Origin: Anaerobacillus sp. CMMVII
GTDB taxonomy: Bacteria; Bacillota; Bacilli; Bacillales; Anaerobacillaceae
Direction of reading: 5' to 3'
Assembly: GCF_025377685.1 (NCBI RefSeq)
Contig: NZ_JACEHK010000010.1
Span: 248,001 to 312,000, forward strand
DNA: 64,000 bases
Under the pieces are notes generated by a model. It saw nothing but the letters and a program-made list of their open reading frames with translations, was not told the DNA's origin and did no database searches. Each line of letters begins with the position of its first letter. Position 1 is the first letter of the stretch. Made by a program: the position numbers and the translations under genes. Positions 1 to 64,000 of the stretch are shown piece by piece.

Positions 1-706
1 GGTCAGCCATTAAGGGCGATAGTGTACTCAAGGTCACGTTGGCCATTTCCATTTCAAGTAGCTCATTTAAAAATCCTTTAAAAACTTCGATTTCTAATTC
101 AACTTGATTATTAAATCTAGCTAGCGCAGGGAACTGTTCGATATTAGCTCTTAAATATCCAGCAAGTTCTACTGCTTTTATATAGAAATTTTCAAATCGC
201 TTCGTAAAATTTTCTCCTTTTTCACGCAGTTGTTTTTCTACTAAGTCTAATGAACCCGTTATTGCGTCTGAATGTCCGGCTGCGTCTAAAAGCCATACAA
301 GATGATGATGGAGTGGGTGTGATACTGGTGGTTTTTCTCCTTCGATTAGGTAAGGTAGAATTCTTAAATACTCCTCAACCTCATTTACCATATGGTTTAT
401 AAAAGTTGGAGGTAAATCAATTGAAATGTCACCGATCAAATGCTGTTTAATGAGGTTCAATTTAAACTGCCTAATCTGATTTGCGTACTCAAAAGCTTGT
501 TTATTTAGCCAAGTTAACTTCGAGTTTGTAATTGTCGGAGTAGTTTGAGTCAACAGTTGGTCAAAAATAGTAATAAAGGTTTTTGCTTTTTCAATTTCTT
601 CTGTCTCAAGTGGAGAAAGAGCGTCTCGAATAAATCTTGCGTGATCCCCTAGTACTTGAAGCCAAAACTGATGTTCAAACAGAGATACTTCTACATAACT
701 CTTCAT
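1..706 (-). CDS. DUF2935 family helical protein (3' end cut by window edge)
   Basis: This reverse-strand gene runs off the left edge, so only its first 235 codons are visible. The start at 706 (MKSYVEVSLFEHQFWLQVLG) has an AAGGAGA ribosome site about 12 bases upstream. The protein is strongly helical, with motifs such as EHQFWLQVLGDHARFI near the N-terminus and a HPLHHHLVWLLDAAGHSDAI segment around residue 130-150. The repeated His/Glu pattern within helices fits the DUF2935 family of Bacillaceae and Clostridia, whose biochemical role is not established. The His-rich helices suggest a metal-binding four-helix bundle, which is inference. It is transcribed divergently from the superoxide dismutase gene. 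Confidence 0.75.
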   Translation of the reverse strand, partial: MKSYVEVSLFEHQFWLQVLGDHARFIRDALSPLETEEIEKAKTFITIFDQLLTQTTPTITNSKLTWLNKQAFEYANQIRQFKLNLIKQHLIGDISIDLPPTFINHMVNEVEEYLRILPYLIEGEKPPVSHPLHHHLVWLLDAAGHSDAITGSLDLVEKQLREKGENFTKRFENFYIKAVELAGYLRANIEQFPALARFNNQVELEIEVFKGFLNELLEMEMANVTLSTLSPLMAD

Positions 707-863
707 TAGTTGTTACCATCTCCTTTTCTAGGGTTACTTTCAATCTAATGTTCATTTTATGTTCGAGGCTAAGTATTCATGTCAAAACGTTTACCTGAAA
801 CTTAGTAAGCACGAAAAAATTTACTAGGCATATAGTGGATGTAGAAGAATTATCTTTATTGAA

Positions 864-930
864 CGCTCTTTGCTAAAAGCTTGTTGCTTTTGCTTTTAGG
901 TCGTAACCAAGCGAATGGTTCTGAGCCAGA
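864..930. repeat. Partial copy of dispersed family-A repeat in the sodF leader
   Basis: The segment reads GCTCTTTGCTAAAAGC, then TTGTTGCTTTTGC, then TTTTAGGTCGTAACCAAGCG. It matches one half of the family-A elements at 15241-15421 and 39887-40062, which share the string TAACCAAGCGATGCTTGG or a close variant. Only one terminus is present, so this is a truncated or solo end. It sits directly upstream of the superoxide dismutase ribosome site and is probably part of its mRNA leader. Confidence 0.55.
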
Positions 931-951
931 GATAAATACGGAGGGGAATTT

Positions 952-1812
952 ATGGAACAAATTGAAAAAAAGCAATATATTGAAACTTTATTGGAATGGT
1001 CACGTGAGTTAAAACAAAGAACAACTATTTCAGATACTATCCAAGAAAGACTAGATCAATTTGAAAAAAAATTAAACAACTCAGGAAACATTTCTAACGT
1101 GGATCTGACTAAGCTATCAAGAGATGCAAATGAGTTATATCAGCAAATTATTGTTTCTAAGGAGATAAGAAAGGAAGACGTTAGAAGAGTTCCAATCGGA
1201 CAACATAAATTACCACCTCTTCCATACGCTTACAATGCACTTTTACCTTATATAGATGAAGAAATTATGAGACTACATCACGCTGAGCATCACAAAAGTT
1301 ATGTAGATGGCTTAAACAAAGCTGAAAAAGAAATGGAGAAAGCCAGAAAAAAAGGAGATTTTGACCTAATAAAACATTGGCAAAGGGAGGCCGCTTTTAA
1401 TGGAGCAGGTCATTATTTGCATACAATTTTTTGGAATGTCATGAGTCCAAAAGGCGGAGGGAATCCTAAAGGTGCTTTAGCTAAGCAAATAGAACTTGAT
1501 TTTGGTAGTTTTGAACTGTTTAAGCAGCATTTTTCTGAAGCTGCTAAAAAGGTAGAGGCAGTCGGATGGGCAATCCTGGTTTGGGCCCCTCGATCAAGAA
1601 GGTTAGAAATCCTACAGGCTGAGAAACATCAAAACTTAAGCCAGTGGGATGTTGTTCCTATATTACCTTTAGATGTGTGGGAACATGCTTACTATTTACA
1701 ATATAAAAATAAACGTGATTTGTATGTCGATAATTGGTGGAATGTTGTAAATTGGAATCATGCCGAAGAACGATTCGTAGCTGCACAAAAGTTGCAATGG
1801 CAACCTTTCTAA
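952..1812 (+). CDS. sodF: Superoxide dismutase, Fe/Mn family, with N-terminal extension (SodF-like)
   Basis: Converts superoxide to hydrogen peroxide and oxygen in the cytoplasm. The catalytic domain starts near residue 86 (LPPLPYAYNALLPYIDEE). The four expected metal ligands are visible: His109 in the MRLHHAEHH segment, His157 in HYLHTIFW, and Asp241 and His245 in DVWEHAYY. The first 80 residues form a charged helical extension absent from SodA but typical of the longer Bacillus SodF type (about 280 residues). The start has a GGAGGGG ribosome site. The gene stands alone, divergent from the DUF2935 gene and convergent with the phosphodiesterase gene. Metal preference (Fe or Mn) cannot be read from the sequence with confidence. 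Confidence 0.9.
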   Translation: MEQIEKKQYIETLLEWSRELKQRTTISDTIQERLDQFEKKLNNSGNISNVDLTKLSRDANELYQQIIVSKEIRKEDVRRVPIGQHKLPPLPYAYNALLPYIDEEIMRLHHAEHHKSYVDGLNKAEKEMEKARKKGDFDLIKHWQREAAFNGAGHYLHTIFWNVMSPKGGGNPKGALAKQIELDFGSFELFKQHFSEAAKKVEAVGWAILVWAPRSRRLEILQAEKHQNLSQWDVVPILPLDVWEHAYYLQYKNKRDLYVDNWWNVVNWNHAEERFVAAQKLQWQPF

Positions 1813-1820
1813 ACGCAAGT

Positions 1821-1878
1821 AAAGGCAGTTTCCAAGGAATGAAATTACATCATTTATTCCTGGAAACTGCCATTTTCA
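1821..1878. terminator. Bidirectional terminator between sodF and the phosphodiesterase gene
   Basis: The arms AAAGGCAGTTTCCAAGGAAT and ATTCCTGGAAACTGCC pair into a long stem with an A-rich left side and TTTTC on the right. It lies between two convergent genes and can serve both. Confidence 0.8.
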
Positions 1879-1882
1879 TTTC

Positions 1883-3448
1883 CTATTCAAAGAGGTCGAT
1901 AATGTACTCTTTTAAATCAACAATGCGTAGCTTTGCTGGTTTTTTTTCAGTTCCTGCAATGATTAATGCTGCAAGTGTGTCATTTGCATGAATTCCTCCA
2001 TGCTCACCTCCTGCTTCGTGAACAGGGGCACCCTCCGAATAAAATTGATGGCTTGGTTTAGCAGTAAGAACTAAGGTTTGAATATCATGACTGTTTAAAG
2101 CCGATTGTAGCTGATTTAGGACATCGGGATTGCTAACATATTTTATTTTGTTATTATCTAATTCTATAGAAACAACTCTCTCATCTCCTTCTATATCCCA
2201 CCCTTGGTCATATCGATCACGATAAGTGTTACCTGGTTTAAACCGAAAAAAAGAACTGTAATCAGGAGAAGTAACGTAAATCCAATCGCCATCGATCCAG
2301 CTAGCTAGAGCAATCCTGTTATCCATCATGGCCATTTCCGCGAGAAATGGTAAAGATTCAGGATTGTTTGGTGCATAAACGTATGTCATCCGGTGATTAT
2401 TAGCGAAAGCTATTTCAAAATCACTAACTTTTTCCCCTAAAGGAGCAACTGCAAAACCTTCATAAATTTCGTCTAGATCAATAGTTAACTTAACATCGTC
2501 TTCAAGCAACTTGTCCTGTCCATGGTCTCCTAAAACAATAAAAATATTTTCTTCTAGTGCTTTCTCCCAACTTTCATAGCTGTTAAGTATTTCTTGAAAA
2601 AATGTTTCAGCCCGCTCGAAGCCCTTTAAATACTGAATGCTATGTTCATGAGCCGCCCTATCAAAATCAGGTAAAAATACAGTTAAAAAATCAGGCTGCT
2701 CTCCAGCTTGGATTAATGCCTTAGTGGCTTCTACAGAATATTCATCATTTAGTCCAAGTTTGCGAAAGATGGACTCTGGTAGATTTTTATCTTGCAATGC
2801 TTTTGGTTTTACTAGTTGGCCAAAAGCTAAAAGGTCTGGTCCGTTTGTTTGCATTGCCTCTGGAAGATCAAGCATTTCTTGAATATAAAGTGGAACATTG
2901 ACAGGGTGAGACTTATGTCCTCGATACATGATGAAGTTAACTGAACCAGTAGTGTAACCTCTTTTGTGTAATTCCTCATGAATGGTACTTACATTCGAAT
3001 TAAGATGAGTGTTATTTAAATGATATAGGGAGTCCAAGATCGATTGTTTCGGTGATAATTTTAGTGTCTTTTCGATTGACGTTCCGTAATCTATATAACG
3101 ATCTTCATCTGTTTTGTACCAATTTAACCCTGGAATTCCATGCCCGTCCGCCATTTTTCCAGTTAGTAATGTACTTTCAATTACTACGGACATTGAAGGG
3201 AATGGAGCGACTAAATCGTTATAATACTGTCCATTTTCCATTAGGAATTGTAAGGCTGGGATGCTTCCTTTCTCTTTCGTACGGTCTATAACAGAGCCTG
3301 TCATTGAATCGATCATCACGAGGATAACTTTTTTACGCGGGTCCTTATCCTCTGCTTCAAGGCTCTTTATTGACGCATTATTTTCAGTCTGTTGCTGACA
3401 TGCAGCAAATAGCAGTAAGAAAACGATTAAAGACACGAATTTCTTCAT
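1883..3448 (-). CDS. Lipoprotein of the alkaline phosphatase / nucleotide pyrophosphatase superfamily
   Basis: The predicted 521-residue protein begins MKKFVSLIVFLLLFAACQQQ, a signal peptide with lipobox FAAC, so it should be anchored on the outer face of the membrane. The start at 3448 is chosen over an upstream one because AGAAGGAG lies about 9 bases before it and the lipobox follows. Metal-site motifs of the type I phosphodiesterase fold are present: VILVMIDSMTGS, FLPDFDRAAHEHS, IFIVLGDHGQDKL and, near the C-terminus, HEAGGEHGGIH. The family hydrolyses phosphomonoesters or phosphodiesters using two metal ions; the substrate here is unknown. It is a single gene reading away from the spoVA operon. 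Confidence 0.8.
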   Translation of the reverse strand: MKKFVSLIVFLLLFAACQQQTENNASIKSLEAEDKDPRKKVILVMIDSMTGSVIDRTKEKGSIPALQFLMENGQYYNDLVAPFPSMSVVIESTLLTGKMADGHGIPGLNWYKTDEDRYIDYGTSIEKTLKLSPKQSILDSLYHLNNTHLNSNVSTIHEELHKRGYTTGSVNFIMYRGHKSHPVNVPLYIQEMLDLPEAMQTNGPDLLAFGQLVKPKALQDKNLPESIFRKLGLNDEYSVEATKALIQAGEQPDFLTVFLPDFDRAAHEHSIQYLKGFERAETFFQEILNSYESWEKALEENIFIVLGDHGQDKLLEDDVKLTIDLDEIYEGFAVAPLGEKVSDFEIAFANNHRMTYVYAPNNPESLPFLAEMAMMDNRIALASWIDGDWIYVTSPDYSSFFRFKPGNTYRDRYDQGWDIEGDERVVSIELDNNKIKYVSNPDVLNQLQSALNSHDIQTLVLTAKPSHQFYSEGAPVHEAGGEHGGIHANDTLAALIIAGTEKKPAKLRIVDLKEYIIDLFE

Positions 3449-3711
3449 GGTAAAAAAACTCCTTCTGGTAAAAATGATTTTGACTAAGAAATTAGCCAAG
3501 TTTTACTAAAATCTTAATTTATTGTGTTCTGAAATCTGTCTTATTACTCATTTCTACTCAAAACCTTCAATTTAAGATAATTTATTTTATGCAATATAGA
3601 ATGGTTTACGCGGGATTAATTAACAGAATAGGAAGCGCGATTAAAAAGAAAAATAATGGATGGGCTTAAATGAGTTCATTTGATTTTTAATAAAATTGGA
3701 GGTGTCCCACT

Positions 3712-3915
3712 ATGACAGTAGCAGCTCAAGTAAAACAAACACTTGCAGGATTAAAAAGTGCTCAAGCAAGTTTCGAAGCATTCGCTTTGCAAACCGATAA
3801 TCAACAAGCAAAACAAATGTACCAAAATTGTGCTCAACAGACCCAAATGATTGTTGATACGTTGTCACCAAGAGTTCAAGAAATCGAACAAGAAGAGCCG
3901 CAATACAAAAATTAA
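3712..3915 (+). CDS. DUF1657 small protein, first gene of spoVA2mob-like operon
   Basis: This 67-residue soluble protein (MTVAAQVKQTLAGLKSAQAS at the start, IEQEEPQYKN at the end) is a single DUF1657 domain. A GGAGGTG ribosome site precedes the ATG. It opens a same-strand operon that continues with a YhcN/YlaJ lipoprotein, spoVAC, spoVAD, spoVAE, a second DUF1657 gene and a DUF421-DUF1657 fusion, the order described for the spoVA2mob operon of heat-resistant Bacillus spores. The domain's function is not known in detail. The paralogue at 6399 ends in nearly the same sequence (EEPQYKGF). Confidence 0.85.
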   Translation: MTVAAQVKQTLAGLKSAQASFEAFALQTDNQQAKQMYQNCAQQTQMIVDTLSPRVQEIEQEEPQYKN

Positions 3916-4089
3916 TAATAAAAGGGAGGGGAAGCATGGTTTAATTTTGCAATAGTTAAACCGATACCGCATCTCCTCTCAAATTTTATCCAAAAGCCCA
4001 ACTTACAAAAAGATCCTACATAAAAAAAATATAATTTGTAAAAAACTAACATACTAAGACAGATAATAAACAAAGATTGGGATGATTTT

Positions 4090-4521
4090 ATGAAAAAAAT
4101 TATTGCCTTTTTCTTTATTTTTTTATTTCTAATCACTGGTTGTAATCTAGTTGGTCAAGGAGACACTTCACCTCGTTATATTGGAAAAAATAGTGTTAGT
4201 GACCAGACAATGGCTGACGAAGCAAAACAAATTGTTCTTTCGATGGAAGAAGTTATTGCCGTTACTGGTGCCACATATAAGGAGGATATTTATGTAGCGG
4301 TAAGAGTAAAGCAATTTGACCGATTTTTTTTAGATCGAATTCGTAAAGAAGCTCAAAATAAGATTAAGAAGAGATTTCCAGATTCAAAAGTTCATGTTTC
4401 TACTGATAAAAAAGTGTATCTCGAGTTAGAAAAGTTAGAACAACAATTGTTGAACAATAAGGTTAAAAAAGCAGATATTGAAAAGCAATGGACAAGAATA
4501 GAGGACTTTATGAAAGGCTAA
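4090..4521 (+). CDS. YhcN/YlaJ family sporulation lipoprotein
   Basis: A 143-residue predicted lipoprotein with signal peptide and lipobox ITGC (FLITGCNLVGQ). The body carries the alternating pattern of the YhcN/YlaJ family, including VLSMEEVIAVTGATYKEDIYVAVRVK, here seen as two stretches around residues 50-75. Family members are found in the spore inner membrane and often sit next to spoVA genes. The second position in this operon matches the spoVA2mob arrangement. The gap from the preceding gene is about 175 bases with no clear terminator. Confidence 0.85.
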   Translation: MKKIIAFFFIFLFLITGCNLVGQGDTSPRYIGKNSVSDQTMADEAKQIVLSMEEVIAVTGATYKEDIYVAVRVKQFDRFFLDRIRKEAQNKIKKRFPDSKVHVSTDKKVYLELEKLEQQLLNNKVKKADIEKQWTRIEDFMKG

Positions 4522-4540
4522 ATAAGTAAGGGGTGGGAGA

Positions 4541-5020
4541 ATGTCTGATCAAAAAAAGAAGAATTTAACACCAATTCAGCAAGAGTATCAGAGCTTAGCT
4601 AAAAAGCACGAACTAAAAAGGCCAGTAGTAAAAAATTGTATTAAAGCATTTTTGGTAGGAGGTTTTATTTGTTTTATTGGACAGTTTGTCCAAGTCTTTT
4701 ATGTTCATTTTTTCGAATTTAATGAAAGAACAGCGGGGAATCCAACTGTCGCTACTATGATTTTCATTGCTGTGTTATTAACAGGTTTTGGTGTTTATGA
4801 CCGTCTAGGGCAATTTGCAGGAGCTGGCACGGCTGTTCCGGTAACTGGGTTTGCAAATTCCGTCGCCTCAGCAGCTATTGAACATCGAAGTGAAGGTTAC
4901 GTCTTAGGTGTTGGTGGGAACATGTTTAAGTTAGCCGGATCTGTCATTGTGTTTGGTACATTTTCGGCATTCGTAATAGCCATTATCAAAACAATTCTTA
5001 TCAAGTGGGGTGGACTGTAA
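4541..5020 (+). CDS. spoVAC: Stage V sporulation protein AC
   Basis: A 159-residue membrane protein with an N-terminal charged segment and about four hydrophobic helices. It has the SpoVAC/SpoVAE fold motifs FLVGGFICFIGQ and GAGTAVPVTGFANSVASAAI. SpoVAC is a component of the channel that moves dipicolinic acid into the forespore and releases it at germination, in the spore inner membrane. It begins 19 bases after the YhcN/YlaJ gene with a GGGGTGGGAG ribosome site and abuts spoVAD, so the genes are surely co-transcribed. Confidence 0.92.
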   Translation: MSDQKKKNLTPIQQEYQSLAKKHELKRPVVKNCIKAFLVGGFICFIGQFVQVFYVHFFEFNERTAGNPTVATMIFIAVLLTGFGVYDRLGQFAGAGTAVPVTGFANSVASAAIEHRSEGYVLGVGGNMFKLAGSVIVFGTFSAFVIAIIKTILIKWGGL

Positions 5021-6037
5021 ATGCGATTAGGTCATCGTACATGGCTTTTTGAGAACAAACCTAAAATAATCGCTACTGGTACAATCTGCGGGCCTTTTGA
5101 GGGAAAAGGGAAAATAGCTAATGATTTTGATACTATTCACGGCGATCTTTGGTTGGGACAAGATTCATATGAAAAAGCTCAAAGGGTTATGTTTGAAGAA
5201 GCTTGTACTAAAGCAGTTGAAAAAGCTGGCTTGACTAAAGAAGAAATTGATTTCTTGCTAGCTGGTGATTTAATTAATCAAATCACTCCGACAAGCTTTG
5301 CTAGTCGAACATTAAGTACACCTTATATTGGATTGTTTGGCGCTTGTTCTACTTCAATGGAAGGATTGGCTTTAGCATCTTTAATCGTTGACAGTGGACA
5401 CGGGAAGAATGTCTTAGCAGGTACCGCTAGTCATAATACTGCTACTGAAAAACAATTTCGCTATCCTACAGAATATGGTGGTCAAAAGCCTCCAACAGCG
5501 CAATGGACTGTAACAGCAGCAGGTGCTGCTATTGTTAGTTGTGAAGGGGAAGGTCCGATTGTTACATCTGCTACCCTTGGAAAAGTAATCGATATGGGAA
5601 TGAGTGATCCATTTAATATGGGGGGCGCTATGGCGCCAGCAGCAGTTGATACGATAACGGCTCATTTGAAAGATCGTAACATCGATTCTTCTTACTATGA
5701 CTATATCTTTACTGGTGATTTAGGGACAATTGGCCGTGAGATTGCCCTTGATTTATTGAAAAAACATAGCATTTCGATCGAAAAAGAAAAATTTCAAGAC
5801 TGTGGTTTGCTGATTTACAAAGAGGATCAGCCAATCTTTGCAGGAGGAAGTGGTGCGGGGTGCTCAGCAGGTGTTACATATGGTCATTTGCTAAATCGAA
5901 TGAAAAACGGTGAAATTAAAAGGATGCTAATCGTTGCAACAGGAGCTCTATTATCTCCACTATCTTTTCAACAAAAGGAAACAATCCCTTGTATAGCACA
6001 CGCAGTTTCCATTGAAGCAGGAGGTGCTCAGTCATGA
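5021..6037 (+). CDS. spoVAD: Stage V sporulation protein AD
   Basis: A 338-residue soluble protein with the thiolase-like fold of SpoVAD, including [20 protein letters not shown] at the N-terminus, the [14 protein letters not shown] segment around residue 105-120 and [17 protein letters not shown] near the C-terminus. In B. subtilis SpoVAD binds dipicolinic acid on the outer face of the spore inner membrane. The start codon follows the spoVAC stop directly and the end overlaps spoVAE by 4 bases (ATGA), indicating translational coupling. Confidence 0.93.
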
Positions 6038-6384
6038 TCTTTTTTTGGGCTTTTGTTGTTGGGGGCATCATTTGTGTGATTGGACAGATTTTGATGGACG
6101 TAGTGAAACTCACTCCGGCACATACGATGAGTACGTTAGTCGTTAGTGGTGCGATCTTAGACGGATTAGGCTTATACGAACCATTAATTGATTTTGCTGG
6201 TGCTGGAGCAACAATCCCAATAACTTCTTTTGGGAATTCCCTTGTACACGGAGCTATGGCTGAAGCAGAAAGACATGGTCTCGTTGGTGTAATCACAGGG
6301 ATATTTGAAGTAACAAGTGCAGGGATATCAGCAGCGATCATATTTGGTTTTATTGCAGCCTTGATATTTAAGCCTAAAGGATAA
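6034..6384 (+). CDS. spoVAE: Stage V sporulation protein AE (AEb type)
   Basis: A 116-residue, almost fully hydrophobic protein homologous to SpoVAC, sharing [12 protein letters not shown] and [19 protein letters not shown]. SpoVAEb-type proteins are integral components of the dipicolinic acid channel. The gene overlaps spoVAD by 4 bases and is followed after 14 bases by a DUF1657 gene. Its length matches the short AEb form rather than a full-length SpoVAEa-AEb pair; no AEa gene is present here, as expected for spoVA2mob. Confidence 0.9.
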
Positions 6385-6398
6385 GGAGTTGGAGTTTG

Positions 6399-6605
6399 AT
6401 GACAGTTGGCTCACAGGTAAAACAATGCTTATCAAGCTTAAAGAGTATAGAAGCTACATTAAATAGTTTTGCAATAATGACAGATGAGGATGAGGCGAGA
6501 CGTGCCTTTCATGAGACATGCTTAAAAACACGTAAGGTCATACAACAAATGGAAGCTAGGGTTGACGAATTAGAAATTGAAGAACCACAATATAAAGGAT
6601 TTTAA
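6399..6605 (+). CDS. DUF1657 small protein (second copy)
   Basis: A 68-residue single-domain protein starting MTVGSQVKQCLSSLKSIEAT. The ATG at 6399 is preferred to the TTG three bases upstream because it gives the same MTV start as the first copy at 3712. Both copies keep the pattern of a basic N-terminal helix, a central acidic turn and an EEPQYK C-terminus. It sits between spoVAE and the DUF421 gene, the position known from spoVA2mob operons. Function unknown. Confidence 0.82.
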   Translation: MTVGSQVKQCLSSLKSIEATLNSFAIMTDEDEARRAFHETCLKTRKVIQQMEARVDELEIEEPQYKGF

Positions 6606-6639
6606 ATTACCTCTGAAACAATTGAAAGGAGGGACAAAA

Positions 6640-7503
6640 ATGATTATACCTGGTTGGGTAGAAATTATTCTTAGGTCAATGGTAGCTTTCTTGGTATTAT
6701 TAGTCGCAGCAAAGCTCTTTGTAAAAAAATCTGTTGCACATTTTTCGTTTTTTGAAGCTACAACAATGTTAATCATTGGCGTTATTTTAGCTATTGGGTC
6801 CTTTCATATTGGTGTTCCCGTAGGCTACTCAATTATTGCTTTAATCACTTGGTTGACTGTTGTTGGGCTAGTAAATTATATTTCCTTAAAAAGTGTATCG
6901 TTTCGTAATTTTATTCATGGCAAAGGAATTCCAGTAATTAAAGATGGGAAAATATTAGAAGACAACTTAAAGAAAGAACGTTATACGACTGATGATTTAC
7001 TAAAGCAACTGCGAACAAAAAATGTTTTTAAAGTTGCGGATGTTGAATTTGCAGTCCTAGAATCAAGTGGAGATATTAACGTTCTTCTGAAAAAAGAAAA
7101 CCAGCCACTAACGGCTAAGGATATGTTAATTCCTGTTGCCCCAACTAAGGAACCGCAAACAGTAGTGATGGACGGAAAGATCATGGATGAAGCATTATCA
7201 ACAGTTGGGTTAAACCGAGGGTGGTTAGAAGGCGAATTAGAGAAAATAGGGGTAGCAATTGAAAATGTGTTTCTAGCACAAGTAGATAGCTTTGGGGAGT
7301 TAACGATAGATCTATTTGACGATAAAATAAAAGTTCCTGAGCCGAAAGAAAAACCACTACTACTTGCATCTATTAAGAAAGTACAAGCAGACTTGGAGAT
7401 TTTTTCTTTTCAGACAGATAATAAACAAGCAAAAGATTTATTTGCTAATTGTGCATCTGAAATGGATGAAGTGCTAAAAAGAGTTACGAAATACTTACAT
7501 TAG
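6640..7503 (+). CDS. DUF421-DUF1657 fusion membrane protein (2Duf / YetF-like)
   Basis: A 287-residue protein. Three hydrophobic segments occupy roughly residues 5-85, followed by the soluble YetF-type DUF421 domain (KGIPVIKDGKILEDNLKKER and the repeat MDGKIMDEALSTVGLNRGWL), then a C-terminal DUF1657 domain (SIKKVQADLEIFSFQTDNKQ onward). The start at 6640 follows an AAAGGAGGG site. In spoVA2mob operons this protein, called 2Duf, has been linked to higher wet-heat resistance of spores and lower inner-membrane permeability. The gene closes the operon. The C-terminal domain is a third DUF1657 copy in the locus. Confidence 0.85.
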   Translation: MIIPGWVEIILRSMVAFLVLLVAAKLFVKKSVAHFSFFEATTMLIIGVILAIGSFHIGVPVGYSIIALITWLTVVGLVNYISLKSVSFRNFIHGKGIPVIKDGKILEDNLKKERYTTDDLLKQLRTKNVFKVADVEFAVLESSGDINVLLKKENQPLTAKDMLIPVAPTKEPQTVVMDGKIMDEALSTVGLNRGWLEGELEKIGVAIENVFLAQVDSFGELTIDLFDDKIKVPEPKEKPLLLASIKKVQADLEIFSFQTDNKQAKDLFANCASEMDEVLKRVTKYLH

Positions 7504-7667
7504 TTCGTATCACTTCTAGTGGATTCTCGATGATGGTGTTTACGCCATACTATTGAAATTGTAGGCTTCTCAAACAGCAAATTTATGTATGCTAAAAATC
7601 ATAAGTAATGAAGAACAATAATGATGATGAGAACAAGTTTAGGAAAAAGAACTTTACATTAGTCACA

Positions 7668-7710
7668 AGCGATAAAATCAGCCTTATAAGGCGCGATTTA
7701 TCGCTTTTTT
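7668..7710 (+). terminator. Terminator after the spoVA-type operon
   Basis: AGCGATAAAATC pairs with GATTTATCGCT, with an inner AGCCTTATAAGGC hairpin, and is followed by TTTTTT. It lies about 165 bases after the last operon gene. Confidence 0.75.
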
Positions 7711-7730
7711 ATTGAGTAAGATATACAAGC

Positions 7731-7934
7731 TAACGATGTACATTTAGACCGTTTAAGAATGTACAAAGTAACTCATCATCACTTTCAAGTGTTTTATAAT
7801 TCTTCTGTATGAAGTACCACAATACTAACGACTGTTGCGTTGTGTAAATGAATGTGGTTAAAGTTCGGACAGGAGGACGCTAGAAAAGCATTCCGAACCT
7901 AGGCCAAGTTCAGAATGGACAGGTTGATAAATAG
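7731..7934 (+). repeat. Dispersed structured repeat, family C, copy 1
   Basis: About 200 bases that match the segment at 32679-32905 at roughly three positions in four. Shared landmarks in order are TAACGATGTACATT, GACCGTTTAAGAATGTACA, TTATAATTC, a GACTGTT(G/A)CG block, GTGTAAA, ATGTGGTT, and ATTCCGAAC followed by CCAAGTTC. Two helices are possible in both copies: TGTACATT with AATGTACA, and CCGAAC with GTTCGG-like bases. Both copies follow a terminator and lie in a long gap on the same strand. The rest of the 7504-8017 gap holds no other feature I recognise. Confidence 0.65.
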
Positions 7935-8017
7935 TTAAAATAATTCAAACTCCAATCATAACGCTTTTTTTTGTGCATACACTTGTACAAAACATGAAAA
8001 AGGACGGGGTATAGAAA

Positions 8018-9181
8018 ATGGTCAAACAAGCTGTAATAAAGTTAAACGTCGTCATAATAGTGCTTTTGTTGCTATTTTCAATATCGACAACAACAGTAGG
8101 TGCATACAATTTTTCCGTTTCTGGCCAAGCTGCCATTTTAATGGAACAAGAAAGTGGACGAGTGCTTTATGAGAAGGATGCTCATAAACAGTTACGAATT
8201 GCGAGTATAACGAAAATTATGACAGCTCTACTTGCAATAGAGTCAGGAAAGATGGATGAAATTGTAACAGTTAGTAGCAATGCTTTTGGAACAGAAGGTT
8301 CTTCTCTGTATTTAAGGCTAGGGGAAAAAATAAAACTTGAAGATTTAGTTTATGGGTTAATGCTTCGATCAGGAAACGATTCTGCGGTAGCTATCGCAGA
8401 ACATGTTGGTGGAAGTTTAGATGGCTTTGTTTATTTAATGAATGAAAAAGCGAAAGAAATTGGAATGGCGAAAACAGTTTTTAATAATCCACACGGATTA
8501 GATGACCACGAAGAACATTATTCTACTGCTTACGATATGGCGTTATTAACCCGTTATGCAATGAAAAATGAACAATTTAGAGTGATTTCTGCAACAAAAA
8601 GCTACCGTGCCCCACAAGAAGGAGAAAATTGGGATCGTATTTGGCAAAATAAAAACCGCTTGCTTACCCAACTTTACAAGTATTCAACTGGGGGGAAAAC
8701 AGGTTATACAAAGAGAGCAAAACGTACACTAGTTTCAACAGCGGCCAAAGAAGATGTACATTTAATTGCAGTAACATTAAACGCACCTAGTGACTGGCAA
8801 GATCATATGAATATGTTTAATTGGGGATTTGACTCGTTTGAAGTATTCCCCGTTGTCGAAGAAGGGATTATCGATAATCTAAAAGATAATTTCTATAAGA
8901 ATAAAGTAAGTGCAAACTATACGTTTGAATACCCTGTCACTTCTGAAGAAAAACAGTTTCTCAGCAAAAAAATTACACTTTACAATCCACCAAAAGGAAA
9001 TGAATGGCAGGAAAATGGTGTTCCGAATCCTGTGGGAAAAATTACAATTGACTTAAATGGAACAACAATCGGGGAGGTACCTTTATCTTTTGTTGGTGAG
9101 GTGACGATAGAGAAAAAGAGTTTTTGGTCAAAGTTGGTAGACCTGGTGTTTCTCACTTTGGGAGTGAATAAAGATGGTTAA
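8018..9181 (+). CDS. dacB: D-alanyl-D-alanine carboxypeptidase DacB (spore PBP5*)
   Basis: A 387-residue serine-type carboxypeptidase that trims peptide side chains of cortex peptidoglycan and so lowers cross-linking during sporulation. A signal peptide covers about the first 29 residues. The active-site motifs are Ser63-x-x-Lys66 (ASITKIM), Ser118-Gly-Asn120 and Lys227-Thr-Gly229 (GGKTGYTK). A C-terminal domain continues past residue 285. Co-localisation with spmA and spmB, which overlaps its end by 8 bases, identifies it as the sporulation-specific DacB rather than DacA or DacF. In B. subtilis this operon is under sigma-E; I did not find a convincing promoter match. Confidence 0.92.
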   Translation: MVKQAVIKLNVVIIVLLLLFSISTTTVGAYNFSVSGQAAILMEQESGRVLYEKDAHKQLRIASITKIMTALLAIESGKMDEIVTVSSNAFGTEGSSLYLRLGEKIKLEDLVYGLMLRSGNDSAVAIAEHVGGSLDGFVYLMNEKAKEIGMAKTVFNNPHGLDDHEEHYSTAYDMALLTRYAMKNEQFRVISATKSYRAPQEGENWDRIWQNKNRLLTQLYKYSTGGKTGYTKRAKRTLVSTAAKEDVHLIAVTLNAPSDWQDHMNMFNWGFDSFEVFPVVEEGIIDNLKDNFYKNKVSANYTFEYPVTSEEKQFLSKKITLYNPPKGNEWQENGVPNPVGKITIDLNGTTIGEVPLSFVGEVTIEKKSFWSKLVDLVFLTLGVNKDG

Positions 9182-9770
9182 TATCATCTGGATGGCAATG
9201 TTAATCATTGGAGTAATATTTGCAGCAATTAATGGAACAATGGGTTCCGTCAACGAAGCTATTTTTAAAGGTGCCCAAGATGCGGTAACGATTTGTATAG
9301 GTTTGATTAGCATTCTCGTATTTTGGTTAGGGTTGATGCGAATTGCCCAAGCATCAGGTTTATTAGAAGGATTAGCAAAAATTATGAGACCAATAGCAAC
9401 TAGATTATTTCCTGAGGTTCCTAGTAATCATCCAGCAATGGGGTATATATTATCAAATATGACTGCAAATCTATTTGGCTTAGGAAATGCTGCAACTCCA
9501 ATGGGAATCAAAGCAATGGAGCAATTGAAAAAGTTGAACGGGGACAAGGATTCAGCAAGTCGTTCTATGATAACATTACTTGCTATTAATACGGCAAGTA
9601 TAACCCTGATCCCTACCACTGTGATTTCTATTCGGATGAATTACGGCTCAGCAAATCCCACAGAGATAGTGGGCACTACTTTAATTGCCACTTTCTGTTC
9701 GACGCTAGCAGCGATAATGATTGATCGTTTCTTTTATTATCGACGGGTCAGAAAAGGTAGGGATCTGTAA
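9174..9770 (+). CDS. spmA: Spore maturation protein A
   Basis: A 198-residue integral membrane protein of the nucleoside-recognition (Gate) domain family. Motifs include MTANLFGLGNAATPMGIKAM around residue 95-115 and several hydrophobic helices. SpmA works with SpmB and DacB in spore core dehydration and cortex maturation. The start overlaps the end of dacB and the stop overlaps the start of spmB by one base, showing a tightly coupled three-gene operon as in B. subtilis. Confidence 0.92.
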   Translation: MVNIIWMAMLIIGVIFAAINGTMGSVNEAIFKGAQDAVTICIGLISILVFWLGLMRIAQASGLLEGLAKIMRPIATRLFPEVPSNHPAMGYILSNMTANLFGLGNAATPMGIKAMEQLKKLNGDKDSASRSMITLLAINTASITLIPTTVISIRMNYGSANPTEIVGTTLIATFCSTLAAIMIDRFFYYRRVRKGRDL

Positions 9771-10306
9771 TGGCTTGGATTAGTACCATCTCAATATGGT
9801 TGATACCACTACTTATTGTCTTAATATTATTATATGGGACGATAAAACGAGTTCCTACATATGAAACATTTGTTGAGGGAGCAAAAGAGGGATTTGGTAT
9901 GGCAGTATCAATTATCCCTTATCTAGTAGGGATGTTAGTTGCAATTTCTGTCTTTCGTGCTTCTGGTGCGATGGAATTTTTCATAGATTTATTGAGACCG
10001 ATTTTACATGCAGTTGGAATACCAACAGAAATTGTACCATTAGCATTTATTCGTCCCATTTCAGGTACAGGAGCATTAGGAATGACCTCGGATTTAATTG
10101 CTACTTATGGTCCTGATTCCTTTATTGGAAGATTAGCTTCAACTATGCAAGGTAGCACTGATACGACTTTTTATGTATTAACGGTATACTTTGGAGCGGT
10201 AGGAATTAAAAAGATGGGTGATGCCCTAAAAGTAGGATTGCTAGCAGACATTGTAGGGATTATCGCCTCTATTGTTGTTGTAACTATTGTTTTTGGTGTA
10301 ATGTAA
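9770..10306 (+). CDS. spmB: Spore maturation protein B
   Basis: A 178-residue membrane protein, paralogous to SpmA through the Gate domain. Typical features are FVEGAKEGFGMAVSIIPYLV and AFIRPISGTGALGMTSDLI. It acts with SpmA in spore dehydration. Its start codon overlaps the spmA stop (TAATG), and a strong terminator follows within 20 bases, ending the operon. Confidence 0.92.
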   Translation: MAWISTISIWLIPLLIVLILLYGTIKRVPTYETFVEGAKEGFGMAVSIIPYLVGMLVAISVFRASGAMEFFIDLLRPILHAVGIPTEIVPLAFIRPISGTGALGMTSDLIATYGPDSFIGRLASTMQGSTDTTFYVLTVYFGAVGIKKMGDALKVGLLADIVGIIASIVVVTIVFGVM

Positions 10307-10322
10307 GTGAAATGTATAGATC

Positions 10323-10356
10323 AGAAAGGCTCACACTATGTGAGCCTTTCTTTTTT
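10323..10356 (+). terminator. Terminator of dacB-spmA-spmB
   Basis: AGAAAGGCTCACA pairs with TGTGAGCCTTTCT across a short loop and is followed by a T run. Confidence 0.9.
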
Positions 10357-10379
10357 GAACGAAAATCATAACAAAAAAA

Positions 10380-10572
10380 GCTCTTTTCTAAAACATTGCT
10401 CCTGCGGTTACTCGTCGCACAAAAAAACTTGTTGCTTTTTAACCGAAAATAATTGGAAAAATTCCTTAGATGAAGATATCACCCAATAAATTGAGTAAGA
10501 AAAGAGCACTACTTACTAAATAAGTAGTGAAATCTTAGTAGTTATGTCTAAAAAACTTTGCGAAAACAGCCT
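10380..10572. repeat. Dispersed repeat family A (type A1), copy 1
   Basis: The element begins GCTCTTTTCTAAAACATTG and ends CTTTGCGAAAACAGCCT, imperfect terminal inverted repeats. Its interior (TTACTCGTCGCAC, AATTGGAAAAATTCCTTAG, GAAGATATCACCCAATAAAT, CTACTTACTAAATAAGTAGT) recurs nearly unchanged at 27353-27580 and in part at 39770-39890. It contains the small palindrome ACTTACTAAATAAGT. No reading frame of note lies inside, so it looks like a non-autonomous MITE-type element. The remaining sequence of the 10307-10781 gap is the spmB terminator and the rluB leader. Confidence 0.75.
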
Positions 10573-10781
10573 AAATAAAAATAAAGTTGTTAAAAACATG
10601 GTAGTATTGCTTATAATAGGTAATGCTGCTCTTAATGTAGAATGTAAAAATGTCGAGTGTAGTATTTGCTGAAAGTAACATCGAAGTTATACTTTCAGAT
10701 CATTCTACATTTTACAGTTATAAGTGGGTTTGCTTGAAAAATGAAATAAAAAAAATTTATGATATGTATGAGGTGGAAAGT

Positions 10782-11513
10782 ATGGAACGTTTACAAAAAG
10801 TTATTGCCCAAGCAGGGGTTGCTTCAAGGAGAAAAGCAGAAGAGTTAATCACTGAAGGGAGAGTTACAGTGAATGGCGAGGTAGTTACTGAGTTAGGGAC
10901 GAAGGTAACACCAAGAAAAGATAAGGTGGAAGTTAATGGTGTACCTATTGATAGAGAACAACCGGTGTATTATATGCTATACAAACCAACTGGCGTAATT
11001 TCGAGTGTGAGTGATGACAAGGGTCGCAAAGTCGTAACAGACTTTTTTAATAATGAGCACCGACTCTTTCCAGTAGGAAGACTAGATTATGATACGTCAG
11101 GACTACTGTTACTAACAAATGATGGTGAATTCGCAAATTTACTAATGCATCCCAAATATAAAATATCAAAGATGTATGTAGCTAAGGTTCAAGGTGTACC
11201 TAGCCGTGAGAAACTTAAGCAGCTTGAAAAAGGGATCATGCTCGAGGATGGAAAAACAGCACCAGCCAGAGTTAAGTTTGTTTCTGGAAATCCGAAAACA
11301 GGGACTTCAATTATTGAAATTACTATCCATGAAGGCAGAAATCGCCAAGTTCGACGGATGTTTGAGGCAATCGGTCACCCTGTATTAAAACTAAAGCGCG
11401 AAATGTATGGATTTTTAACTTTGAAAGGCTTAAATACTGGTGAAGCCAGAGAATTAAGGCCACATGAAATAAAACAGTTACGAGAATTAGCAGAAAAAAA
11501 CAAGTACATTTAA
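10782..11513 (+). CDS. rluB: 23S rRNA pseudouridine synthase RluB
   Basis: A 243-residue RsuA/RluB-type enzyme that converts a uridine of 23S rRNA helix 89 (position 2605 in E. coli numbering) to pseudouridine. An N-terminal S4 RNA-binding domain (MERLQKVIAQAGVASRRKAE) is followed by the catalytic domain with the aspartate motif GRLDYDTSGLLLLTNDGE and the C-terminal GRNRQVRRMFEAIGHPV. The start at 10782 is chosen because it begins at the S4 domain and follows AGGTGG; a longer upstream reading frame has no homology. Location between spmB and resA matches B. subtilis (ypuL). Confidence 0.93.
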   Translation: MERLQKVIAQAGVASRRKAEELITEGRVTVNGEVVTELGTKVTPRKDKVEVNGVPIDREQPVYYMLYKPTGVISSVSDDKGRKVVTDFFNNEHRLFPVGRLDYDTSGLLLLTNDGEFANLLMHPKYKISKMYVAKVQGVPSREKLKQLEKGIMLEDGKTAPARVKFVSGNPKTGTSIIEITIHEGRNRQVRRMFEAIGHPVLKLKREMYGFLTLKGLNTGEARELRPHEIKQLRELAEKNKYI

Positions 11514-11599
11514 ATTGTTTCTAATGCAAAAATAGTGTTAATATAGAAAAGGATTGTGATAAAAAAGAGATTAAGATAAAAAATTGGGGGAGGTACAAC

Positions 11600-12130
11600 A
11601 TGAAAAATCGTCGCTTTATTACCCGTCTCATCGTACTTCTTGGGATATCGGCTGCTTTAGGTTATACGTTCTATACAAGTTTTTTAAATCAAAAAGACAT
11701 TGTTAGTGTCGGGGACAAAGCCCCTAATTTTGTATTAACAGATTTAGAGGGAAATGAAGTTGAATTAGCTGATTTAAAAGGAAAAGGGGTCTTTTTGAAT
11801 TTTTGGGCTACCGTTTGTCCCCCGTGTCGTGATGAAATGCCTTATATGGAAAAAAGCTACCAAGAATATAAAGACCAAGGCATTGTTATTCTTGCTGTAA
11901 ACTTTGATGAAGCACCATTAGCAATCGAGAGATTCGTTCAACGTTATGGTTTAACGTTTCCGATTCTATTGGATAAAGGTGTACAAGTTAGCCAAGTTTA
12001 CGGTGTTCGAGAATTACCTGCAACTTTTCTAATAGATGAAAACGGAATTGTTATTGAACGTAGGATTGGTGGCTTAACAGAACAAATGGTAGAAAACTAT
12101 GTTCAAAAAATCCTTCCAACTTCCCAATGA
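11600..12130 (+). CDS. resA: Thiol-disulfide oxidoreductase ResA
   Basis: A 176-residue membrane-anchored thioredoxin-like protein on the outside of the membrane, which reduces apocytochrome c cysteines before heme attachment. Residues 10-27 form the signal anchor, and the thioredoxin motif is CPPC in NFWATVCPPCRDEMPYM. The usual ResA active site is CEPC, so the proline in the second position is a small variation. GGGGGAGG precedes the ATG. It is the first gene of resABCDE, 10 bases before resB. Confidence 0.92.
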   Translation: MKNRRFITRLIVLLGISAALGYTFYTSFLNQKDIVSVGDKAPNFVLTDLEGNEVELADLKGKGVFLNFWATVCPPCRDEMPYMEKSYQEYKDQGIVILAVNFDEAPLAIERFVQRYGLTFPILLDKGVQVSQVYGVRELPATFLIDENGIVIERRIGGLTEQMVENYVQKILPTSQ

Positions 12131-12140
12131 GGTGTGAGAT

Positions 12141-13759
12141 ATGGAAAATGTAAAATGCGAGTGTGGGCACGTAAATCCACACGGCACTGTTATTTGTGAA
12201 TCATGTGGGAAACCTTTTTTTGAAGAAGAAAAGGTTTGCTTAATATGCGGTATGAAGGTGTGGCCAGGCGTTCTCAAACGTATAACAAAACATTCATTGA
12301 TAAGATATGGAACTTTTTCTCTAGTGTTAAGGTTGGCATATGGATTATTGTTATTACATTAGTAGCCTCTAGTATTGGAACAATTTTCCCTCAGGAAATG
12401 TATATCCCACCTGGAGCAAATCCTAGCCTATTTTATCAGGAAGAATATGGAGTTTTAGGGCAATTATATTATTCATTTGGTTTTCACGATTTATACAACT
12501 CATGGTGGTACATGCTGCTAATTGCCTCTTTAGGGGTGTCATTAATAATCTGTAGTTTAGATCGTGTAGTACCGCTACACCGTGCTTTAAAGACGCAACG
12601 TGTTACACGTCATGAAAGTTTTTTAAGAAGGCAAAGAGTACATGGAGTTTCTAAGGTGGATCATACTGATGAAACTCTTGAGCAAGCAAAACACCTTTTA
12701 AAAAATAAAAAGTATAACGTAACTGAAGAAAATGGAAATATTGTAGCTGAAAAAGGCCGTTTTTCAAGATGGGGTCCTTATGTAAACCACATTGGACTCA
12801 TTATCTTCTTAATTGGAAGTATGCTGCGCTTTTTCCCTGGAATGTACGTTGATGAAAACATATGGGTAAGAGAAGGCGAGACTGTTGTAATTCGTGGAAC
12901 AGAAGGTGAGTTTTTTCTTAGAAATGACCAATTTTTTGTGGAGTTTTATGATGATACTGATGCGAGGTTTCAAGATGCATTAACCAGAGTGGGAAGTCCA
13001 GTTGTAAAGACCTACCAAACATCTGCTACGTTGTTTCAAAGGGTCGATGATGGTGTTGTTGGTAGAGAACCTGAGTTAGTCGAAATAGCGAGACATGACA
13101 TCAGAGTTAATGATCCATTCAAGTTCAATAACTATGCGTTATATCAATATGCATTTAAGCAAAATGAAATAAGTGAAATGAGTTTTGAGTTAGAGGAAAT
13201 TGCAACTGGGGAACGTTTTGGAAGAATTGATGTATCAACCTATGATCCTAGTTCAATTTATGATTTAGGTAACGGTTATAAAGTAGAGATCATTGAATAC
13301 TTTCCAGACTTTCATTTTGATGATAATCGAACGCCAGCATCTTTGTCACGAGTTCCTAATAATCCAGCTTTCATTTTTAAGATGTTTACGCCTGAAAATG
13401 AAGAAGGTGAAATATCGTTCGTAGGAATACAGACAAATCAGGATATTAACGGTGAAAATACACACCGAATGAGGTTTGTTGACATTGATATGAATAATGT
13501 TACCAATTTAGTAGTCCGGAAAGATCATACACTTGGTATTTTAATTGTTGGTGGTATTATTTTTATGATCGGCTTAATCCAAGGTATGTATTGGACGCAT
13601 CGACGTATATGGATCCAGAAGGTAAACGATGAACTTTGGGTATCTGCCCATACAAATAAAAACTGGTATGGCTTAAAGAAAGATATTGAAACAGTCGTTA
13701 ATTCGACAGAGCTTTCAATGCCTACTGATAAAGTGGAAGAGGAAGAGAAAACAGTTTAA
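12141..13759 (+). CDS. resB: Cytochrome c biogenesis protein ResB, with an apparent frameshift near its start
   Basis: ResB forms with ResC the system II apparatus that moves heme outward and ligates it to cytochrome c. The N-terminal reading frame from 12141 (MENVKCECGHVNPHGTVICE) carries the CxC...CxxC zinc-ribbon-like start seen in B. subtilis ResB. It then fails, while the rest (NMRYEGVARRSQTYNKTFID onward) continues in another frame from about 12236. Restoring one A in the GAAGAAGAAAAGG run near 12232 joins them into a 539-residue protein, close to the usual 542. Membrane segments lie near residues 65-85, 130, 190 and the C-terminus. An alternative is translation from TTG at 12236 without the zinc ribbon. 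Confidence 0.85.
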
Positions 13760-13763
13760 AGTG

Positions 13764-13849
13764 ATGAGTTTTGAGTTTTGAGTGAATAAAAAATTAGGTT
13801 TAACAAAATTAGGATAACTCATAACTCAACACTCATACCTCAAAACTTG
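13764..13849. repeat. Inverted-repeat element, family D, copy 1, inside the res operon
   Basis: The left part GAGTTTTGAGTTTTGAGTG can pair with the right part AACTCAACACTCATACCTCA. A second copy lies at 18111-18196 and shares the right end AACTCAACACTCATA(C/T)CTCAAAAC exactly apart from one base. The copy occupies nearly the whole gap between resB and resC, so it should form a hairpin in the operon mRNA. Confidence 0.7.
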
Positions 13850-13871
13850 AAAAGAAAAGGGAGGTAAAGAA

Positions 13872-15056
13872 GTGGCTCAGTTAAGTAGTAATTTATTATT
13901 AATAGCTTTTTTCTTATATTTGGGTGCTACTATCTTTTTTGCAGTTTCTTTAACAGGAAAGAAGTTTAAGGATAAAACGGGTGAAGAAAATAATAAATCA
14001 GGAAAATTAGGTTATTTAACCTCCATTGTGGCATTAATATTTGCACTTGGTTATTTTGTAACACGTTGGATTGCCGCAGGACATGCACCTGTTAGTAATT
14101 TGTTTGAATACACAACCTTTTTTGGGATTATGATGTCGCTTGCTTTTGTCATTATTTATCCTATTTATAAGTTAAATGTACTTGGTTTTTTCTCAATGCC
14201 TGTTGTCATGCTAATTATTGCATATGCATCAATGTTTCCAAGTGAGATTTCGCCGTTAATTCCGGCTTTACAAAGTTATTGGTTAAAAATTCACGTTATT
14301 ACAACAGCGTTAGGTCAAGGTATCTTAGCAATTGGTTTTGCTGGAGGATTAATTTATCTTTTAAGAGTTATTGATTTTAAAAAGAATGACAAGCAAGTAA
14401 AAGCGATTGAATTTGTGATGTATTCACTAATCAGCGTGATTGGTTTTATTTTAATTACATCTACTTTCAATGCCTTAGACTATGAAGCTCAATTTTCTTA
14501 TGTTAATGAAAAAGGAATAGAAACTGAAATGGTCTATAACTTACCAGCATTTGTTGGACCAAATGAAAGTGTGTTGCTAACTGAGGGGAGAATGTCACCT
14601 TTCTTTAATGTTCATCCGAACATTAAGAGTGGTGATTTAAATACAGTTATATGGTCATTATTAACAGGATTAGTATTGTACTACTTAATTAGACTTTTAA
14701 CGCGTAGAAAAGTAGGACAATTATTTCAACCATTATTGCGTGGAGTTAGTCCACAAGCAGCCGACGAAATTAGTTATCGAGCAATTGCAATTGGGTTCCC
14801 TATTTTCACATTAGGTGGATTAATCTTTGCGATGATCTGGGCACAAATTGCATGGACTAGGTTTTGGGCTTGGGATCCCAAAGAAGTTTGGGCGTTAATC
14901 ACATTTTTATTCTACGCCGCTTATCTTCACTTACGTTTGTCACGAGGATGGCATGGTGACAAGTCGGCTTGGTTATGTGTAATTGGTTTTGCAATTATCA
15001 TGTTTAATCTAATTTTTGTGAATTTAGTCATTGCGGGGTTACATTCTTACGCATAA
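13872..15056 (+). CDS. resC: Cytochrome c biogenesis protein ResC (CcsA-type)
   Basis: A 394-residue multi-spanning membrane protein of the heme-handling CcmC/CcsA family. The tryptophan-rich signature is visible as WTRFWAWDPKEVWALITF around residue 325-345, and conserved histidines flank it (for example the ARGWHGD-type SRGWHGDKSAW and the RWIAAGHAPVSNLFEY segments). The start is GTG with GGGAGG ahead. ResC works in complex with ResB. No gene follows on the same transcript before a terminator at 15071, so resDE has its own promoter region here. Confidence 0.93.
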   Translation: MAQLSSNLLLIAFFLYLGATIFFAVSLTGKKFKDKTGEENNKSGKLGYLTSIVALIFALGYFVTRWIAAGHAPVSNLFEYTTFFGIMMSLAFVIIYPIYKLNVLGFFSMPVVMLIIAYASMFPSEISPLIPALQSYWLKIHVITTALGQGILAIGFAGGLIYLLRVIDFKKNDKQVKAIEFVMYSLISVIGFILITSTFNALDYEAQFSYVNEKGIETEMVYNLPAFVGPNESVLLTEGRMSPFFNVHPNIKSGDLNTVIWSLLTGLVLYYLIRLLTRRKVGQLFQPLLRGVSPQAADEISYRAIAIGFPIFTLGGLIFAMIWAQIAWTRFWAWDPKEVWALITFLFYAAYLHLRLSRGWHGDKSAWLCVIGFAIIMFNLIFVNLVIAGLHSYA

Positions 15057-15070
15057 AATTTTAAGGTGAA

Positions 15071-15159
15071 AAGGCTGTCTCGATAGCGAACGGTCGGTTA
15101 CTCACGGTATTACGTTTTCTATGTGAGTGATTGTCGAATATTGAGACAGTCTTCTTTTT
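15071..15159 (+). terminator. Terminator-like hairpin after resC
   Basis: AAGGCTGTCTC pairs with GAGACAGTCTT across a long loop containing inner repeats (TTACTCAC and GTGAGTGA), followed by CTTTTT. Confidence 0.7.
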
Positions 15160-15240
15160 GTAGTTTATTTTCGTAATATTGTTACTTATTCTGTTAGAAA
15201 AAGTTCTGTCAAAAAGGTGCAAACCTTAGGTCTTTGCAAC

Positions 15241-15421
15241 GCTCTTTTCTAGAAGACTGTTGCTATTAGCTTTTAGAACGTAACCAAGCGATGCTTGGCT
15301 CTTTAGGTATTTCGTGAACCTTTTGAGAATAAATAAACTTTTAGGACAAATTTATTTGTCCCAATGGCTTATTTATTCTCAAAAGACGACCTAAAAGCAA
15401 CAAAGTTTATGAAAACAGCCT
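15241..15421. repeat. Dispersed repeat family A (type A2), copy 1
   Basis: The element starts GCTCTTTTCTAGAAGACTG and ends AAGTTTATGAAAACAGCC. The interior is strongly palindromic: CTTTTGAGAATAAATAA on the left mirrors TTATTTATTCTCAAAAG on the right, and GCTTTTAG mirrors CTAAAAGC. The whole element could fold into one long hairpin. A second copy is at 39887-40062 and a half copy at 864-930. Downstream of it to 15558 is the AT-rich resD promoter region. Confidence 0.75.
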
Positions 15422-15558
15422 TTTGCAAAACATGTCAGGAACTGCAAATAAATATAGTCAAAATTAGATGTTATGTTAAAATATATTATTATGTAATATA
15501 CTTATAGTAAGTATAATAATATTTGATTCGTATTTTTTAGCTTGAGGGGGAGTTATTG

Positions 15559-16275
15559 ATGGCAAAGGAAGCAAAAATTTTGGTTGTTGATGACGAGGAA
15601 CGTATCCGTCGTCTTTTAAAAATGTATCTAGAAAGAGAAGACTATGAAGTTGAAGATGCTGAAAATGGTGAAATTGCACTTCATATGGCTGTTGAAAATA
15701 ATTATGACCTAATTTTATTAGATATCATGATGCCAGGTATGGATGGAATTGAAGTTTGTCAGGAAATTAGAAAGTCAAAAGCGACACCGATTATAATGCT
15801 CACCGCTAAAGGTGAGGAAGCAAATCGTGTTCAAGGTTTTGAAGCAGGAACTGACGATTATATTGTTAAACCCTTCAGCCCTAGAGAAGTTGTTTTACGT
15901 GTAAAAGCACTGCTAAGAAGATCATCTTCAACAAAGTTCTTACAAACAGAAACTTCATCAAAAGATGTGTTAGTTTTCCCACATTTAACAATTGATAATG
16001 ATGCACATCGAGTAACTGTTGATGGATCTGAAATTAGTTTAACGCCGAAAGAATATGAGTTATTATTTTATTTAGCGCAATCACCAGATAAAGTTTTTGC
16101 CCGTGAACAATTATTAAAAGATGTTTGGAATTATGAATTTTTTGGAGATTTACGTACTGTGGATACCCATATTAAGCGTCTCCGTGAGAAGTTAAACAAA
16201 ATTTCTCCAGAAGCAGCAGCAATGATTTCAACTGTATGGGGTGTTGGTTATAAGTTTGAGGCAGTGAAAGAGTAA
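15559..16275 (+). CDS. resD: Response regulator ResD
   Basis: A 238-residue OmpR/PhoB-type regulator. The receiver domain has the acidic pair VVDDEER, the phosphorylation aspartate in [13 protein letters not shown] and the lysine in [12 protein letters not shown]; a winged-helix DNA-binding domain follows ([34 protein letters not shown]). ResD activates genes for respiration, cytochrome c biogenesis and anaerobic metabolism in Bacillus. ATG at 15559 is used rather than the TTG three bases earlier, because GAGGGGG spacing fits. Its stop overlaps resE by one base. Confidence 0.94.
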
Positions 16276-18062
16276 TGTTCTGGAGAAGTGTGGTAGGCAA
16301 GGTTTGGTTTACAATATTATTGTTAGTATCGGTAGTGTTAACGATACTAACAATTATGCTTTTACAATACTTTGAAAAGTTTCATACTGATCAAGCAGAA
16401 GATCAACTGACAAATCATGCGTATATGATCGCTACGATTTTGGAGGAATATGAGACTGAGGATGTTGCACTTTCGACTAGTAAACGACTGATTGATAATT
16501 ACTCAATGAATTTACTACTTGTATTAGACGGGGATGAAGTATTGTATTATCCGTACGAATCTGAAAAAATCCCCGTAGAAATATTCCAAACCAATCCAGA
16601 ACTTGGAAAAGTAATTTTAAATGAAGAAGTGGTTATTACCAGAGGTGATTTTCCGTTTTATTTAAATGGAGAGCAAATTCATAATGAAGTATTAGTCGTA
16701 GGTATGCCAGTGGATTTGCTCCAAAACCGGACGGGAATTCTTTATGTATATCAATATTTAGAGGTTGTTGATGAAGCTTTATCGCAAACGAAGAATATTA
16801 TCCTTTTAGCTGCTGGAATTGCCTTTATTTTGACGACAATCTTTGCCTTCTTTTTATCAACTAGGATTACAGCACCACTACGAAAGATGAGGCAGGCTGC
16901 TTTGGAGGTGGCCAAAGGTAATTTCGATACGAAAGTACCAATTTTATCTAGAGACGAGATTGGTTCCCTTGCTATGGCATTTAATCGAATGGGGAGAGTT
17001 CTTAACACAAACTTAATGGCATTAAATCAGGAAAAAGAACAACTATCCCGTATCTTAAGTAGTATGGCAGATGGAGTAATAACGTTAGATCGTAAAGGGT
17101 CAATTGTTGTCACAAATCCCCCTGCAAAACAATTTATTCAAGCATGGTATTTTGAACAAAGCATTGAAGTGAATCCTGATGCTACGGATGATTTGCCAAA
17201 AGCGATTAAAAAGCTTTTTCAGCAAGTCGTAGCCTTAGAAAAAGAGCAAATGGCCGAAGTCGATGTTCAGGGACGAACATGGGTTGTTTTAATGACTCCA
17301 TTATATGACGAAAGTTTTGTTCGTGGTGCTGTGGCCGTACTTCGTGATATGACTGAAGAACGACTGCACGATAAACTTAGAAAAGATTTCATTGCTAATG
17401 TTTCGCATGAATTACGGACACCAATTGCGATGTTGCAGGGGTATAGTGAAGCTATTATTGACGATATTGCAGGCTCTGAAGAAGAGAAGAAAGAGCTAGC
17501 GCAAATTATCTATGATGAATCATTAAGGATGGGGCGGCTAGTAAATGAACTTCTTGACTTAGCCCGTATGGAGGCTGGTCATATTCAGTTGAATATTGAG
17601 CCAATAAATATTAGAGAGTTCGCTAGAAGAGTCTTACGAAAATTTCAAGGGGTTGCCAAAGACCATAATATTCAGTTGAAAGCGGAAATAGCTGAAGTAG
17701 AATCAGAAATCATGGTTGATCCTGACAGAATTGAGCAAGTTCTAACAAACTTAATTGATAATGCGATGCGACACACGAGTGTTCAAGGATCAGTAACTTT
17801 AGCCGTTTCCCCACTTAGAGACGGGATAAAAATTGATATTCGTGACACTGGTTCAGGAATTCCTGAAGAAGATCTACCATTTGTCTTTGAACGGTTTTAT
17901 AAGGCTGATAAAGCAAGAACAAGAGGAAGATCAGGTACAGGTCTTGGACTAGCTATAGTTAAAAATATCGTAGAGGCCCATAACGGTCACGTGTCGGTAC
18001 ACAGCAAATTAGGTGAAGGAACGACATTTTCCTTCTTTATTCCTTCGAAGAATGAAGAATGA
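16275..18062 (+). CDS. resE: Sensor histidine kinase ResE
   Basis: A 595-residue membrane kinase. Order: transmembrane helix near residues 10-32, extracytoplasmic domain, second helix near 172-192, HAMP domain ([20 protein letters not shown]), PAS domain, HisKA with phospho-acceptor in [16 protein letters not shown], and HATPase with [29 protein letters not shown] and [13 protein letters not shown]. It senses redox or oxygen-related signals and phosphorylates ResD. The one-base overlap with resD shows translational coupling. Confidence 0.94.
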
Positions 18063-18110
18063 TAAGTTTTTTTAACGAATAAGATTGTTTCTTATGAAAC
18101 ATTTGTTGTA

Positions 18111-18196
18111 TTGAGTTCGGAGTTATGAGTGTCGAGTTGCGGAGAGATTAGCTTCGGAGCAAATTTTTCATTAACTCAACACTCATATCTCAAAAC
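18111..18196. repeat. Inverted-repeat element, family D, copy 2
   Basis: Left end TTGAGTTCGGAGTTATGAGT and right end AACTCAACACTCATATCTCA are imperfect inverted repeats. The right end matches copy 1 at 13764-13849 almost exactly. Here it lies just after resE. Confidence 0.65.
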
Positions 18197-18197
18197 A

Positions 18198-18235
18198 AAA
18201 AGGAAAAATTCCGATGCGGAATTTTTCCTTTTTTT
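18198..18235. terminator. Bidirectional terminator between resE and moaB
   Basis: AAAGGAAAAATTCC and GGAATTTTTCCTTT form a perfect stem around GATGC, with A and T runs on the two sides. Confidence 0.9.
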
Positions 18236-18236
18236 A

Positions 18237-18757
18237 CTACTTTTTCGCATCCTTATAAATTTCACGCATGACATGAGCTAATTCTGGAACGATAAGTTTG
18301 CTCATGGCCAGCTTTACGGCCCCGCTTGAACCGGGCATTGAAAAAATAGCGGTTGCACCACGAACTCCAGCAATGGCACGACTTAAAATAGCAGCTGGAC
18401 CAATGTCTTCTGCATAGCTTAGGTAACGAAAGATCTCACCGAAACCAGGCATTTCTTTGTCTAACATATCTCGTACCGCTTCGTATGTAGTATCTCTAAA
18501 TGTAATCCCAGTTCCGCCATTAAGTAAACGGCTTCTACCTCTGGCCGTTCAGAAGCCTCTCGGATCAATGATTGAATTTGTGTATATTCATCTTTAACAA
18601 TATGGTAGTCTATGACTTGATAACTACCATCTTCTAAAAGTAATTCTTTTATTAGTTGCCCGCTTTTATCTGTTTCCTCTGTTCGTGTATCTGAAACAGT
18701 GATAATCATAACATTAACTGATTTGGGTGCTTCTTTTCGATGTTCCTCTACTGCCAT
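18237..18757 (-). pseudogene. moaB: Molybdenum cofactor biosynthesis protein MoaB, single-base frameshift
   Basis: The two reading frames 18757-18461 and 18467-18237 join into a 173-residue MoaB (MPT adenylyltransferase-like fold), the usual family length. The first frame has VNVMIITVSDTRTEETDKSG; the second has the signature [20 protein letters not shown] and [20 protein letters not shown]. The frame is lost where TTAATGGCGG should read TTAAATGGCGG (giving [11 protein letters not shown]), near 18508. This is one missing A, most simply a sequencing or assembly error; if real, the gene is dead. MoaB-type proteins act in molybdopterin synthesis. The gene is alone on this strand. Confidence 0.85.
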
Positions 18758-18831
18758 CTACATAACCTCCTAAAAAATTGTTTCTAACATGTAAATTATA
18801 GCATAATTTTAAAAAATAAGACAAAATGCTG

Positions 18832-19159
18832 TTCATAATTAGCAATTATTATGTATAATATAAATCAGTAAATCAATAATCTTTAAGGTCACTTTATGTT
18901 AGTAGAGTGTTAAAAGGGAAGCTGGTGTAAGTCCAGCACGGTCCCGCCACTGTAAAACGCTAGAATGTTTTAATATCCACTGTCATCAAATTGATGGGAA
19001 GGAAAAACATTTGCAATGCGTAAGTCAGGAGACCTGCCTTAAAGAAACATGTGATGCCTTCGAGGAAAAGGTCAAGCAGTTATGTACATTGTTGTTTTTA
19101 ATAACTTTGCATATATCTGACTAACCAAAGTTCCCGTTGTTGGGAACTTTTTCTTTTTT
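18832..19159 (+). promoter_or_regulatory. Cobalamin (B12) riboswitch with terminator
   Basis: A possible promoter (TTCATA, 16 bases, TATAAT at 18854-18859) precedes the aptamer at about 18882-19050. Diagnostic B12-element sequences are present: GGGAAGCTGGTGTAAGTCCA, GCACGGTCCCGCCACTGTAA, and AAGTCAGGAGACCTGCC near the 3' end. The expression platform is a classical terminator at 19127-19159, where AAAGTTCCC pairs with GGGAACTTT before a T-rich run. Adenosylcobalamin binding should therefore stop transcription of the downstream DUF4430, ECF and adenosyltransferase genes. Confidence is high because the conserved core is nearly complete. Confidence 0.95.
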
Positions 19160-19213
19160 CCAAAGTTCTTTAAGTTTATTGATTTGCGAAATAAGGGAAA
19201 AGGAGAATGTAGT

Positions 19214-19588
19214 ATGAGAAAATTATTATTTTTGGTCACAATCTTTTTTGCTTTGTTAACTGTGGGGTGTTCTAATGAGGTTAAGCAAGAAAGCAGCACT
19301 TCAGCTGCAAATGCACAAATCATCCTTGTGGTTGATGAAGAAAGTGAAGTTTTTGAAGTGGAATTTGTTGAAGGCTTAAGTTTAATGGAAATCATGAAAG
19401 AAAATTTTGATGTTGAAACAGCTTTTGAGGATAGTTTTATCATCGGAATTAATGGTTTGCTAGCTGATGACTCTGCCAAAATGGGTTGGATGTATACGAT
19501 TAACGGGGAATTCGCTATGAAAGGCGCGAATGAGTATACACCAGAAGATGGCGATACAGTCGAATTCAAGTATGAATCTTGGGAGTAG
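19214..19588 (+). CDS. DUF4430 lipoprotein, probable cobalamin-binding component
   Basis: A 124-residue lipoprotein (LLTVGCSNEV lipobox) whose C-terminal two thirds is a DUF4430 domain, with GLSLMEIMKENFDVE and MGWMYTINGEFAMKGANEYT as recognisable segments. DUF4430 is related to the C-terminal domain of animal transcobalamin and intrinsic factor. The start at 19214 follows AAAGGAGAA and gives a proper signal peptide; an earlier in-frame ATG does not. The B12 riboswitch immediately upstream and the ECF gene overlapping its end support a role as extracellular B12-capture lipoprotein. The role is inferred, the family and context are visible. Confidence 0.8.
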   Translation: MRKLLFLVTIFFALLTVGCSNEVKQESSTSAANAQIILVVDEESEVFEVEFVEGLSLMEIMKENFDVETAFEDSFIIGINGLLADDSAKMGWMYTINGEFAMKGANEYTPEDGDTVEFKYESWE

Positions 19589-20096
19589 CTCATCAACAAG
19601 ACTTTTGACTACTCTTGCAATGCTCTCAAGCTTGGCAGTTGTCGGTCGGATAGCCTTTTCTTTTTTGCCTAATATCCAACCAGCAACTACAATTATACTA
19701 TTAGCAGCATTATCTTTTGGACCGATTGCCGGAGTTGTCATTGCAATAGTAAGTACAGTTGTAACTAACTTTTTCCTAGGGGCCGGAATGTGGACGGTTT
19801 GGCAAATTGCCGCTTGGTCAGTGATAGCTTTAATTACTGGAAGCTTGGTAAATGTTCATACTAGGATACCTATATATATCCTATCTCTTTATGCGGGGCT
19901 CTGCGGTTTGATTTATGGATTAATTATCTCAATACCTATGTCAAAGTTTGTGGGAAGTTTTTGGGCTTATTATTTGTCTGGCTTACCGTTTGATATAAGT
20001 CATTCCATTGGTAATATTGTGTTTTTTACTCTAATGTACCCAATATATTTTAAAGTCTTTAAAAAAAATATTAACATCATTAGGAAAACAAACTAA
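19572..20096 (+). CDS. ECF transporter substrate-specific component, probably for cobalamin
   Basis: A 174-residue membrane protein with about five to six hydrophobic helices (LTTLAMLSSLAVVGRIAFSF, FGPIAGVVIAIVSTVVTNFF, MWTVWQIAAWSVIALITGSL). It has the general pattern of ECF S-components, which capture vitamins and use a shared EcfAAT energising module. The ATG at 19572 overlaps the DUF4430 gene by 17 bases, implying coupled translation. No EcfA or EcfT gene is in the window, so it should use the cell's general module. Cobalamin as substrate is inferred from the riboswitch and the adenosyltransferase that follows. Confidence 0.8.
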   Translation: MNLGSSSSTRLLTTLAMLSSLAVVGRIAFSFLPNIQPATTIILLAALSFGPIAGVVIAIVSTVVTNFFLGAGMWTVWQIAAWSVIALITGSLVNVHTRIPIYILSLYAGLCGLIYGLIISIPMSKFVGSFWAYYLSGLPFDISHSIGNIVFFTLMYPIYFKVFKKNINIIRKTN

Positions 20097-20122
20097 ATCC
20101 ATATTAAAAAGGAGGGCTTACT

Positions 20123-20703
20123 ATGAAATTGTACACAAGAACAGGTGATGAAGGGAAAACGAGTGTTATTGGTGGAAGGGTGGATAAAGATGACATTCGT
20201 GTTGAAGCCTATGGTACGATTGATGAAGTTAACAGCTTTGTTGGTCTTGCGGTAACACAGCTTAATACAGACCTGTTTCCAGATATATTAAAAGAGTTGG
20301 AAAAAATTCAGCATGAGCTTTTTGACTGCGGTGGTGATTTAGCACTTCTTTCGACTAAATATCCTTATAAAGCTTCTTCCGAGATGATTACTTTTTAGAA
20401 GAACGTATCGATGCCTATATCGCTGAAGCGCCACAACTTGAAAAGTTTATTTTACCGGGTGGTTCAAATGCAGCAGCAACAGTTCATATTTGTCGTACTG
20501 TCACTCGTAGAGCCGAGCGTTTAGTCGTTCAATTACAAAAAGTGGCCGATACAAATCAAATAGTATTAAAATACTTAAATCGCTTATCTGACTATTTCTT
20601 TGCTATTGCGAGGGTTATTAACTTTCGCTATGGAGTGAAAGATGTAGAATATGAGCGCAGTGCTTTAGTTTTCCGTGATGAACCCTCAAAGAAGGAACAA
20701 TAG
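20123..20703 (+). pseudogene. PduO-type cob(I)yrinic acid a,c-diamide adenosyltransferase, single-base frameshift
   Basis: The enzyme transfers adenosyl from ATP to cob(I)alamin to make adenosylcobalamin. The first frame has the PduO N-terminal signature MKLYTRTGDEGKTSVIGG and VEAYGTIDEVNSFVGLA. It stops at 20398, and the second frame continues with FILPGGSNAAATVHICRTVT, RRAERLVVQL and YLNRLSDYFFAIARVINFRY. Adding one T to the run ACTTTTTAG (to give ITFLEERID) restores a 193-residue protein of normal length. This is one of ten homopolymer losses in the window and is probably artefactual. GGAGGG precedes the ATG. A terminator follows at 20710. Confidence 0.85.
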
Positions 20704-20709
20704 GATATG

Positions 20710-20748
20710 GGAGATGTAGACTTATACACGTCTACATCTCTTTTTTTT
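20710..20748 (+). terminator. Terminator of the B12 operon
   Basis: GAGATGTAGAC pairs perfectly with GTCTACATCTC and is followed by eight T. Confidence 0.93.
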
Positions 20749-20941
20749 GCGTAAGCTATTCTTTTGTGCTTTAATCATTTCTTTCTGCCACCTAAAAACC
20801 TAAGGACCTTTGAGAAATAAATAGCAATAATTTAGCAGTTAGATCACTTATTTTTCAGTGAAAATTTTTTTCCAAATTATGTTATCAAAACTATGTCCAC
20901 ATCCATATATTATTTCGTATGCAGTTAGAAGGGGGAGATTT

Positions 20942-21901
20942 ATGAAGCAAGTAATCACTTTATTAACTTCACTTTTTCTTTTAAGCGGGTGTTTAATCCT
21001 TAACAACGAGGGAGAAGATAGTGCAATAGAAAGTAGAGGAGCACACTTACTGCGTGATGTATATTTATATGAAAAAAAAGAACAAGACCTTCTTTGGACG
21101 CTTATAGATGATCGTACAGGGGAAGAAGTAATATCCATACATTTATCTGAGTTGGATTATCAGGTTGGTAAAGGGATTGATAAGCAGAAAGCGGCCCGCC
21201 TTGCAAAAGAATTAGCATTAGGAATTGATCAATCACTAATTAACCCGAGTATTACAAGAGAGGGAATAATTAAACCTGGAAGAAATAGAGTGATCTTATC
21301 TGAGCAGGAGTTAGTAGATAAGTTGCTAAGTTTAGCTTATTCCAATAAAAGACTACTTTTGCCTATCTATACAGAAGAGCCAAAAGTAACAGTAGAAGAC
21401 TTAGAGTTAATTAAGAACTCGTTGCTAAGCACCTATTCAACTAATTTTAACCCGAACGTAGTCGGGAGATCTGTAAATATTAAATTATCTTCGCAAGCTA
21501 TTGATCATTATGTAATTGGGCCTAATGAAATATTTTCTTTTAATAAAGTTGTTGGTCAAAGAACAAAAGAAAGAGGTTATCAAGAGGCCATCGAGATTAT
21601 TAATAAAGAATTTGTAACCGGCATCGGTGGTGGCATATGTCAGACATCATCAACGTTATTTAATGCAATTGACGGAGCCGGCTTAGAAGTTGTTGAAAGA
21701 TACAGTCACTCAAGAGAAATAGGGTACGTCCCTGCAAATCGTGATGCTACAGTTTCATGGGGGGGGCCAGATTTCAAGTTCCGAAACAATTATGACATTC
21801 CCCTATTGATAACGACAGAAACCAATCTCCAAACAGGGAAAATTGAGGTTCAGGTATATGGACCATCTGTACCAGGTAAGTTGTTGGTGACGACTGATTA
21901 A
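20942..21901 (+). CDS. VanW family lipoprotein
   Basis: A 319-residue predicted lipoprotein (LFLLSGCLIL lipobox). The C-terminal half is a VanW domain with AIDHYVIGPNEIFSFNKVVG, GIGGGICQTSSTLFNAI and YVPANRDATVSWGG. The N-terminal half resembles the putative peptidoglycan-binding domain that often accompanies VanW, and includes EEVISIHLSELDYQVGKGID. The start at 20942 follows AGAAGGGGGAG. VanW proteins are common in Gram-positive bacteria and their activity is not settled; a cell-wall role is likely. It appears monocistronic. Confidence 0.85.
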   Translation: MKQVITLLTSLFLLSGCLILNNEGEDSAIESRGAHLLRDVYLYEKKEQDLLWTLIDDRTGEEVISIHLSELDYQVGKGIDKQKAARLAKELALGIDQSLINPSITREGIIKPGRNRVILSEQELVDKLLSLAYSNKRLLLPIYTEEPKVTVEDLELIKNSLLSTYSTNFNPNVVGRSVNIKLSSQAIDHYVIGPNEIFSFNKVVGQRTKERGYQEAIEIINKEFVTGIGGGICQTSSTLFNAIDGAGLEVVERYSHSREIGYVPANRDATVSWGGPDFKFRNNYDIPLLITTETNLQTGKIEVQVYGPSVPGKLLVTTD

Positions 21902-22220
21902 TGACCACAAATGAATTAAGGATATTGTGTCTAGTATAGTAAGCTTTGACTTTCGAATTACTGTAAATGTATAAACATATAAATAGACCTTAAGTAAAAT
22001 CCTTAAATCGATGAAAATTAGCCACTAGATTATGCATAGTTGAAAAATTAGATGGAGTGATTTAGTGGCTTAGAACATTTCAATGAATAATTAGGCAGCT
22101 ATTTGGAAAATCTTATAAACGTTTCGTCAAAAAAAGAATATAAATTAATTGTTATATATTCTGGGATGCTTCCATAGGATAGCATTGGGGGAAAATTGAT
22201 TTATTAAACAGGAGGATCAC
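21902..22220. other. Intergenic region with a possible weak hairpin
   Basis: No gene is visible. TTAGCCACTA near 22018 can pair with TAGTGGCTTAG near 22064 across a loop of about 35 bases, possibly ending the VanW transcript. The last 30 bases carry the ribosome site ACAGGAGGATC of the next gene. Confidence 0.4.
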
Positions 22221-23066
22221 ATGTACGACTATTTAAGACGGTTTTTAATTGTAATGGCTGTTGCCCTTTCAATTGGTATTTTGTTTGTAAGTGCTACAGT
22301 ATCTTTCGCTGAATCAAACGCTAACTATGAAGAAAGAAACTATATTTGGCCAACTGTTGGTGTCGTAACTGACACCTTTGGAACAAGAAATGGAAAACAT
22401 TATGGAATTGATATTGCAGCTCCAAGAGGGACAACAGTAGTTTCAGTAAGTGATGGAATTGTCACAAAATCATATAACTCTAGTTCATATGGTAATGTAA
22501 TATTTATTGGTCACACAGATGGGTACGAAACAGTTTATGCCCATTTACATAAACGTTTTGTAGAAGAAGGAGCAGTTGTCAAACAAGGTGAAGAAATTGG
22601 TATAGTAGGGAATACAGGTAGATCATCAGGAGATCATTTACATTTTGAAATACACGAAGGAAATTGGACAATGTCCAAAAAATATGCTGTTGATCCTATG
22701 CAACTCTTAGAGGGTAGTGACAAACAAGTAGCCTCGGTCTCAAATTCTATATATGACGAAGCGACCATTGAAAGTGGACAAACTTTATATATAAAAGTTA
22801 AAGAAGGAGATAGTCTATGGAGTATCGCAAAAGTGCACGATGTAACAATTGAGCAAATTCAGAAGTGGAACAATTTATCTTCTGACAAAATAAAAATTGA
22901 TCAAAAGCTTAAAATTGTTCCTAAAGGTAAGTATGTGGTTCAAAGTGGTGATACTTTGTGGAAAATAGCTGAACAATCTGGAACCACGGTTTCAAACATT
23001 AAGCGAATGAATGGACTAAAAGGAGACAACATTCAAGTAGGTGTGTTGTTAACTGTAGATAATTAG
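22221..23066 (+). CDS. M23 metallopeptidase with two C-terminal LysM domains
   Basis: A 281-residue secreted peptidoglycan hydrolase with a signal peptide ending near residue 30. The M23 (LytM) domain has zinc ligands His60 and Asp64 in HYGIDIAAPRG, and His139 and His141 in GDHLHFEIHE. Two LysM repeats follow, around residues 190-235 (VKEGDSLWSIAKVHDV) and 236-281 (VQSGDTLWKIAEQSGT). Such proteins cut peptide cross-links in the wall and are held there by LysM. A role in spore or vegetative wall turnover cannot be told apart from the sequence. Confidence 0.92.
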   Translation: MYDYLRRFLIVMAVALSIGILFVSATVSFAESNANYEERNYIWPTVGVVTDTFGTRNGKHYGIDIAAPRGTTVVSVSDGIVTKSYNSSSYGNVIFIGHTDGYETVYAHLHKRFVEEGAVVKQGEEIGIVGNTGRSSGDHLHFEIHEGNWTMSKKYAVDPMQLLEGSDKQVASVSNSIYDEATIESGQTLYIKVKEGDSLWSIAKVHDVTIEQIQKWNNLSSDKIKIDQKLKIVPKGKYVVQSGDTLWKIAEQSGTTVSNIKRMNGLKGDNIQVGVLLTVDN

Positions 23067-23079
23067 TGTAATGATTAAA

Positions 23080-23143
23080 GGTTGTTTCAAAATCTTAGAA
23101 AATCGTCACTTCGATTTTCGAGATTTTTGAACAGCCTTTTTTT
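23080..23143 (+). terminator. Terminator after the M23/LysM gene
   Basis: GGTTGTTTCAAAATCT pairs with AGATTTTTGAACAGCC around an inner AAAATCG/CGATTTT stem, followed by TTTTTTT. Confidence 0.9.
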
Positions 23144-23303
23144 GTAAGGTAGCTTATTAAGATTTCTTACAAGGAAAACCTATAAGCATAAATGTTTAAA
23201 AAATAGTCTTTTTTTACGGGAATTTTTAAATACGGTGCACCGGTAATATGATAAAATAATTCTTGAATTTATATTAACATTACACTGAAAGTGGTTTTAG
23301 AAT

Positions 23304-23692
23304 ATGCTCAACGCGAACAAAGCTGAAATAAATACAGAAGTAGTTCAATGGTTAAACAAAAAAACAGCATCCTCCAATGATAGAGTTGTGTTAGTAGATG
23401 GTTTTAGCTTTATGCTTTTGAAAATAAAATTACAGGGATCAGTTCGTCTAACGAAAGAAGAGGTCTTTCATCAGCGTTTCTGGAAAAGTTTAGACAGAAC
23501 CCTAAATTATCAGTTACATCGTAAAAAAAGAATATGACTTTATCTCTTTATCAATTTTACTACGCAGTTTCAGTTTCGGAAGGTTTTATTAGTTTTGAAA
23601 ATGGACTTGCCAGAATTACAGATCGAGGAATTGAATTCTTAAAGATGCCTAATGATGAACAGTTAAGTTTTCTTTTAGGGAAGATTTGGTGA
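23304..23692 (+). pseudogene. Hypothetical protein, likely one gene split by a frameshift
   Basis: Frame one (23304-23537) encodes MLNANKAEINTEVVQWLNKK onward and ends in KKRI. A second frame starting at ATG 23534 encodes 52 residues ending FLKMPNDEQLSFLLGKIW. Adding one A to the A7 run at about 23523-23529 fuses them into one 129-residue protein, so I treat them as one gene with an assembly error. The other reading is two ATGA-coupled small genes. The C-terminal part (ARITDRGIEFLKM) resembles the end of a winged helix, but I do not recognise the family. No strong ribosome site is seen. Confidence 0.5.
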
Positions 23693-23872
23693 TTTAACGC
23701 TTCACTATATCAAAGGGAACAGGTATAATAGTTAAAATAATTAGTTATTTAGGGTGTGAATGTCTAGCGACTTGTTAGGCTACTGCCAGTATAGCTTGGC
23801 GGCTTGAAGTCTGAAGCGGCAGAATATGCTCTAAGTATGCCTTGCGCTCTATTATTTGAAAGGAGTTTTTTA

Positions 23873-24685
23873 ATGTTAACAGATTATCACAATCATCTTG
23901 AAAGAGGAACGTTAACGTTAGATTATTTGAAACAATTTACCGCTCAAGCTAAAGCAAAAGGTATTGAACATTTTGGAATCTCAGAACATGCCTATCATTT
24001 TTATCAAACGAAAAACATCTTAAGCAATTCATGGGTAAACGAGCGTAGGTACTACGATATGGAAGATTACATATTGTTGTTTCAACAAGCATGGGATGCT
24101 CAAATTGATGTCAAAATGTCGATTGAGATGGATTATACCCCAGGGAAACATCAAGAAATGGAGCAATTCATAAAAAATTATGATTTTGATTATGTAATTG
24201 GCTCTATTCATTGGATCGATGATTTTGGAATTGACTTAGGCGAATATAGGCATGAGTGGGAGCGCCGAGATTTACATGAAACCTATACCAAGTATTTTGA
24301 TCAAGTTGTCACCTTAGCGGAGTCTAATCTATTTGATATTATTGGCCATATTGACTTAGTAAAAATATTTAATTATATACCTAAAGATGATGAATTTTTA
24401 TTCGCTCAGTACGAACGAGCTACTACTGCTCTAGCCAATTCAAAGACGTGTGTTGAGATTAGTACTGCTGGGCTTCGAAAGCATGTTGGACAGATTTATC
24501 CGGACAAGAAGCTTTTAGAGCTTTGTTATCAAAAAGGAATTCCAATCGTTCTGTCATCCGATGCACATGTTCCTGAAGACGTAGGAAAAGATTTTGATAA
24601 GGCAATTGCGTTAGCTAGCAGTGTCGGATATTCTTCAATTATGACCTTTCAAAAAGGCGAGCGGAAGGAAGTTCCTTTAGGCTAG
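23873..24685 (+). CDS. PHP-domain phosphatase, histidinol-phosphatase (HisJ) type
   Basis: A 270-residue PHP superfamily enzyme. It has the metal-binding motifs DYHNHLE at the N-terminus, EHFGISEHAYH, IGSIHWID, IGHIDLVK and, at the C-terminus, VLSSDAHVPEDVG. The family includes HisJ-type histidinol-phosphate phosphatases of Bacillus, and the length matches. The start at 23873 follows AAAGGAG. The gene is not near other histidine genes, so the substrate is not confirmed by context. A terminator follows at 24718. Confidence 0.8.
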   Translation: MLTDYHNHLERGTLTLDYLKQFTAQAKAKGIEHFGISEHAYHFYQTKNILSNSWVNERRYYDMEDYILLFQQAWDAQIDVKMSIEMDYTPGKHQEMEQFIKNYDFDYVIGSIHWIDDFGIDLGEYRHEWERRDLHETYTKYFDQVVTLAESNLFDIIGHIDLVKIFNYIPKDDEFLFAQYERATTALANSKTCVEISTAGLRKHVGQIYPDKKLLELCYQKGIPIVLSSDAHVPEDVGKDFDKAIALASSVGYSSIMTFQKGERKEVPLG

Positions 24686-24717
24686 AATGTATAATGTGTG
24701 AAAAACAATAGAAATAG

Positions 24718-24765
24718 GGTCGAGGACGTTGTGAAAGTTACAAGAGTCCTTGACCTTTTCTTTTT
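24718..24765 (+). terminator. Terminator after the PHP-phosphatase gene
   Basis: GGTCGAGGAC pairs with GTCCTTGACC and is followed by TTTTCTTTTT. Confidence 0.85.
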
Positions 24766-24882
24766 GAAGCAACAGATGGAGGCTGTTTTAGCAACAAAGG
24801 TTTTGTTTAATATTATTGTATGTAAACTTCTTCTCGAACAAGCTTTGTAGATTGAAAACATTGTGCCCTCCATAGTTTTTAG

Positions 24883-24913
24883 ATCGACGTTTCACTCTAC
24901 ACGAAACGTCGAT
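24883..24913. repeat. Perfect 11-bp inverted repeat
   Basis: ATCGACGTTTC is followed by a 9-base loop and GAAACGTCGAT. A competing pairing, TTCACT with AGTGAA, overlaps it. No T run follows, so it is not a plain terminator; it may be an operator or a cruciform. Confidence 0.6.
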
Positions 24914-25230
24914 AGTGAAGAGGGGAAGACACGACCACGTTTCTAGAATCATACCTCAGTTTTCTAAACTAAACATAATTGAAGTAAAAATTGAATAAAC
25001 ATTAGTTCGAGGTATGTGAAGTTCTCCTTATTAAACTCGTAGTATTTAGAGGAGATCGCATGGAAATTTTTACTCATCTAGCTTAATGGATTTCATAATA
25101 CATTTGTTTAGCTATTAAGTTCTATATGTAGTTTGATATAGCTTGATAAGGTAATTATGAAATTCACTCAACCAAGGAAATATTGAAATATATAGGAGAA
25201 ATATGATACTCAAAAAGGGGGAATAACATT

Positions 25231-26298
25231 TTGCAAAAATATGTTGTAAGAGAAGGGGATACAATCGCAAAGGTTGCAAAGTCTTTTCAGATTCGACCAA
25301 TTGATTTATTACTCAAAAATCAGCATTTGCAAAATGAAAAACAGTATATTTACCCTGGGGCACAAATCTTGATTCCAAAAGTAGAAACCATTCAAAATAC
25401 GAACGAATCTCCATTTGAATGTACTACAGAATATGGACCTACCGATCTTGAAGAGGATGTCAAGTATTTAAGGAAGTATTATTCTTCCCAGGTCTCAGTT
25501 CAAAAGATTGGCCATTCAGTCATGGGAAAACCAATCTATGCCTTAGTCATTGGAAGTGGAAAAAAGGAAGTTTTCTATTCTGGTGGTTGGCATGCAAATG
25601 AATGGTTAACGTCAAAGTTTTTAATGGTTTTTATAAAACAACTCCTGCAGCACTACCAATCCAATTTGCCGTTTTTTCATTATCAAATAAGCAAAATCCT
25701 TAAAGATGTAAAGCTCTACATTGTGCCGATGGTTAATCCAGATGGAATTGAGCTTGTGCATCAAGGTATATATGAAAACCACCCATTTTTCCATTCTGTG
25801 TTAACTATTAATAAAGGGTCAAGACGCTTTGAACACTGGTCAAGTAATATAAGAGGCGTTGATTTAAACCATCAGTGGCCAGCTGGATGGGATGTAGAGG
25901 CCAAAGAAAGCCCTCAGGTTCCTTGGCCAAGACATTATAGCGGAAAAGCTCCGTTAACTGAGCCAGAAGCTAAGGCTGTCTACCATTTAACAAAAAAACA
26001 AAACTTTTCCTACGTGTTGGCATTTCATTCTCAAGGACAGGTGATTTATTGGGGCTATAAAAATCTAGAACCATCCAAAAGTAAAGAAATGGTTGAACAG
26101 TTGTCTCTTGTTAGTTCTTATGAGCCAGTCCGAACCGCTGATAGTGATGGCGGGTTTAAGGATTGGTTTATCCAGGAAACAGGACGACCCGGCTTTACAA
26201 TTGAAGTAGGTGTCGGAACTAATCCACTTCCATTTTCAGCATTTTCAGAAATATGGTCAAATAATAGCTTATTGGCCTTAGAAGGGCTAGTCCTTTAA
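25231..26298 (+). CDS. LysM-M14 peptidase, gamma-D-glutamyl-(L)-meso-diaminopimelate endopeptidase type
   Basis: A 355-residue protein starting at TTG with AAAGGGGG ahead. One N-terminal LysM domain (VVREGDTIAKVAKSFQIRPI) is followed by an M14 zinc carboxypeptidase domain. Zinc ligands sit in GGWHANEW (HxxE) and in the AFHSQGQVIYWG histidine; the catalytic glutamate is in FTIEVGVGTNPLPF; substrate-binding MVNPDGIELV and VDLNHQWPAGWD are present. It resembles endopeptidase I of Lysinibacillus sphaericus, which cleaves spore or germination peptidoglycan peptides. There is no clear signal peptide, which also holds for that enzyme. Confidence 0.88.
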   Translation: MQKYVVREGDTIAKVAKSFQIRPIDLLLKNQHLQNEKQYIYPGAQILIPKVETIQNTNESPFECTTEYGPTDLEEDVKYLRKYYSSQVSVQKIGHSVMGKPIYALVIGSGKKEVFYSGGWHANEWLTSKFLMVFIKQLLQHYQSNLPFFHYQISKILKDVKLYIVPMVNPDGIELVHQGIYENHPFFHSVLTINKGSRRFEHWSSNIRGVDLNHQWPAGWDVEAKESPQVPWPRHYSGKAPLTEPEAKAVYHLTKKQNFSYVLAFHSQGQVIYWGYKNLEPSKSKEMVEQLSLVSSYEPVRTADSDGGFKDWFIQETGRPGFTIEVGVGTNPLPFSAFSEIWSNNSLLALEGLVL

Positions 26299-26306
26299 AA
26301 AACTTT

Positions 26307-26395
26307 GGAGATGACGTATAGTATTTGTTGAATACAGCTGCCGTTATATTGGGTGTTGTTCAAATAATTTACTATTCGCCATCTCTTTTGTTTTG
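26307..26395 (+). terminator. Terminator-like hairpin after the M14 gene
   Basis: GGAGATG with ATAGTA on the left pairs with TACTAT and CATCTC on the right, before TTTTGTTTTG. The loop is long, so the strength is uncertain. The sequence between it and 26593 is an AT-rich promoter region. Confidence 0.55.
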
Positions 26396-26593
26396 TTTCT
26401 TTCGTAAATTAGATTCTTCTAATTCCTATAGGGATAAACTATTTATTTGTTTGAAACTTTGGTACAATTTAAATTAGGTAACTGGGTCATCTGATGACTT
26501 GATAAAATAAACGATAATATAAATCTAGTAATATATTAAATAGAGTTATTTTTAGATGTCGTTTTATTACGTGAAATGGAAGGACTGGGGAAT

Positions 26594-27283
26594 GTGATTA
26601 AGCAAGTAAAACCAAAAAAAATATATGAGATCGTTGCTGAACAATTAACAGAACTGATTTTAAGTGGCGAAGTAAAGCCGGGGGATCGTCTCTCTTCAGT
26701 TCAGCAACTAGCAGAGGATTTTAACGTAGGAAGGTCTGCAATTAGGGAAGCTTTAAGTGCCCTAAAAGCAATGGGATATATTGAAATTCGACAAGGTGAA
26801 GGAACGTTTGTAAAGAAAGTTGACTTTGATGTGGCAACACAAATGATGCCTCAGATTTTACAAAAAGAAGATATTCGTCAGTTATTTGAAATTAGGAAGT
26901 TTAACGAAACCGGTGCAGCTTCACTAGCAGCTGTAAATCGTACGGAAGAGGATTTACTTGAACTAGAAGGCTTATTAGCAGAAATGAAAAAAGCTGAAGG
27001 TGATGGAGAACTAGGTGAAAAAGCAGATATAGAATTTCATATGGCAATTGTTAAAGCTTCAAAAAATGATATGCTATACAGATTAATGGCAACGATTTCA
27101 GAAACCATGCAAGAATCAATGCGGGAAGCGAGACAGCTATTTCTATATACAAATGACGAAAAAATGAAGCAATTGTATGATGAACATTTCGCTATTTTTC
27201 TTGCGATTAAGAATCAAGATTCAAGATTGGCCTATGACAAAATGTTAGAGCATATCGTCGGAGTAGAGGTTGAGTTGTTCTAG
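26594..27283 (+). CDS. FadR/GntR family transcriptional regulator (LutR-like)
   Basis: A 229-residue regulator with a GntR winged helix at the N-terminus (IYEIVAEQLTELILSGEVKP, GRSAIREALSALKAMGYIEI) and a helical FCD ligand domain (LFEIRKFNETGAASLAAV, ADIEFHMAIVKASKNDMLYR). FCD regulators usually sense carboxylic acids; LutR controls lactate use in B. subtilis. The GTG at 26594 follows GGAAGGACTGGGG; an in-frame ATG at 26576 lacks a ribosome site but cannot be excluded. No target operon lies next to it in the window, so its ligand is unknown. Confidence 0.85.
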   Translation: MIKQVKPKKIYEIVAEQLTELILSGEVKPGDRLSSVQQLAEDFNVGRSAIREALSALKAMGYIEIRQGEGTFVKKVDFDVATQMMPQILQKEDIRQLFEIRKFNETGAASLAAVNRTEEDLLELEGLLAEMKKAEGDGELGEKADIEFHMAIVKASKNDMLYRLMATISETMQESMREARQLFLYTNDEKMKQLYDEHFAIFLAIKNQDSRLAYDKMLEHIVGVEVELF

Positions 27284-27352
27284 GAAAGGCGCAATTTCTG
27301 GTTAATTAGATAATTGCCATTCTAAAGATTTAAATGCTTATATCTTTTACTT

Positions 27353-27580
27353 AGGCTCTTTTCTAAAACATTGCTCCTGCGGTTACTCGTCGCACAAAAA
27401 AACTTGTTGCTTTTCAACCTGAAATAATTGGAAAAATTCCTTAGATGAAGATATTACCCAATAAATTTAGTAAGAAAAGAGCACTACTTACTAAATAAGT
27501 AGTGAAATCTTAGTAAGTGTGTGTAAAAATCCGGCTTTTGGGATTTTTACGAAAGCAACAAACTTTGCGAAAACAGCCTT
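27353..27580. repeat. Dispersed repeat family A (type A1), copy 2
   Basis: Starts AGGCTCTTTTCTAAAACATT and ends CTTTGCGAAAACAGCCTT, the same terminal inverted repeats as copy 1 at 10380-10572, with a near-identical interior. It has about 35 extra bases near the right end (AAAAATCCGGCTTTTGGGAT, itself a small hairpin). It fills most of the 27284-27663 gap between two regulator genes. Confidence 0.75.
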
Positions 27581-27663
27581 TACTTAAAATGGATTCTGAA
27601 TGTCGTATTGAAGAATGGTAATATAGAGTATAACGAGCTAAACTTAGAATAAGGAGATGACAG

Positions 27664-28302
27664 ATGAGAAACTGGGAAGCGTTACTAAAGAAAATGGAGT
27701 TCTTCGTAGGCTTAACATCGGAGGAAATTAGACCCCTCTTGGTACAAGCTGTAGAAAAGATCTTTGATGATAAAGAAGTTTTGTTTTCTGAAGGGGACCA
27801 GCGTAATTATTTGTATGTATTAGGTAAAGGAACGGTCCTTATCAGTAAATTAAGTGAGGATGGCGAAGAATCTTTTATTAATGTATTAACAACAGGAGAG
27901 ATTTTTCCTCATACAGGCTTTTTCGACGATCGACCATATCCAGGAACAGCAACTGCAAAGAAACAAGCTGAGGTATTAATGATACCGATTAGCGCCTTTG
28001 AACGATTTGTGGAGGCGCATCCGCATTTAGCATTTCGAATTATTAAAGAAATGAGTAAAAAGGTCTATTCCTTGCAACAAAAGTTAAATGAAATGCAGTC
28101 ATTGAATGTAGAGGAACGATTATTATCAACGTTAAGACAAATGAACAATTTGTCTACATCAGAACTGATTCATTTAACACATCAAGAATTAGGCAACATT
28201 GTGGGTGCTTCAAGAGAAACAGTTACAAGGCAATTAAAAAAATTAGAACAGCAGGGAAGAGTCAAGATAAAAAAGGACCATATCCTACTTGTAGAAGAGT
28301 AA
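27664..28302 (+). CDS. Crp/Fnr family transcriptional regulator
   Basis: A 212-residue protein with an N-terminal cyclic-nucleotide-binding fold (LFSEGDQRNYLYVLGKGTVL, TGEIFPHTGFFDDRPYPGTA) and a C-terminal Crp-type helix-turn-helix (LTHQELGNIVGASRETVTRQ). It lacks any cysteine, so it cannot bind the iron-sulfur cluster used by Bacillus Fnr; it is closer to cluster-free members such as ArcR or FixK types. A GGAGATGACAG site precedes the ATG. It is monocistronic with a palindromic terminator that it shares with fer. Confidence 0.88.
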   Translation: MRNWEALLKKMEFFVGLTSEEIRPLLVQAVEKIFDDKEVLFSEGDQRNYLYVLGKGTVLISKLSEDGEESFINVLTTGEIFPHTGFFDDRPYPGTATAKKQAEVLMIPISAFERFVEAHPHLAFRIIKEMSKKVYSLQQKLNEMQSLNVEERLLSTLRQMNNLSTSELIHLTHQELGNIVGASRETVTRQLKKLEQQGRVKIKKDHILLVEE

Positions 28303-28314
28303 ATAGACAAAAGT

Positions 28315-28343
28315 AAAAGCTTCCACAAGTGTGGAAGCTTTAA
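28315..28343. terminator. Bidirectional terminator between the Crp/Fnr gene and fer
   Basis: AAAGCTTCCACA and TGTGGAAGCTTT form a perfect palindrome between convergent genes. Confidence 0.85.
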
Positions 28344-28349
28344 ACTTAA

Positions 28350-28691
<342 letters not shown>

Positions 28692-28708
28692 TTAATCTTT
28701 CTACTCAT

Positions 28709-28765
28709 ATTGTATAAATAAATTCGGTATATTTCAATAGGAAAATCTATTGAGAATGCTTATCA
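28709..28765 (-). promoter_or_regulatory. Probable fer promoter with a Fur-like box upstream
   Basis: On the reverse strand TTGAAA (28737-28732) and TACAAT (28714-28709) are separated by exactly 17 bases. Just upstream, TGAGAATGCTTATCA at 28751-28765 matches the 7-1-7 Fur box TGATAATNATTATCA at 12 of 14 defined bases. The box could control fer or the divergent ypbB-recQ genes. The rest of the 28599-28936 gap is AT-rich with no other feature. Confidence 0.5.
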
Positions 28766-28936
28766 TATAAGGGTTTTGGCAGCTTATAAGACTTTTTAAC
28801 TGCAACTGTATAAACTTGGTATATAATTATATGGTTTTAAAAGTTTGAAAAAGTTGCCATATTGTTGATATTACTCACTTTTTAAGTTTAAGAGAAAATT
28901 CCATATCTTTTGAATTTTACATAGGGGCTGTTTACT

Positions 28937-29998
28937 TTGGACTATTTACAAATTATTTTTCTATTAATTTTAAAAAAATTTAATGGAAATAGAAGCGTTT
29001 TTGGTGCCTATCACATTTTAAAAGGGAAAAAAACCGCTCAAACTGTGCAAGATTGTCGCCTTTTTCACATCTCAACATTATTTGGTGTTTACAAACAACT
29101 AGAGAGATCGACCGCCCTAAAAGTAGTAAACCTACTCCTAGAAAAAGAATATTTGATTGATGCTGGTGAACAACGCTATATAGTGACAAAAAAAGGAGAA
29201 GAATTCTTACAAAGCAGATTAACTGAAGCCCCACTCCCAACTTACCTAAATGGTTTCATCTATAAAGATATTACGGATGTTTTTTGGACAAGAATGGTTT
29301 TACTAATTCAGTGTCTATCATTCCTTAAACTCAATCGTTCTGAATTCATACCGGTAAGTAAAGATGCCAGAACGCAAGCTTGGGTTAAAGAGAAACTGCA
29401 GAGTAGTGGCATGTCTCCTTCTCAGTTTGCGGATCGACTTTTTTTAGAGTTAGAAACGATGTTAAAACAGTTTTCTAATCTTGAAGCAACTATCTTTGTT
29501 TTACGACTAAGTGGAGTAAAACGTGTGGGTCTGACAATCGATCAGATTGCTCAGGAACTAAAAATAGAAAGTTTTTATACAAGGTTACTTTATATTGGAG
29601 TCATTCATGGGCTTATATCAAAGGTTTACGACCATCAAGATGAATTCCCGCTTATTTATAGTATTTTAGATCGAATCGAAACAACAAATCTCCTAACTGA
29701 AACGGCACAAAAAACGTATGCCTGTTTAGTAAGGGGGTTAAATATTGAGGAGATAAGTAGATTACGTTCTTTAAAACAAAATACAATTGAGGATCATCTT
29801 GTTGAAATTTGCTTAAACTATGAAGATTTCTCGATCGATTCTTTCGTTTCCAAAGAAATTCAAACAGAGATTTTAGCCGTCATGTCTGAACTTAAAACCA
29901 AAAGATTAAAAGAAATAAAAGACAAGCTTGGGCATACGATTACTTATTTTCAAATTCGTTTAATTTTGGCTAAGAGAGGTTTCTTAAATGAACGTTAA
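28937..29998 (+). CDS. ypbB: Helix-turn-helix domain protein YpbB
   Basis: A 353-residue protein of the YpbB family, which lies upstream of recQ in Bacillaceae and ends in a helicase-associated helix-turn-helix domain (LKTKRLKEIKDKLGHTITYF). The start is TTG at 28937 (MDYLQIIFLLILKKFNGNRS). The stop overlaps recQ by 11 bases, so the two are translated together, suggesting a shared role in DNA metabolism. Its molecular function is not known. Confidence 0.85.
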   Translation: MDYLQIIFLLILKKFNGNRSVFGAYHILKGKKTAQTVQDCRLFHISTLFGVYKQLERSTALKVVNLLLEKEYLIDAGEQRYIVTKKGEEFLQSRLTEAPLPTYLNGFIYKDITDVFWTRMVLLIQCLSFLKLNRSEFIPVSKDARTQAWVKEKLQSSGMSPSQFADRLFLELETMLKQFSNLEATIFVLRLSGVKRVGLTIDQIAQELKIESFYTRLLYIGVIHGLISKVYDHQDEFPLIYSILDRIETTNLLTETAQKTYACLVRGLNIEEISRLRSLKQNTIEDHLVEICLNYEDFSIDSFVSKEIQTEILAVMSELKTKRLKEIKDKLGHTITYFQIRLILAKRGFLNER

Positions 29999-31497
29999 AA
30001 AAGCTTTATACAATTTCTTTAAGTTAACGTCATTCCGTACAGGGCAACAAGAGATAATTCATGATCTTTTAAGAGGTCAAGACGTCTTAGCAATGCTACC
30101 TACTGGTGCAGGGAAGTCATTGTGCTATCAGTTACCAGCTTTTATGCTACCTGGGTTAACTGTCGTAGTATCACCTTTACTTTCATTAATGGAGGATCAA
30201 GTTCAGCAGTTAAAAAGCAAAGGCTTAAAAAAAGTGATTGCTCTTAATAGTTTCTTAAGCTATGAGGAACGGGATTTAGCACTTCGCCAATTACATGAAC
30301 AAAAGCTTATATATGTATCTCCTGAAATTTTACAGTCTAAATTTGTCATGGGTAAATTAAATAAACTAAAGGTCTCTCTGTTTGTTGTTGACGAAGCTCA
30401 TTGTATTTCACAGTGGGGTCATGAATTTCGAACAGATTACCTAAAGTTGAAAGAAGCAAGGCATCAATTGGGGAATCCACCTTGTCTAGCCATTACAGCA
30501 ACGGCTACTAAGGAGGTTCAAAAAGACATAACGGAGAAGCTTTCGTTAACAGATTATCAAACCCATATTTATAGTATGGATCGAGAAAATATTGCAATGG
30601 TTATCCATAGAGATGCGAATACTGTTCAAGAGAAAGTAGAAACACTTGTCACTTTTGTTCAGAAATTTCAAGGTCCGGGGATTATTTATGCTTCAACGAG
30701 AAATGGACGGAAGATTTAGTTAACGTCTTAAAAAGTAAAGGGATACAATGTATAGCTGCTTATCATGGTGGGATGAGTAATGAAGATCGCTTATTAATAC
30801 AACAACAATTTCTTAATGATGAACTCCAATTAATTTGTTGCACAAGTGCTTTTGGCATGGGGGTTAACAAGCAGAATATCCGCTATGTTATCCACTTTCA
30901 TTTTCCATTGCAGCTCGAATCTTATCTACAAGAAATAGGCAGAGCAGGGCGCGATGGAAAAAAAGCATTGCAGTTACTTTGTTTAGTGAGGAAGAATCTG
31001 TCTTACAATCTTCCTTAATTACGAGAGAATTTCCGAGCTTTCAGCAATTGAATGAAATCTCAAAATATTTACGGCTAAAAACAAACCAAGAACGTATAAA
31101 TGAATTAGCGTTAATTAATGAAACTGGAATTACTGAAATCATGTGGAGGTTTATACGTTTTCATTTAGAGGAACAAGGTGTTATAGTTGACCTAAAATAC
31201 TGTCCTGGAAATGATAGATTAAACGAGGCGTTTCAGCATATTAGTGAGAAAATTACAACAAGGATAAAATCAAAGCAAACTAAATTAACTTTATTTCAGG
31301 AATGGCTAAGAGAAAAAGAGTATTGTCGTAGAGAATTGGTTTTAAAGCACTTTGGGGAAAGTATAAGTGAAAAAAATGATCATTGCTGTGATATTTGTGG
31401 AGTAGAACTCGAAGGATATTTTGCTACAGAGAACTCATACAAAGAGTATCGTTTTCATTCATGGCAAACTGAACTAAAGAGTATATTCCATATATAA
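29988..31497 (+). pseudogene. recQ: ATP-dependent DNA helicase RecQ, two single-base frameshifts
   Basis: Three reading frames join into a 503-residue RecQ (B. subtilis recQ is about 496). Motif I is LPTGAGKSLCYQLPA, motif II VDEAHCISQWGHEFR and motif VI QEIGRAGRDG. The zinc-binding cysteines appear as YCRRELVLKHFGE and CCDICGVEL near the C-terminus. The first break is at about 30706, where AGAAATGG should have four A (TRKWTEDLVN); the second is near 30977, where TTACTTTG should have four T (QLLLFSEEE). Both are one-base homopolymer losses, so assembly error is likely. It overlaps ypbB and precedes ypbD as in B. subtilis. Confidence 0.85.
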
Positions 31498-31514
31498 AAA
31501 GAGGTTGATATAGT

Positions 31515-32096
31515 ATGAGGCAGGCTGATTTGATAAAAAAAATGACTGACAGGGAGATCTTGTTGAATTTATATATTACTCAGCTCTTCATGCTTGTAGT
31601 TGCATTAGTAGTTGGTTGGTATCTTTTTGAGAGCTGGAGTGACTTTTTTCGATTATTTAAGTGGGATCCCTTCTATATTTTTGTTCTTGGTGGTGGATCC
31701 GCCGTACTTATTATTCTATTTGAAATGGTTCTGGAGAAATATTTACCTAAATCTATGTTAGATGATGGCGGGATTAATGAGCGAGTTTTTCAAAATAGAA
31801 GTGTTCTTCACATCATTCTATTAGTCACTGTTATCGCATTTGCTGAGGAGATCCTTTTTAGAGGTGTTCTACAAACTCATTTTGGCATCATTCCCGCAAG
31901 TATACTGTTTGCCTTCATCCATGTGCGCTATTTATCAAAAATTGTTCTATTTGTTATTACGGTATGTTTAAGCTTTTATTTAGGGTGGCTTTACTTAATC
32001 ACAGAAAATCTACTCGTACCAATTTTTACACATTTTACGATCGATTTGGTGCTGGGATGTATTTTACGCTTTCGTAAAAGAAAAAATCAGGTATAA
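31515..32096 (+). CDS. ypbD: CPBP family intramembrane metalloprotease YpbD
   Basis: A 193-residue membrane protein with about five helices. The CPBP (Abi/CAAX protease) motifs are visible: AEEILFRGVLQ (EExxxR), FAFIHVRY (FxxxH) and the C-terminal FTHFTIDLVLG histidine. Family members cleave membrane-embedded substrates; the substrate here is unknown. It follows recQ after 17 bases with AGAGGTTG ahead, so it is probably in the ypbB-recQ transcript. Confidence 0.88.
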   Translation: MRQADLIKKMTDREILLNLYITQLFMLVVALVVGWYLFESWSDFFRLFKWDPFYIFVLGGGSAVLIILFEMVLEKYLPKSMLDDGGINERVFQNRSVLHIILLVTVIAFAEEILFRGVLQTHFGIIPASILFAFIHVRYLSKIVLFVITVCLSFYLGWLYLITENLLVPIFTHFTIDLVLGCILRFRKRKNQV

Positions 32097-32146
32097 TTGC
32101 ATTATAATAACTTTATGTAGTTTGATAGTTGAGGTGATAATGAGAC

Positions 32147-32449
32147 ATGCCATCAGACTTAAAAAAAGATCAGGCCGAGCAGCTGCGAAAGCATTTTGAT
32201 GATGTTAAAGAAAATGTTAATAATGAGAATGAGGAAATCGACGTATTGAGCCTTCCTTCAAGGAAAGAGAAATATAAAAAAAAGACAGCAGAACCAGAAG
32301 TTAAGCAAAAAGAAATCGATGAAAAACGAAACAAGCGAAAAAAACAAAGAGTTAGGTTTCCGTTGGTAAGAATTTTATTGATGTTATTCTTCCTACTTGT
32401 TATTTTAGTACTTACATATCCAAGTTGGATTGAAAGGCTAAATTTATAA
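32147..32449 (+). CDS. Short YpbE-like membrane protein without LysM domain
   Basis: A 100-residue protein with a charged, Lys/Glu-rich cytoplasmic N-terminus (residues 1-72) and one transmembrane helix (LVRILLMLFFLLVILVLTYP), ending ten residues later. Position after ypbD and the N-terminal pattern (LPSRKEKYKKK) point to YpbE, which in B. subtilis is about 240 residues with an extracellular LysM domain. The sequence after 32449 has no LysM in any frame, so the domain is absent rather than frameshifted. It may therefore have lost its wall-binding part. Confidence 0.65.
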   Translation: MPSDLKKDQAEQLRKHFDDVKENVNNENEEIDVLSLPSRKEKYKKKTAEPEVKQKEIDEKRNKRKKQRVRFPLVRILLMLFFLLVILVLTYPSWIERLNL

Positions 32450-32631
32450 TCTGGAATAATGGTATTAGATACTCTTATTGTAATAGGGGGATTTAATACT
32501 TTTTTGTTTACAGGAGTTTATTAAAATGGGACTTAAAATGATTTTTGAATTTTCTAATATTTATATTTACTTTAGTACGAATATGTAGTAAAGTAATAAA
32601 TGTAAATGACCTCTTATTTTTCTCTCTTTGT

Positions 32632-32660
32632 GAAAGCTTTTATAAGCTTTCTTTTTTTTT
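32632..32660 (+). terminator. Terminator after the ypbE-like gene
   Basis: GAAAGCTTTT pairs with ATAAGCTTTC and is followed by nine T. Confidence 0.8.
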
Positions 32661-32678
32661 AGGAAATTATGGATGCCA

Positions 32679-32905
32679 AGTTAACGTTGTACATTTTTGA
32701 CCGTTTAAGAATGTACAAATTACATATCCTCTTTTTCAAGTGGTTATAATTCTGTATGAACGATCACTATTCTATCGACTGTTACGTGGTGTAAACGCAT
32801 GTGGTTGAAGTTAGGATAGGTTCAAGTTGAAAAATAGTAAAGTATTCCGAACTTAGACCAAGTTCGGACTTGTTCAGGTTGAAAAATAGAAAAGTATTCC
32901 GAAAC
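32679..32905 (+). repeat. Dispersed structured repeat, family C, copy 2
   Basis: Matches copy 1 at 7731-7934 in order and orientation (TAACGTTGTACATT, GACCGTTTAAGAATGTACA, TTATAATTC, GACTGTTACG, GTGTAAACGCATGTGGTTGA). The 3' helix is better formed here, CCGAACTT with AAGTTCGG. A 30-base unit ending in AAAGTATTCCGAA is repeated, so the copy is longer. Like copy 1 it comes right after a terminator. Confidence 0.65.
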
Positions 32906-33257
32906 TAGTTTAACTGTTTTGAGTACTTGATTCTGGCACAAGCCTCATCGTCTCCTGAGGTTGCTTGTTAGTAATAAGCAGGGAAAAAGTATACATTTTC
33001 CTAGGGAAAAGCACACTTTATTTTTCCTAGGCCGCTAGCGCTTTTCTAATTTAGATTTCATTTGAGAAGTTTTGTAACATCCTTTTAATGTAAAATTGAT
33101 TGAAAATTAAAATTATTTCCTTTATAATAATAACAAGAAAACGCTTACGTTCCATTCAAATAATCAATGTTCTATAGATTAATAATTAAACATTCTATTT
33201 TTGTAATGTAGTAACTATTTCTTAGCTAACAAAAATAACCTGCAAGGAGTGATCAGT
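32906..33257. other. Intergenic region with CCTAGG palindromes
   Basis: Between the repeat and the next small gene lie TTTTCCTAGGGAAAA near 32996-33010 and TTTTTCCTAGG near 33022-33032, plus a CCTCATCGTCTCCTGAGG hairpin near 32943. No gene is visible. The last part is AT-rich leader with the AAGGAG site at 33244. Confidence 0.45.
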
Positions 33258-33479
33258 ATGACTTTAACGAAGCTTAGGAACAAGACGGTAATTACTGATG
33301 ATGATCTTGGATATAATCAACGGATAGGGATGCCTATTGAGGTTTTTTGTTTAGACAGAAAACAAACAATTGCCTTTGGAAAAATTCAATCATTTACAGA
33401 TTGTCAAGTTTGTATAAATGGTAATCATTATAGTCGAGACCAATATGTTCTATTTGGTTTTCCTGCTCAATTGCCATAA
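33258..33479 (+). CDS. Small hypothetical protein
   Basis: A 73-residue protein starting MTLTKLRNKTVITDDDLGYN and ending VLFGFPAQLP. It is chosen from ATG 33258 because AAGGAG lies 8 bases upstream; a GTG three codons earlier is less well placed. There is no signal peptide or membrane helix, and the pattern of short hydrophobic strands suggests a small beta-rich fold. I do not recognise the family. It ends at a perfect 15-bp stem shared with the convergent ypbF gene. Confidence 0.65.
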   Translation: MTLTKLRNKTVITDDDLGYNQRIGMPIEVFCLDRKQTIAFGKIQSFTDCQVCINGNHYSRDQYVLFGFPAQLP

Positions 33480-33480
33480 A

Positions 33481-33524
33481 TAATAAGGATGGAGCTGACT
33501 TGAGTGTCGGCTCCATCCTTATTA
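33481..33524. terminator. Bidirectional terminator overlapping the ypbF stop codon
   Basis: TAATAAGGATGGAGC (33481-33495) and GCTCCATCCTTATTA (33510-33524) form a perfect 15-bp stem. The right arm includes the ypbF stop codon at 33522-33524. Confidence 0.88.
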
Positions 33525-33974
33525 TTTATGAAATAAATTAATATCTTGGCTATCTTTAAGATACTTAAATACTTTATAGCGTTCCTGTAATTCTTCCTGA
33601 GTCCTCCAAAATTCGTAACTTCTATCCATAATATCTTCTCTTATCTTATCAACATCTTTTTCTGCTTTATCAAATTTTCGTTTAAAGTGAAACATTGAAT
33701 AAATTAAAAAAGCAAGAATGCCTAGGAGGGTGACAATAATGATGTCACTCACTATAAACGTTAAGGCAGAACTACCAAGACCACCAGTTACTTTCATTTT
33801 ATAATAGAAATACCCTGCAAAAATTAGTATGACAAAAATTGTGAAACCGCCAATAAAATTAAGGGTTGTTTGCATTTTATTTTCTTTTTCCTTTTTTTTC
33901 ATTAGCGATAGCAGTGTGGCTTTTGATAGATCAGTAATATTTATTTGCTTTAAAAACTCCTCTAACTCCTTCAT
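33522..33974 (-). CDS. ypbF: YpbF-like membrane protein
   Basis: A 150-residue protein with a soluble N-terminal helix (MKELEEFLKQINITDLSKAT), two transmembrane helices (LNFIGGFTIFVILIFAGYFY and FIVSDIIIVTLLGILAFLIY) and a long charged C-terminal coiled coil (KFDKAEKDVDKIREDIMDRS). Size, topology and location between ypbE and ypbG fit B. subtilis YpbF, of unknown function. GAGGTGATGAG precedes the ATG. It reads against the flanking genes. Confidence 0.72.
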   Translation of the reverse strand: MKELEEFLKQINITDLSKATLLSLMKKKEKENKMQTTLNFIGGFTIFVILIFAGYFYYKMKVTGGLGSSALTFIVSDIIIVTLLGILAFLIYSMFHFKRKFDKAEKDVDKIREDIMDRSYEFWRTQEELQERYKVFKYLKDSQDINLFHK

Positions 33975-34120
33975 CTCATCACCTCACATCTTCTTTATGG
34001 CCGCTCCGGTAACCATTAATGCTTTATAAGAAGAACCACCTTTAATTACATATTTATTATTAAGTTTAAGAAATAGTACAAGTTATTTTTCAATTAATGT
34101 TTTTGTGAAGAGTGTTGTTT

Positions 34121-34206
34121 TTGGGGTTACTACGATTCCAAAAGCTAAAGTTGACCCTCATTATGAGAGATCCAAATGTAGGCAGGAATCGAGTGTAGTA
34201 ACCCTA
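34121..34206. repeat. Inverted-repeat element before the kor promoter
   Basis: TTGGGGTTACTACGATTCC and GGAATCGAGTGTAGTAACCC are inverted repeats with a 3-base interruption in the right arm, about 45 bases apart. No T run follows. It could be a small mobile remnant or a regulatory cruciform. Confidence 0.5.
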
Positions 34207-34264
34207 AAAAAATGTTATCAGAAAGTTCATGTTATTTAAACTTTTTAAAAATAGTTAACAGTTA

Positions 34265-34292
34265 TTGAAAGCGTTTTCAAGCACTGTATAAT
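34265..34292 (+). promoter_or_regulatory. Promoter with a perfect CcpA cre site, for the kor operon
   Basis: TTGAAA (34265-34270), 16 bases, TATAAT (34287-34292) form a good sigma-A promoter. TGAAAGCGTTTTCA at 34266-34279 matches the cre consensus TGWAANCGNTNWCA at every defined base and overlaps the -35 and spacer, where CcpA binding would repress. The start of the ATPase gene is 155 bases downstream. The remaining 33975-34264 sequence holds only the inverted repeat at 34121-34206. Confidence 0.75.
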
Positions 34293-34447
34293 AGAAGTAT
34301 GGAAAAAAATAGTGCCATTCCCTTAAGGTCAAATAACTAATAGGGAGAATACTGAATCTGTGATTACTCTGTGAGAGCTAGAAAAGTATTTGGAGAAAGG
34401 TGCTTAGGTAAGTAGGAAGTTGTACTTTTCTTGAAAGGGGGAGGAAG

Positions 34448-35125
34448 ATGGATCATAAAAAAAGGATAAAAATCTTAACAGGTCATTTTGGTAGTGGAAA
34501 GACAGAGATCTCAATAAATTTAGCGATAAAAGAAGCGAAGCAATTTTCAAAAGTGGCCTTAAATGATCTTGATGTGATAAACCCATATTTTAGATCGAGA
34601 GATGTTGGGGAGCATCTTAAGGAATTGGGTGTTGAGCTTATAGCTCCTAAAGGAATTTTAGCACAGGCAGATCTACCAATTGTTTCACCAGAAATTTATC
34701 GAGTCTTACAGGATAAATCCTACCGTGTAATCATTGATGTAGGTGGCGATAAAGATGGAGCCACAGCATTAGGGCAATATTATCATCACTTAAAAGATGA
34801 AGATTACGAGCTTTTATTTGTTATTAATACGAATCGACCTTATGTAAGTTCAGTAGAGGGTGTAATAAATACAATTCGCGAAATTGAATCTGTATCAAGG
34901 CTAACAGTCACAGGTTTAATAAATAATACAAACCTAGGAAGTCAAGAAACGACTGCAGCTAATCTTCTACAAGGTATAAAAGTTTCCGAGGAAGTAAGTG
35001 AAAGATTAAATATACCATTTTTATACACAACATTGTCAGATAATATTAGCGACCCTGAGGAGTTTGAAGCATTTACTAATATAAACTATATAAAGCGTTT
35101 CATGACTTTACCATGGGAAAAATAA
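34448..35125 (+). CDS. P-loop ATPase of the MinD/ParA (CobQ/CobB) type, linked to kor operon
   Basis: A 225-residue soluble ATPase with a deviant-type P-loop GHFGSGKTEISINLA, a switch I region LNDLDVINPYFRSRDV and a switch II aspartate in VIIDVGGDKDG. Genes of this type often precede 2-oxoacid:ferredoxin oxidoreductase operons in Firmicutes. The role is unknown; assembly or iron-sulfur loading of the enzyme is an inference from context and from MinD/NBP35 relatives. It begins the operon and is followed after 16 bases by the ferredoxin subunit gene. Confidence 0.8.
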   Translation: MDHKKRIKILTGHFGSGKTEISINLAIKEAKQFSKVALNDLDVINPYFRSRDVGEHLKELGVELIAPKGILAQADLPIVSPEIYRVLQDKSYRVIIDVGGDKDGATALGQYYHHLKDEDYELLFVINTNRPYVSSVEGVINTIREIESVSRLTVTGLINNTNLGSQETTAANLLQGIKVSEEVSERLNIPFLYTTLSDNISDPEEFEAFTNINYIKRFMTLPWEK

Positions 35126-35141
35126 GGAGGAGAGAGAAACG

Positions 35142-35372
35142 ATGGAGAAGAGAGTCATTTTTAATGAAGATATTTGCAAGGGCTGTGCGCTTTGCGTAAA
35201 TGTTTGTCCACAAGATATTATCAAAATCTCTGAAACTATTAATTTAAAAGGCTATCATCCGGCGTATGTTGAAGATCAAGAGGCGTGCACTAGCTGTACA
35301 GCATGTGGTCGAATTTGTCCGGATGGAGTTATCACTGTATATCGTCCGATAGAGAGAAAAAACGCCTCATAA
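35142..35372 (+). CDS. korD: 2-oxoacid:ferredoxin oxidoreductase delta subunit (2[4Fe-4S] ferredoxin)
   Basis: A 76-residue protein with two cluster motifs: [12 protein letters not shown] near residue 12 and [12 protein letters not shown] near residue 50. It moves electrons from the catalytic subunits to external ferredoxin. GGAGGAGAG precedes the ATG, and the alpha subunit gene follows. The D-A-B-C gene order is that of KorDABC/VorDABC enzymes. Confidence 0.88.
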
Positions 35373-35415
35373 AAAAGAGGGAAATAGAATGAACTTTAGA
35401 GGGGAGAAAAAGACA

Positions 35416-36476
35416 ATGACAAAGGTATTAATGAAGGGGAACGAGGTCATTGCCGAAGCAGCAATTCACTCTGGCTGTAAATACTTTTTTGGATATCCGA
35501 TTACACCACAGAGTGAACTTGTTGCGTACATGGCTAGGCGCTTACCAGAAGTAGATGGTTTATTTTTACAAGCAGAAAGTGAAGTTGCTGCAATCAACAT
35601 GGTCTATGGGGCCGCATCAGCTGGAGTTAGAGTGATGACGTCATCATCAAGTCCAGGTTTTAGTTTAAAGCAAGAAGGGATTTCTTTTTAGCTGGCGCAG
35701 AGCTTCCAGCGGTTCTCGTTAATATTGCTAGAGGAGGTCCAGGGTTAGGAAATATCCAACCATCGCAATCAGATTACTTTCAAGCAACGAAAGGTGGTGG
35801 GCATGGAGACTACAATACTCCAGTCCTAGCACCTAGTACCCTTCAAGAAATTGTAGAATTAACTGAAGTGGCTTTTGATTTAGCTGACCAGTATCGTACT
35901 CCTGTCATTTTGATGGGAGATGGTATGCTCGGTCAAATGATGGAGCCTGTAGAGTTTTCTGATCATGAGTTGAAGGAACCAATAAAGAAAGAATGGGCAA
36001 CCACTGGTACGAGGGGAGATGGGCCACCACGGGTAATTACCTCCTTGCAGTTAAATGATATTAACTTAGAGAATCACAATTATACATTACAGAAAAAATA
36101 TGAAGAAATTAAGCAAAACGAGGCACGCTTTGACACATACAGAACCGAAGATGCTGAATATTTCGTAGTTGCCTATGGCACAGTCTCGCGAATTTGTAAA
36201 AATGTTATTGATGCTGCAAGAAAACAAGGGATTAAGGTTGGGATGATCAGACCGATAACTTTGTGGCCATTCCCAGAACAACCATTTGTTGAATATCGCG
36301 AACTGGCAAAATCATTTCTAACAGTAGAAATGAATACCGGGCAGATGGTAGAAGATGTTCGCCTAGCTGTAAACGGGAGAGCTCCTGTTTCATTTTTTGG
36401 TAGAACAGGCGGAGTAATTCCAAGTCAATCAGAAATCTTGGAAGCTATTATCAATTTAGCAGGGGGGGAGCAGTAA
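35416..36476 (+). pseudogene. korA: 2-oxoacid:ferredoxin oxidoreductase alpha subunit, single-base frameshift
   Basis: The first frame starts [20 protein letters not shown] and has [16 protein letters not shown] and [16 protein letters not shown]. It stops at 35691 because the T run in ATTTCTTTTTAGC is one short; with six T it continues as [20 protein letters not shown] and onward to 36476, giving 353 residues. The protein is the pyrimidine-binding domain of the TPP enzyme. ATG 35416 follows GAGGGGAG. The stop overlaps korB. I regard the break as a probable assembly error, since the rest of the operon is intact. Confidence 0.85.
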
Positions 36477-37225
36477 TGAAGGTCGTTTTTCAAAAAACGT
36501 TAGGTCTACAAGATAAGGAGACCCACTACTGTCCAGGGTGTACTCATGGAATCATCCATCGTTTAGTGGGAGAAGCTTTAGAGGAATTGGATGTTATTGA
36601 GGACACAATCGGTGTTGCCTCTGTTGGTTGTTCAGTACTTTCCTACGAATATTTTAATTGTGATATGACCCAAGCGGCACATGGTCGTGCTCCTGCTGTA
36701 GCAACAGGAATCAAACGTGTCGTCCCTAAGAATAGGATTGTCTTTACGTATCAAGGAGATGGTGATTTAGCTTCGATTGGAATGGCTGAAATTATCCATG
36801 CTGCGGCTAGGGGTGAGCACTTCACCGTTATCTTTGTGAATAACGCGACTTATGGTATGACCGGGGGGCAAATGGCTCCAACTACTTTAATTGGCCAAAA
36901 AACTGCAACGACACCATTAGGAAGAGATGAAAAAATTCAAGGAGCTCCGATCCGCGTCTCGGAAATGTTAGCTACGCTTGACAGTGTAGCCTATATTGAG
37001 CGAGTGTCGACGCATAATGTTGCTAACATCATGAAAGCAAAAAAGGCAATTAAAAAGGCGTTTACTTATCAAAAAGAAGGAATTGGTTTTAGCTTCGTTG
37101 AAGTTCTTTCCACCTGTCCAACGAATTGGGGACTAGATCCTGAGGAAGCTTTAAAATGGGTAGAAGATGAAATGGTTGCTTATTACCCGCTGGGAGTTAA
37201 GAAAGATCGGGGAGGCGCTAATTAA
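36476..37225 (+). CDS. korB: 2-oxoacid:ferredoxin oxidoreductase beta subunit (TPP-binding)
   Basis: A 249-residue subunit holding thiamine diphosphate and a cluster. It has YCPGCTHGIIHRLVGEAL near the N-terminus, the TPP motif GDGDLASIGMAEIIHAA ending in NNATYGMTGGQMAP, and a further cysteine in SVGCSVLSYEYFNCD. The complex oxidatively decarboxylates a 2-oxoacid to acyl-CoA with reduction of ferredoxin. 2-Oxoglutarate or branched-chain 2-oxoacids are the likely substrates of a four-gene DABC enzyme; the sequence alone does not decide. One-base overlaps join it to korA and korC. Confidence 0.88.
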   Translation: MKVVFQKTLGLQDKETHYCPGCTHGIIHRLVGEALEELDVIEDTIGVASVGCSVLSYEYFNCDMTQAAHGRAPAVATGIKRVVPKNRIVFTYQGDGDLASIGMAEIIHAAARGEHFTVIFVNNATYGMTGGQMAPTTLIGQKTATTPLGRDEKIQGAPIRVSEMLATLDSVAYIERVSTHNVANIMKAKKAIKKAFTYQKEGIGFSFVEVLSTCPTNWGLDPEEALKWVEDEMVAYYPLGVKKDRGGAN

Positions 37226-37788
37226 TGTTACATGAGATCATAATTGCAGGTTTTGGTGGTCAAGGAGTCATGTCAATGGGGCAGTTATTAGCTTATGCAG
37301 GGATGATTGAGGACCTTCACGTGTCGTGGTTACCATCCTATGGACCTGAACAACGTGGTGGAACCGCTAATGTCTCGGTAATTATTAGTGATGAGCCTGT
37401 TGGGTCACCAGTCATTCAAAATCCCACTGTTGCAATTGTTTTAAATAAACCTTCTTTCCAAAAATTTGAGCAAACAGTACGACCAGGAGGAGTACTCATT
37501 GTTAATAAGTCAATTATTGATTTAAAGAGTACTCGTGAAGATATAACAATTATTGAAGTACCTGCTACTGAAATTGCAACCGAAATCGGTAGTGTTCGTG
37601 TCGCAAACTCAGTCATTTTGGGAGCTTTTCTAGAATATTCTCGAGCCGTTTCCAAAGAGTCTGTAATCGAATCGCTTAAAAAAGTTTTGTCGGAAAGAAA
37701 GCAATACCTAATCCCAGCTAACGAAGAAGCCTTAAATAAAGGTGGGGCATTAGTACAAAGGATTCATTTAAATAAATCAGCAATTTAA
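37225..37788 (+). CDS. korC: 2-oxoacid:ferredoxin oxidoreductase gamma subunit
   Basis: A 187-residue subunit with the family signature IIAGFGGQGVMSMGQLLAYA at the N-terminus and SYGPEQRGGTANVSVIISD. It forms the gamma domain that contacts CoA in this enzyme family. The gene overlaps korB by one base and closes the operon. In the next 200 bases I see no strong terminator before fhs, which has its own ribosome site and could be partly co-transcribed. Confidence 0.88.
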   Translation: MLHEIIIAGFGGQGVMSMGQLLAYAGMIEDLHVSWLPSYGPEQRGGTANVSVIISDEPVGSPVIQNPTVAIVLNKPSFQKFEQTVRPGGVLIVNKSIIDLKSTREDITIIEVPATEIATEIGSVRVANSVILGAFLEYSRAVSKESVIESLKKVLSERKQYLIPANEEALNKGGALVQRIHLNKSAI

Positions 37789-38002
37789 ATCTGAAAAGGG
37801 TGGCTAAAAAGCTTTAGTTCATCCTTTTCCACCATATAATATTTTTGGGGGAAATTAAGCACCGAGGCATCATTTGACTAACTCTACGATTAGTTTAAAC
37901 AGAATAGTAAAATTCCTCATTTTTCGTTAAAATGGAAAGTGTTGGAGTAGATATATTGTTTTCTTAGTTTGTAAATGAAAAAATACCTAGGGGGCTGTAA
38001 AA

Positions 38003-39682
38003 ATGAAGGAAGTAAAATCGGACATAGAAATTGCTCAAGAATGTACAATGAAACCAATTGAAGAGATTGTTGAACAATTAAATGTTGCAAAAGATGATTG
38101 GGAGCCTTACGGAAAATATAAGGCGAAAATATCCCTTGATGTTCTCGATCGCCTACATAACAAGGAAGATGGTAAAGTTATTTTAGTTACGGCAATTAGT
38201 CCAACACCTGCTGGAGAAGGGAAATCGACAGTAACAGTAGGCCTTGGTCAGGGCTTATCTAGAATTGGCAAAAATGCTATTATCGCATTAAGAGAACCAT
38301 CTTTAGGTCCTACGATGGGTATTAAAGGTGGCGCAGCAGGTGGTGGCTATTCTCAGGTAGTCCCAATGGAGGATATTAATCTTCACTTTACAGGTGATTT
38401 TCATGCAATTACAACTGCGCATAATGCGTTAGCTGCATTACTTGATAACCATATTCACCAAGGTAATCATTTGAATATTGATGTTAGACGAGTTGTTTGG
38501 AAACGAGTCGTTGATTTGAATGATCGAGCGCTTAGACAAGTAGTGATCGGTCTTGGTGGTCCGATTCAAGGGGTGCCACGTGAAACCGGCTTTGACATAA
38601 CGGTTGCTTCTGAAATTATGGCAATCCTCTGTTTGGCTAATAACCTACAAGACTTAAAGGAACGACTTTCAAAAATAGTAGTAGCATATAACTTTGAGCA
38701 GCAGCCGGTAACAGTAAAGGATTTAGGAGTTGAAGGTGCGTTAACCTTATTGTTAAAAGAAGCTCTTAAGCCAAACCTAGTACAAACGCTAGAAAATACA
38801 CCAGCAATAATTCATGGTGGTCCTTTTGCTAATATTGCTCACGGTTGTAACAGTATCATCGCGACAAAAATGGCAGCAAAGCTTGGGGATTATGTCGTTA
38901 CAGAAGCAGGTTTCGGGGCAGATTTAGGTGCCGAGAAATTCTTAAATATAAAAGCAAGATATGCCAACATCAAACCAAGTTTAGTTGTTGTCGTTGCGAC
39001 AATTAGAGCTTTGAAAATGCATGGTGGTGTTCCGAAAGATGAACTTAAGAATGAGAATGTTGCTGCATTAGAGCGTGGGATTGACAATTTACTTAAACAT
39101 ATTGATACAATTAAAGCCTTTGGTTTACCACTTGTAGTAGCAGTAAATAAATTTATTACAGATACTGATGAAGAAGTGGCGAAATTACAAGAACTTTGCA
39201 AAGAACATGGTGTTGAAGCAGTTCTTGCTGAAGTATGGGCCAAAGGTGGCGAGGGTGCAGAAGCGTTAGCACAAAAGTGTGTGTCATTAATTGAAGAAGA
39301 AGAAAATAAATTCGAGCATCTTTATCCGTTAAATATTTCAATTAAAGAAAAAATTGAAACAATCGCTCAAAAGGTATATGGTGCAAGCGGAGTCGATTTC
39401 TCTCCTAAAGCCAAAAAGCAAATGACGCAATTTGAAAAAGAAGGTTGGGGGGAGTTGCCAATTTGTATGGCAAAAACCCAGTACTCCTTATCCGATAACC
39501 CAGCTCTTCTTGGTCGACCACAAGGATTTACAATTACGATTCGTGAATTACGTCCTTCAGTAGGAGCAGGGTTTATCGTCGCATTAACAGGTGATGTCAT
39601 GACGATGCCAGGGCTACCAAAACAGCCAGCGGCATTACGCATGGATGTATCAGAAGACGGGAAAGCAATCGGATTATTTTAA
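38003..39682 (+). CDS. fhs: Formate-tetrahydrofolate ligase
   Basis: A 559-residue enzyme, the usual length, that makes 10-formyltetrahydrofolate from formate, THF and ATP. It has the P-loop [16 protein letters not shown] near residue 65, followed by [40 protein letters not shown] and the C-terminal [14 protein letters not shown]. It feeds one-carbon units into purine, serine and methionine synthesis, linking with the MTHFR half of YitJ and MetH encoded further on. B. subtilis lacks fhs, so this is a difference from the model. A terminator follows. Confidence 0.96.
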
Positions 39683-39689
39683 ACATAAC

Positions 39690-39726
39690 GAAGAAACGAA
39701 CTAGATTAAGTTCGTTTCTTTTTTTT
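39690..39726 (+). terminator. Terminator after fhs
   Basis: AAGAAACGAAC pairs with GTTCGTTTCTT and is followed by a T run. Confidence 0.92.
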
Positions 39727-39769
39727 AGATAGCTAAGCACAGATTAGTAAACTCGGGGTCTCTAAGGTC

Positions 39770-39890
39770 TCGAAAAATTCCTTAGATGAAGATATCACCC
39801 GATTAATTGAGTAAGAAAAGAGCAGTACTTACTGAATAAGTAGTGAAATCTTAGTATTTACTTAAACAACAAACTTTGCGAAAACAGCCT
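39770..39890. repeat. Dispersed repeat family A (type A1), truncated copy 3
   Basis: GAAAAATTCCTTAGATGAAG, GAGTAAGAAAAGAGCAGTAC and CTTTGCGAAAACAGCCT match the right two thirds of copies 1 and 2. The left terminus is missing. Its right end overlaps the left end of an A2 copy, so the two elements look nested or recombined. Confidence 0.7.
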
Positions 39891-40062
39891 TTCTAATAGA
39901 TTTGCTATTAGCTCTTAGGTCGTAACCAAGCGAATGCTTGGTTCTTCACGCTTTTCGTGGAGCTTCTGAGAATAAATAAGCCATCGGGAAAAAAATATAT
40001 TTCCAATGGCATATTTATTTTCAAAAGACGACCTAAAAGCAAAAAGAGTTTACGAAAACAGC
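39887..40062. repeat. Dispersed repeat family A (type A2), copy 2
   Basis: Shares TGCTATTAGC, GTAACCAAGCGAATGCTTGG, GAGAATAAATAAGCC and AAAAGACGACCTAAAAGCAA with the copy at 15241-15421, and ends GTTTACGAAAACAGC. It has the same internal long inverted repeat. Together with the truncated A1 copy it fills most of the 39683-40162 gap. Confidence 0.72.
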
Positions 40063-40162
40063 AAAAGAAAAAGAACTATTGAGTAAAAAACAAATCAATT
40101 AATATATTGAAGGATAGTTAAATATCATATAATAATCACTATTCCAGGGTAAGGAGTCTAAC

Positions 40163-40543
40163 ATGAAAAAAAGAATAGTTTTGTTAATCATCGGATTTTG
40201 GTGCTTAAAAAAGTCTCTTAGTATGTTTCCTTCCTTTGAACAATATAGATTAGATATTATTTTACAAGTATTACTTTTTGAACCATTTAAATTGTTAGGA
40301 GCAACCGTTCTTTATATCCTAGGTTTTTTAGCCATTGCAAGGGTGATCAAAAGAATATATGAGCAGATTATGGTTTCAAATAGCATCAAAAAAGAATTAT
40401 TATGGATTATTGTTATCGGTTTACTATTTTTGTACATTAGTTTAGAAAGTGTTCTAGCTACTTTGGTGTCAGTCGGATTTTCGCTTTTTTATGGTATAAT
40501 GGATGCTAACATTCAACGGAAAAGTCGTTATTTTAATAGCTAA
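40163..40543 (+). CDS. Hypothetical membrane protein
   Basis: A 126-residue protein with about three transmembrane stretches: an N-terminal one (IVLLIIGFWCL), a central one (LGATVLYILGFLAIARVI) and a C-terminal one (LLWIIVIGLLFLYISLESVL). I do not recognise the family. An AAGGAG site precedes the ATG, and it lies 20 bases before ypbG on the same strand, so the two are probably co-transcribed. Confidence 0.65.
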   Translation: MKKRIVLLIIGFWCLKKSLSMFPSFEQYRLDIILQVLLFEPFKLLGATVLYILGFLAIARVIKRIYEQIMVSNSIKKELLWIIVIGLLFLYISLESVLATLVSVGFSLFYGIMDANIQRKSRYFNS

Positions 40544-40562
40544 AAAATGAGGAGAGATAAAT

Positions 40563-41324
40563 GTGGGAGTCATCGTTTTAATTATGGCTATAGGTATTAG
40601 TTTGTTGTTTTATATGTGGCTAGAAGGAAAAAAAGACAAGATAACCTATACAGAGCTTGCATACCCTAGTCTTCCAAAAAACTTCTCTGGAATAAAGCTT
40701 TTTTTTATTTCTGATATACATCAGCGTGAGGTTAGTGAATTAATCTTAGACGAGATTAAAGGAAAGATAGATTTCATCATTATTGGTGGGGACCTGGCTC
40801 AAAAAGGGGTCCCTTTTTCACGAATCTCGAAAAATTTAAAAGCACTGACTGCAATTGCTCCGACATATTTTGTCTGGGGTAATAATGATTATGAGTTACA
40901 TCGTTTAGAATTTGAAAAGTTGTTAAAAGACTCAGGAGTCACACCTTTAGTAAATCAATCAATCGTTATTAGGGATGGAAGCGAATCAATTTACCTAGTT
41001 GGGGTTGACGATTATGGGAATCATTTGGCTAATCTAGATAAAGCTTTAGAAGATTACGATAATGGCTTTCAAATTCTAATAAGTCATAATCCCGATATTA
41101 GAAAAGAAATACGTTGTAATCATCAAATAAAGCTGATTCTTAGTGGTCATACTCATGGTGGACAAATAAGAGTATTTGGTTGGGGAATAGCTGAAAGAGG
41201 TGGGATTAAAAAGTTAGATAAGGACATGTTTCTTGTAATTAGTAACGGTTATGGAACGAATTGGCTACCATTAAGGTTAGGTGCCCCAGCTGAGGTTCAC
41301 GTGATCACATTAAAAAAAGGGTAA
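40563..41324 (+). CDS. ypbG: Metallophosphoesterase YpbG
   Basis: A 253-residue protein with an N-terminal membrane anchor (VIVLIMAIGISLLFYMWLEG) and a calcineurin-like phosphoesterase domain. Motifs are FFISDIHQRE (DxH), IGGDLAQKG (GD), WGNNDYE, LISHNPD and LILSGHTHGGQIRVF (GHTH). The usual GNHD motif reads GNND here, so the catalytic histidine is replaced by asparagine. The start is GTG with GAGGAGAG ahead. YpbG-type enzymes are membrane-associated with unknown substrate. A CarH-type operator begins five bases after the stop. Confidence 0.85.
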   Translation: MGVIVLIMAIGISLLFYMWLEGKKDKITYTELAYPSLPKNFSGIKLFFISDIHQREVSELILDEIKGKIDFIIIGGDLAQKGVPFSRISKNLKALTAIAPTYFVWGNNDYELHRLEFEKLLKDSGVTPLVNQSIVIRDGSESIYLVGVDDYGNHLANLDKALEDYDNGFQILISHNPDIRKEIRCNHQIKLILSGHTHGGQIRVFGWGIAERGGIKKLDKDMFLVISNGYGTNWLPLRLGAPAEVHVITLKKG

Positions 41325-41328
41325 CTTG

Positions 41329-41379
41329 TTTCACAAAGGTTATACAAATTTTACACAAGAACCCTTTTATGTATATACT
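41329..41379 (+). promoter_or_regulatory. Promoter with three 11-bp direct repeats, probable CarH-type operator
   Basis: Three adjacent 11-base units occur in register: TTTCACAAAGG (41329-41339), TTATACAAATT (41340-41350) and TTACACAAGAA (41351-41361), consensus TTWYACAA. CarH of Thermus binds 11-bp direct repeats containing TnTACA. The -35 TTTACA (41350-41355) lies inside the array and TATACT (41374-41379) follows after 18 bases, so binding would block RNA polymerase. The regulated gene is the CarH-like gene itself, 45 bases downstream. Confidence 0.7.
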
Positions 41380-41423
41380 ATTTAAAGCTAGTCTTGTTTC
41401 AATAGTGTTTGGGGGCTAAGGTT

Positions 41424-42335
41424 ATGGCAGATGATAAAGCAAAATATAATATAAAAGCAATTTCAAATATGTTAGGAATTCAACCAGGAACTTTGCGTGC
41501 TTGGGAACGAAGATATAATATTATTGAACCAATTCGCAATGAATCTGGACATCGATTATACTCTGACGAACATTTGGCAATTTTACGTTGGTTACTCGAT
41601 AAAGTAAATAAAGGGTTTACGATTGGACAAGCTGTAGGACTCTTAGAAAAAGGTAGTGTGAATTTAGAGTCGCAAGTTGAGACACAGCAAACAAATCGAT
41701 TACAAACGTATGCTGCTGAATTACGTGGTAGCTTATTAGGGTTCCAAGAATTAAGAGCAAATGCCATTCTAGATGAGGCATTTAGTATGTTTTCGGTGGA
41801 GAAAGTTCTTCTTGAAATAATTGCTCCTGTTCTTATTGAGATTGGCTCATTATGGGAAACTGATAATATTACGGTAGCTCATGAACATTATGCATCCCAA
41901 TATTTAAGAACGAGAATTGGCATGATTTTTAACAGTCTCCAAGTTGATCCGTTGTTACCTAAAGCAATCGCTGTATGTGGACCAAACGAACGGCATGAGC
42001 TTGGTTTATTAATGTTTACCTTATATTTGCGAAAAAAGGGTTTCGAAGTTATTTACTTAGGGACAGGTGTCCCTAGCAAAGATTTAGAACAAGTAGTGAA
42101 TGAGGTAAAGGCAAAGTATCTTTTCTTATCTTGTACCATCGCAGAAAATTTAACGGAAACTATAGGGGTAATTCGTGATCTACAGAAACTAGAACCAAAT
42201 TTAAATATTGGTTTAGGTGGGCATGCGGTTAAGATGTTACCTAAACGTAAACAAATAGAATTTAGCGAAAATCTTGTTGGACAAACAATTGATGAGTGGG
42301 ATAATTGGTTAAAAAATAGATTCGGAAAAATGTAA
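41424..42335 (+). CDS. CarH-like MerR regulator with B12-binding photosensory domain
   Basis: A 303-residue protein. Residues 8-75 are a MerR-type winged helix (IKAISNMLGIQPGTLRAWER). Residues 90-165 form the four-helix domain that caps cobalamin and include Trp144, Glu154 and His155 in the pattern Wx9EH (LWETDNITVAHEHYAS), the signature of adenosylcobalamin photoreceptors. Residues 180-300 are the Rossmann-like B12 domain with ExHxxG in PNERHELG (His191 as lower ligand). In known CarH the dark adenosylcobalamin form is a tetramer bound to DNA, and light releases it. ATG 41424 is used. Autoregulation is inferred from the repeats upstream. Confidence 0.88.
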   Translation: MADDKAKYNIKAISNMLGIQPGTLRAWERRYNIIEPIRNESGHRLYSDEHLAILRWLLDKVNKGFTIGQAVGLLEKGSVNLESQVETQQTNRLQTYAAELRGSLLGFQELRANAILDEAFSMFSVEKVLLEIIAPVLIEIGSLWETDNITVAHEHYASQYLRTRIGMIFNSLQVDPLLPKAIAVCGPNERHELGLLMFTLYLRKKGFEVIYLGTGVPSKDLEQVVNEVKAKYLFLSCTIAENLTETIGVIRDLQKLEPNLNIGLGGHAVKMLPKRKQIEFSENLVGQTIDEWDNWLKNRFGKM

Positions 42336-42539
42336 CAGAAGGCAAAATGATATAAAAATGAATGAACCTATTGGCACTTTTTTTCATATCTTAATATTAC
42401 CTATCAATAGAGAAAGTTAGTTATGAACTGTAGAGGCTTTTAAGCCATATTTACCCAGAGTGAAAAATGAAAAAAACGAAGGTTGTCTACTGACGAAAAG
42501 CCAAGTTTTTTCTAACTGTGTAAAAAGGAGGGAAATACT

Positions 42540-43133
42540 ATGCGCTTAGAAAGGCTTAATTATGATAAAATAAAAATCTTTCTTACCTTTGATGATCTCA
42601 GTGAACGAGGCATTACTAAAGAAGAAATGTGGCAAGATATCCCAAAGGTTCATCAGCTTTTCAGGGATATGATGCTTGAAGCTAGTGATGAACTAGGGTT
42701 TGAAGCTGATGGACCGATTGCTATAGAAGTGTTTTCACTACCAGCTCAAGGGATGGTTGTGATCGTCACAAAATCCAAAAAAGATGATGATATAGACGAA
42801 GAATTCGATGATGGGTTTATTGAAATGCAAGTAACGTTAGATGAAAGTGAAGAAATTATTTATGAATTTCAAAGTATCGAGGATGTTATTTCTTTATCGC
42901 CAAGATTAATAGGTTTTGGTGTACCTACAGGAAGCTTACTACATTTTGAAAACCACTATTTCTTAACATTTGAAGAAAAAGACTTATTTGGAGTCGATAT
43001 GGATGCGTTTATTGCCCTTCTATCCGAATACGGCAATCCATCGACGATTACCATTTATCGATTAGTTGAATACGCTAAAGAGATTATTGAATGTAACGCG
43101 ATTGAAAAAATATATCAAACTTTTTATAAATAA
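42540..43133 (+). CDS. mecB: Adaptor protein MecA family (YpbH/MecB)
   Basis: A 197-residue adaptor that delivers substrates to the ClpC protease. The N-terminal domain (MRLERLNYDKIKIFLTFDDL) recognises substrates, an acidic linker follows (KKDDDIDEEFDDGFIE), and the C-terminal domain (FLTFEEKDLFGVDMDAFIAL, EYGNPSTITIYRLVEY) binds ClpC. Location between ypbG and glutamate dehydrogenase matches YpbH (MecB) rather than MecA of B. subtilis. AAGGAGG lies just ahead of the ATG. Confidence 0.9.
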   Translation: MRLERLNYDKIKIFLTFDDLSERGITKEEMWQDIPKVHQLFRDMMLEASDELGFEADGPIAIEVFSLPAQGMVVIVTKSKKDDDIDEEFDDGFIEMQVTLDESEEIIYEFQSIEDVISLSPRLIGFGVPTGSLLHFENHYFLTFEEKDLFGVDMDAFIALLSEYGNPSTITIYRLVEYAKEIIECNAIEKIYQTFYK

Positions 43134-43136
43134 ATG

Positions 43137-43160
43137 AAAAACCTCAACTAGAGGTTTTTT
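43137..43160 (+). terminator. Terminator after mecB
   Basis: AAAAACCTC pairs with GAGGTTTTTT around AACTA. Confidence 0.85.
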
Positions 43161-43426
43161 CTATTTTGTAGTAGACTGTAATTGATTTTTTAAGCGACAA
43201 TGTTATCATATAGTAGACTTAAGACAATAAAGTTTGTAATGGTTCTGCCTAGTTTGTCTGTAAGTATGTTCACGTAACAAATTTGTGTTTTGTATAAAGT
43301 GTTAAACATAAAATAAGTTATTTTTAAATATTATTTACGACAAGAGCATTCTGTAGAAAAGACACAATTTCCTACTAGGCGAATATACTAATTTACATAA
43401 CTCAGATGTGGGAGTGATTTATAAAA

Positions 43427-44350
43427 ATGAAAATTTGCGTGCTTTATGGTGGGACATCTGCTGAAAGAGAAGTATCGTTATCGAGTGGAAAAGGAATAAT
43501 TGAAGCGTTAAAGAAAAAAAACCATGATGTGATTGGAATCGATTTTCAAGGGTCAAAAGATTGCTTACAAAAAATCATGAATTTAGATGTTGATCTTTTT
43601 TTTATTGGCTTACATGGTCGACTTGGAGAAGACGGTAGAATTCAAGGAATGTTAGACTTATTGCAAATCCCATATGTTGGCTCAAATGTACTTGGTTCTG
43701 CGTTAGCAATGGATAAGGCTAGATCGAAAAAAATGTTTGCTCTAAAAGGAATTCGAGTGGCAAATGAGAAGCTCGTTGAAAAGCATTTATTCATTGAAAA
43801 GGACTTTTCTCATGAATTAGCTTATCCTGTTGTAGTTAAGCCGAATCATGAGGGTTCAACCATTGGATTAACGATTGCAAAAAATGAAACGGAACTAATG
43901 GATGGGATTAAGTCAGCGTTTATACACGATGATGTTGTCCTTTTAGAAGAGTTTATTTCAGGTCAAGAGGTAACAGTAGCAGTAATGGGCAATAAGGGTG
44001 ATGTGAAAGCACTACCAGTTGTAGAAATCGTTCCGAAAAATGCGTATTATGACTATGAGTCTAAATACGCACCTGGCATGAGTGAGCATATTGTTCCTGC
44101 TAGAGTTAGTGATGAGATTACTAAATTATTACAAGAACAAGCTGTTCTCGCGCATATTGCATTAGGTTGCGATGTCTATTCTCGAGTTGATTTCATTGTT
44201 CCACATAATGGGGAGAAGCCGGTCATTTTAGAGGTTAATACTTTACCTGGAATGACACCGACAAGCCTTTACCCTGATGCTGCTAGAGAGATTGGTTTGT
44301 CTTATGAAGATATGATTGAAAAGTTAGTTCAATTATCCTTAAAAAAATAA
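43427..44350 (+). CDS. ddl: D-alanine-D-alanine ligase
   Basis: A 307-residue ATP-grasp enzyme that makes D-Ala-D-Ala for peptidoglycan precursors in the cytoplasm. Motifs are VLYGGTSAEREVSLSSG, FIGLHGRLGEDGRIQGMLDL, VVKPNHEGSTIGL and the C-terminal VILEVNTLPGMTPTSLYP. Length is that of the short (about 305) DdlB-like form. The gene lies alone between mecB and glutamate dehydrogenase; this position is not that of B. subtilis ddl, so a second copy elsewhere is possible. Confidence 0.93.
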   Translation: MKICVLYGGTSAEREVSLSSGKGIIEALKKKNHDVIGIDFQGSKDCLQKIMNLDVDLFFIGLHGRLGEDGRIQGMLDLLQIPYVGSNVLGSALAMDKARSKKMFALKGIRVANEKLVEKHLFIEKDFSHELAYPVVVKPNHEGSTIGLTIAKNETELMDGIKSAFIHDDVVLLEEFISGQEVTVAVMGNKGDVKALPVVEIVPKNAYYDYESKYAPGMSEHIVPARVSDEITKLLQEQAVLAHIALGCDVYSRVDFIVPHNGEKPVILEVNTLPGMTPTSLYPDAAREIGLSYEDMIEKLVQLSLKK

Positions 44351-44729
44351 TCAATGAAAAATAGAAGAAGGTACCTAAATATGACATGTGGGTACCTTTT
44401 TCTATTTGATTATAGCTTTTTGGTTTAATCCACACTGAAAATTTTGCTTTTCCTACATAGATGGTTACAAGGAAGAGAATATTTATTAATATGGACTCGG
44501 AGGTAAAAATGATCTGGGTTACTTAAGGGTACGTCATTTTAGTAAAAACGCTTTTTATGGAACCTGACTTGAAAACAGATAAATTTGAAAAAGTAAATAG
44601 CAAAAACCAAAAAAATATTTCTCAGAAATGTGAAAGTATAGTGGAAAAAATCGGCGTAATTCATTATAGTTATACTTGTAAGTGCTTTCATATAAAACAG
44701 AGATAGAGAAAAAATTAGAGGTGAAAATC
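44351..44729. other. Intergenic region before the glutamate dehydrogenase gene
   Basis: Apart from the terminator at 44368-44403 the region is AT-rich with no gene. AAAAACGCTTTTT near 44544 resembles half of a cre site but does not meet the consensus. The last bases hold TTAGAGGTG, the ribosome site of the next gene. Confidence 0.45.
44368..44403 (+). terminator. Terminator after ddl
   Basis: AAGGTACC pairs with GGTACCTT across a 15-base loop, then a T-rich run. Confidence 0.8.
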
Positions 44730-45995
44730 ATGGGAAGCAACACTGATAATAATCATGAATCTACAGATGTTTTAAAATCAACACAAACTGTAATTAAGCT
44801 TGCACTAGATAAGTTAGGTTATTCAGACGAAGTATATGAACTAATGAAAGAACCATTAAGATTGTTAACAGTTCGAATTCCGGTTCGAATGGATGATGAT
44901 TCGATTAAAATATTCACAGGATATCGTGCTCAACATAATGATGCGGTTGGTCCTACAAAAGGTGGCGTTCGTTTTCATCCGAATGTTTCAGAAAAAGAAG
45001 TAAAGGCACTCTCAATCTGGATGAGTTTAAAGGCGGGGATTGTTGATTTACCTTATGGTGGTGGAAAAGGTGGAATTATTTGTGATCCACGTGAAATGTC
45101 GTTCCGTGAACTTGAACGCTTAAGTCGTGGATATGTACGAGCTATAAGCCAGATCGTAGGGCCAACGAAAGATATTCCTGCACCAGATGTTTTCACAAAC
45201 TCACAAATCATGGCTTGGATGATGGATGAATATAGCAGAATTAAAGAGTTTGACTCCCCTGGTTTTATTACAGGTAAACCAATTGTACTAGGGGGTTCAC
45301 ACGGTAGAGAATCAGCAACGGCAAAGGGTGTTACAATTTGCATTCGTGAAGCTGCGAAAAAGAGAGGCATCTCGATTGAGGGAGCTCGGGTAGTTATTCA
45401 AGGATTTGGTAATGCTGGTAGCTTTTTGGCAAAATTTATGCACGATGCTGGAGCAAAAGTAATTGGTATTTCAGATGCATATGGTGCTCTTCATGATCCA
45501 GAAGGATTAGACATTGATTACTTACTAGATCGTCGTGATAGCTTTGGAACAGTGACAAAACTATTTAAAGATACAATAACGAATAAAGAGTTATTAGAAT
45601 TAGATTGCGACATTTTAGTTCCTGCAGCAATCGAAAATCAAATCACAGAAGAGAATGTAAATAACATTAAAGCAAAAATAGTTGTAGAAGCAGCCAATGG
45701 TCCAACAACATTGGAAGCAACGAAGGTTTTAACTGAGAGAGGAATTCTTCTTGTGCCAGACGTATTAGCTAGTGCTGGTGGCGTGACTGTTTCATACTTT
45801 GAATGGGTGCAAAATAACCAAGGTTTCTATTGGACAGAAGAAGAAGTTGAAGAGAAGCTGGAAAAGGTAATGGTTACCTCATTTAATAATGTATATAACC
45901 TTTCAGAATCCCGTAAGGTTGATATGCGCTTAGCCGCCTATATGGTCGGTGTACGAAAAATGGCAGAAGCTTCACGTTTTAGAGGTTGGATCTAA
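44730..45995 (+). CDS. gudB: NAD-dependent glutamate dehydrogenase (GudB/RocG)
   Basis: A 421-residue enzyme catalysing glutamate to 2-oxoglutarate and ammonia with NAD. It has the substrate lysine region GPTKGGVRFHPNV and KAGIVDLPYGGGKGGI, the PAPDVFTNSQIMAWM stretch and the dinucleotide fold VVIQGFGNAGSFLA. ATG 44730 is chosen because GAGGTG lies 9 bases upstream; a longer frame has no homology. Context after mecB matches gudB of B. subtilis, but RocG-type function cannot be excluded. Its 2-oxoglutarate could feed the Kor enzyme if that is a 2-oxoglutarate oxidase. Confidence 0.92.
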   Translation: MGSNTDNNHESTDVLKSTQTVIKLALDKLGYSDEVYELMKEPLRLLTVRIPVRMDDDSIKIFTGYRAQHNDAVGPTKGGVRFHPNVSEKEVKALSIWMSLKAGIVDLPYGGGKGGIICDPREMSFRELERLSRGYVRAISQIVGPTKDIPAPDVFTNSQIMAWMMDEYSRIKEFDSPGFITGKPIVLGGSHGRESATAKGVTICIREAAKKRGISIEGARVVIQGFGNAGSFLAKFMHDAGAKVIGISDAYGALHDPEGLDIDYLLDRRDSFGTVTKLFKDTITNKELLELDCDILVPAAIENQITEENVNNIKAKIVVEAANGPTTLEATKVLTERGILLVPDVLASAGGVTVSYFEWVQNNQGFYWTEEEVEEKLEKVMVTSFNNVYNLSESRKVDMRLAAYMVGVRKMAEASRFRGWI

Positions 45996-46010
45996 ATTAC
46001 TGTACAATAA

Positions 46011-46046
46011 AGCGAGACTGCAAAATTAATTGCAGTCTCGTTTTTT
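46011..46046 (+). terminator. Terminator after glutamate dehydrogenase gene
   Basis: GCGAGACTGCAA pairs with TTGCAGTCTCG and is followed by TTTTTT. Confidence 0.92.
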
Positions 46047-46148
46047 AGGTGTGCGTCTCTAACAAAACGCTCGTAACTAGATGGGGTTTTACCTTATTTT
46101 TAGTCTTTGTTATAATAACAGAGAAATCATATAAAAGGTTGTGGGCCA

Positions 46149-47114
46149 ATGAAAAAAGTTGTGTTATTAGCCACTGGAGGAACGATAGCAAGTAAGCCTA
46201 ATAAGGAAGGTAGACTAGTCGCCGGGGAACTAACAGGAAATGAATTAGCAAAGATATGTGGGATACCAAATGATATAGAAGTAGAAGTAATCTCTATTCT
46301 GCAAAAGCCTAGTATGCACATTACCATTGAGGATTTGGTGGATATTAAGGTTAAGATTGAACAAATTTTTGAGGACAAGGCGGTTAATGGAGTGGTGATC
46401 ACTCATGGGACTGATTCCCTAGAGGAGACTGCCTACTTTTTAGATTTAACCGTAACAGATGATCGCCCAGTAGTCATTACTGGCTCTCAACGGTCTCCAG
46501 ATGAAATCGGGAGCGATTCATTTATAAATTTACGACATGCCATTTACACTGCGTGTAATGATCAACTTATCGGTGTCGGAACGGTTGTTGTTTTCAATGA
46601 ACGTATTTTTGCTGCTAAATATGTAAAAAAAGAACATGCCTCAAATATCCAAGGGTTTAATGCATTTGGATTTGGTTATCTAGGAATTATTGACAATGAT
46701 AAAGTCTATTTATATCAAAAACCGACAACAAGAGAAGTATATCAAATTGTAAATCGAAAAGACTTACCTACAGTAGATATAATCAAGAGCTACCTAAATG
46801 CCGATGATAAATTTATCCGGGCTGCGGTTGCTGCCAATGTAAATGGAATTGTCCTTGAAGGAACAGGGAGAGGACAAGTTTCGCCATTAATGATGAACGC
46901 GATAATTGAAGCAGTACATAGTGGAATTACTATTGTTATTACGACAGCGAGTGAGGAAGGCTATGTGTATCCGACGTATGAATATCTTGGTAGTGCCTAT
47001 GATCTTTATAAAGCTGGAGTTATTTTAGGTGGAGATTTGGATAGCAAAAAAGCGCGAATAAAGTTATTTGTTTTGCTATTGGCCAATGAAAATATTGTCG
47101 GTAAATTCCAATAG
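46149..47114 (+). CDS. ansA: L-asparaginase
   Basis: A 321-residue asparaginase that converts asparagine to aspartate and ammonia. Both catalytic threonine motifs are present: LLATGGTIASK at the N-terminus and ITHGTDSLEETAYFL around residue 85, with the later GIVLEGTGRGQVSP. It has no signal peptide, suggesting a cytoplasmic enzyme. In B. subtilis ypdA occupies the place after gudB, so this is a local rearrangement. The gene is followed by a long hairpin at 47200. Confidence 0.9.
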   Translation: MKKVVLLATGGTIASKPNKEGRLVAGELTGNELAKICGIPNDIEVEVISILQKPSMHITIEDLVDIKVKIEQIFEDKAVNGVVITHGTDSLEETAYFLDLTVTDDRPVVITGSQRSPDEIGSDSFINLRHAIYTACNDQLIGVGTVVVFNERIFAAKYVKKEHASNIQGFNAFGFGYLGIIDNDKVYLYQKPTTREVYQIVNRKDLPTVDIIKSYLNADDKFIRAAVAANVNGIVLEGTGRGQVSPLMMNAIIEAVHSGITIVITTASEEGYVYPTYEYLGSAYDLYKAGVILGGDLDSKKARIKLFVLLLANENIVGKFQ

Positions 47115-47199
47115 GAAGTACAAAAACTTCGTTGCTACATGATGATTTTCTCTATACTTAGACGTGAAAAGTCAGTTTATTATTAAGGTCACGAATTTT

Positions 47200-47256
47200 G
47201 AAAACAGCCTTACCGAAAGCATAGACCATTCTATGTTTTCGGTAAGGCTGTTTTCG
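47200..47256 (+). terminator. Long perfect hairpin after ansA with repeat-family ends
   Basis: GAAAACAGCCTTACCGAAAG and CTATGTTTTCGGTAAGGCTG with TTTTC form a stem of over 20 bp around ACCATT. The outer bases GAAAACAGCC / GGCTGTTTTC are the same as the ends of the family-A repeats, and the right arm ends in a T-rich run. It acts as a terminator for ansA and lies right beside the IS element. Confidence 0.75.
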
Positions 47257-47267
47257 TAATTGTGTTG

Positions 47268-47440
47268 TGAACTACCCGCCACTTAATTTTCTAACGAAAA
47301 TTTGAAGTGGGGGCTTCCTAAGTAAAGACACCTAATGGTATCTAATTGATTAGGCAATCCCTGTCGTCCCGACAGTTAATCGTAATGCTTCATTACGAAG
47401 ATTCATTCCTGCGTTTACATCTCTTTGGTGATAGCTCTTA
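47268..47440 (-). ncRNA. Predicted omega RNA (reRNA) of the tnpB element
   Basis: TnpB guides are encoded by the 3' end of tnpB and the right end of the element, and finish at the element edge. Here the GC-rich end hairpin at about 47270-47320 would be the scaffold, and the guide would be the 16-20 bases just outside, about 47247-47266. This is inferred from the family; the boundaries are not seen directly. Confidence 0.4.
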
Positions 47441-48522
47441 CATGATGGACATTCCCATTCACGTAACGCCAGATGTTTCACGTCTTTATTCTTGTAGCCA
47501 CAACACGAACACAGCTGACTACTTGGGAAGTTTTTAGCGACTACTACTACTTGTTTGCCATACCACCTTGCTTTGTATTCAAGCATTTGACGAAATTGAT
47601 GCCATGAAGCTTCACTAATGGCCTTGGAAAGGTTTTTATTCTTTGCCATGTTTTGAACCGAAAGATCTTCCATCCCTATGATGTCGTGGTTTTTGACAAG
47701 AATGGTTGAAAGTTTGTGTAGGAAGTCTGTACGAGCGTTCGTAATCTTTTCATGAATCAGAGCGACCTTTTTTCGTTGTTTGTACCAGTTCGATGAACCG
47801 ATGCTTCGTCTGGAAAGGATTTGTTGAGCCTTTACTAATTTTTGTTCAAGCGAATGAAACCACCTCGGATTTTGATAGATAGTACCATCCGAAAGAGTCG
47901 CAAAAGCTTTAAGATCGACATCGATACCGACAGATGAATAGGTTTCAGGCAGCTTTTCGACCTTTGTTTCTACTAAAATACTAATGAAGTATTTACCACT
48001 TGGATTGCGCCGAATCGTCGCATTTATAATTCGCCCGTTCACTTCACGACTTTTCGCAAAACGAACGAGTCCTAGTTTTGGTAACTTGATGCAACGATCC
48101 AAAACCATGATGTTCCCATTGGTTTGTTTTGTTGTGTATGTCTGAACCTTGTTCTTCTTTGACTTAAACCGAGGCGCTTTGGCTTGTTTTTTGTAGTAGC
48201 GAGTATACGCATTATTTAAGTTTTCTACGGATTTTTGGAGAGAAATACTATCAACTTCTTTTAGAAATGGGTACTGTTTCTTTAACAAACGAACCATTTT
48301 TACCGAGTCGTATTTTTAAAAGAATTCACCTTTCCAAGCATTTGTAGGAAGCTGCCCGGATTGCTTCATTTCTTCCACGATGTACCAATAGGCATCTTTC
48401 TGTTTTTGCTTGGCAAGGAAGAAGTTAAACACGAAACGCGCACTTCCAATGGTTTTATTGATAAGCTCTAGTTGTGACTTTGTTGGGTAGATACGAAATT
48501 TATAGGCTTTCTTAACAACCAT
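47350..48522 (-). pseudogene. tnpB: RNA-guided endonuclease TnpB (IS1341 family), in-frame stop
   Basis: A 390-codon tnpB. It starts MVVKKAYKFRIYPTKSQLEL at 48522. RuvC residues lie in [16 protein letters not shown] (Asp), [13 protein letters not shown] (Glu) and [12 protein letters not shown] (Asp); the zinc finger is [13 protein letters not shown]...WECPSC. Codon 69 (48318-48316) is TAA, in the same frame, where neighbours suggest a lysine (GEFF[12 protein letters not shown]). So unlike the other broken genes this is a nonsense change, or a T-run gain plus an A-run loss. The C-terminal 316 codons can be reopened from ATG 48297 but would lack the N-terminal wedge. Confidence 0.85.
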
Positions 48523-48755
48523 ATTTTTCACCTCACTCTCTAACCATATTATACCACAAAATAAGATCGTATGTTCTGTTTTTGAAAAAAATAGCCATTC
48601 ATCCCCCACATACTCGTAAACTCCTTGAAGTTGGGGGTCTTCTGGCCAAAAATGATAAATTCGGGAGAACTTTGTTATTTTTTTACTTCTCATCTGAAAA
48701 CAAAACATGTTACGATTGGGGAATAGAAAGAAAAGAAGGAAGGTAGCTAAAGATA

Positions 48756-49421
48756 ATGTTTAGTATCATTTTTGCAAGTTTGGCTCCTAGTCTATCTCTA
48801 CTTTGTTTTTTTTATCTAAAAGATAAATACAATTCTGAGCCCCTTGGAATGGTATTACGAAGCTTTATCTTTGGGGTTTTATTAGTATTTCCTGTCCTTG
48901 TAATCCAATATGCCTTTAAGGAAGAAGGGTTATTATTAACCCCGATTTCACAGGCTTTTATCTCTGCTGGGTTATTTGAGGAATTTTTTAAATGGTTTAT
49001 TTTATTTTATATTGCCTATAAACACGCCGAATTTAATCAGCACTATGATGGGATTGTTTATGGAGTGAGTGTTTCTTTAGGCTTTGCGACAATGGAAAAT
49101 GTCTTTTATTTATTAGCTTATGGTGTTGATCAAGCGTTTGTCCGTGCTTTATTGCCAGTCTCAAGCCATGCTTTATTTGGGGTTATAATGGGTTATTATT
49201 TAGGAAAGGCAAAATTTAGTCATCAAAAACAGAGGAGAAAGCTCTTGGTACTCTCTTTTATCATCCCTTGGTTATTACACGGTACGTATGATTATATTCT
49301 ATATGTTCAACGATACTGGGTGTACATGATGCTACCGTTTATGATTTTTTTATGGTGGTTGGCCTTAAAAAAAGTAAAGCTAGCTAATAAAACAACCTCA
49401 AAAAAACTCTCGGGAAAGTGA
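48756..49421 (+). CDS. prsW: Membrane protease PrsW
   Basis: A 221-residue multi-spanning membrane protein. It has the PrsW active-site segments SAGLFEEFFKWFILF (EExxK), GFATMENVFYLL and HALFGVIMGYYLG. In B. subtilis PrsW performs site-1 cleavage of the anti-sigma factor RsiW to activate sigma-W under envelope stress. No sigW/rsiW is in the window. The gene is in its B. subtilis neighbourhood (ypdC, between gudB and sleB). Confidence 0.92.
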   Translation: MFSIIFASLAPSLSLLCFFYLKDKYNSEPLGMVLRSFIFGVLLVFPVLVIQYAFKEEGLLLTPISQAFISAGLFEEFFKWFILFYIAYKHAEFNQHYDGIVYGVSVSLGFATMENVFYLLAYGVDQAFVRALLPVSSHALFGVIMGYYLGKAKFSHQKQRRKLLVLSFIIPWLLHGTYDYILYVQRYWVYMMLPFMIFLWWLALKKVKLANKTTSKKLSGK

Positions 49422-49484
49422 AAAAAATCTACTAGAATGGGCATAAATAGGTAGAGGACATTGATTAATAATGAGGTGAGGGCG

Positions 49485-49652
49485 TTGTTTCAAACAAAAC
49501 AAAGATATAAAGTAACTGTTAGATGTCATGATTGTGGTGAGAAGTTTATTTTGCGAGGAAAGTTAAATAAAGAGGGGAATTATGAAACTGGATTTAAACG
49601 TTGTATATGTGGAAATGAAGAAACTTTACAAGTAGATGCAAGACTTGAATAA
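49485..49652 (+). CDS. Small zinc-ribbon protein
   Basis: A 55-residue protein with two Cys pairs in HDCGEKF-type CHDC and RCICGNE-type CICG, spaced to bind one zinc. The start is taken as TTG 49485 because GAGGTGAG lies 7 bases upstream; an in-frame TTG at 49461 gives eight more residues but has a poorer ribosome site. The family is not recognised with certainty. It follows prsW and precedes the SAM riboswitch. Confidence 0.6.
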   Translation: MFQTKQRYKVTVRCHDCGEKFILRGKLNKEGNYETGFKRCICGNEETLQVDARLE

Positions 49653-49716
49653 AAATGTTTGCAATTATTTTAAAAATAGTGTACTTTAATAATCACATAA
49701 TTAAAAATTTTAACAA

Positions 49717-49876
49717 TTCTTATCGTGAGAGATGGAGGGACGTGGCCCTATGAAATCTCAGCAACCAGCCTAAAAGGTCAGGTGCTAAATCCATCAAGTG
49801 GTTTTCAAGCTTGGAAGATAAGAAGGAGCCTACTGTATTCAGCAACTTCTTCTTAATTTTAGGAAGAAGTTTTTTT
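49717..49876 (+). promoter_or_regulatory. SAM-I (S-box) riboswitch with terminator
   Basis: The P1 arms TTCTTATC (49717-49724) and GATAAGAA (49816-49823) enclose the S-box core: GAGAGATGGAGGGACGTGGC, CTATGAAATCTCAGCAACC, and AAAAGGTCAGGTGCTAAATC. The downstream terminator at 49845-49876 is AACTTCTTC with GAAGAAGTT and eight T. SAM binding should favour termination, lowering expression of metI, metC and probably yitJ and metH. The 49877-50049 gap holds a GAGAACAGCC piece like a family-A end. Confidence 0.96.
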
Positions 49877-50049
49877 TATACTTAGATCCCTCTTATTAAA
49901 GCAAATCTGAACTGGTTTAAGGATGAATGAAAACGTAGTAAGGGTGGTCAAGAGATACTAGGTGGTGCATGTTAAACAGCTTTTTTGCGAGAACAGCCTA
50001 TTAAAATTATTTAATAGTTAAAACGGTAACAGGAGAAGGAGAGTCAGCA

Positions 50050-51174
50050 ATGGGTTATAAGCATTTGGAAACTGATTTAGTTCAACTAGGAAATAGAAGT
50101 GATAACAAAACAGGTGCAATCAATCCACCGGTATATTTTTCGACTGCCTACCGCCATGAAGGTATAGGGCAATCAACGGGGTATGATTATAGTAGAACTG
50201 GTAATCCGACTCGACATATCTTAGAAGAAGGAATCGCACTTTTAGAAGGCGGTGATCGTGGCTTTGCATGTAGTTCTGGTATGGCTGCCATTCAAACAGT
50301 TATGTCTATCTTTAAGCAAGGTGATGAGATAATCGTATGTCAAGATTTATACGGTGGTACATATCGACTTTTTCAGCAAGGATGGCAGCACTGGGGGATA
50401 TCGTTTCGTTATTGGGACGGGGAAAATTACCAGAAATTAGATTCTTTGGTTACTGAGGCGACGAAAGCAATTTTCATTGAAACCCCAACAAATCCTCTAA
50501 TGCAGGAAATGAGTATTGCCCAAGTGAGTGAATTCGCACAAAAATATCATTTATTACTGATCGTAGACAATACTTTTTATACACCATATCTTCAAAGACC
50601 AATAGCGGAAGGGGCAGACATTGTCATTCATAGTGCAACCAAGTATTTAGGTGGGCATAATGATGTTTTGGCCGGCTTAGTCACTGCTAAAGGGGAAGCG
50701 TTATGCGAGAGAATTGGTTTTTTTCATTACGGGATTGGCGCAACATTATCTCCATTTGACTCGTGGTTATTAATTAGAGGTATGAAGACATTAGCGTTAA
50801 GAATGGAGAAGCATGAAGAAAATGCAAAAGCGATTGCCAAATTCCTAAGTGAACATCCTTTAATTACGGACGTTTTATACCCTGGACGGGGCGGTATGTT
50901 GTCTTTTCGGATTAAAGATGCCAAATGGGTAAATCAATTGTTGCAAAGTTTAAAGTTAATTACTTTTGCTGAAAGTCTCGGGGGGGTTGAGAGCTTAATG
51001 ACCTACCCAACAACTCAAACGCATGCAGATATTCCTGAAGAGCTTCGTGAAAAGAACGGCGTTTGTAAACGACTGCTACGATTTTCTGTAGGGATTGAAA
51101 ATAAAGAAGATTTAATAGATGACTTAGCACAAGGCTTGGCAAGTCTTCAAGAAGGAGGTTCTACATTTGAGTGA
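50050..51174 (+). CDS. metI: Cystathionine gamma-synthase / O-acetylhomoserine thiolyase MetI
   Basis: A 374-residue PLP enzyme that joins O-acyl-homoserine with cysteine (or sulfide) in methionine synthesis. The PLP lysine is in HSATKYLGGHNDVLAG; other family motifs are SRTGNPTRHILE and GFACSSGMAAIQTVMS. It directly follows the S-box leader, with GGAGAAGGAG ahead, and overlaps metC by 8 bases. The pair metI-metC is regulated by SAM in B. subtilis in the same way. Confidence 0.93.
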   Translation: MGYKHLETDLVQLGNRSDNKTGAINPPVYFSTAYRHEGIGQSTGYDYSRTGNPTRHILEEGIALLEGGDRGFACSSGMAAIQTVMSIFKQGDEIIVCQDLYGGTYRLFQQGWQHWGISFRYWDGENYQKLDSLVTEATKAIFIETPTNPLMQEMSIAQVSEFAQKYHLLLIVDNTFYTPYLQRPIAEGADIVIHSATKYLGGHNDVLAGLVTAKGEALCERIGFFHYGIGATLSPFDSWLLIRGMKTLALRMEKHEENAKAIAKFLSEHPLITDVLYPGRGGMLSFRIKDAKWVNQLLQSLKLITFAESLGGVESLMTYPTTQTHADIPEELREKNGVCKRLLRFSVGIENKEDLIDDLAQGLASLQEGGSTFE

Positions 51175-52318
51175 ACAATATAGAATTCAAACTAAGCTTT
51201 TACACAATGAGCACAAAGTGCATCAGGAAACGGGAGCGGTAAGTGTACCGATTCACCATTCATCAACATTTCATCAATATTCTTTCGATAAGTTCGGAAA
51301 CTATGAATATGCAAGAGGTTCTAATCCGACTCGAAAAGCACTTGAAGAAGTCATTGCTGATCTAGAAGGCGGCATCCGTGGCTTTGCTTTTTCTTCAGGG
51401 ATGGCAGCCATTTCAACTGCTTTTATGCTCCTGTCGAAAGGAGATCACGTGTTAATTACCGAGGACGTCTATGGAGGGACTTATCGTTTCGTTACTCAAG
51501 TTTTATCAAAATTTGGGATTGAGCATACTTTTGTTGATATGACAAATCTAGAGGAAGTTGTAAGCAAGCTAAAAGCAAATACGAAACTAATCTATATTGA
51601 AACTCCTTCAAATCCAACCTTAAAAATTACAGATATCAAATCTATCGTTAAGATTGCCAAGACTAATAAGTGTTTAACGTTTTGTGACAACACATTTTTA
51701 ACTCCGGTCTTCCAAAAACCATTAGAGCTAGGGGTTGATGTAGTTCTTCACAGTGCCACGAAATTTTTAGGGGGACATAGTGATGTTGTTGCTGGGCTTG
51801 CAGTTGTAAAAGACGAGGAGCTAGGTGAACAATTAGCATTTTTGCAAAATTCTTTTGGAGCTATTTTAGGTGTCCAAGATAGTTGGTTAGTTTTACGTGG
51901 TCTAAAGACTTTACATGTACGAATGAAAGCAAGTTCACAATCGGCGCAAATACTTGCCAACTGGCTTTATGAACGTAAAGAGATAAAGACTGTGTATTAT
52001 TCCGGATTAGAACATCACCCTGGAAAAGTCATTCAAGATCAACAGTCTTCAAGTCATGGAGCTGTTTTATCGTTTGAGTTCTCTACTAGACAACAGGCGA
52101 AATCTTTTGTTGAAAAGGTGAAACTTCCTGTTTTTGCAGTGAGTTTAGGGGCTGTAGAAACGATTTTGTCGTATCCAGCCACGATGTCCCACGGTTCAAT
52201 GCCGGAAGCAGAACGTCTAAAGCGTGGAATTACTGATGGATTGTTAAGGCTATCTGTGGGGTTAGAAGATGTGAATGACCTTATTTCTGACTTTGAGCAG
52301 GCTCTTGATCGTTTATAG
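51167..52318 (+). CDS. metC: Cystathionine beta-lyase MetC
   Basis: A 383-residue PLP enzyme that splits cystathionine to homocysteine, pyruvate and ammonia. The PLP lysine is in HSATKFLGGHSDVVAGL; further motifs are YARGSNPTRKALEEV and SLGAVETILSYPATMSH. The start is TTG with AAGGAGG ahead and overlaps the end of metI. It is assigned MetC because of its position after metI and its S-box control; gene order metI-metC-yitJ-metH forms a complete homocysteine-to-methionine path. Confidence 0.92.
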   Translation: MSEQYRIQTKLLHNEHKVHQETGAVSVPIHHSSTFHQYSFDKFGNYEYARGSNPTRKALEEVIADLEGGIRGFAFSSGMAAISTAFMLLSKGDHVLITEDVYGGTYRFVTQVLSKFGIEHTFVDMTNLEEVVSKLKANTKLIYIETPSNPTLKITDIKSIVKIAKTNKCLTFCDNTFLTPVFQKPLELGVDVVLHSATKFLGGHSDVVAGLAVVKDEELGEQLAFLQNSFGAILGVQDSWLVLRGLKTLHVRMKASSQSAQILANWLYERKEIKTVYYSGLEHHPGKVIQDQQSSSHGAVLSFEFSTRQQAKSFVEKVKLPVFAVSLGAVETILSYPATMSHGSMPEAERLKRGITDGLLRLSVGLEDVNDLISDFEQALDRL

Positions 52319-52404
52319 GTGATTTTTTGAAACTGTAGAGATAACTCTTTTTGAATACTTCAAGAACTTCTTTTTGCCGCAATGATGAAGTCAATTTTTT
52401 CGAC

Positions 52405-52554
52405 AAGGTTATTTTCTCAAAAATTGCTGCCTATAAAATAGTTAAAATCAAGGTTTTTGTGGCGTCTTTTCTAACATAAAAGGTTGGATACCAAGAATGT
52501 GGTTTATTTTTGAGTGTTGTCCAAAAAGCCACAATGTTTATGAAAAGAGCCTTT
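52405..52554. repeat. Dispersed repeat family B, copy 1
   Basis: Begins AAGGTTATTTTCTCAAAAAT and ends CAATGTTTATGAAAAGAGCC, imperfect inverted ends related to family A. Its interior (GCGTCTTTTCTAACAT, GGTTTATTTTTGA, AAAGCCACAATGTTTA) matches the copy at 63437-63604. It lies between metC and yitJ. Confidence 0.6.
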
Positions 52555-52581
52555 AATTAAGATAGAGAGAGGAAGAGATCG

Positions 52582-54429
52582 ATGGGTTTTTTGCAAGACT
52601 TGGAAACAAAAACGTTAATAGGTGATGGAGCTATCGGAACCTTTCTCTATTTAAAAGGATTAGATCGCTGTTTTGAGGAATTAAATTTATCCGATCCAAC
52701 AAGAGTTCAAGAAGTTCATGAGGCTTATATAACAGCGGGAAGTCAAATTATTCAAACTAACACTTATGCAGCTAATAGGATAAAGTTGTCTAGATATGGA
52801 TTAGAAAATAAAGTAGCTAGTATAAATGAAGCGGCTTTCAGTTGTGCTAGAGCCGCGGCAGGAGAGAAGGCTGTTTACGTTGTAGGAACAATCGGTGGGA
52901 TTAGAGGATTTCAAAAAGGAGCACAATCCATACAAGAGATTGTTCAAAGCTTTGAAGAACAAATGAATAATCTCTTAGAGTCTGAGATTGATGGTTTGTT
53001 ATTTGAAACATTCTACGATTTTGAAGAACTTTCTACTTGTTTATCAATAGCCAGAAAAAAAACAACGCTGCCGATTATTACCCATGTTTCTCTCGATGAA
53101 GTAGGAGTTTTACATGGTGGAATTTCCTTAAAAGATGGATTAACAGCTTTAGAAAACTTAGGAGCTGATGTCGTCGGAATGAATTGTAGGATGGGACCTT
53201 TTCATATGCTTCAATCCTTTGAAGAAGTTCCATTATTGAAAAAAGCCTTTCTATCAGCTTACCCTAATGCAAGTTTGCCAGATTATAAAGATGGTAGACT
53301 CGTTTATCAAACGAATCCAAAGTATTTTGGTGATAGCGCTAAGTCGTTTGTAGAGCAGGGCGTTCGCTTGATCGGTGGTTGTTGTGGGACGACACCTGAT
53401 CATATTAGAGCAGCTGCCGAGGCTGTGCGAAATAGAGAGCCAATGAAAGAAAAAAGAGTAAAAGTGAAACAAAAGCAGTCGGTAATTGTTATTCATAAGG
53501 AGCAAGTAGCATCACTTGCTAGTATTGCTAGCACTAGAAAATCAGTAATCGTTGAGCTCGATCCGCCGAAAAAACTAAATACGGAGCGCTTTCTAGAAGG
53601 TTCTAAGGAGTTAAAGGAGGCAGGTGTTGACGCTGTAACATTAGCTGATAATTCACTAGCGTCTCCAAGAATTTGTAACTTATCTTTAGCCTCAATCATT
53701 AAAAGAGATTACAACGTCAGACCACTAGTGCATATTACCTGTCGTGATCGTAATTTAATTGGCTTACAATCACATTTAATGGGGCTTCACACCCTAGGGA
53801 TCGATCAGTTACTAGCTGTAACTGGTGACCCAACAAAAATTGGTGACTTTCCTGGGGCAACCTCTGTCTATGATCTTGCTTCTTTTGATTTTATTAGGCT
53901 GATTAAACAAATGAATTCCGGTGTTTCGTTTTCTGGCAAAGATCTCGGGGCGAAGACGAATTTTTCTATAGGAGCTGCCTTTAATCCAAATGTTAATCAT
54001 CTTGAGCCTATGGTTCAGAGAATGGAGAAAAAGGTAGAGTGCGGTGCTGATTACTTCTTGAGCCAACCGGTATTTTCTAAAGAACAGATTGCAGACATTT
54101 ATAGGGTAACAAAACATATTAAAGTACCGATATATCTTGGAGTTATGCCTTTGACAAGTAGTAAAAATGCGGAATTTCTTCATAATGAAGTTCCAGGTAT
54201 AAAATTAACCGAAACAACAAGAGAACGTATGGCGCGTGTATCAGGTGATCTCGAAGCTTCGCATTATGAAGGAATACAAATAGCGAAAGAGTTAATTGAT
54301 GAGGTTCATCGTTATTTTAACGGTTTGTATTTAATTACACCATTTTTGCGTTATGAAATGACTGTTGAATTAACAAAGTATTGGAATTGGAAAAACCTGC
54401 AACTAGAACCCAAAAAGATCACCAATTAA
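52582..54429 (+). CDS. yitJ: Bifunctional homocysteine S-methyltransferase / 5,10-methylenetetrahydrofolate reductase YitJ
   Basis: A 615-residue two-domain protein. Residues 1-285 form a homocysteine methyltransferase with zinc cysteines in GMNCRMGP and GGCCGTTPDHIRAA. Residues 310-615 form a MetF-like reductase (VIVELDPPKKLNTERFLEGS, LVHITCRDRNLIGLQ, GADYFLSQPVFS). The reductase half makes 5-methyl-THF, the methyl donor for MetH, encoded 28 bases downstream. The methyl donor of the first half in Bacillus is uncertain. AGAGAGGAAGAG precedes the ATG. Confidence 0.93.
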   Translation: MGFLQDLETKTLIGDGAIGTFLYLKGLDRCFEELNLSDPTRVQEVHEAYITAGSQIIQTNTYAANRIKLSRYGLENKVASINEAAFSCARAAAGEKAVYVVGTIGGIRGFQKGAQSIQEIVQSFEEQMNNLLESEIDGLLFETFYDFEELSTCLSIARKKTTLPIITHVSLDEVGVLHGGISLKDGLTALENLGADVVGMNCRMGPFHMLQSFEEVPLLKKAFLSAYPNASLPDYKDGRLVYQTNPKYFGDSAKSFVEQGVRLIGGCCGTTPDHIRAAAEAVRNREPMKEKRVKVKQKQSVIVIHKEQVASLASIASTRKSVIVELDPPKKLNTERFLEGSKELKEAGVDAVTLADNSLASPRICNLSLASIIKRDYNVRPLVHITCRDRNLIGLQSHLMGLHTLGIDQLLAVTGDPTKIGDFPGATSVYDLASFDFIRLIKQMNSGVSFSGKDLGAKTNFSIGAAFNPNVNHLEPMVQRMEKKVECGADYFLSQPVFSKEQIADIYRVTKHIKVPIYLGVMPLTSSKNAEFLHNEVPGIKLTETTRERMARVSGDLEASHYEGIQIAKELIDEVHRYFNGLYLITPFLRYEMTVELTKYWNWKNLQLEPKKITN

Positions 54430-54456
54430 AAAGGCGAGCATGAAAGGATAGATTAG

Positions 54457-57400
54457 ATGATAGTTCAAACATTTCAGGAACGTCTCCAAAGTCATATTTT
54501 AGTTTTAGATGGTGCAATGGGGACGATGTTGCAAAATAAAAATTTAAATGCTGATGATTTTGGTGGTGAAGAATACGAAGGTTGTAATGAATATTTAAAT
54601 TTAACTTCACCTAAGGTCATTTTAGATATTCATGTAGCTTATTTACAAGCGGGTGCAGACATTATAGAAACAAATACATTTGGTGCAACAAATATCGTTT
54701 TAGCTGATTACGATCTTCAACATTTAGCTGTAGAGATAAACCAAAAAGCTGCAGAAATTGCTCGAAAAGCTGCTGATACCTATTCCACAGCAACTTGGCC
54801 TCGTTTTGTAGCAGGTTCAATGGGGCCAACAACAAAATCATTATCTGTCACAGGTGGGGCAACATTTGAAGATTTAATTGAAGCGTATAAACAACAGGCA
54901 TATGGGTTGCTGTTAGGAGGCGTCGATCTTCTTCTTGTAGAGACGAGTCAAGATACAAGAAATGTTAAAGCTGCCTATATAGGGATTGAACAAGCTTTTG
55001 AAACGGTAGAAAAGCGTGTACCGTTAATGATTTCAGGAACGATTGAACCGATGGGGACAACATTAGCTGGACAAAATATCGAAGCCTTTTACTTGTCAAT
55101 TGAACATATGAACCCTAGTGTCGTTGGCTTAAACTGTGCTACAGGTCCAGAATTCATGCAAGACCATCTTCGTTCTCTAGCTAATCTTTCCTCAACAGCT
55201 GTGATTTGTTTCCCAAATGCAGGCTTACCTGATGAGGAAGGTCATTATCATGAATCCCCTGAGATGTTAGCTCGCAAGCTTAAACAATTTGCCGAAAAGG
55301 GCTGGCTGAACGTTGTTGGTGGGTGTTGCGGAACAACGCCTGAACATATCAAATCGATCCGTGCAGCAATAAAAGGTATTAAGCCAAGAAAAATTTCCAA
55401 TCAGCACACACATGCATTAAGTGGTATTGAGCCTTTAATTTATGACGAAACGATGCGCCCGCTATTTGTGGGTGAACGAACAAATGTTATCGGTTCACGA
55501 AAGTTTAAAACATTAATTAAAGAAGGGAAATTTGAAGAAGCTTCAGAAATTGCTCGAGCCCAAGTTAAAAAAGGTGCTCATATCATCGATATTTGTTTAG
55601 CAGATCCTGATAGTGAAGAAGTGACAGATATGGAAAACTTCTTGCCTTATGTTGTGAACAAGGTGAAAGTGCCATTAATGATTGATTCTACTGATGAGTT
55701 GGTAATTGATCGAGCGTTAACATACTCCCAAGGAAAAGCAGTAATAAACTCGATTAATTTGGAGGACGGTGAAGAAAGATTTGCAAGTGTTACACCGATC
55801 ATTCATCGTTACGGGGCAGCGGTCGTTGTTGGAACAATAGATGAGGTAGGTATGGCAGTAACTGCAGAGCGCAAGCTTGAAGTAGCTGTAAGATCGTATG
55901 ATCTTCTTGTAAATCGTTATGGAATTAGACCACAGGATATCATTTTTGATCCACTTGTATTTCCTGTTGGAACTGGTGATGAGCAATATATAGGCTCTGC
56001 CAAAGCAACAGTCGAAGGAATTCGATTGATAAAAGAAAAGCTTCCAGAGTGCTTGACCATTTTAGGGATAAGCAACGTTTCGTTTGGATTACCACCACTA
56101 GGAAGAGAGATCATGAATTCTGTGTTTCTTTATCACTGTACGCAGGCAGGATTAGACTATGCGATTGTCAACACAGAAAAATTAGAGCGTTTTGCATCGA
56201 TTAAAGAAGAAGAACGATCGCTAGCTGAAAAAGTATTATTTGAAACAAATGATGATGTGCTAGCAGAATTCACCGCGTTTTATCGAGGAAAAAAGAAAGT
56301 AGCGAAGCAACCTCAAACAAACTTATCGCTCGAAGAACGCTTACAAGGTTATGTTATTGAAGGGACAAAAGAAGGGTTAATTCCTGACCTTGAGCTTGCC
56401 TTACGAAAATACGAATCACCGTTAGCGGTTATTAATGGTCCATTAATGGCAGGAATGGACGAGGTTGGAAAGCTATTTAACAATAACGAATTAATCGTTG
56501 CAGAAGTTTTACAGAGTGCTGAAGTCATGAAGGCCTCAGTCCAATTTTTAGAGCAGTTTATGGAAAAGAAAGATGACAGTGGTAAAGGAAAAATACTACT
56601 AGCCACTGTTAAAGGCGATGTCCATGATATTGGCAAAAATTTGGTTGAAATTATCTTAAGTAATAATGGTTTTAAAGTTGTGAATCTCGGAATTAAGGTG
56701 ACATCCAATGAATTAATAGAAGCTGTTAAAAAAGAGAATCCAGACGCAATCGGATTATCTGGTTTGCTGGTAAAGTCTGCACAACAAATGGTCCTAACAG
56801 CAGCCGATCTAAGGGAACAGAAAATTTCAATCCCAATCTTAGTAGGTGGGGCAGCCCTCACGAGAAAGTTTACGGAAACGAAAATACAGGATCAATATGA
56901 TGGGAATGTATTTTATGCAAAAGACGCAATGAATGGATTAGAGATCGCCAACAAGCTCTTTCACCAAACGGTTGTACCGAAGAGAAATACAACTAAAACT
57001 GACATAGAACCAACAGCGTTACCAATTATAGATGACCAAGAGGAAGGCTATACGATTCCAAAGCGGTCTGCCGTTTCAATGAATAATAGTGTCTCAATTC
57101 CACAGGATCTGAACAAGCATTCCTATATGGATTATAAATTATCGTATATCAAACCCTATATAAATTTCCAAACCTTATTAGGAAAACATCTTGGTTTAAA
57201 AGGGAAAGTTGAGCGATTATTAAAAGAAGGAAATGAAAAAGCGGTTCAATTAAAAGAAAAAGTTGATGAATTATTTCAAGAAGTTGTCGATCGTCAATTG
57301 CTTACTGCCAGAGGGATATATCAATTTTTCCCAGCTCAATCTGAGGGGAATGATATTATTATTTTTGATCCACTTAATAGTTCGACAGAAATTGAGCGAT

Positions 57401-57888
57401 TTACCTTTCCACGGCAAAAAAAACATCCGTATCTATGTTTAGCTGATTTTATTCGCCCTAAAGAAAGTGGCGAAATGGATTATGTCGGATTTTTTGTGGT
57501 GACTGCTGGTATTGGTGTAAGGGAACGAGCAACAGATTGGAAGGATAAGGGGGACTATTTAAAAAGTCATCTTCTTCAAGCTTTAGCTCTAGAAATGGCT
57601 GAGGGTTTTGCTGAGCATCTTCATCATTTAATGAGAAATTCGTTAGGAATTCCAGATGATCCAGAGCTAACGATGCAGGATAGATTTTCTGCTAGGTATG
57701 AAGGTATCAGGGTATCATTTGGGTATCCGGCATGCCCGGAACTATCAGACCAAAAGAAACTTTTTCAGTTACTAAAGCCTGAGGAAATTGGAATTAATCT
57801 TTCTGAGGAATGCATGATGGACCCAGAAGCATCTGTGTCTGCAATGGTTTTTGCTCATCCAGAAGGTCGTTATTTTAATGTAGAATAA
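54457..57888 (+). CDS. metH: Cobalamin-dependent methionine synthase MetH
   Basis: A full-length 1143-residue MetH. Order: homocysteine domain (residues 1-320; GLNCATGPEF and VVGGCCGTTPEH zinc cysteines), pterin domain (about 335-610; VGERTNVIGSRKF), four-helix cap (about 640-730), B12 domain with DVHDIGKN near residue 725, and reactivation domain (about 900-1143; YFDHLG-like segments and YLCLADFIRPKESG, FGYPACPE). It methylates homocysteine using 5-methyl-THF. B. subtilis uses MetE instead, so this organism relies on B12 for methionine, fitting the uptake and adenosyltransferase genes at 19-21 kb. Confidence 0.96.
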   Translation: MIVQTFQERLQSHILVLDGAMGTMLQNKNLNADDFGGEEYEGCNEYLNLTSPKVILDIHVAYLQAGADIIETNTFGATNIVLADYDLQHLAVEINQKAAEIARKAADTYSTATWPRFVAGSMGPTTKSLSVTGGATFEDLIEAYKQQAYGLLLGGVDLLLVETSQDTRNVKAAYIGIEQAFETVEKRVPLMISGTIEPMGTTLAGQNIEAFYLSIEHMNPSVVGLNCATGPEFMQDHLRSLANLSSTAVICFPNAGLPDEEGHYHESPEMLARKLKQFAEKGWLNVVGGCCGTTPEHIKSIRAAIKGIKPRKISNQHTHALSGIEPLIYDETMRPLFVGERTNVIGSRKFKTLIKEGKFEEASEIARAQVKKGAHIIDICLADPDSEEVTDMENFLPYVVNKVKVPLMIDSTDELVIDRALTYSQGKAVINSINLEDGEERFASVTPIIHRYGAAVVVGTIDEVGMAVTAERKLEVAVRSYDLLVNRYGIRPQDIIFDPLVFPVGTGDEQYIGSAKATVEGIRLIKEKLPECLTILGISNVSFGLPPLGREIMNSVFLYHCTQAGLDYAIVNTEKLERFASIKEEERSLAEKVLFETNDDVLAEFTAFYRGKKKVAKQPQTNLSLEERLQGYVIEGTKEGLIPDLELALRKYESPLAVINGPLMAGMDEVGKLFNNNELIVAEVLQSAEVMKASVQFLEQFMEKKDDSGKGKILLATVKGDVHDIGKNLVEIILSNNGFKVVNLGIKVTSNELIEAVKKENPDAIGLSGLLVKSAQQMVLTAADLREQKISIPILVGGAALTRKFTETKIQDQYDGNVFYAKDAMNGLEIANKLFHQTVVPKRNTTKTDIEPTALPIIDDQEEGYTIPKRSAVSMNNSVSIPQDLNKHSYMDYKLSYIKPYINFQTLLGKHLGLKGKVERLLKEGNEKAVQLKEKVDELFQEVVDRQLLTARGIYQFFPAQSEGNDIIIFDPLNSSTEIERFTFPRQKKHPYLCLADFIRPKESGEMDYVGFFVVTAGIGVRERATDWKDKGDYLKSHLLQALALEMAEGFAEHLHHLMRNSLGIPDDPELTMQDRFSARYEGIRVSFGYPACPELSDQKKLFQLLKPEEIGINLSEECMMDPEASVSAMVFAHPEGRYFNVE

Positions 57889-57896
57889 ATCAAAAT

Positions 57897-57925
57897 AAAA
57901 ACGTCACTTGAAGTGACGTTTTTTG
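57897..57925 (+). terminator. Terminator after metH
   Basis: AAAACGTCACTT pairs with AAGTGACGTTTT and is followed by TTG and more T. Confidence 0.92.
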
Positions 57926-58122
57926 TTTTGACTGGGCATTACTATAGTTCTTTTCAGAGAATTACAATGAAATTCGCTATGGTTAACGAGTGTATCTGCT
58001 TTTCTATTTTTTCATTTTATGAGGAAAAAAGGGTTTTTTGTATAAAACTTGGTAAAAGACAAACACTATCGTTATCTTTCAGCAAAATGAAAAAATGTAA
58101 TTTTATAGGGAGGTATAACTAC

Positions 58123-59342
58123 ATGAATAAGACCGTAAGAAGAATTCCTCTTATAATCATGATATGCTTTATTGCATTCTCGACATTTTATCCAGCAACA
58201 CAAGTCCACGCCTTTTCAGATCAAATTATTCAACGAGGCGCAACTGGAGATGATGTAGTAGAGCTACAATCGAGACTTCAATTTATTGGTTTTATAATGG
58301 AACCATAGATGGAGTTTACGGATGGGGAACATATTGGGCAGTAAGAAAGTATCAAGATGAATTTGGTTTAGAAGTAGATGGTCTTGTTGGACCTAAAATG
58401 AAAGCAATGTTAGAGAAAAGTACTGAGTATGACTATGAATGGGTACACAAACAATTTTATGAGGGTAGGAAATTTACTCACTATGGACCAGATCCAAGGA
58501 AAAACCAAAGTGGTCCTAAAGGAAGTAGTATTCCACCATTAGAACAAGCAAGAAGGCAGAAACAAAAACAGAAACCTAGCCCAACACCTGGTAGCCAAGG
58601 AGGAGCTCCTACAGAAACTCCAGGCCAAGCAGGAACACCTGGAGGAACCCCAGCACCAGGCCAAGCAGGAACACCTGGAGGAACCCCAGCGCCAGGGCAA
58701 ACAGGAACACCTGAAGGAACCCCAGCACCAGGGCAAACAGGAACACCTGAAGGAACCCCAGCACCAGGGCAAGCAGGAACACCTGGAGGAACCCCAGCGC
58801 CAGGGCAAACAGGAACACCTGAAGGAACCCCAGCACCAGGGCAAGCAGGAACACCTGAAGGAACACCAGCACCAGGTTCACCAGGAGCTACACCTGAGAC
58901 TGATCCTGTACCCGAGGAAGAACCTTTAACTGAGATCGAAGACGAGGGCCCAAATGTTGAAGAAGCGATCAACGTACCACCAGGATTTTCGGAAAATGAT
59001 ATCAGAATAATGGCGCAAGCAGTTTATGGGGAAGCTCGTGGAGAACCATATATTGGTCAAGTTGCTGTAGCTGCTGTTATTTTAAACCGGATAAATAGTC
59101 CAACCTTTCCGAATACTCCATCTGGTGTCATTTTTGAGCCAAGAGCGTTTACAGCAGTTGCCGATGGACAGATTTATTTAGAGCCAAATGAAACCGCACG
59201 TCGGGCAGTATTAGACGCTATTAATGGCCAAGATCCATCTGGGAATGCTTTGTATTATTTTAACCCAGATACCGCAACTTCTGGTTGGATTTGGACTAGA
59301 CCACAGATTAAAAAAATAGGCAAACATATTTTCTGTAAATAA
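58123..59342 (+). pseudogene. sleB: Spore cortex-lytic enzyme SleB, frameshifted, with expanded repeat linker
   Basis: Restored length is 406 residues against about 305 in B. subtilis. A signal peptide (VRRIPLIIMICFIAFSTFYP) ends near residue 29. A PG_binding_1 domain follows (IQRGATGDDVVELQSRLQFI, then DGVYGWGTYWAVRKYQDEFG in the other frame). Next comes a Pro/Gly/Thr-rich linker of seven 12-residue repeats, then the hydrolase domain with catalytic glutamate in AVYGEARGEPYIGQVAV. The frame breaks near 58292, where GGTTTTATAATGG lacks one T (IGFYNGTIDG expected). ATG 58123 has AGGGAGG ahead. SleB, a lytic transglycosylase, degrades cortex during germination with YpeB. Confidence 0.88.
58632..58883 (+). 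repeat. 36-bp tandem repeats in sleB (seven units)
   Basis: Seven in-frame 36-base units encode GTP(G/E)GTPAPGQ(A/T). Units differ at a few positions (GGA or GAA for the fourth codon; GCA or ACA for the last), and the final unit ends PGSP. The array is a coding minisatellite without spacers. Confidence 0.93.
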
Positions 59343-59357
59343 TTGGAGGTGAGATAG

Positions 59358-60704
59358 ATGATACGAACGATTTTATTAGCATTTTTAGCAGTAGCTGTTG
59401 TTTCAACAGGCTATTGGGGTTACCAGGAGCATCAAGAGAAAAATTCAATATTAATTAAAGCTGAAAACACCTATCAGAGAGCGTTCCACGACTTAACCTA
59501 TAATTTAGATCAACTTCATGACGAAATTGGAGCCACTCTGGCCATGAATTCAAGAGAACATCTTTCACCTTCTTTAGCAGATGTGTGGAGATTAACTTCT
59601 ATGGCACAACTAAACTTGGGGCAACTGCCACTAACGTTAATGCCTTTTAGCAAAACGGAAGAATATCTTTATAAAGTTGGTAACTTTAGTTATCGGAATG
59701 CTGTTAGAGATTTGGACAATGAACCATTATCAGAAAGTGAGTATGAGACGCTGCAAAGCCTATATGACCAAAGTGGGGAAATTCAGAATGAAATGCGAAA
59801 GGTTCAGTCAATGGTTTTAAATGATAATCTACGTTGGATGGACGTAGAATTAGCACTCGCCTCTGAGGATGAACCTTTAAATAATGCGATCGTTAATGGA
59901 TTTCACATTGTCAATGAAAAGGTAGGTGGGTTCAGTGAAGTTGATTGGGGCGCTGATTTACCACAATTACAGGCAAATGATGAAGCGCTAAAAGAAAGAT
60001 TGAACGGTGAAGAGATCACTGCAGAAGAGGCAAAAGAAATTGCTTTAAGATTTTGTGAGTTAGAAAACGTAGAAGTAGAGGTTGAAGAAACGGGTGAAGG
60101 GCTTGCTTATCAAGCATATGCTGTGAGAATAGATGATCCTGAGCATGAGGCAAACATCTTTATGGACATTTCCAAAAAAGGTGGCCATCCAATTTGGCTG
60201 TTACAAGACCGTCAGATTGGTGAAGTAAATATCAGCTTAAATGAAGCCTCTGAACGTGCAAAAGAATTGTTGGAAAAAAATGATATTAGTGATATGCAAT
60301 TAGTAGATAGTAAGCAATATAACGCTGTTGGTGTATTTAATTTCGCTTACCTAAAAGATAACGTAAGAATTTATCCTGATGCGATTGTCGTAGAAGTATC
60401 TTTACAGGATGGAGAGATTATTGGTTATGAGGCATCTGCTTATCTAACAAACCATCAAGAACGAGATGTTCCTGCACCGAAACTCACCATGGAAGAAGCT
60501 AAAGAAAACTTAAATCCTTCTCTTGAGGTCATGGAGCATCATGTAGCGATAATCAAGAATGATTTGGGTGAGGAAGTATTAACTTATGAATTCTTTGGTG
60601 TAATTAACAATGATACTTACAGAATATTTATTAATGCAGAAACTGGTAATGAAGAAAAAATTGAAAAGCTAAAAAATGCAGAACCGGTTTATAAATCAGA
60701 ATAA
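59358..60704 (+). CDS. ypeB: Germination protein YpeB
   Basis: A 448-residue protein with one N-terminal membrane anchor (TILLAFLAVAVVSTGYWGYQ), a large helical domain, and C-terminal PepSY-type domains (ITAEEAKEIALRFC, LTMEEAKENLNPSLEV). YpeB is needed for SleB localisation and stability in the spore. It lies 15 bases after sleB with GGAGGTGAG ahead, so the two are co-transcribed, as in B. subtilis. The intact reading frame supports the view that the sleB break is artefactual. Confidence 0.92.
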   Translation: MIRTILLAFLAVAVVSTGYWGYQEHQEKNSILIKAENTYQRAFHDLTYNLDQLHDEIGATLAMNSREHLSPSLADVWRLTSMAQLNLGQLPLTLMPFSKTEEYLYKVGNFSYRNAVRDLDNEPLSESEYETLQSLYDQSGEIQNEMRKVQSMVLNDNLRWMDVELALASEDEPLNNAIVNGFHIVNEKVGGFSEVDWGADLPQLQANDEALKERLNGEEITAEEAKEIALRFCELENVEVEVEETGEGLAYQAYAVRIDDPEHEANIFMDISKKGGHPIWLLQDRQIGEVNISLNEASERAKELLEKNDISDMQLVDSKQYNAVGVFNFAYLKDNVRIYPDAIVVEVSLQDGEIIGYEASAYLTNHQERDVPAPKLTMEEAKENLNPSLEVMEHHVAIIKNDLGEEVLTYEFFGVINNDTYRIFINAETGNEEKIEKLKNAEPVYKSE

Positions 60705-60714
60705 AAAAGTTCAG

Positions 60715-60747
60715 AAAAAACCATTAGGCTTACTAATGGTTTTTTCT
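60715..60747 (+). terminator. Terminator after ypeB
   Basis: AAAAAACCATTAG pairs with CTAATGGTTTTTTC around GCTTA. Confidence 0.92.
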
Positions 60748-60981
60748 TACTATAAAGTGAATGAATTTCATAATGATCTAAATTAAGCTGTGTTATCTAT
60801 ATGTAGTTTTAAACTTGTTTTACGTTACTGCATATAGAAATTTATAGCGGGAATAAGGAGTTGAAAAATTTATTAAAGTAGAAAAAAGTATCTTTCCTTC
60901 TATTCGGATCAGGATTTTTTTGCTAATATTAAGTAGAAATATTTTATCTAGCAAATAGAACGGTGGAGGGAAGTAGTAACC

Positions 60982-61650
60982 TTGCTAAATATCGGTGATA
61001 CGATTTATTTAGATATTGAGGGTCATAGTGAAGAGGAAAAGCAGCGATTTAAATGTAGATTAGTTGATCGTGTCAAAGACTTCCTTTTCATTGATTATCC
61101 AATTAACGATCGGACAAAAAAAGTTGGTTTTTTTCATGATGGTACAGAATTTAATGCATCATTCATAGGGAAGGATCAGGCTGTTTACTTATTTAAAACG
61201 CAATTATTAGCAAGAAAAAAAGGCCAAATACCGATGCTAATTATTAACGACCCTGGTAAAGATAAATATCTAAGAATTCAAAGAAGACAGCATGTAAGGG
61301 TAGAGGCCTCATTAGATGTTGCCGTCCATCCAAAGGATCATGAGTTTCCACCTTTTGTATCAATGACAGCTGATATTAGTGGTGGCGGTTTAGCTCTTGT
61401 TTTGCCAAAAAATCATAACCTCCCAGTTGGAAAAGAAATAAAATGCTGGCTTTCTTTACAAATGTCAACGGGAGAGATGAAATACATACAAGTTAATTGC
61501 CATGTAATCCGGATAATCTCAACGAAAGATAGTCCACGTGAAAAAGCATCTATTCAATTTATTGATATCAATGAAAATGATCGGCAAACAATTATTCGAT
61601 ATTGTTTTGAACGACAACTTTATTTACGAAAAAAAGGAATACCAGAATAA
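60982..61650 (+). CDS. ypfA: PilZ-domain c-di-GMP receptor YpfA (MotI/DgrA)
   Basis: A 222-residue protein with an N-terminal YcgR-like domain (MLNIGDTIYLDIEGHSEEEK) and a C-terminal PilZ domain. The c-di-GMP binding motifs are RIQRRQHVRVE (RxxxR) and ADISGGGLAL (DxSxxG). In B. subtilis the homologue binds c-di-GMP and inhibits the flagellar motor through MotA. The start is TTG at 60982 with GGTGGAGGG ahead. Position after ypeB matches B. subtilis. Confidence 0.9.
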   Translation: MLNIGDTIYLDIEGHSEEEKQRFKCRLVDRVKDFLFIDYPINDRTKKVGFFHDGTEFNASFIGKDQAVYLFKTQLLARKKGQIPMLIINDPGKDKYLRIQRRQHVRVEASLDVAVHPKDHEFPPFVSMTADISGGGLALVLPKNHNLPVGKEIKCWLSLQMSTGEMKYIQVNCHVIRIISTKDSPREKASIQFIDINENDRQTIIRYCFERQLYLRKKGIPE

Positions 61651-61720
61651 AACAACGTTATCTGAATTAAACTACCCTTAATTAATATCCATAACTTGGT
61701 ATGTAAAGGAGTTAGTTTAA

Positions 61721-61933
61721 GTGAGGGATTATTTAAAAAAGTACGAATCTATTCTAGTTAAGGTAACTTTTGTACAACTTTTCTTTTTAATTCTGGCTCA
61801 AATCCTTCTTTATAAAAAAGAACTATCGCCCTATTTAAGTAGGACGATTTTTTCAGAAGGAGTCTTTCTCGAGTACGCAATGCGCACGATGGAAACATTA
61901 GACCAACTTACTACAATATGGTATTATATTTAA
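61721..61933 (+). CDS. ypfB: YpfB-like small membrane protein
   Basis: A 70-residue protein with one transmembrane helix (TFVQLFFLILAQILLY). The start is GTG with AAAGGAG ahead. It lies between ypfA and cmk, the place of ypfB in B. subtilis. Its function is unknown. The 61934-62114 gap holds no gene; GAAAAGAGCTC...GTGAGCAC is a weak inverted repeat before cmk. Confidence 0.75.
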   Translation: MRDYLKKYESILVKVTFVQLFFLILAQILLYKKELSPYLSRTIFSEGVFLEYAMRTMETLDQLTTIWYYI

Positions 61934-62114
61934 AGGTATTTAGGAGAAAAGTAGTTTGCTCAGAGTGATATTTACCTTAGTTGTATTAGGCTGTGGTCAA
62001 AAGAAAAGAGCTCTACATTGTGAGCACGTATTTAACTTCAACTAAATAATAACGATAGAGTAGAGACTACCTTGAGGGGAAGTATCTCTGTTATGCAGAA
62101 ATAGAGGTGTACTA

Positions 62115-62786
62115 ATGAAGAATAAGATTAATATAGCAATTGATGGACCAGCTGGTGCAGGTAAAAGTACAGTAGCAAAGCTTGTAGCTGAAAAGCTTCA
62201 ATTTATTTATATAGATACTGGAGCAATGTATCGAGCCCTTACCTACAAGGCAATTGAAAATGGAGTCGACCTTCAAAATGAGCAATTGCTTGCTAATTTA
62301 CTTGAGAACACAAAGATTGAACTTACCTCAACAGCCAAGGTTTATCTTGATGGCGAGGATGTTTCAGAGCAAATACGGTCTTTAGAAGTAACGAATTCTG
62401 TTTCATTTGTTGCTAGTCATAGTTTGATACGTTTTGAGATGTTGGAGAGACAAAGAATCATGGCTGCTTATGGTGGAACAGTCATGGATGGTCGTGATAT
62501 CGGAACCGCTGTTTTACCTAATGCAGAGGTAAAAGTGTTCTTATCAGCAACTGTAGAAGAAAGAGCAAGAAGACGATATGAAGAAAATATTGCTAAGGGC
62601 TTTGACACAGATTTTGAGCAATTAAAACAGGAGATTGCGTTAAGGGATAAACGTGATTCAGAAAGGGAAACAGCTCCTTTAAAAAAAGCTGTGGATGCTA
62701 TTGAGATTGATTCTACAAATTTATCGATTCCCGAAGTTGTTTCGTCAATTTTACAGATCGTTGACGAAAGGACAAAATTATCATGA
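62115..62786 (+). CDS. cmk: Cytidylate kinase
   Basis: A 223-residue nucleoside monophosphate kinase that phosphorylates CMP and dCMP. It has the P-loop [16 protein letters not shown], the [15 protein letters not shown] segment and the [20 protein letters not shown] and [12 protein letters not shown] lid regions. The stop overlaps plsC by 4 bases, as in many Bacillales where cmk-plsC-rpsA are adjacent. Confidence 0.95.
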
Positions 62787-63365
62787 ATTTATACAGAATA
62801 GGACAGGCCCTATGTCGAGGTTATATATCTTCTCTTTATAAAGTCGAGGTAATTGGGAAAGAAAATATCCCAAAGGATAAAGGTGTGTTACTTTGTTGTA
62901 ACCATATTCACTTATTGGATCCTCCTTTTTTAGGGTCTTTTCTTGAGAGGCCGATTCATTATATGGCAAAAGCAGAGCTTTTTGAAGCACCTATTTTAAA
63001 GTCAATAATCCCGAAGCTCAATGCTTTCCCTGTAAAACGCGGAATGAGTGATAAACAAGCGTTACGACAGGGGTTAAAGATCCTAAAAGAAAACGATATC
63101 CTCGGGATTTTTCCTGAAGGAACTAGAAGTAAAACTGGTGTATTGCAAAAGGGATTAGCAGGCGTCGGTTTCTTTGCTTTAAAACAGAGGCGGAGGTAAT
63201 TCCTAGCGCTATTATTGGTCCATATAAGCTGTTTCAGCCATTAAAAGTAGTCTATGGAAAACCTCTAAATTTGATGAACTAAGAGCTGCGAAAGCTTCTT
63301 CAGAAGAAGCTACTAATTATATAATGGAAGCAATTGCACAACTAATTACAGATCATAAACAATAA
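62783..63365 (+). pseudogene. plsC: 1-acyl-sn-glycerol-3-phosphate acyltransferase PlsC, two single-base frameshifts
   Basis: Restored length is 194 residues, normal for PlsC of Bacillus. Catalytic motifs are CCNHIHLLDPPF (HxxxxD) and GIFPEGTRSKTG. The frame first breaks near 63184, where TTTAAAACAGAGG should have five A (ALKTEAEVIP). It breaks again near 63272, where AAATTTGATG should have four T (PLNLDELRAAKAS, with a frame-true L or F). The gene is essential for phospholipid synthesis in Bacillus, so two real frameshifts are unlikely unless another copy exists. It overlaps cmk. Confidence 0.85.
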
Positions 63366-63436
63366 ATAACTAACTAAATAACTTTCGAAAATCTGAAAGA
63401 TATTTATAAAACTTTTATACTTTAAAATATTTTATT

Positions 63437-63604
63437 AAGGCTGTTTTTATCAAAGATTGTTGCTTATAAACTAGTAGTAGCGACATGATATATCAAGGTC
63501 TCGGACATCTTTTCTAACATTCAACCTGTTTTAATCGCTGATATATGGGTTATTTATTGAATAAATTGTCTATAGAGCCACAATGTTTACGAAAAGAGCC
63601 TTTA
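63437..63604. repeat. Dispersed repeat family B, copy 2
   Basis: Begins AAGGCTGTTTTTATCAAAGA and ends CAATGTTTACGAAAAGAGCC. It shares CATCTTTTCTAACAT, GGGTTATTTATTGA and AGAGCCACAATGTTTA with the copy at 52405-52554. It occupies most of the 63366-63690 gap between plsC and rpsA. Confidence 0.62.
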
Positions 63605-63623
63605 TTAAAGAATTAAAGTATAA

Positions 63624-63648
63624 GAAAAGCTGGTGCACTAGCTTTTTT
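63624..63648 (+). terminator. Terminator before rpsA
   Basis: AAAAGCT pairs with AGCTTTT around GGTGCACT, followed by T. It separates the cmk-plsC transcript from rpsA. Confidence 0.65.
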
Positions 63649-63690
63649 AAAATGATCTAAATTTACAGGGGTTGAGGGAGGTAGTTGTTG

Positions 63691-64000
63691 ATGTCAGAAG
63701 AAATGAATCAAGAAATGACTCAAGTGAAAATGTTTAATGAAGGCGAAGTAGTTACAGGAACGGTGACGAAAGTAGAAGACAAGGTTGTCTATGTAAACGT
63801 TGGCTATAAGGTAGATGGAATTATTCCTATCAGTGAGCTGTCTAGTCTTCATGTTGAAAAGGCAACTGAAGCTGTTACTGTTGGGGAAGAGTTAGAATTA
63901 AAAGTGATTAAGGTTTCTGACGAGGAAATCGTTTTATCGAAGCGTGCTGTCCAAGCGGAAAAAGCATGGTCAGAACTTCAAGAAAAGTTTGATAAGAAAG
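63691..64000 (+). CDS. rpsA: Ribosomal protein S1 homologue, YpfD/RpsA (3' end cut by window edge)
   Basis: The visible 103 residues start MSEEMNQEMTQVKMFNEGEV and contain the first S1 RNA-binding domain (VVTGTVTKVEDKVVYVNVGY, KVDGIIPISELSSLHVEKA). GGGAGGTAG lies ahead of the ATG. In Bacillus this S1-like protein, with about four S1 domains, binds mRNA and is dispensable for translation of most transcripts. The position after cmk-plsC is conserved. Confidence 0.94.
   Translation, partial: MSEEMNQEMTQVKMFNEGEVVTGTVTKVEDKVVYVNVGYKVDGIIPISELSSLHVEKATEAVTVGEELELKVIKVSDEEIVLSKRAVQAEKAWSELQEKFDKK

Follow-up and report, generated by a model that had tools for sequence, protein, structure and literature searches.

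The 64,000-nucleotide stretch of Anaerobacillus sp. CMMVII DNA analysed here (contig NZ_JACEHK010000010.1 of assembly GCF_025377685.1, positions 248,001 to 312,000; hereafter the window) carries on its plus strand a carH-type gene (41424..42335), flanked on the same strand by an upstream gene for a Metallophos phosphoesterase (40563..41324, Pfam match), which we take to be ypbG, and by a downstream gene for a MecA-family 'genetic competence negative regulator' (42540..43133, profile matches), presumably ypbH. We judged the 303-aa reading frame of carH to be real, with the ATG at 41424 as the best start, the listed open reading frame beginning at the TTG at 41409. Three Pfam families are matched above cut-off, namely MerR_1 (aa 8-75), B12-binding_2 for the cap (aa 98-167) and B12-binding (aa 180-276), and this succession of a MerR-type HTH, a cap and a cobalamin-binding Rossmann domain is the one found in CarH photoreceptor repressors. 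The cap contains the Wx9EH motif (aa 144-155, WETDNITVAHEH), given in PMC8156234 as a signature of CarH, and the Rossmann part contains ExHxxG in the form ERHELG (aa 189-194), with SCT and GG further on at the spacing expected from ExHx2Gx41SxV/Tx22-27GG. Among solved proteins, 3whp ('Probable transcriptional regulator') and 5c8d, a CarH, rank highest, both with an E value of 2e-30 over aa 7-286; the NCBIfam CarH equivalog NF052513 scored 150.3 bits, which is under its 400-bit cut-off. Collectively, the domains and motifs support the assignment of the window protein as a CarH-type regulator and bear out the original prediction of a CarH-like protein at this site. The gene is a further CarH, i.e., a regulator of a known photoreceptor kind, to which we here add a likely target.

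Between the phosphoesterase gene, which ends four bases away, and carH, a pattern scan revealed three TnnACA units on the plus strand that together form a putative operator (41329-41358): TTTCACAA (41329..41336, core TTCACA), TTATACAA (41340..41347, core TATACA) and TTACACAA (41351..41358, core TACACA), with a pitch of exactly 11 bp and 65 bp from the end of the array to the carH ATG. The original prediction had spoken of three exact repeats; the pitch and the match to the degenerate consensus are indeed exact, yet the units differ from one another. A consensus scan also placed a promoter-like element, TTTACA-18-TATACT (41350..41379, plus strand, 10/12), over the array, although such matches are frequent (12 in 2.1 kb vs 8.3 in shuffles). 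As predicted, the array overlaps the -35 element of this candidate promoter, which falls inside the third 11-bp unit (41348-41358). The published CarH unit is nnnnTnnACAn (PMC9304148), and the arrangement in front of carH, judged from its sequence, has the corresponding operator form of tandem 11-bp units over a promoter. Autorepression would be the natural reading of an array lying over the gene's own putative promoter. The array exceeds what chance would give. Two-unit matches with at most one mismatch occur twice in the window, both with 0 mismatches, vs an average of 0.13 over 100 shuffles, and of the 320 window tiles of 200 bp, the one with the carH array alone holds three exact TnnACA units spaced by 11 bp. 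The genome-wide scan suggested with the original prediction returned the carH array as the one exact site for the three-unit consensus in the 4.87-Mb genome; allowing 3 mismatches added three matches vs 4 in the reversed control, i.e., no numerical excess, and one of these three looser matches sits before a carotenoid operon.

The genome holds a single squalene/phytoene synthase family gene (G000:C9), and in L046, the stretch around it, this gene lies on the minus strand with two crtI_fam genes; we labelled the three crtN, crtN2 and crtM. This operon and carH are on separate contigs. Five 11-bp units are found at L046 13238-13291, between 28 and 81 bp ahead of the crtN-like start, with the cores TACACA, TATACA, TACACA, AATACA and TATACA, four of the five being full TnnACA; no sigma-70-like promoter was found near this array on the crtN strand. 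A scan of the same genome for three exact TNYACA units gave three sites, namely carH, the crtN operon and one near PAS/CheW-like genes. With at most one mismatch allowed, nine matches were obtained vs five in the reversed control, and five of the nine correspond to carH, to three overlapping crtN matches and to C6:236942 near the PAS/CheW-like genes. Since a five-unit array stands at the start of a carotenoid operon in the same genome, carotenogenesis is a likely CarH target in this organism, and the best reading of these sequences would be a regulon composed of carH and the unlinked carotenoid operon. This supersedes the earlier statement that the other targets were open. Among the seven same-genus genomes, G002 is the only other one with crtN, and it has arrays both in front of crtN and in front of a second operon that starts with a Caroten_synth (PF04240) gene; a squalene/phytoene synthase family gene is absent from the remaining five of the seven, two of which are 62% and 80% complete.

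Other candidates from these scans were discarded. The four remaining matches, whose neighbours resemble spoVG, hemA, aminopeptidase and cytochrome c genes on visual inspection, do not exceed the control; two-unit matches with at most one mismatch (10 vs 19 in the control) are useless as a genome-wide target list; and a photolyase target was dropped, a FAD_binding_7 match being absent from the genome. Separately, TnnACA arrays were noticed in three genomes close to genes of PAS/CheW-like and chemoreceptor-like type (L335 ~2943, L330 ~1798 and L331 ~1972), each in a single species, and these may be due to chance. The window also contains a SAM riboswitch (49717-49824, RF00162), and pairs of transposase-like ORFs resembling, by eye, TnpB-type proteins occur both in the window (47350-48708) and beside the carotenoid operon (L046 7514-8637).

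Genes for B12 supply are present in the window itself: a cobalamin riboswitch (18869..19055, plus strand; Rfam RF00174, 125.6 bits) stands ahead of a DUF4430 gene, the S component of an ECF transporter and a region encoding cobalamin adenosyltransferase (Cob_adeno_trans, 20123..20703, plus strand), the halves of which are matched in two different frames in this assembly. We regard this cluster as context for the supply of AdoCbl and not as part of the switch. Further genes look split between frames, namely a recQ-like gene (29988-31497) and that of a pyruvate/2-oxoacid oxidoreductase subunit (35389-36476), and the start of crtM (L046 ~10190-10260) is out of frame in the assembly. So many frame breaks may point to assembly indels, or else to real decay.

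The arrays recur at crtN across the order. Among 199 genomes, a CarH match (E ≤ 1e-20) was found in 137 and a crtN match (E ≤ 1e-100) in 90, and arrays were scored in 200-bp regions preceding 88 crtN genes, G100 and G127 being omitted because the match begins inside the gene. Alkalihalophilus pseudofirmus OF4 is a named species with both carH and crtN. When three slots at 11-bp pitch were considered, at least two exact units were present in 77/88 regions and three in 35/88, vs two units in 50/1320 and three in 0/1320 shuffles; genomic control tiles from 19 other loci had two units in 16/1141 cases and three in none. With four slots, at least three exact TnnACA units were found in 38/88 regions at pitch 11, compared with 0-1/88 at each of the nine other pitches from 7 to 16, and the corresponding shuffles had two units in 93/1760 and three in 1/1760. 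Most crtN arrays (69/77) lie on the strand opposite to crtN, the other 8/77 on the same strand, and the commonest unit, T-T-A-T-ACA-A, agrees with the published nnnnTnnACAn, the T and the ACA being fixed by the way in which units were selected.

The carH array is less constant than the crtN array across the order. The original prediction would have been contradicted by an absence of repeats upstream of carH in close relatives; such an absence was not observed, and at pitch 11 at least two exact units are present in 73/132 upstream regions and three in 11/132, vs two units in 39/1980 and three in 0/1980 shuffles; the other 59/132 have fewer than two. Two-unit matches at pitch 9 are as common at carH (70/132) as matches of two or more units at pitch 11 because TTTACACA contains two overlapping TnnACA cores, so that here only three-unit matches separate the two pitches (11 at pitch 11 vs 0 at pitch 9).

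The 132 upstream regions come from 129 tabulated genomes and three second copies of carH. Ten of the 137 genomes with a CarH match were left out (in one the gene is in two pieces, the others have distant relatives), and G003 and G005, from outside the 199, were added. CarH was scored as motif-intact in a strict sense, i.e., with the W, E and H of the cap and the E, H and G of the Rossmann motif all kept. Hence, G176, G093 and G151, in which Asp replaces the first Glu of ExHxxG, count as altered; PMC9304148 gives the motif as D/ExHx2G/P, thus allowing Asp. Both B12 motifs are kept in 109/129 genomes, 76 with and 33 without crtN (E ≤ 1e-100), and altered in 20/129, 7 with and 13 without crtN. 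An array of at least two units precedes crtN in 72/76 genomes with a motif-intact CarH (the other 4/76 having none), in 3/7 with an altered one and in 2/5 outside the table, i.e., in 72/76 with vs 5/12 without a motif-intact CarH, counts that ignore kinship. G072, whose only CarH relative has 28% identity, also has a crtN array.

These counts bear on the idea that a different regulator uses the 11-bp arrays, or that they reflect a peculiarity of AT-rich crtN promoters, with CarH acting elsewhere. TTCACA-type arrays of the same pitch do occur in three genomes next to a spoVG-like gene (L322 ~2059, L332 ~2010 and L060 1501-1528), the spoVG-side site of our genome being found again in G002 and G006, and these arrays probably belong to another regulator, unrelated to CarH; moreover, a crtN array is present in G198, in which carH has no match. 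However, the unit fits the published nnnnTnnACAn (PMC9304148) and recurs in front of carH as well as crtN; three-unit arrays are almost wholly absent from shuffles, genomic tiles and other pitches; and the crtN array is missing in all three crtN genomes with a destroyed B12 site (G214, G073 and G165) and, of the four crtN genomes that were scored and have no carH match, in three. We hold this idea to be very improbable and favour CarH as the protein acting at these arrays.

Since 33 of the 109 genomes with a motif-intact CarH are without crtN, carotenoid control cannot account for every relative. Relatives devoid of crt genes include G004 and G006, the genomes of which are single contigs. CarH might also, or in carotenoid-less relatives mainly, control the MecA-family gene by read-through from the putatively light-regulated carH promoter, and the retention of an intact CarH in these 33 genomes would suit this proposal. 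In a neighbourhood set of 26 distinct genomes (seven of the same genus and 19 from the named collection), carH has the MecA-family gene behind it in 25/26 and the phosphoesterase gene in front of it in 18/26, the contig ending there in one; in the window, we found no terminator-like site between carH and the MecA-family gene, and one after the latter (43136-43160). On the other hand, shared gene order may be plain inheritance, and the 204-bp gap between the two genes, inside which there are weak promoter matches and no three-unit array, could contain a promoter of its own. Such read-through appears unlikely to us.

Relatives that have lost their B12 motifs were also observed: full-length proteins lacking either the Trp of the cap or the His that ligates cobalt occur in L013, L031, L032 and L033, and further such cases in G079, G085, G119, G146, G180, G196 and others. 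Twelve of the 15 tabulated cases of severe motif loss are in genomes without crtN; possibly these proteins are B12-independent regulators, like CarA, or products of decaying genes. Fisher tests made without a tree related the presence or absence of crtN to the carH array (p 0.002), to CarH integrity (0.005) and to severe B12-site loss (0.0003). On a quick CarH tree, the same comparisons gave 1.6 vs 1.8, 3.1 vs 0.2 and 3.2 vs 0.1 independent pairs, respectively, none of them significant, and motif integrity against the crtN array gave only 2 pairs, likewise not significant. We set these trait associations aside because there are too few independent events on the tree.

We consider it highly probable that the window protein is an AdoCbl-dependent repressor of the CarH type acting on itself and on crtN, and we are less sure that light is its main signal. 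In the dark and with AdoCbl bound, the protein would most likely form a tetramer, by analogy with the CarH proteins of Thermus and Bacillus megaterium. The dark oligomer is expected to occupy the tandem 11-bp TnnACA units at the carH promoter (41329-41358), covering the -35 element, and likewise the five units at the start region of crtN in the unlinked crtN-crtN2-crtM-like operon. On illumination, cleavage of the Co-C bond would release the protein from both arrays, and this release may lead to light-induced carotenoid formation together with more repressor, i.e., a negative feedback. The cobalamin riboswitch and the adenosyltransferase family in the window would fit with a supply of AdoCbl. 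The proposed scheme provides a likely target for a photoreceptor gene that had looked like an orphan, and it predicts carotenoid in the light or without B12, and little of it in the dark with B12.

How light would release this protein is a question of its own. In Thermus CarH, His132, the residue after the cap Trp, becomes the upper cobalt ligand in the light. The H132A protein is reported to stay mostly tetrameric after illumination, and formation of the final bis-His state is reported to depend on oxygen (PMC10442372); the role of His132 is disputed because an earlier report, cited in the same paper, saw H132A disassemble in the light. In the alignment, the residue of the window protein that matches His132 is Glu145. 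This position is Glu in 101/109 motif-intact relatives and His in 0/109, and in all 115 Wx9EH matches the residue directly after the cap Trp is other than His. Instead, 99/109 motif-intact relatives have a His just before EH (His153 in the window protein), where Thermus CarH has Glu. The order also contains a second CarH group, with 33-37% identity to the window protein and adjoining crtN in G219 and G178, and the 12 members of it that we inspected have neither His, which disfavours His153 as a general substitute. That some homologues are without the Trp-His pair was already implied by PMC9304148, according to which many, not all, possess it; what is new here is that the pair is absent throughout a large set of relatives.

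These residues raise the question whether the protein senses the level of AdoCbl rather than light, so that plentiful AdoCbl would repress carH and crtN, scarcity would release them and light would play a minor part; a simple AdoCbl-level sensor was also a possibility raised in the original prediction. The predominance of Glu145, the missing His after Trp, the tetrameric H132A protein (PMC10442372) and the cobalamin riboswitch in the same window would all agree with such a role. Against it stand the light disassembly of H132A cited in the same source and the statement in PMC9304148 that the His is common, not universal, among CarH homologues. Moreover, the likely target is a carotenoid operon, and such operons are usually triggered by light, which supersedes the notion of a simple sensor of AdoCbl. 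AdoCbl is also photolabile whatever its ligand. Hence, pure AdoCbl sensing seems to us quite unlikely, and we retain light release from both arrays as the preferred reading. As a tentative proposal, which we put forward as possible and by no means as probable, this large set of CarH proteins of the order, encoded mostly beside the MecA-family gene and acting in trans on an unlinked crtN, may switch without His132, with His153 serving as the upper ligand or with no bis-His state at all; if so, another light state must exist at least in the second group, which has neither His. Anaerobacillus is a genus of anaerobes, and if the proposal is true, light release in it could be independent of oxygen, unlike that of Thermus CarH. 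The 109 natural CarH variants without the His that underlies the current Thermus model of light release offer a direct test of that model, and the CarH proteins of crtN-less genomes, in several of which the B12 site is lost, form a natural series for the decay or reuse of a light sensor.

Among known systems, Thermus thermophilus CarH (PDB 5C8D, 5C8E and 5C8F) has the same domain order, the Wx9EH cap and the lower-ligand ExHxxG motif as the window protein, at about 32% identity. The two differ in that Thermus CarH has His after the cap Trp, whereas in the window protein Glu takes this place and a His precedes EH; in addition, the likely carotenoid target of the window protein is on another contig than its own gene. 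CarHBm (CarH/LitR) of Bacillus megaterium is likewise a CarH of a Gram-positive Bacillus, a likeness drawn from published descriptions. It controls an spx gene and, reportedly, according to work on LitR, carotenoid formation. Its operators consist of four 11-bp units, or of three and a pseudo-repeat, over the -35 or the -10 element (PMC8156234; PMC9304148). CarA of Myxococcus xanthus, a B12-independent paralogue, is also a MerR-B12-domain repressor of a carotenoid promoter (PMC9304148). It is described in the same source as being without the cap Trp, whereas the window protein keeps both B12 motifs; some relatives of the window protein have, like CarA, lost them.
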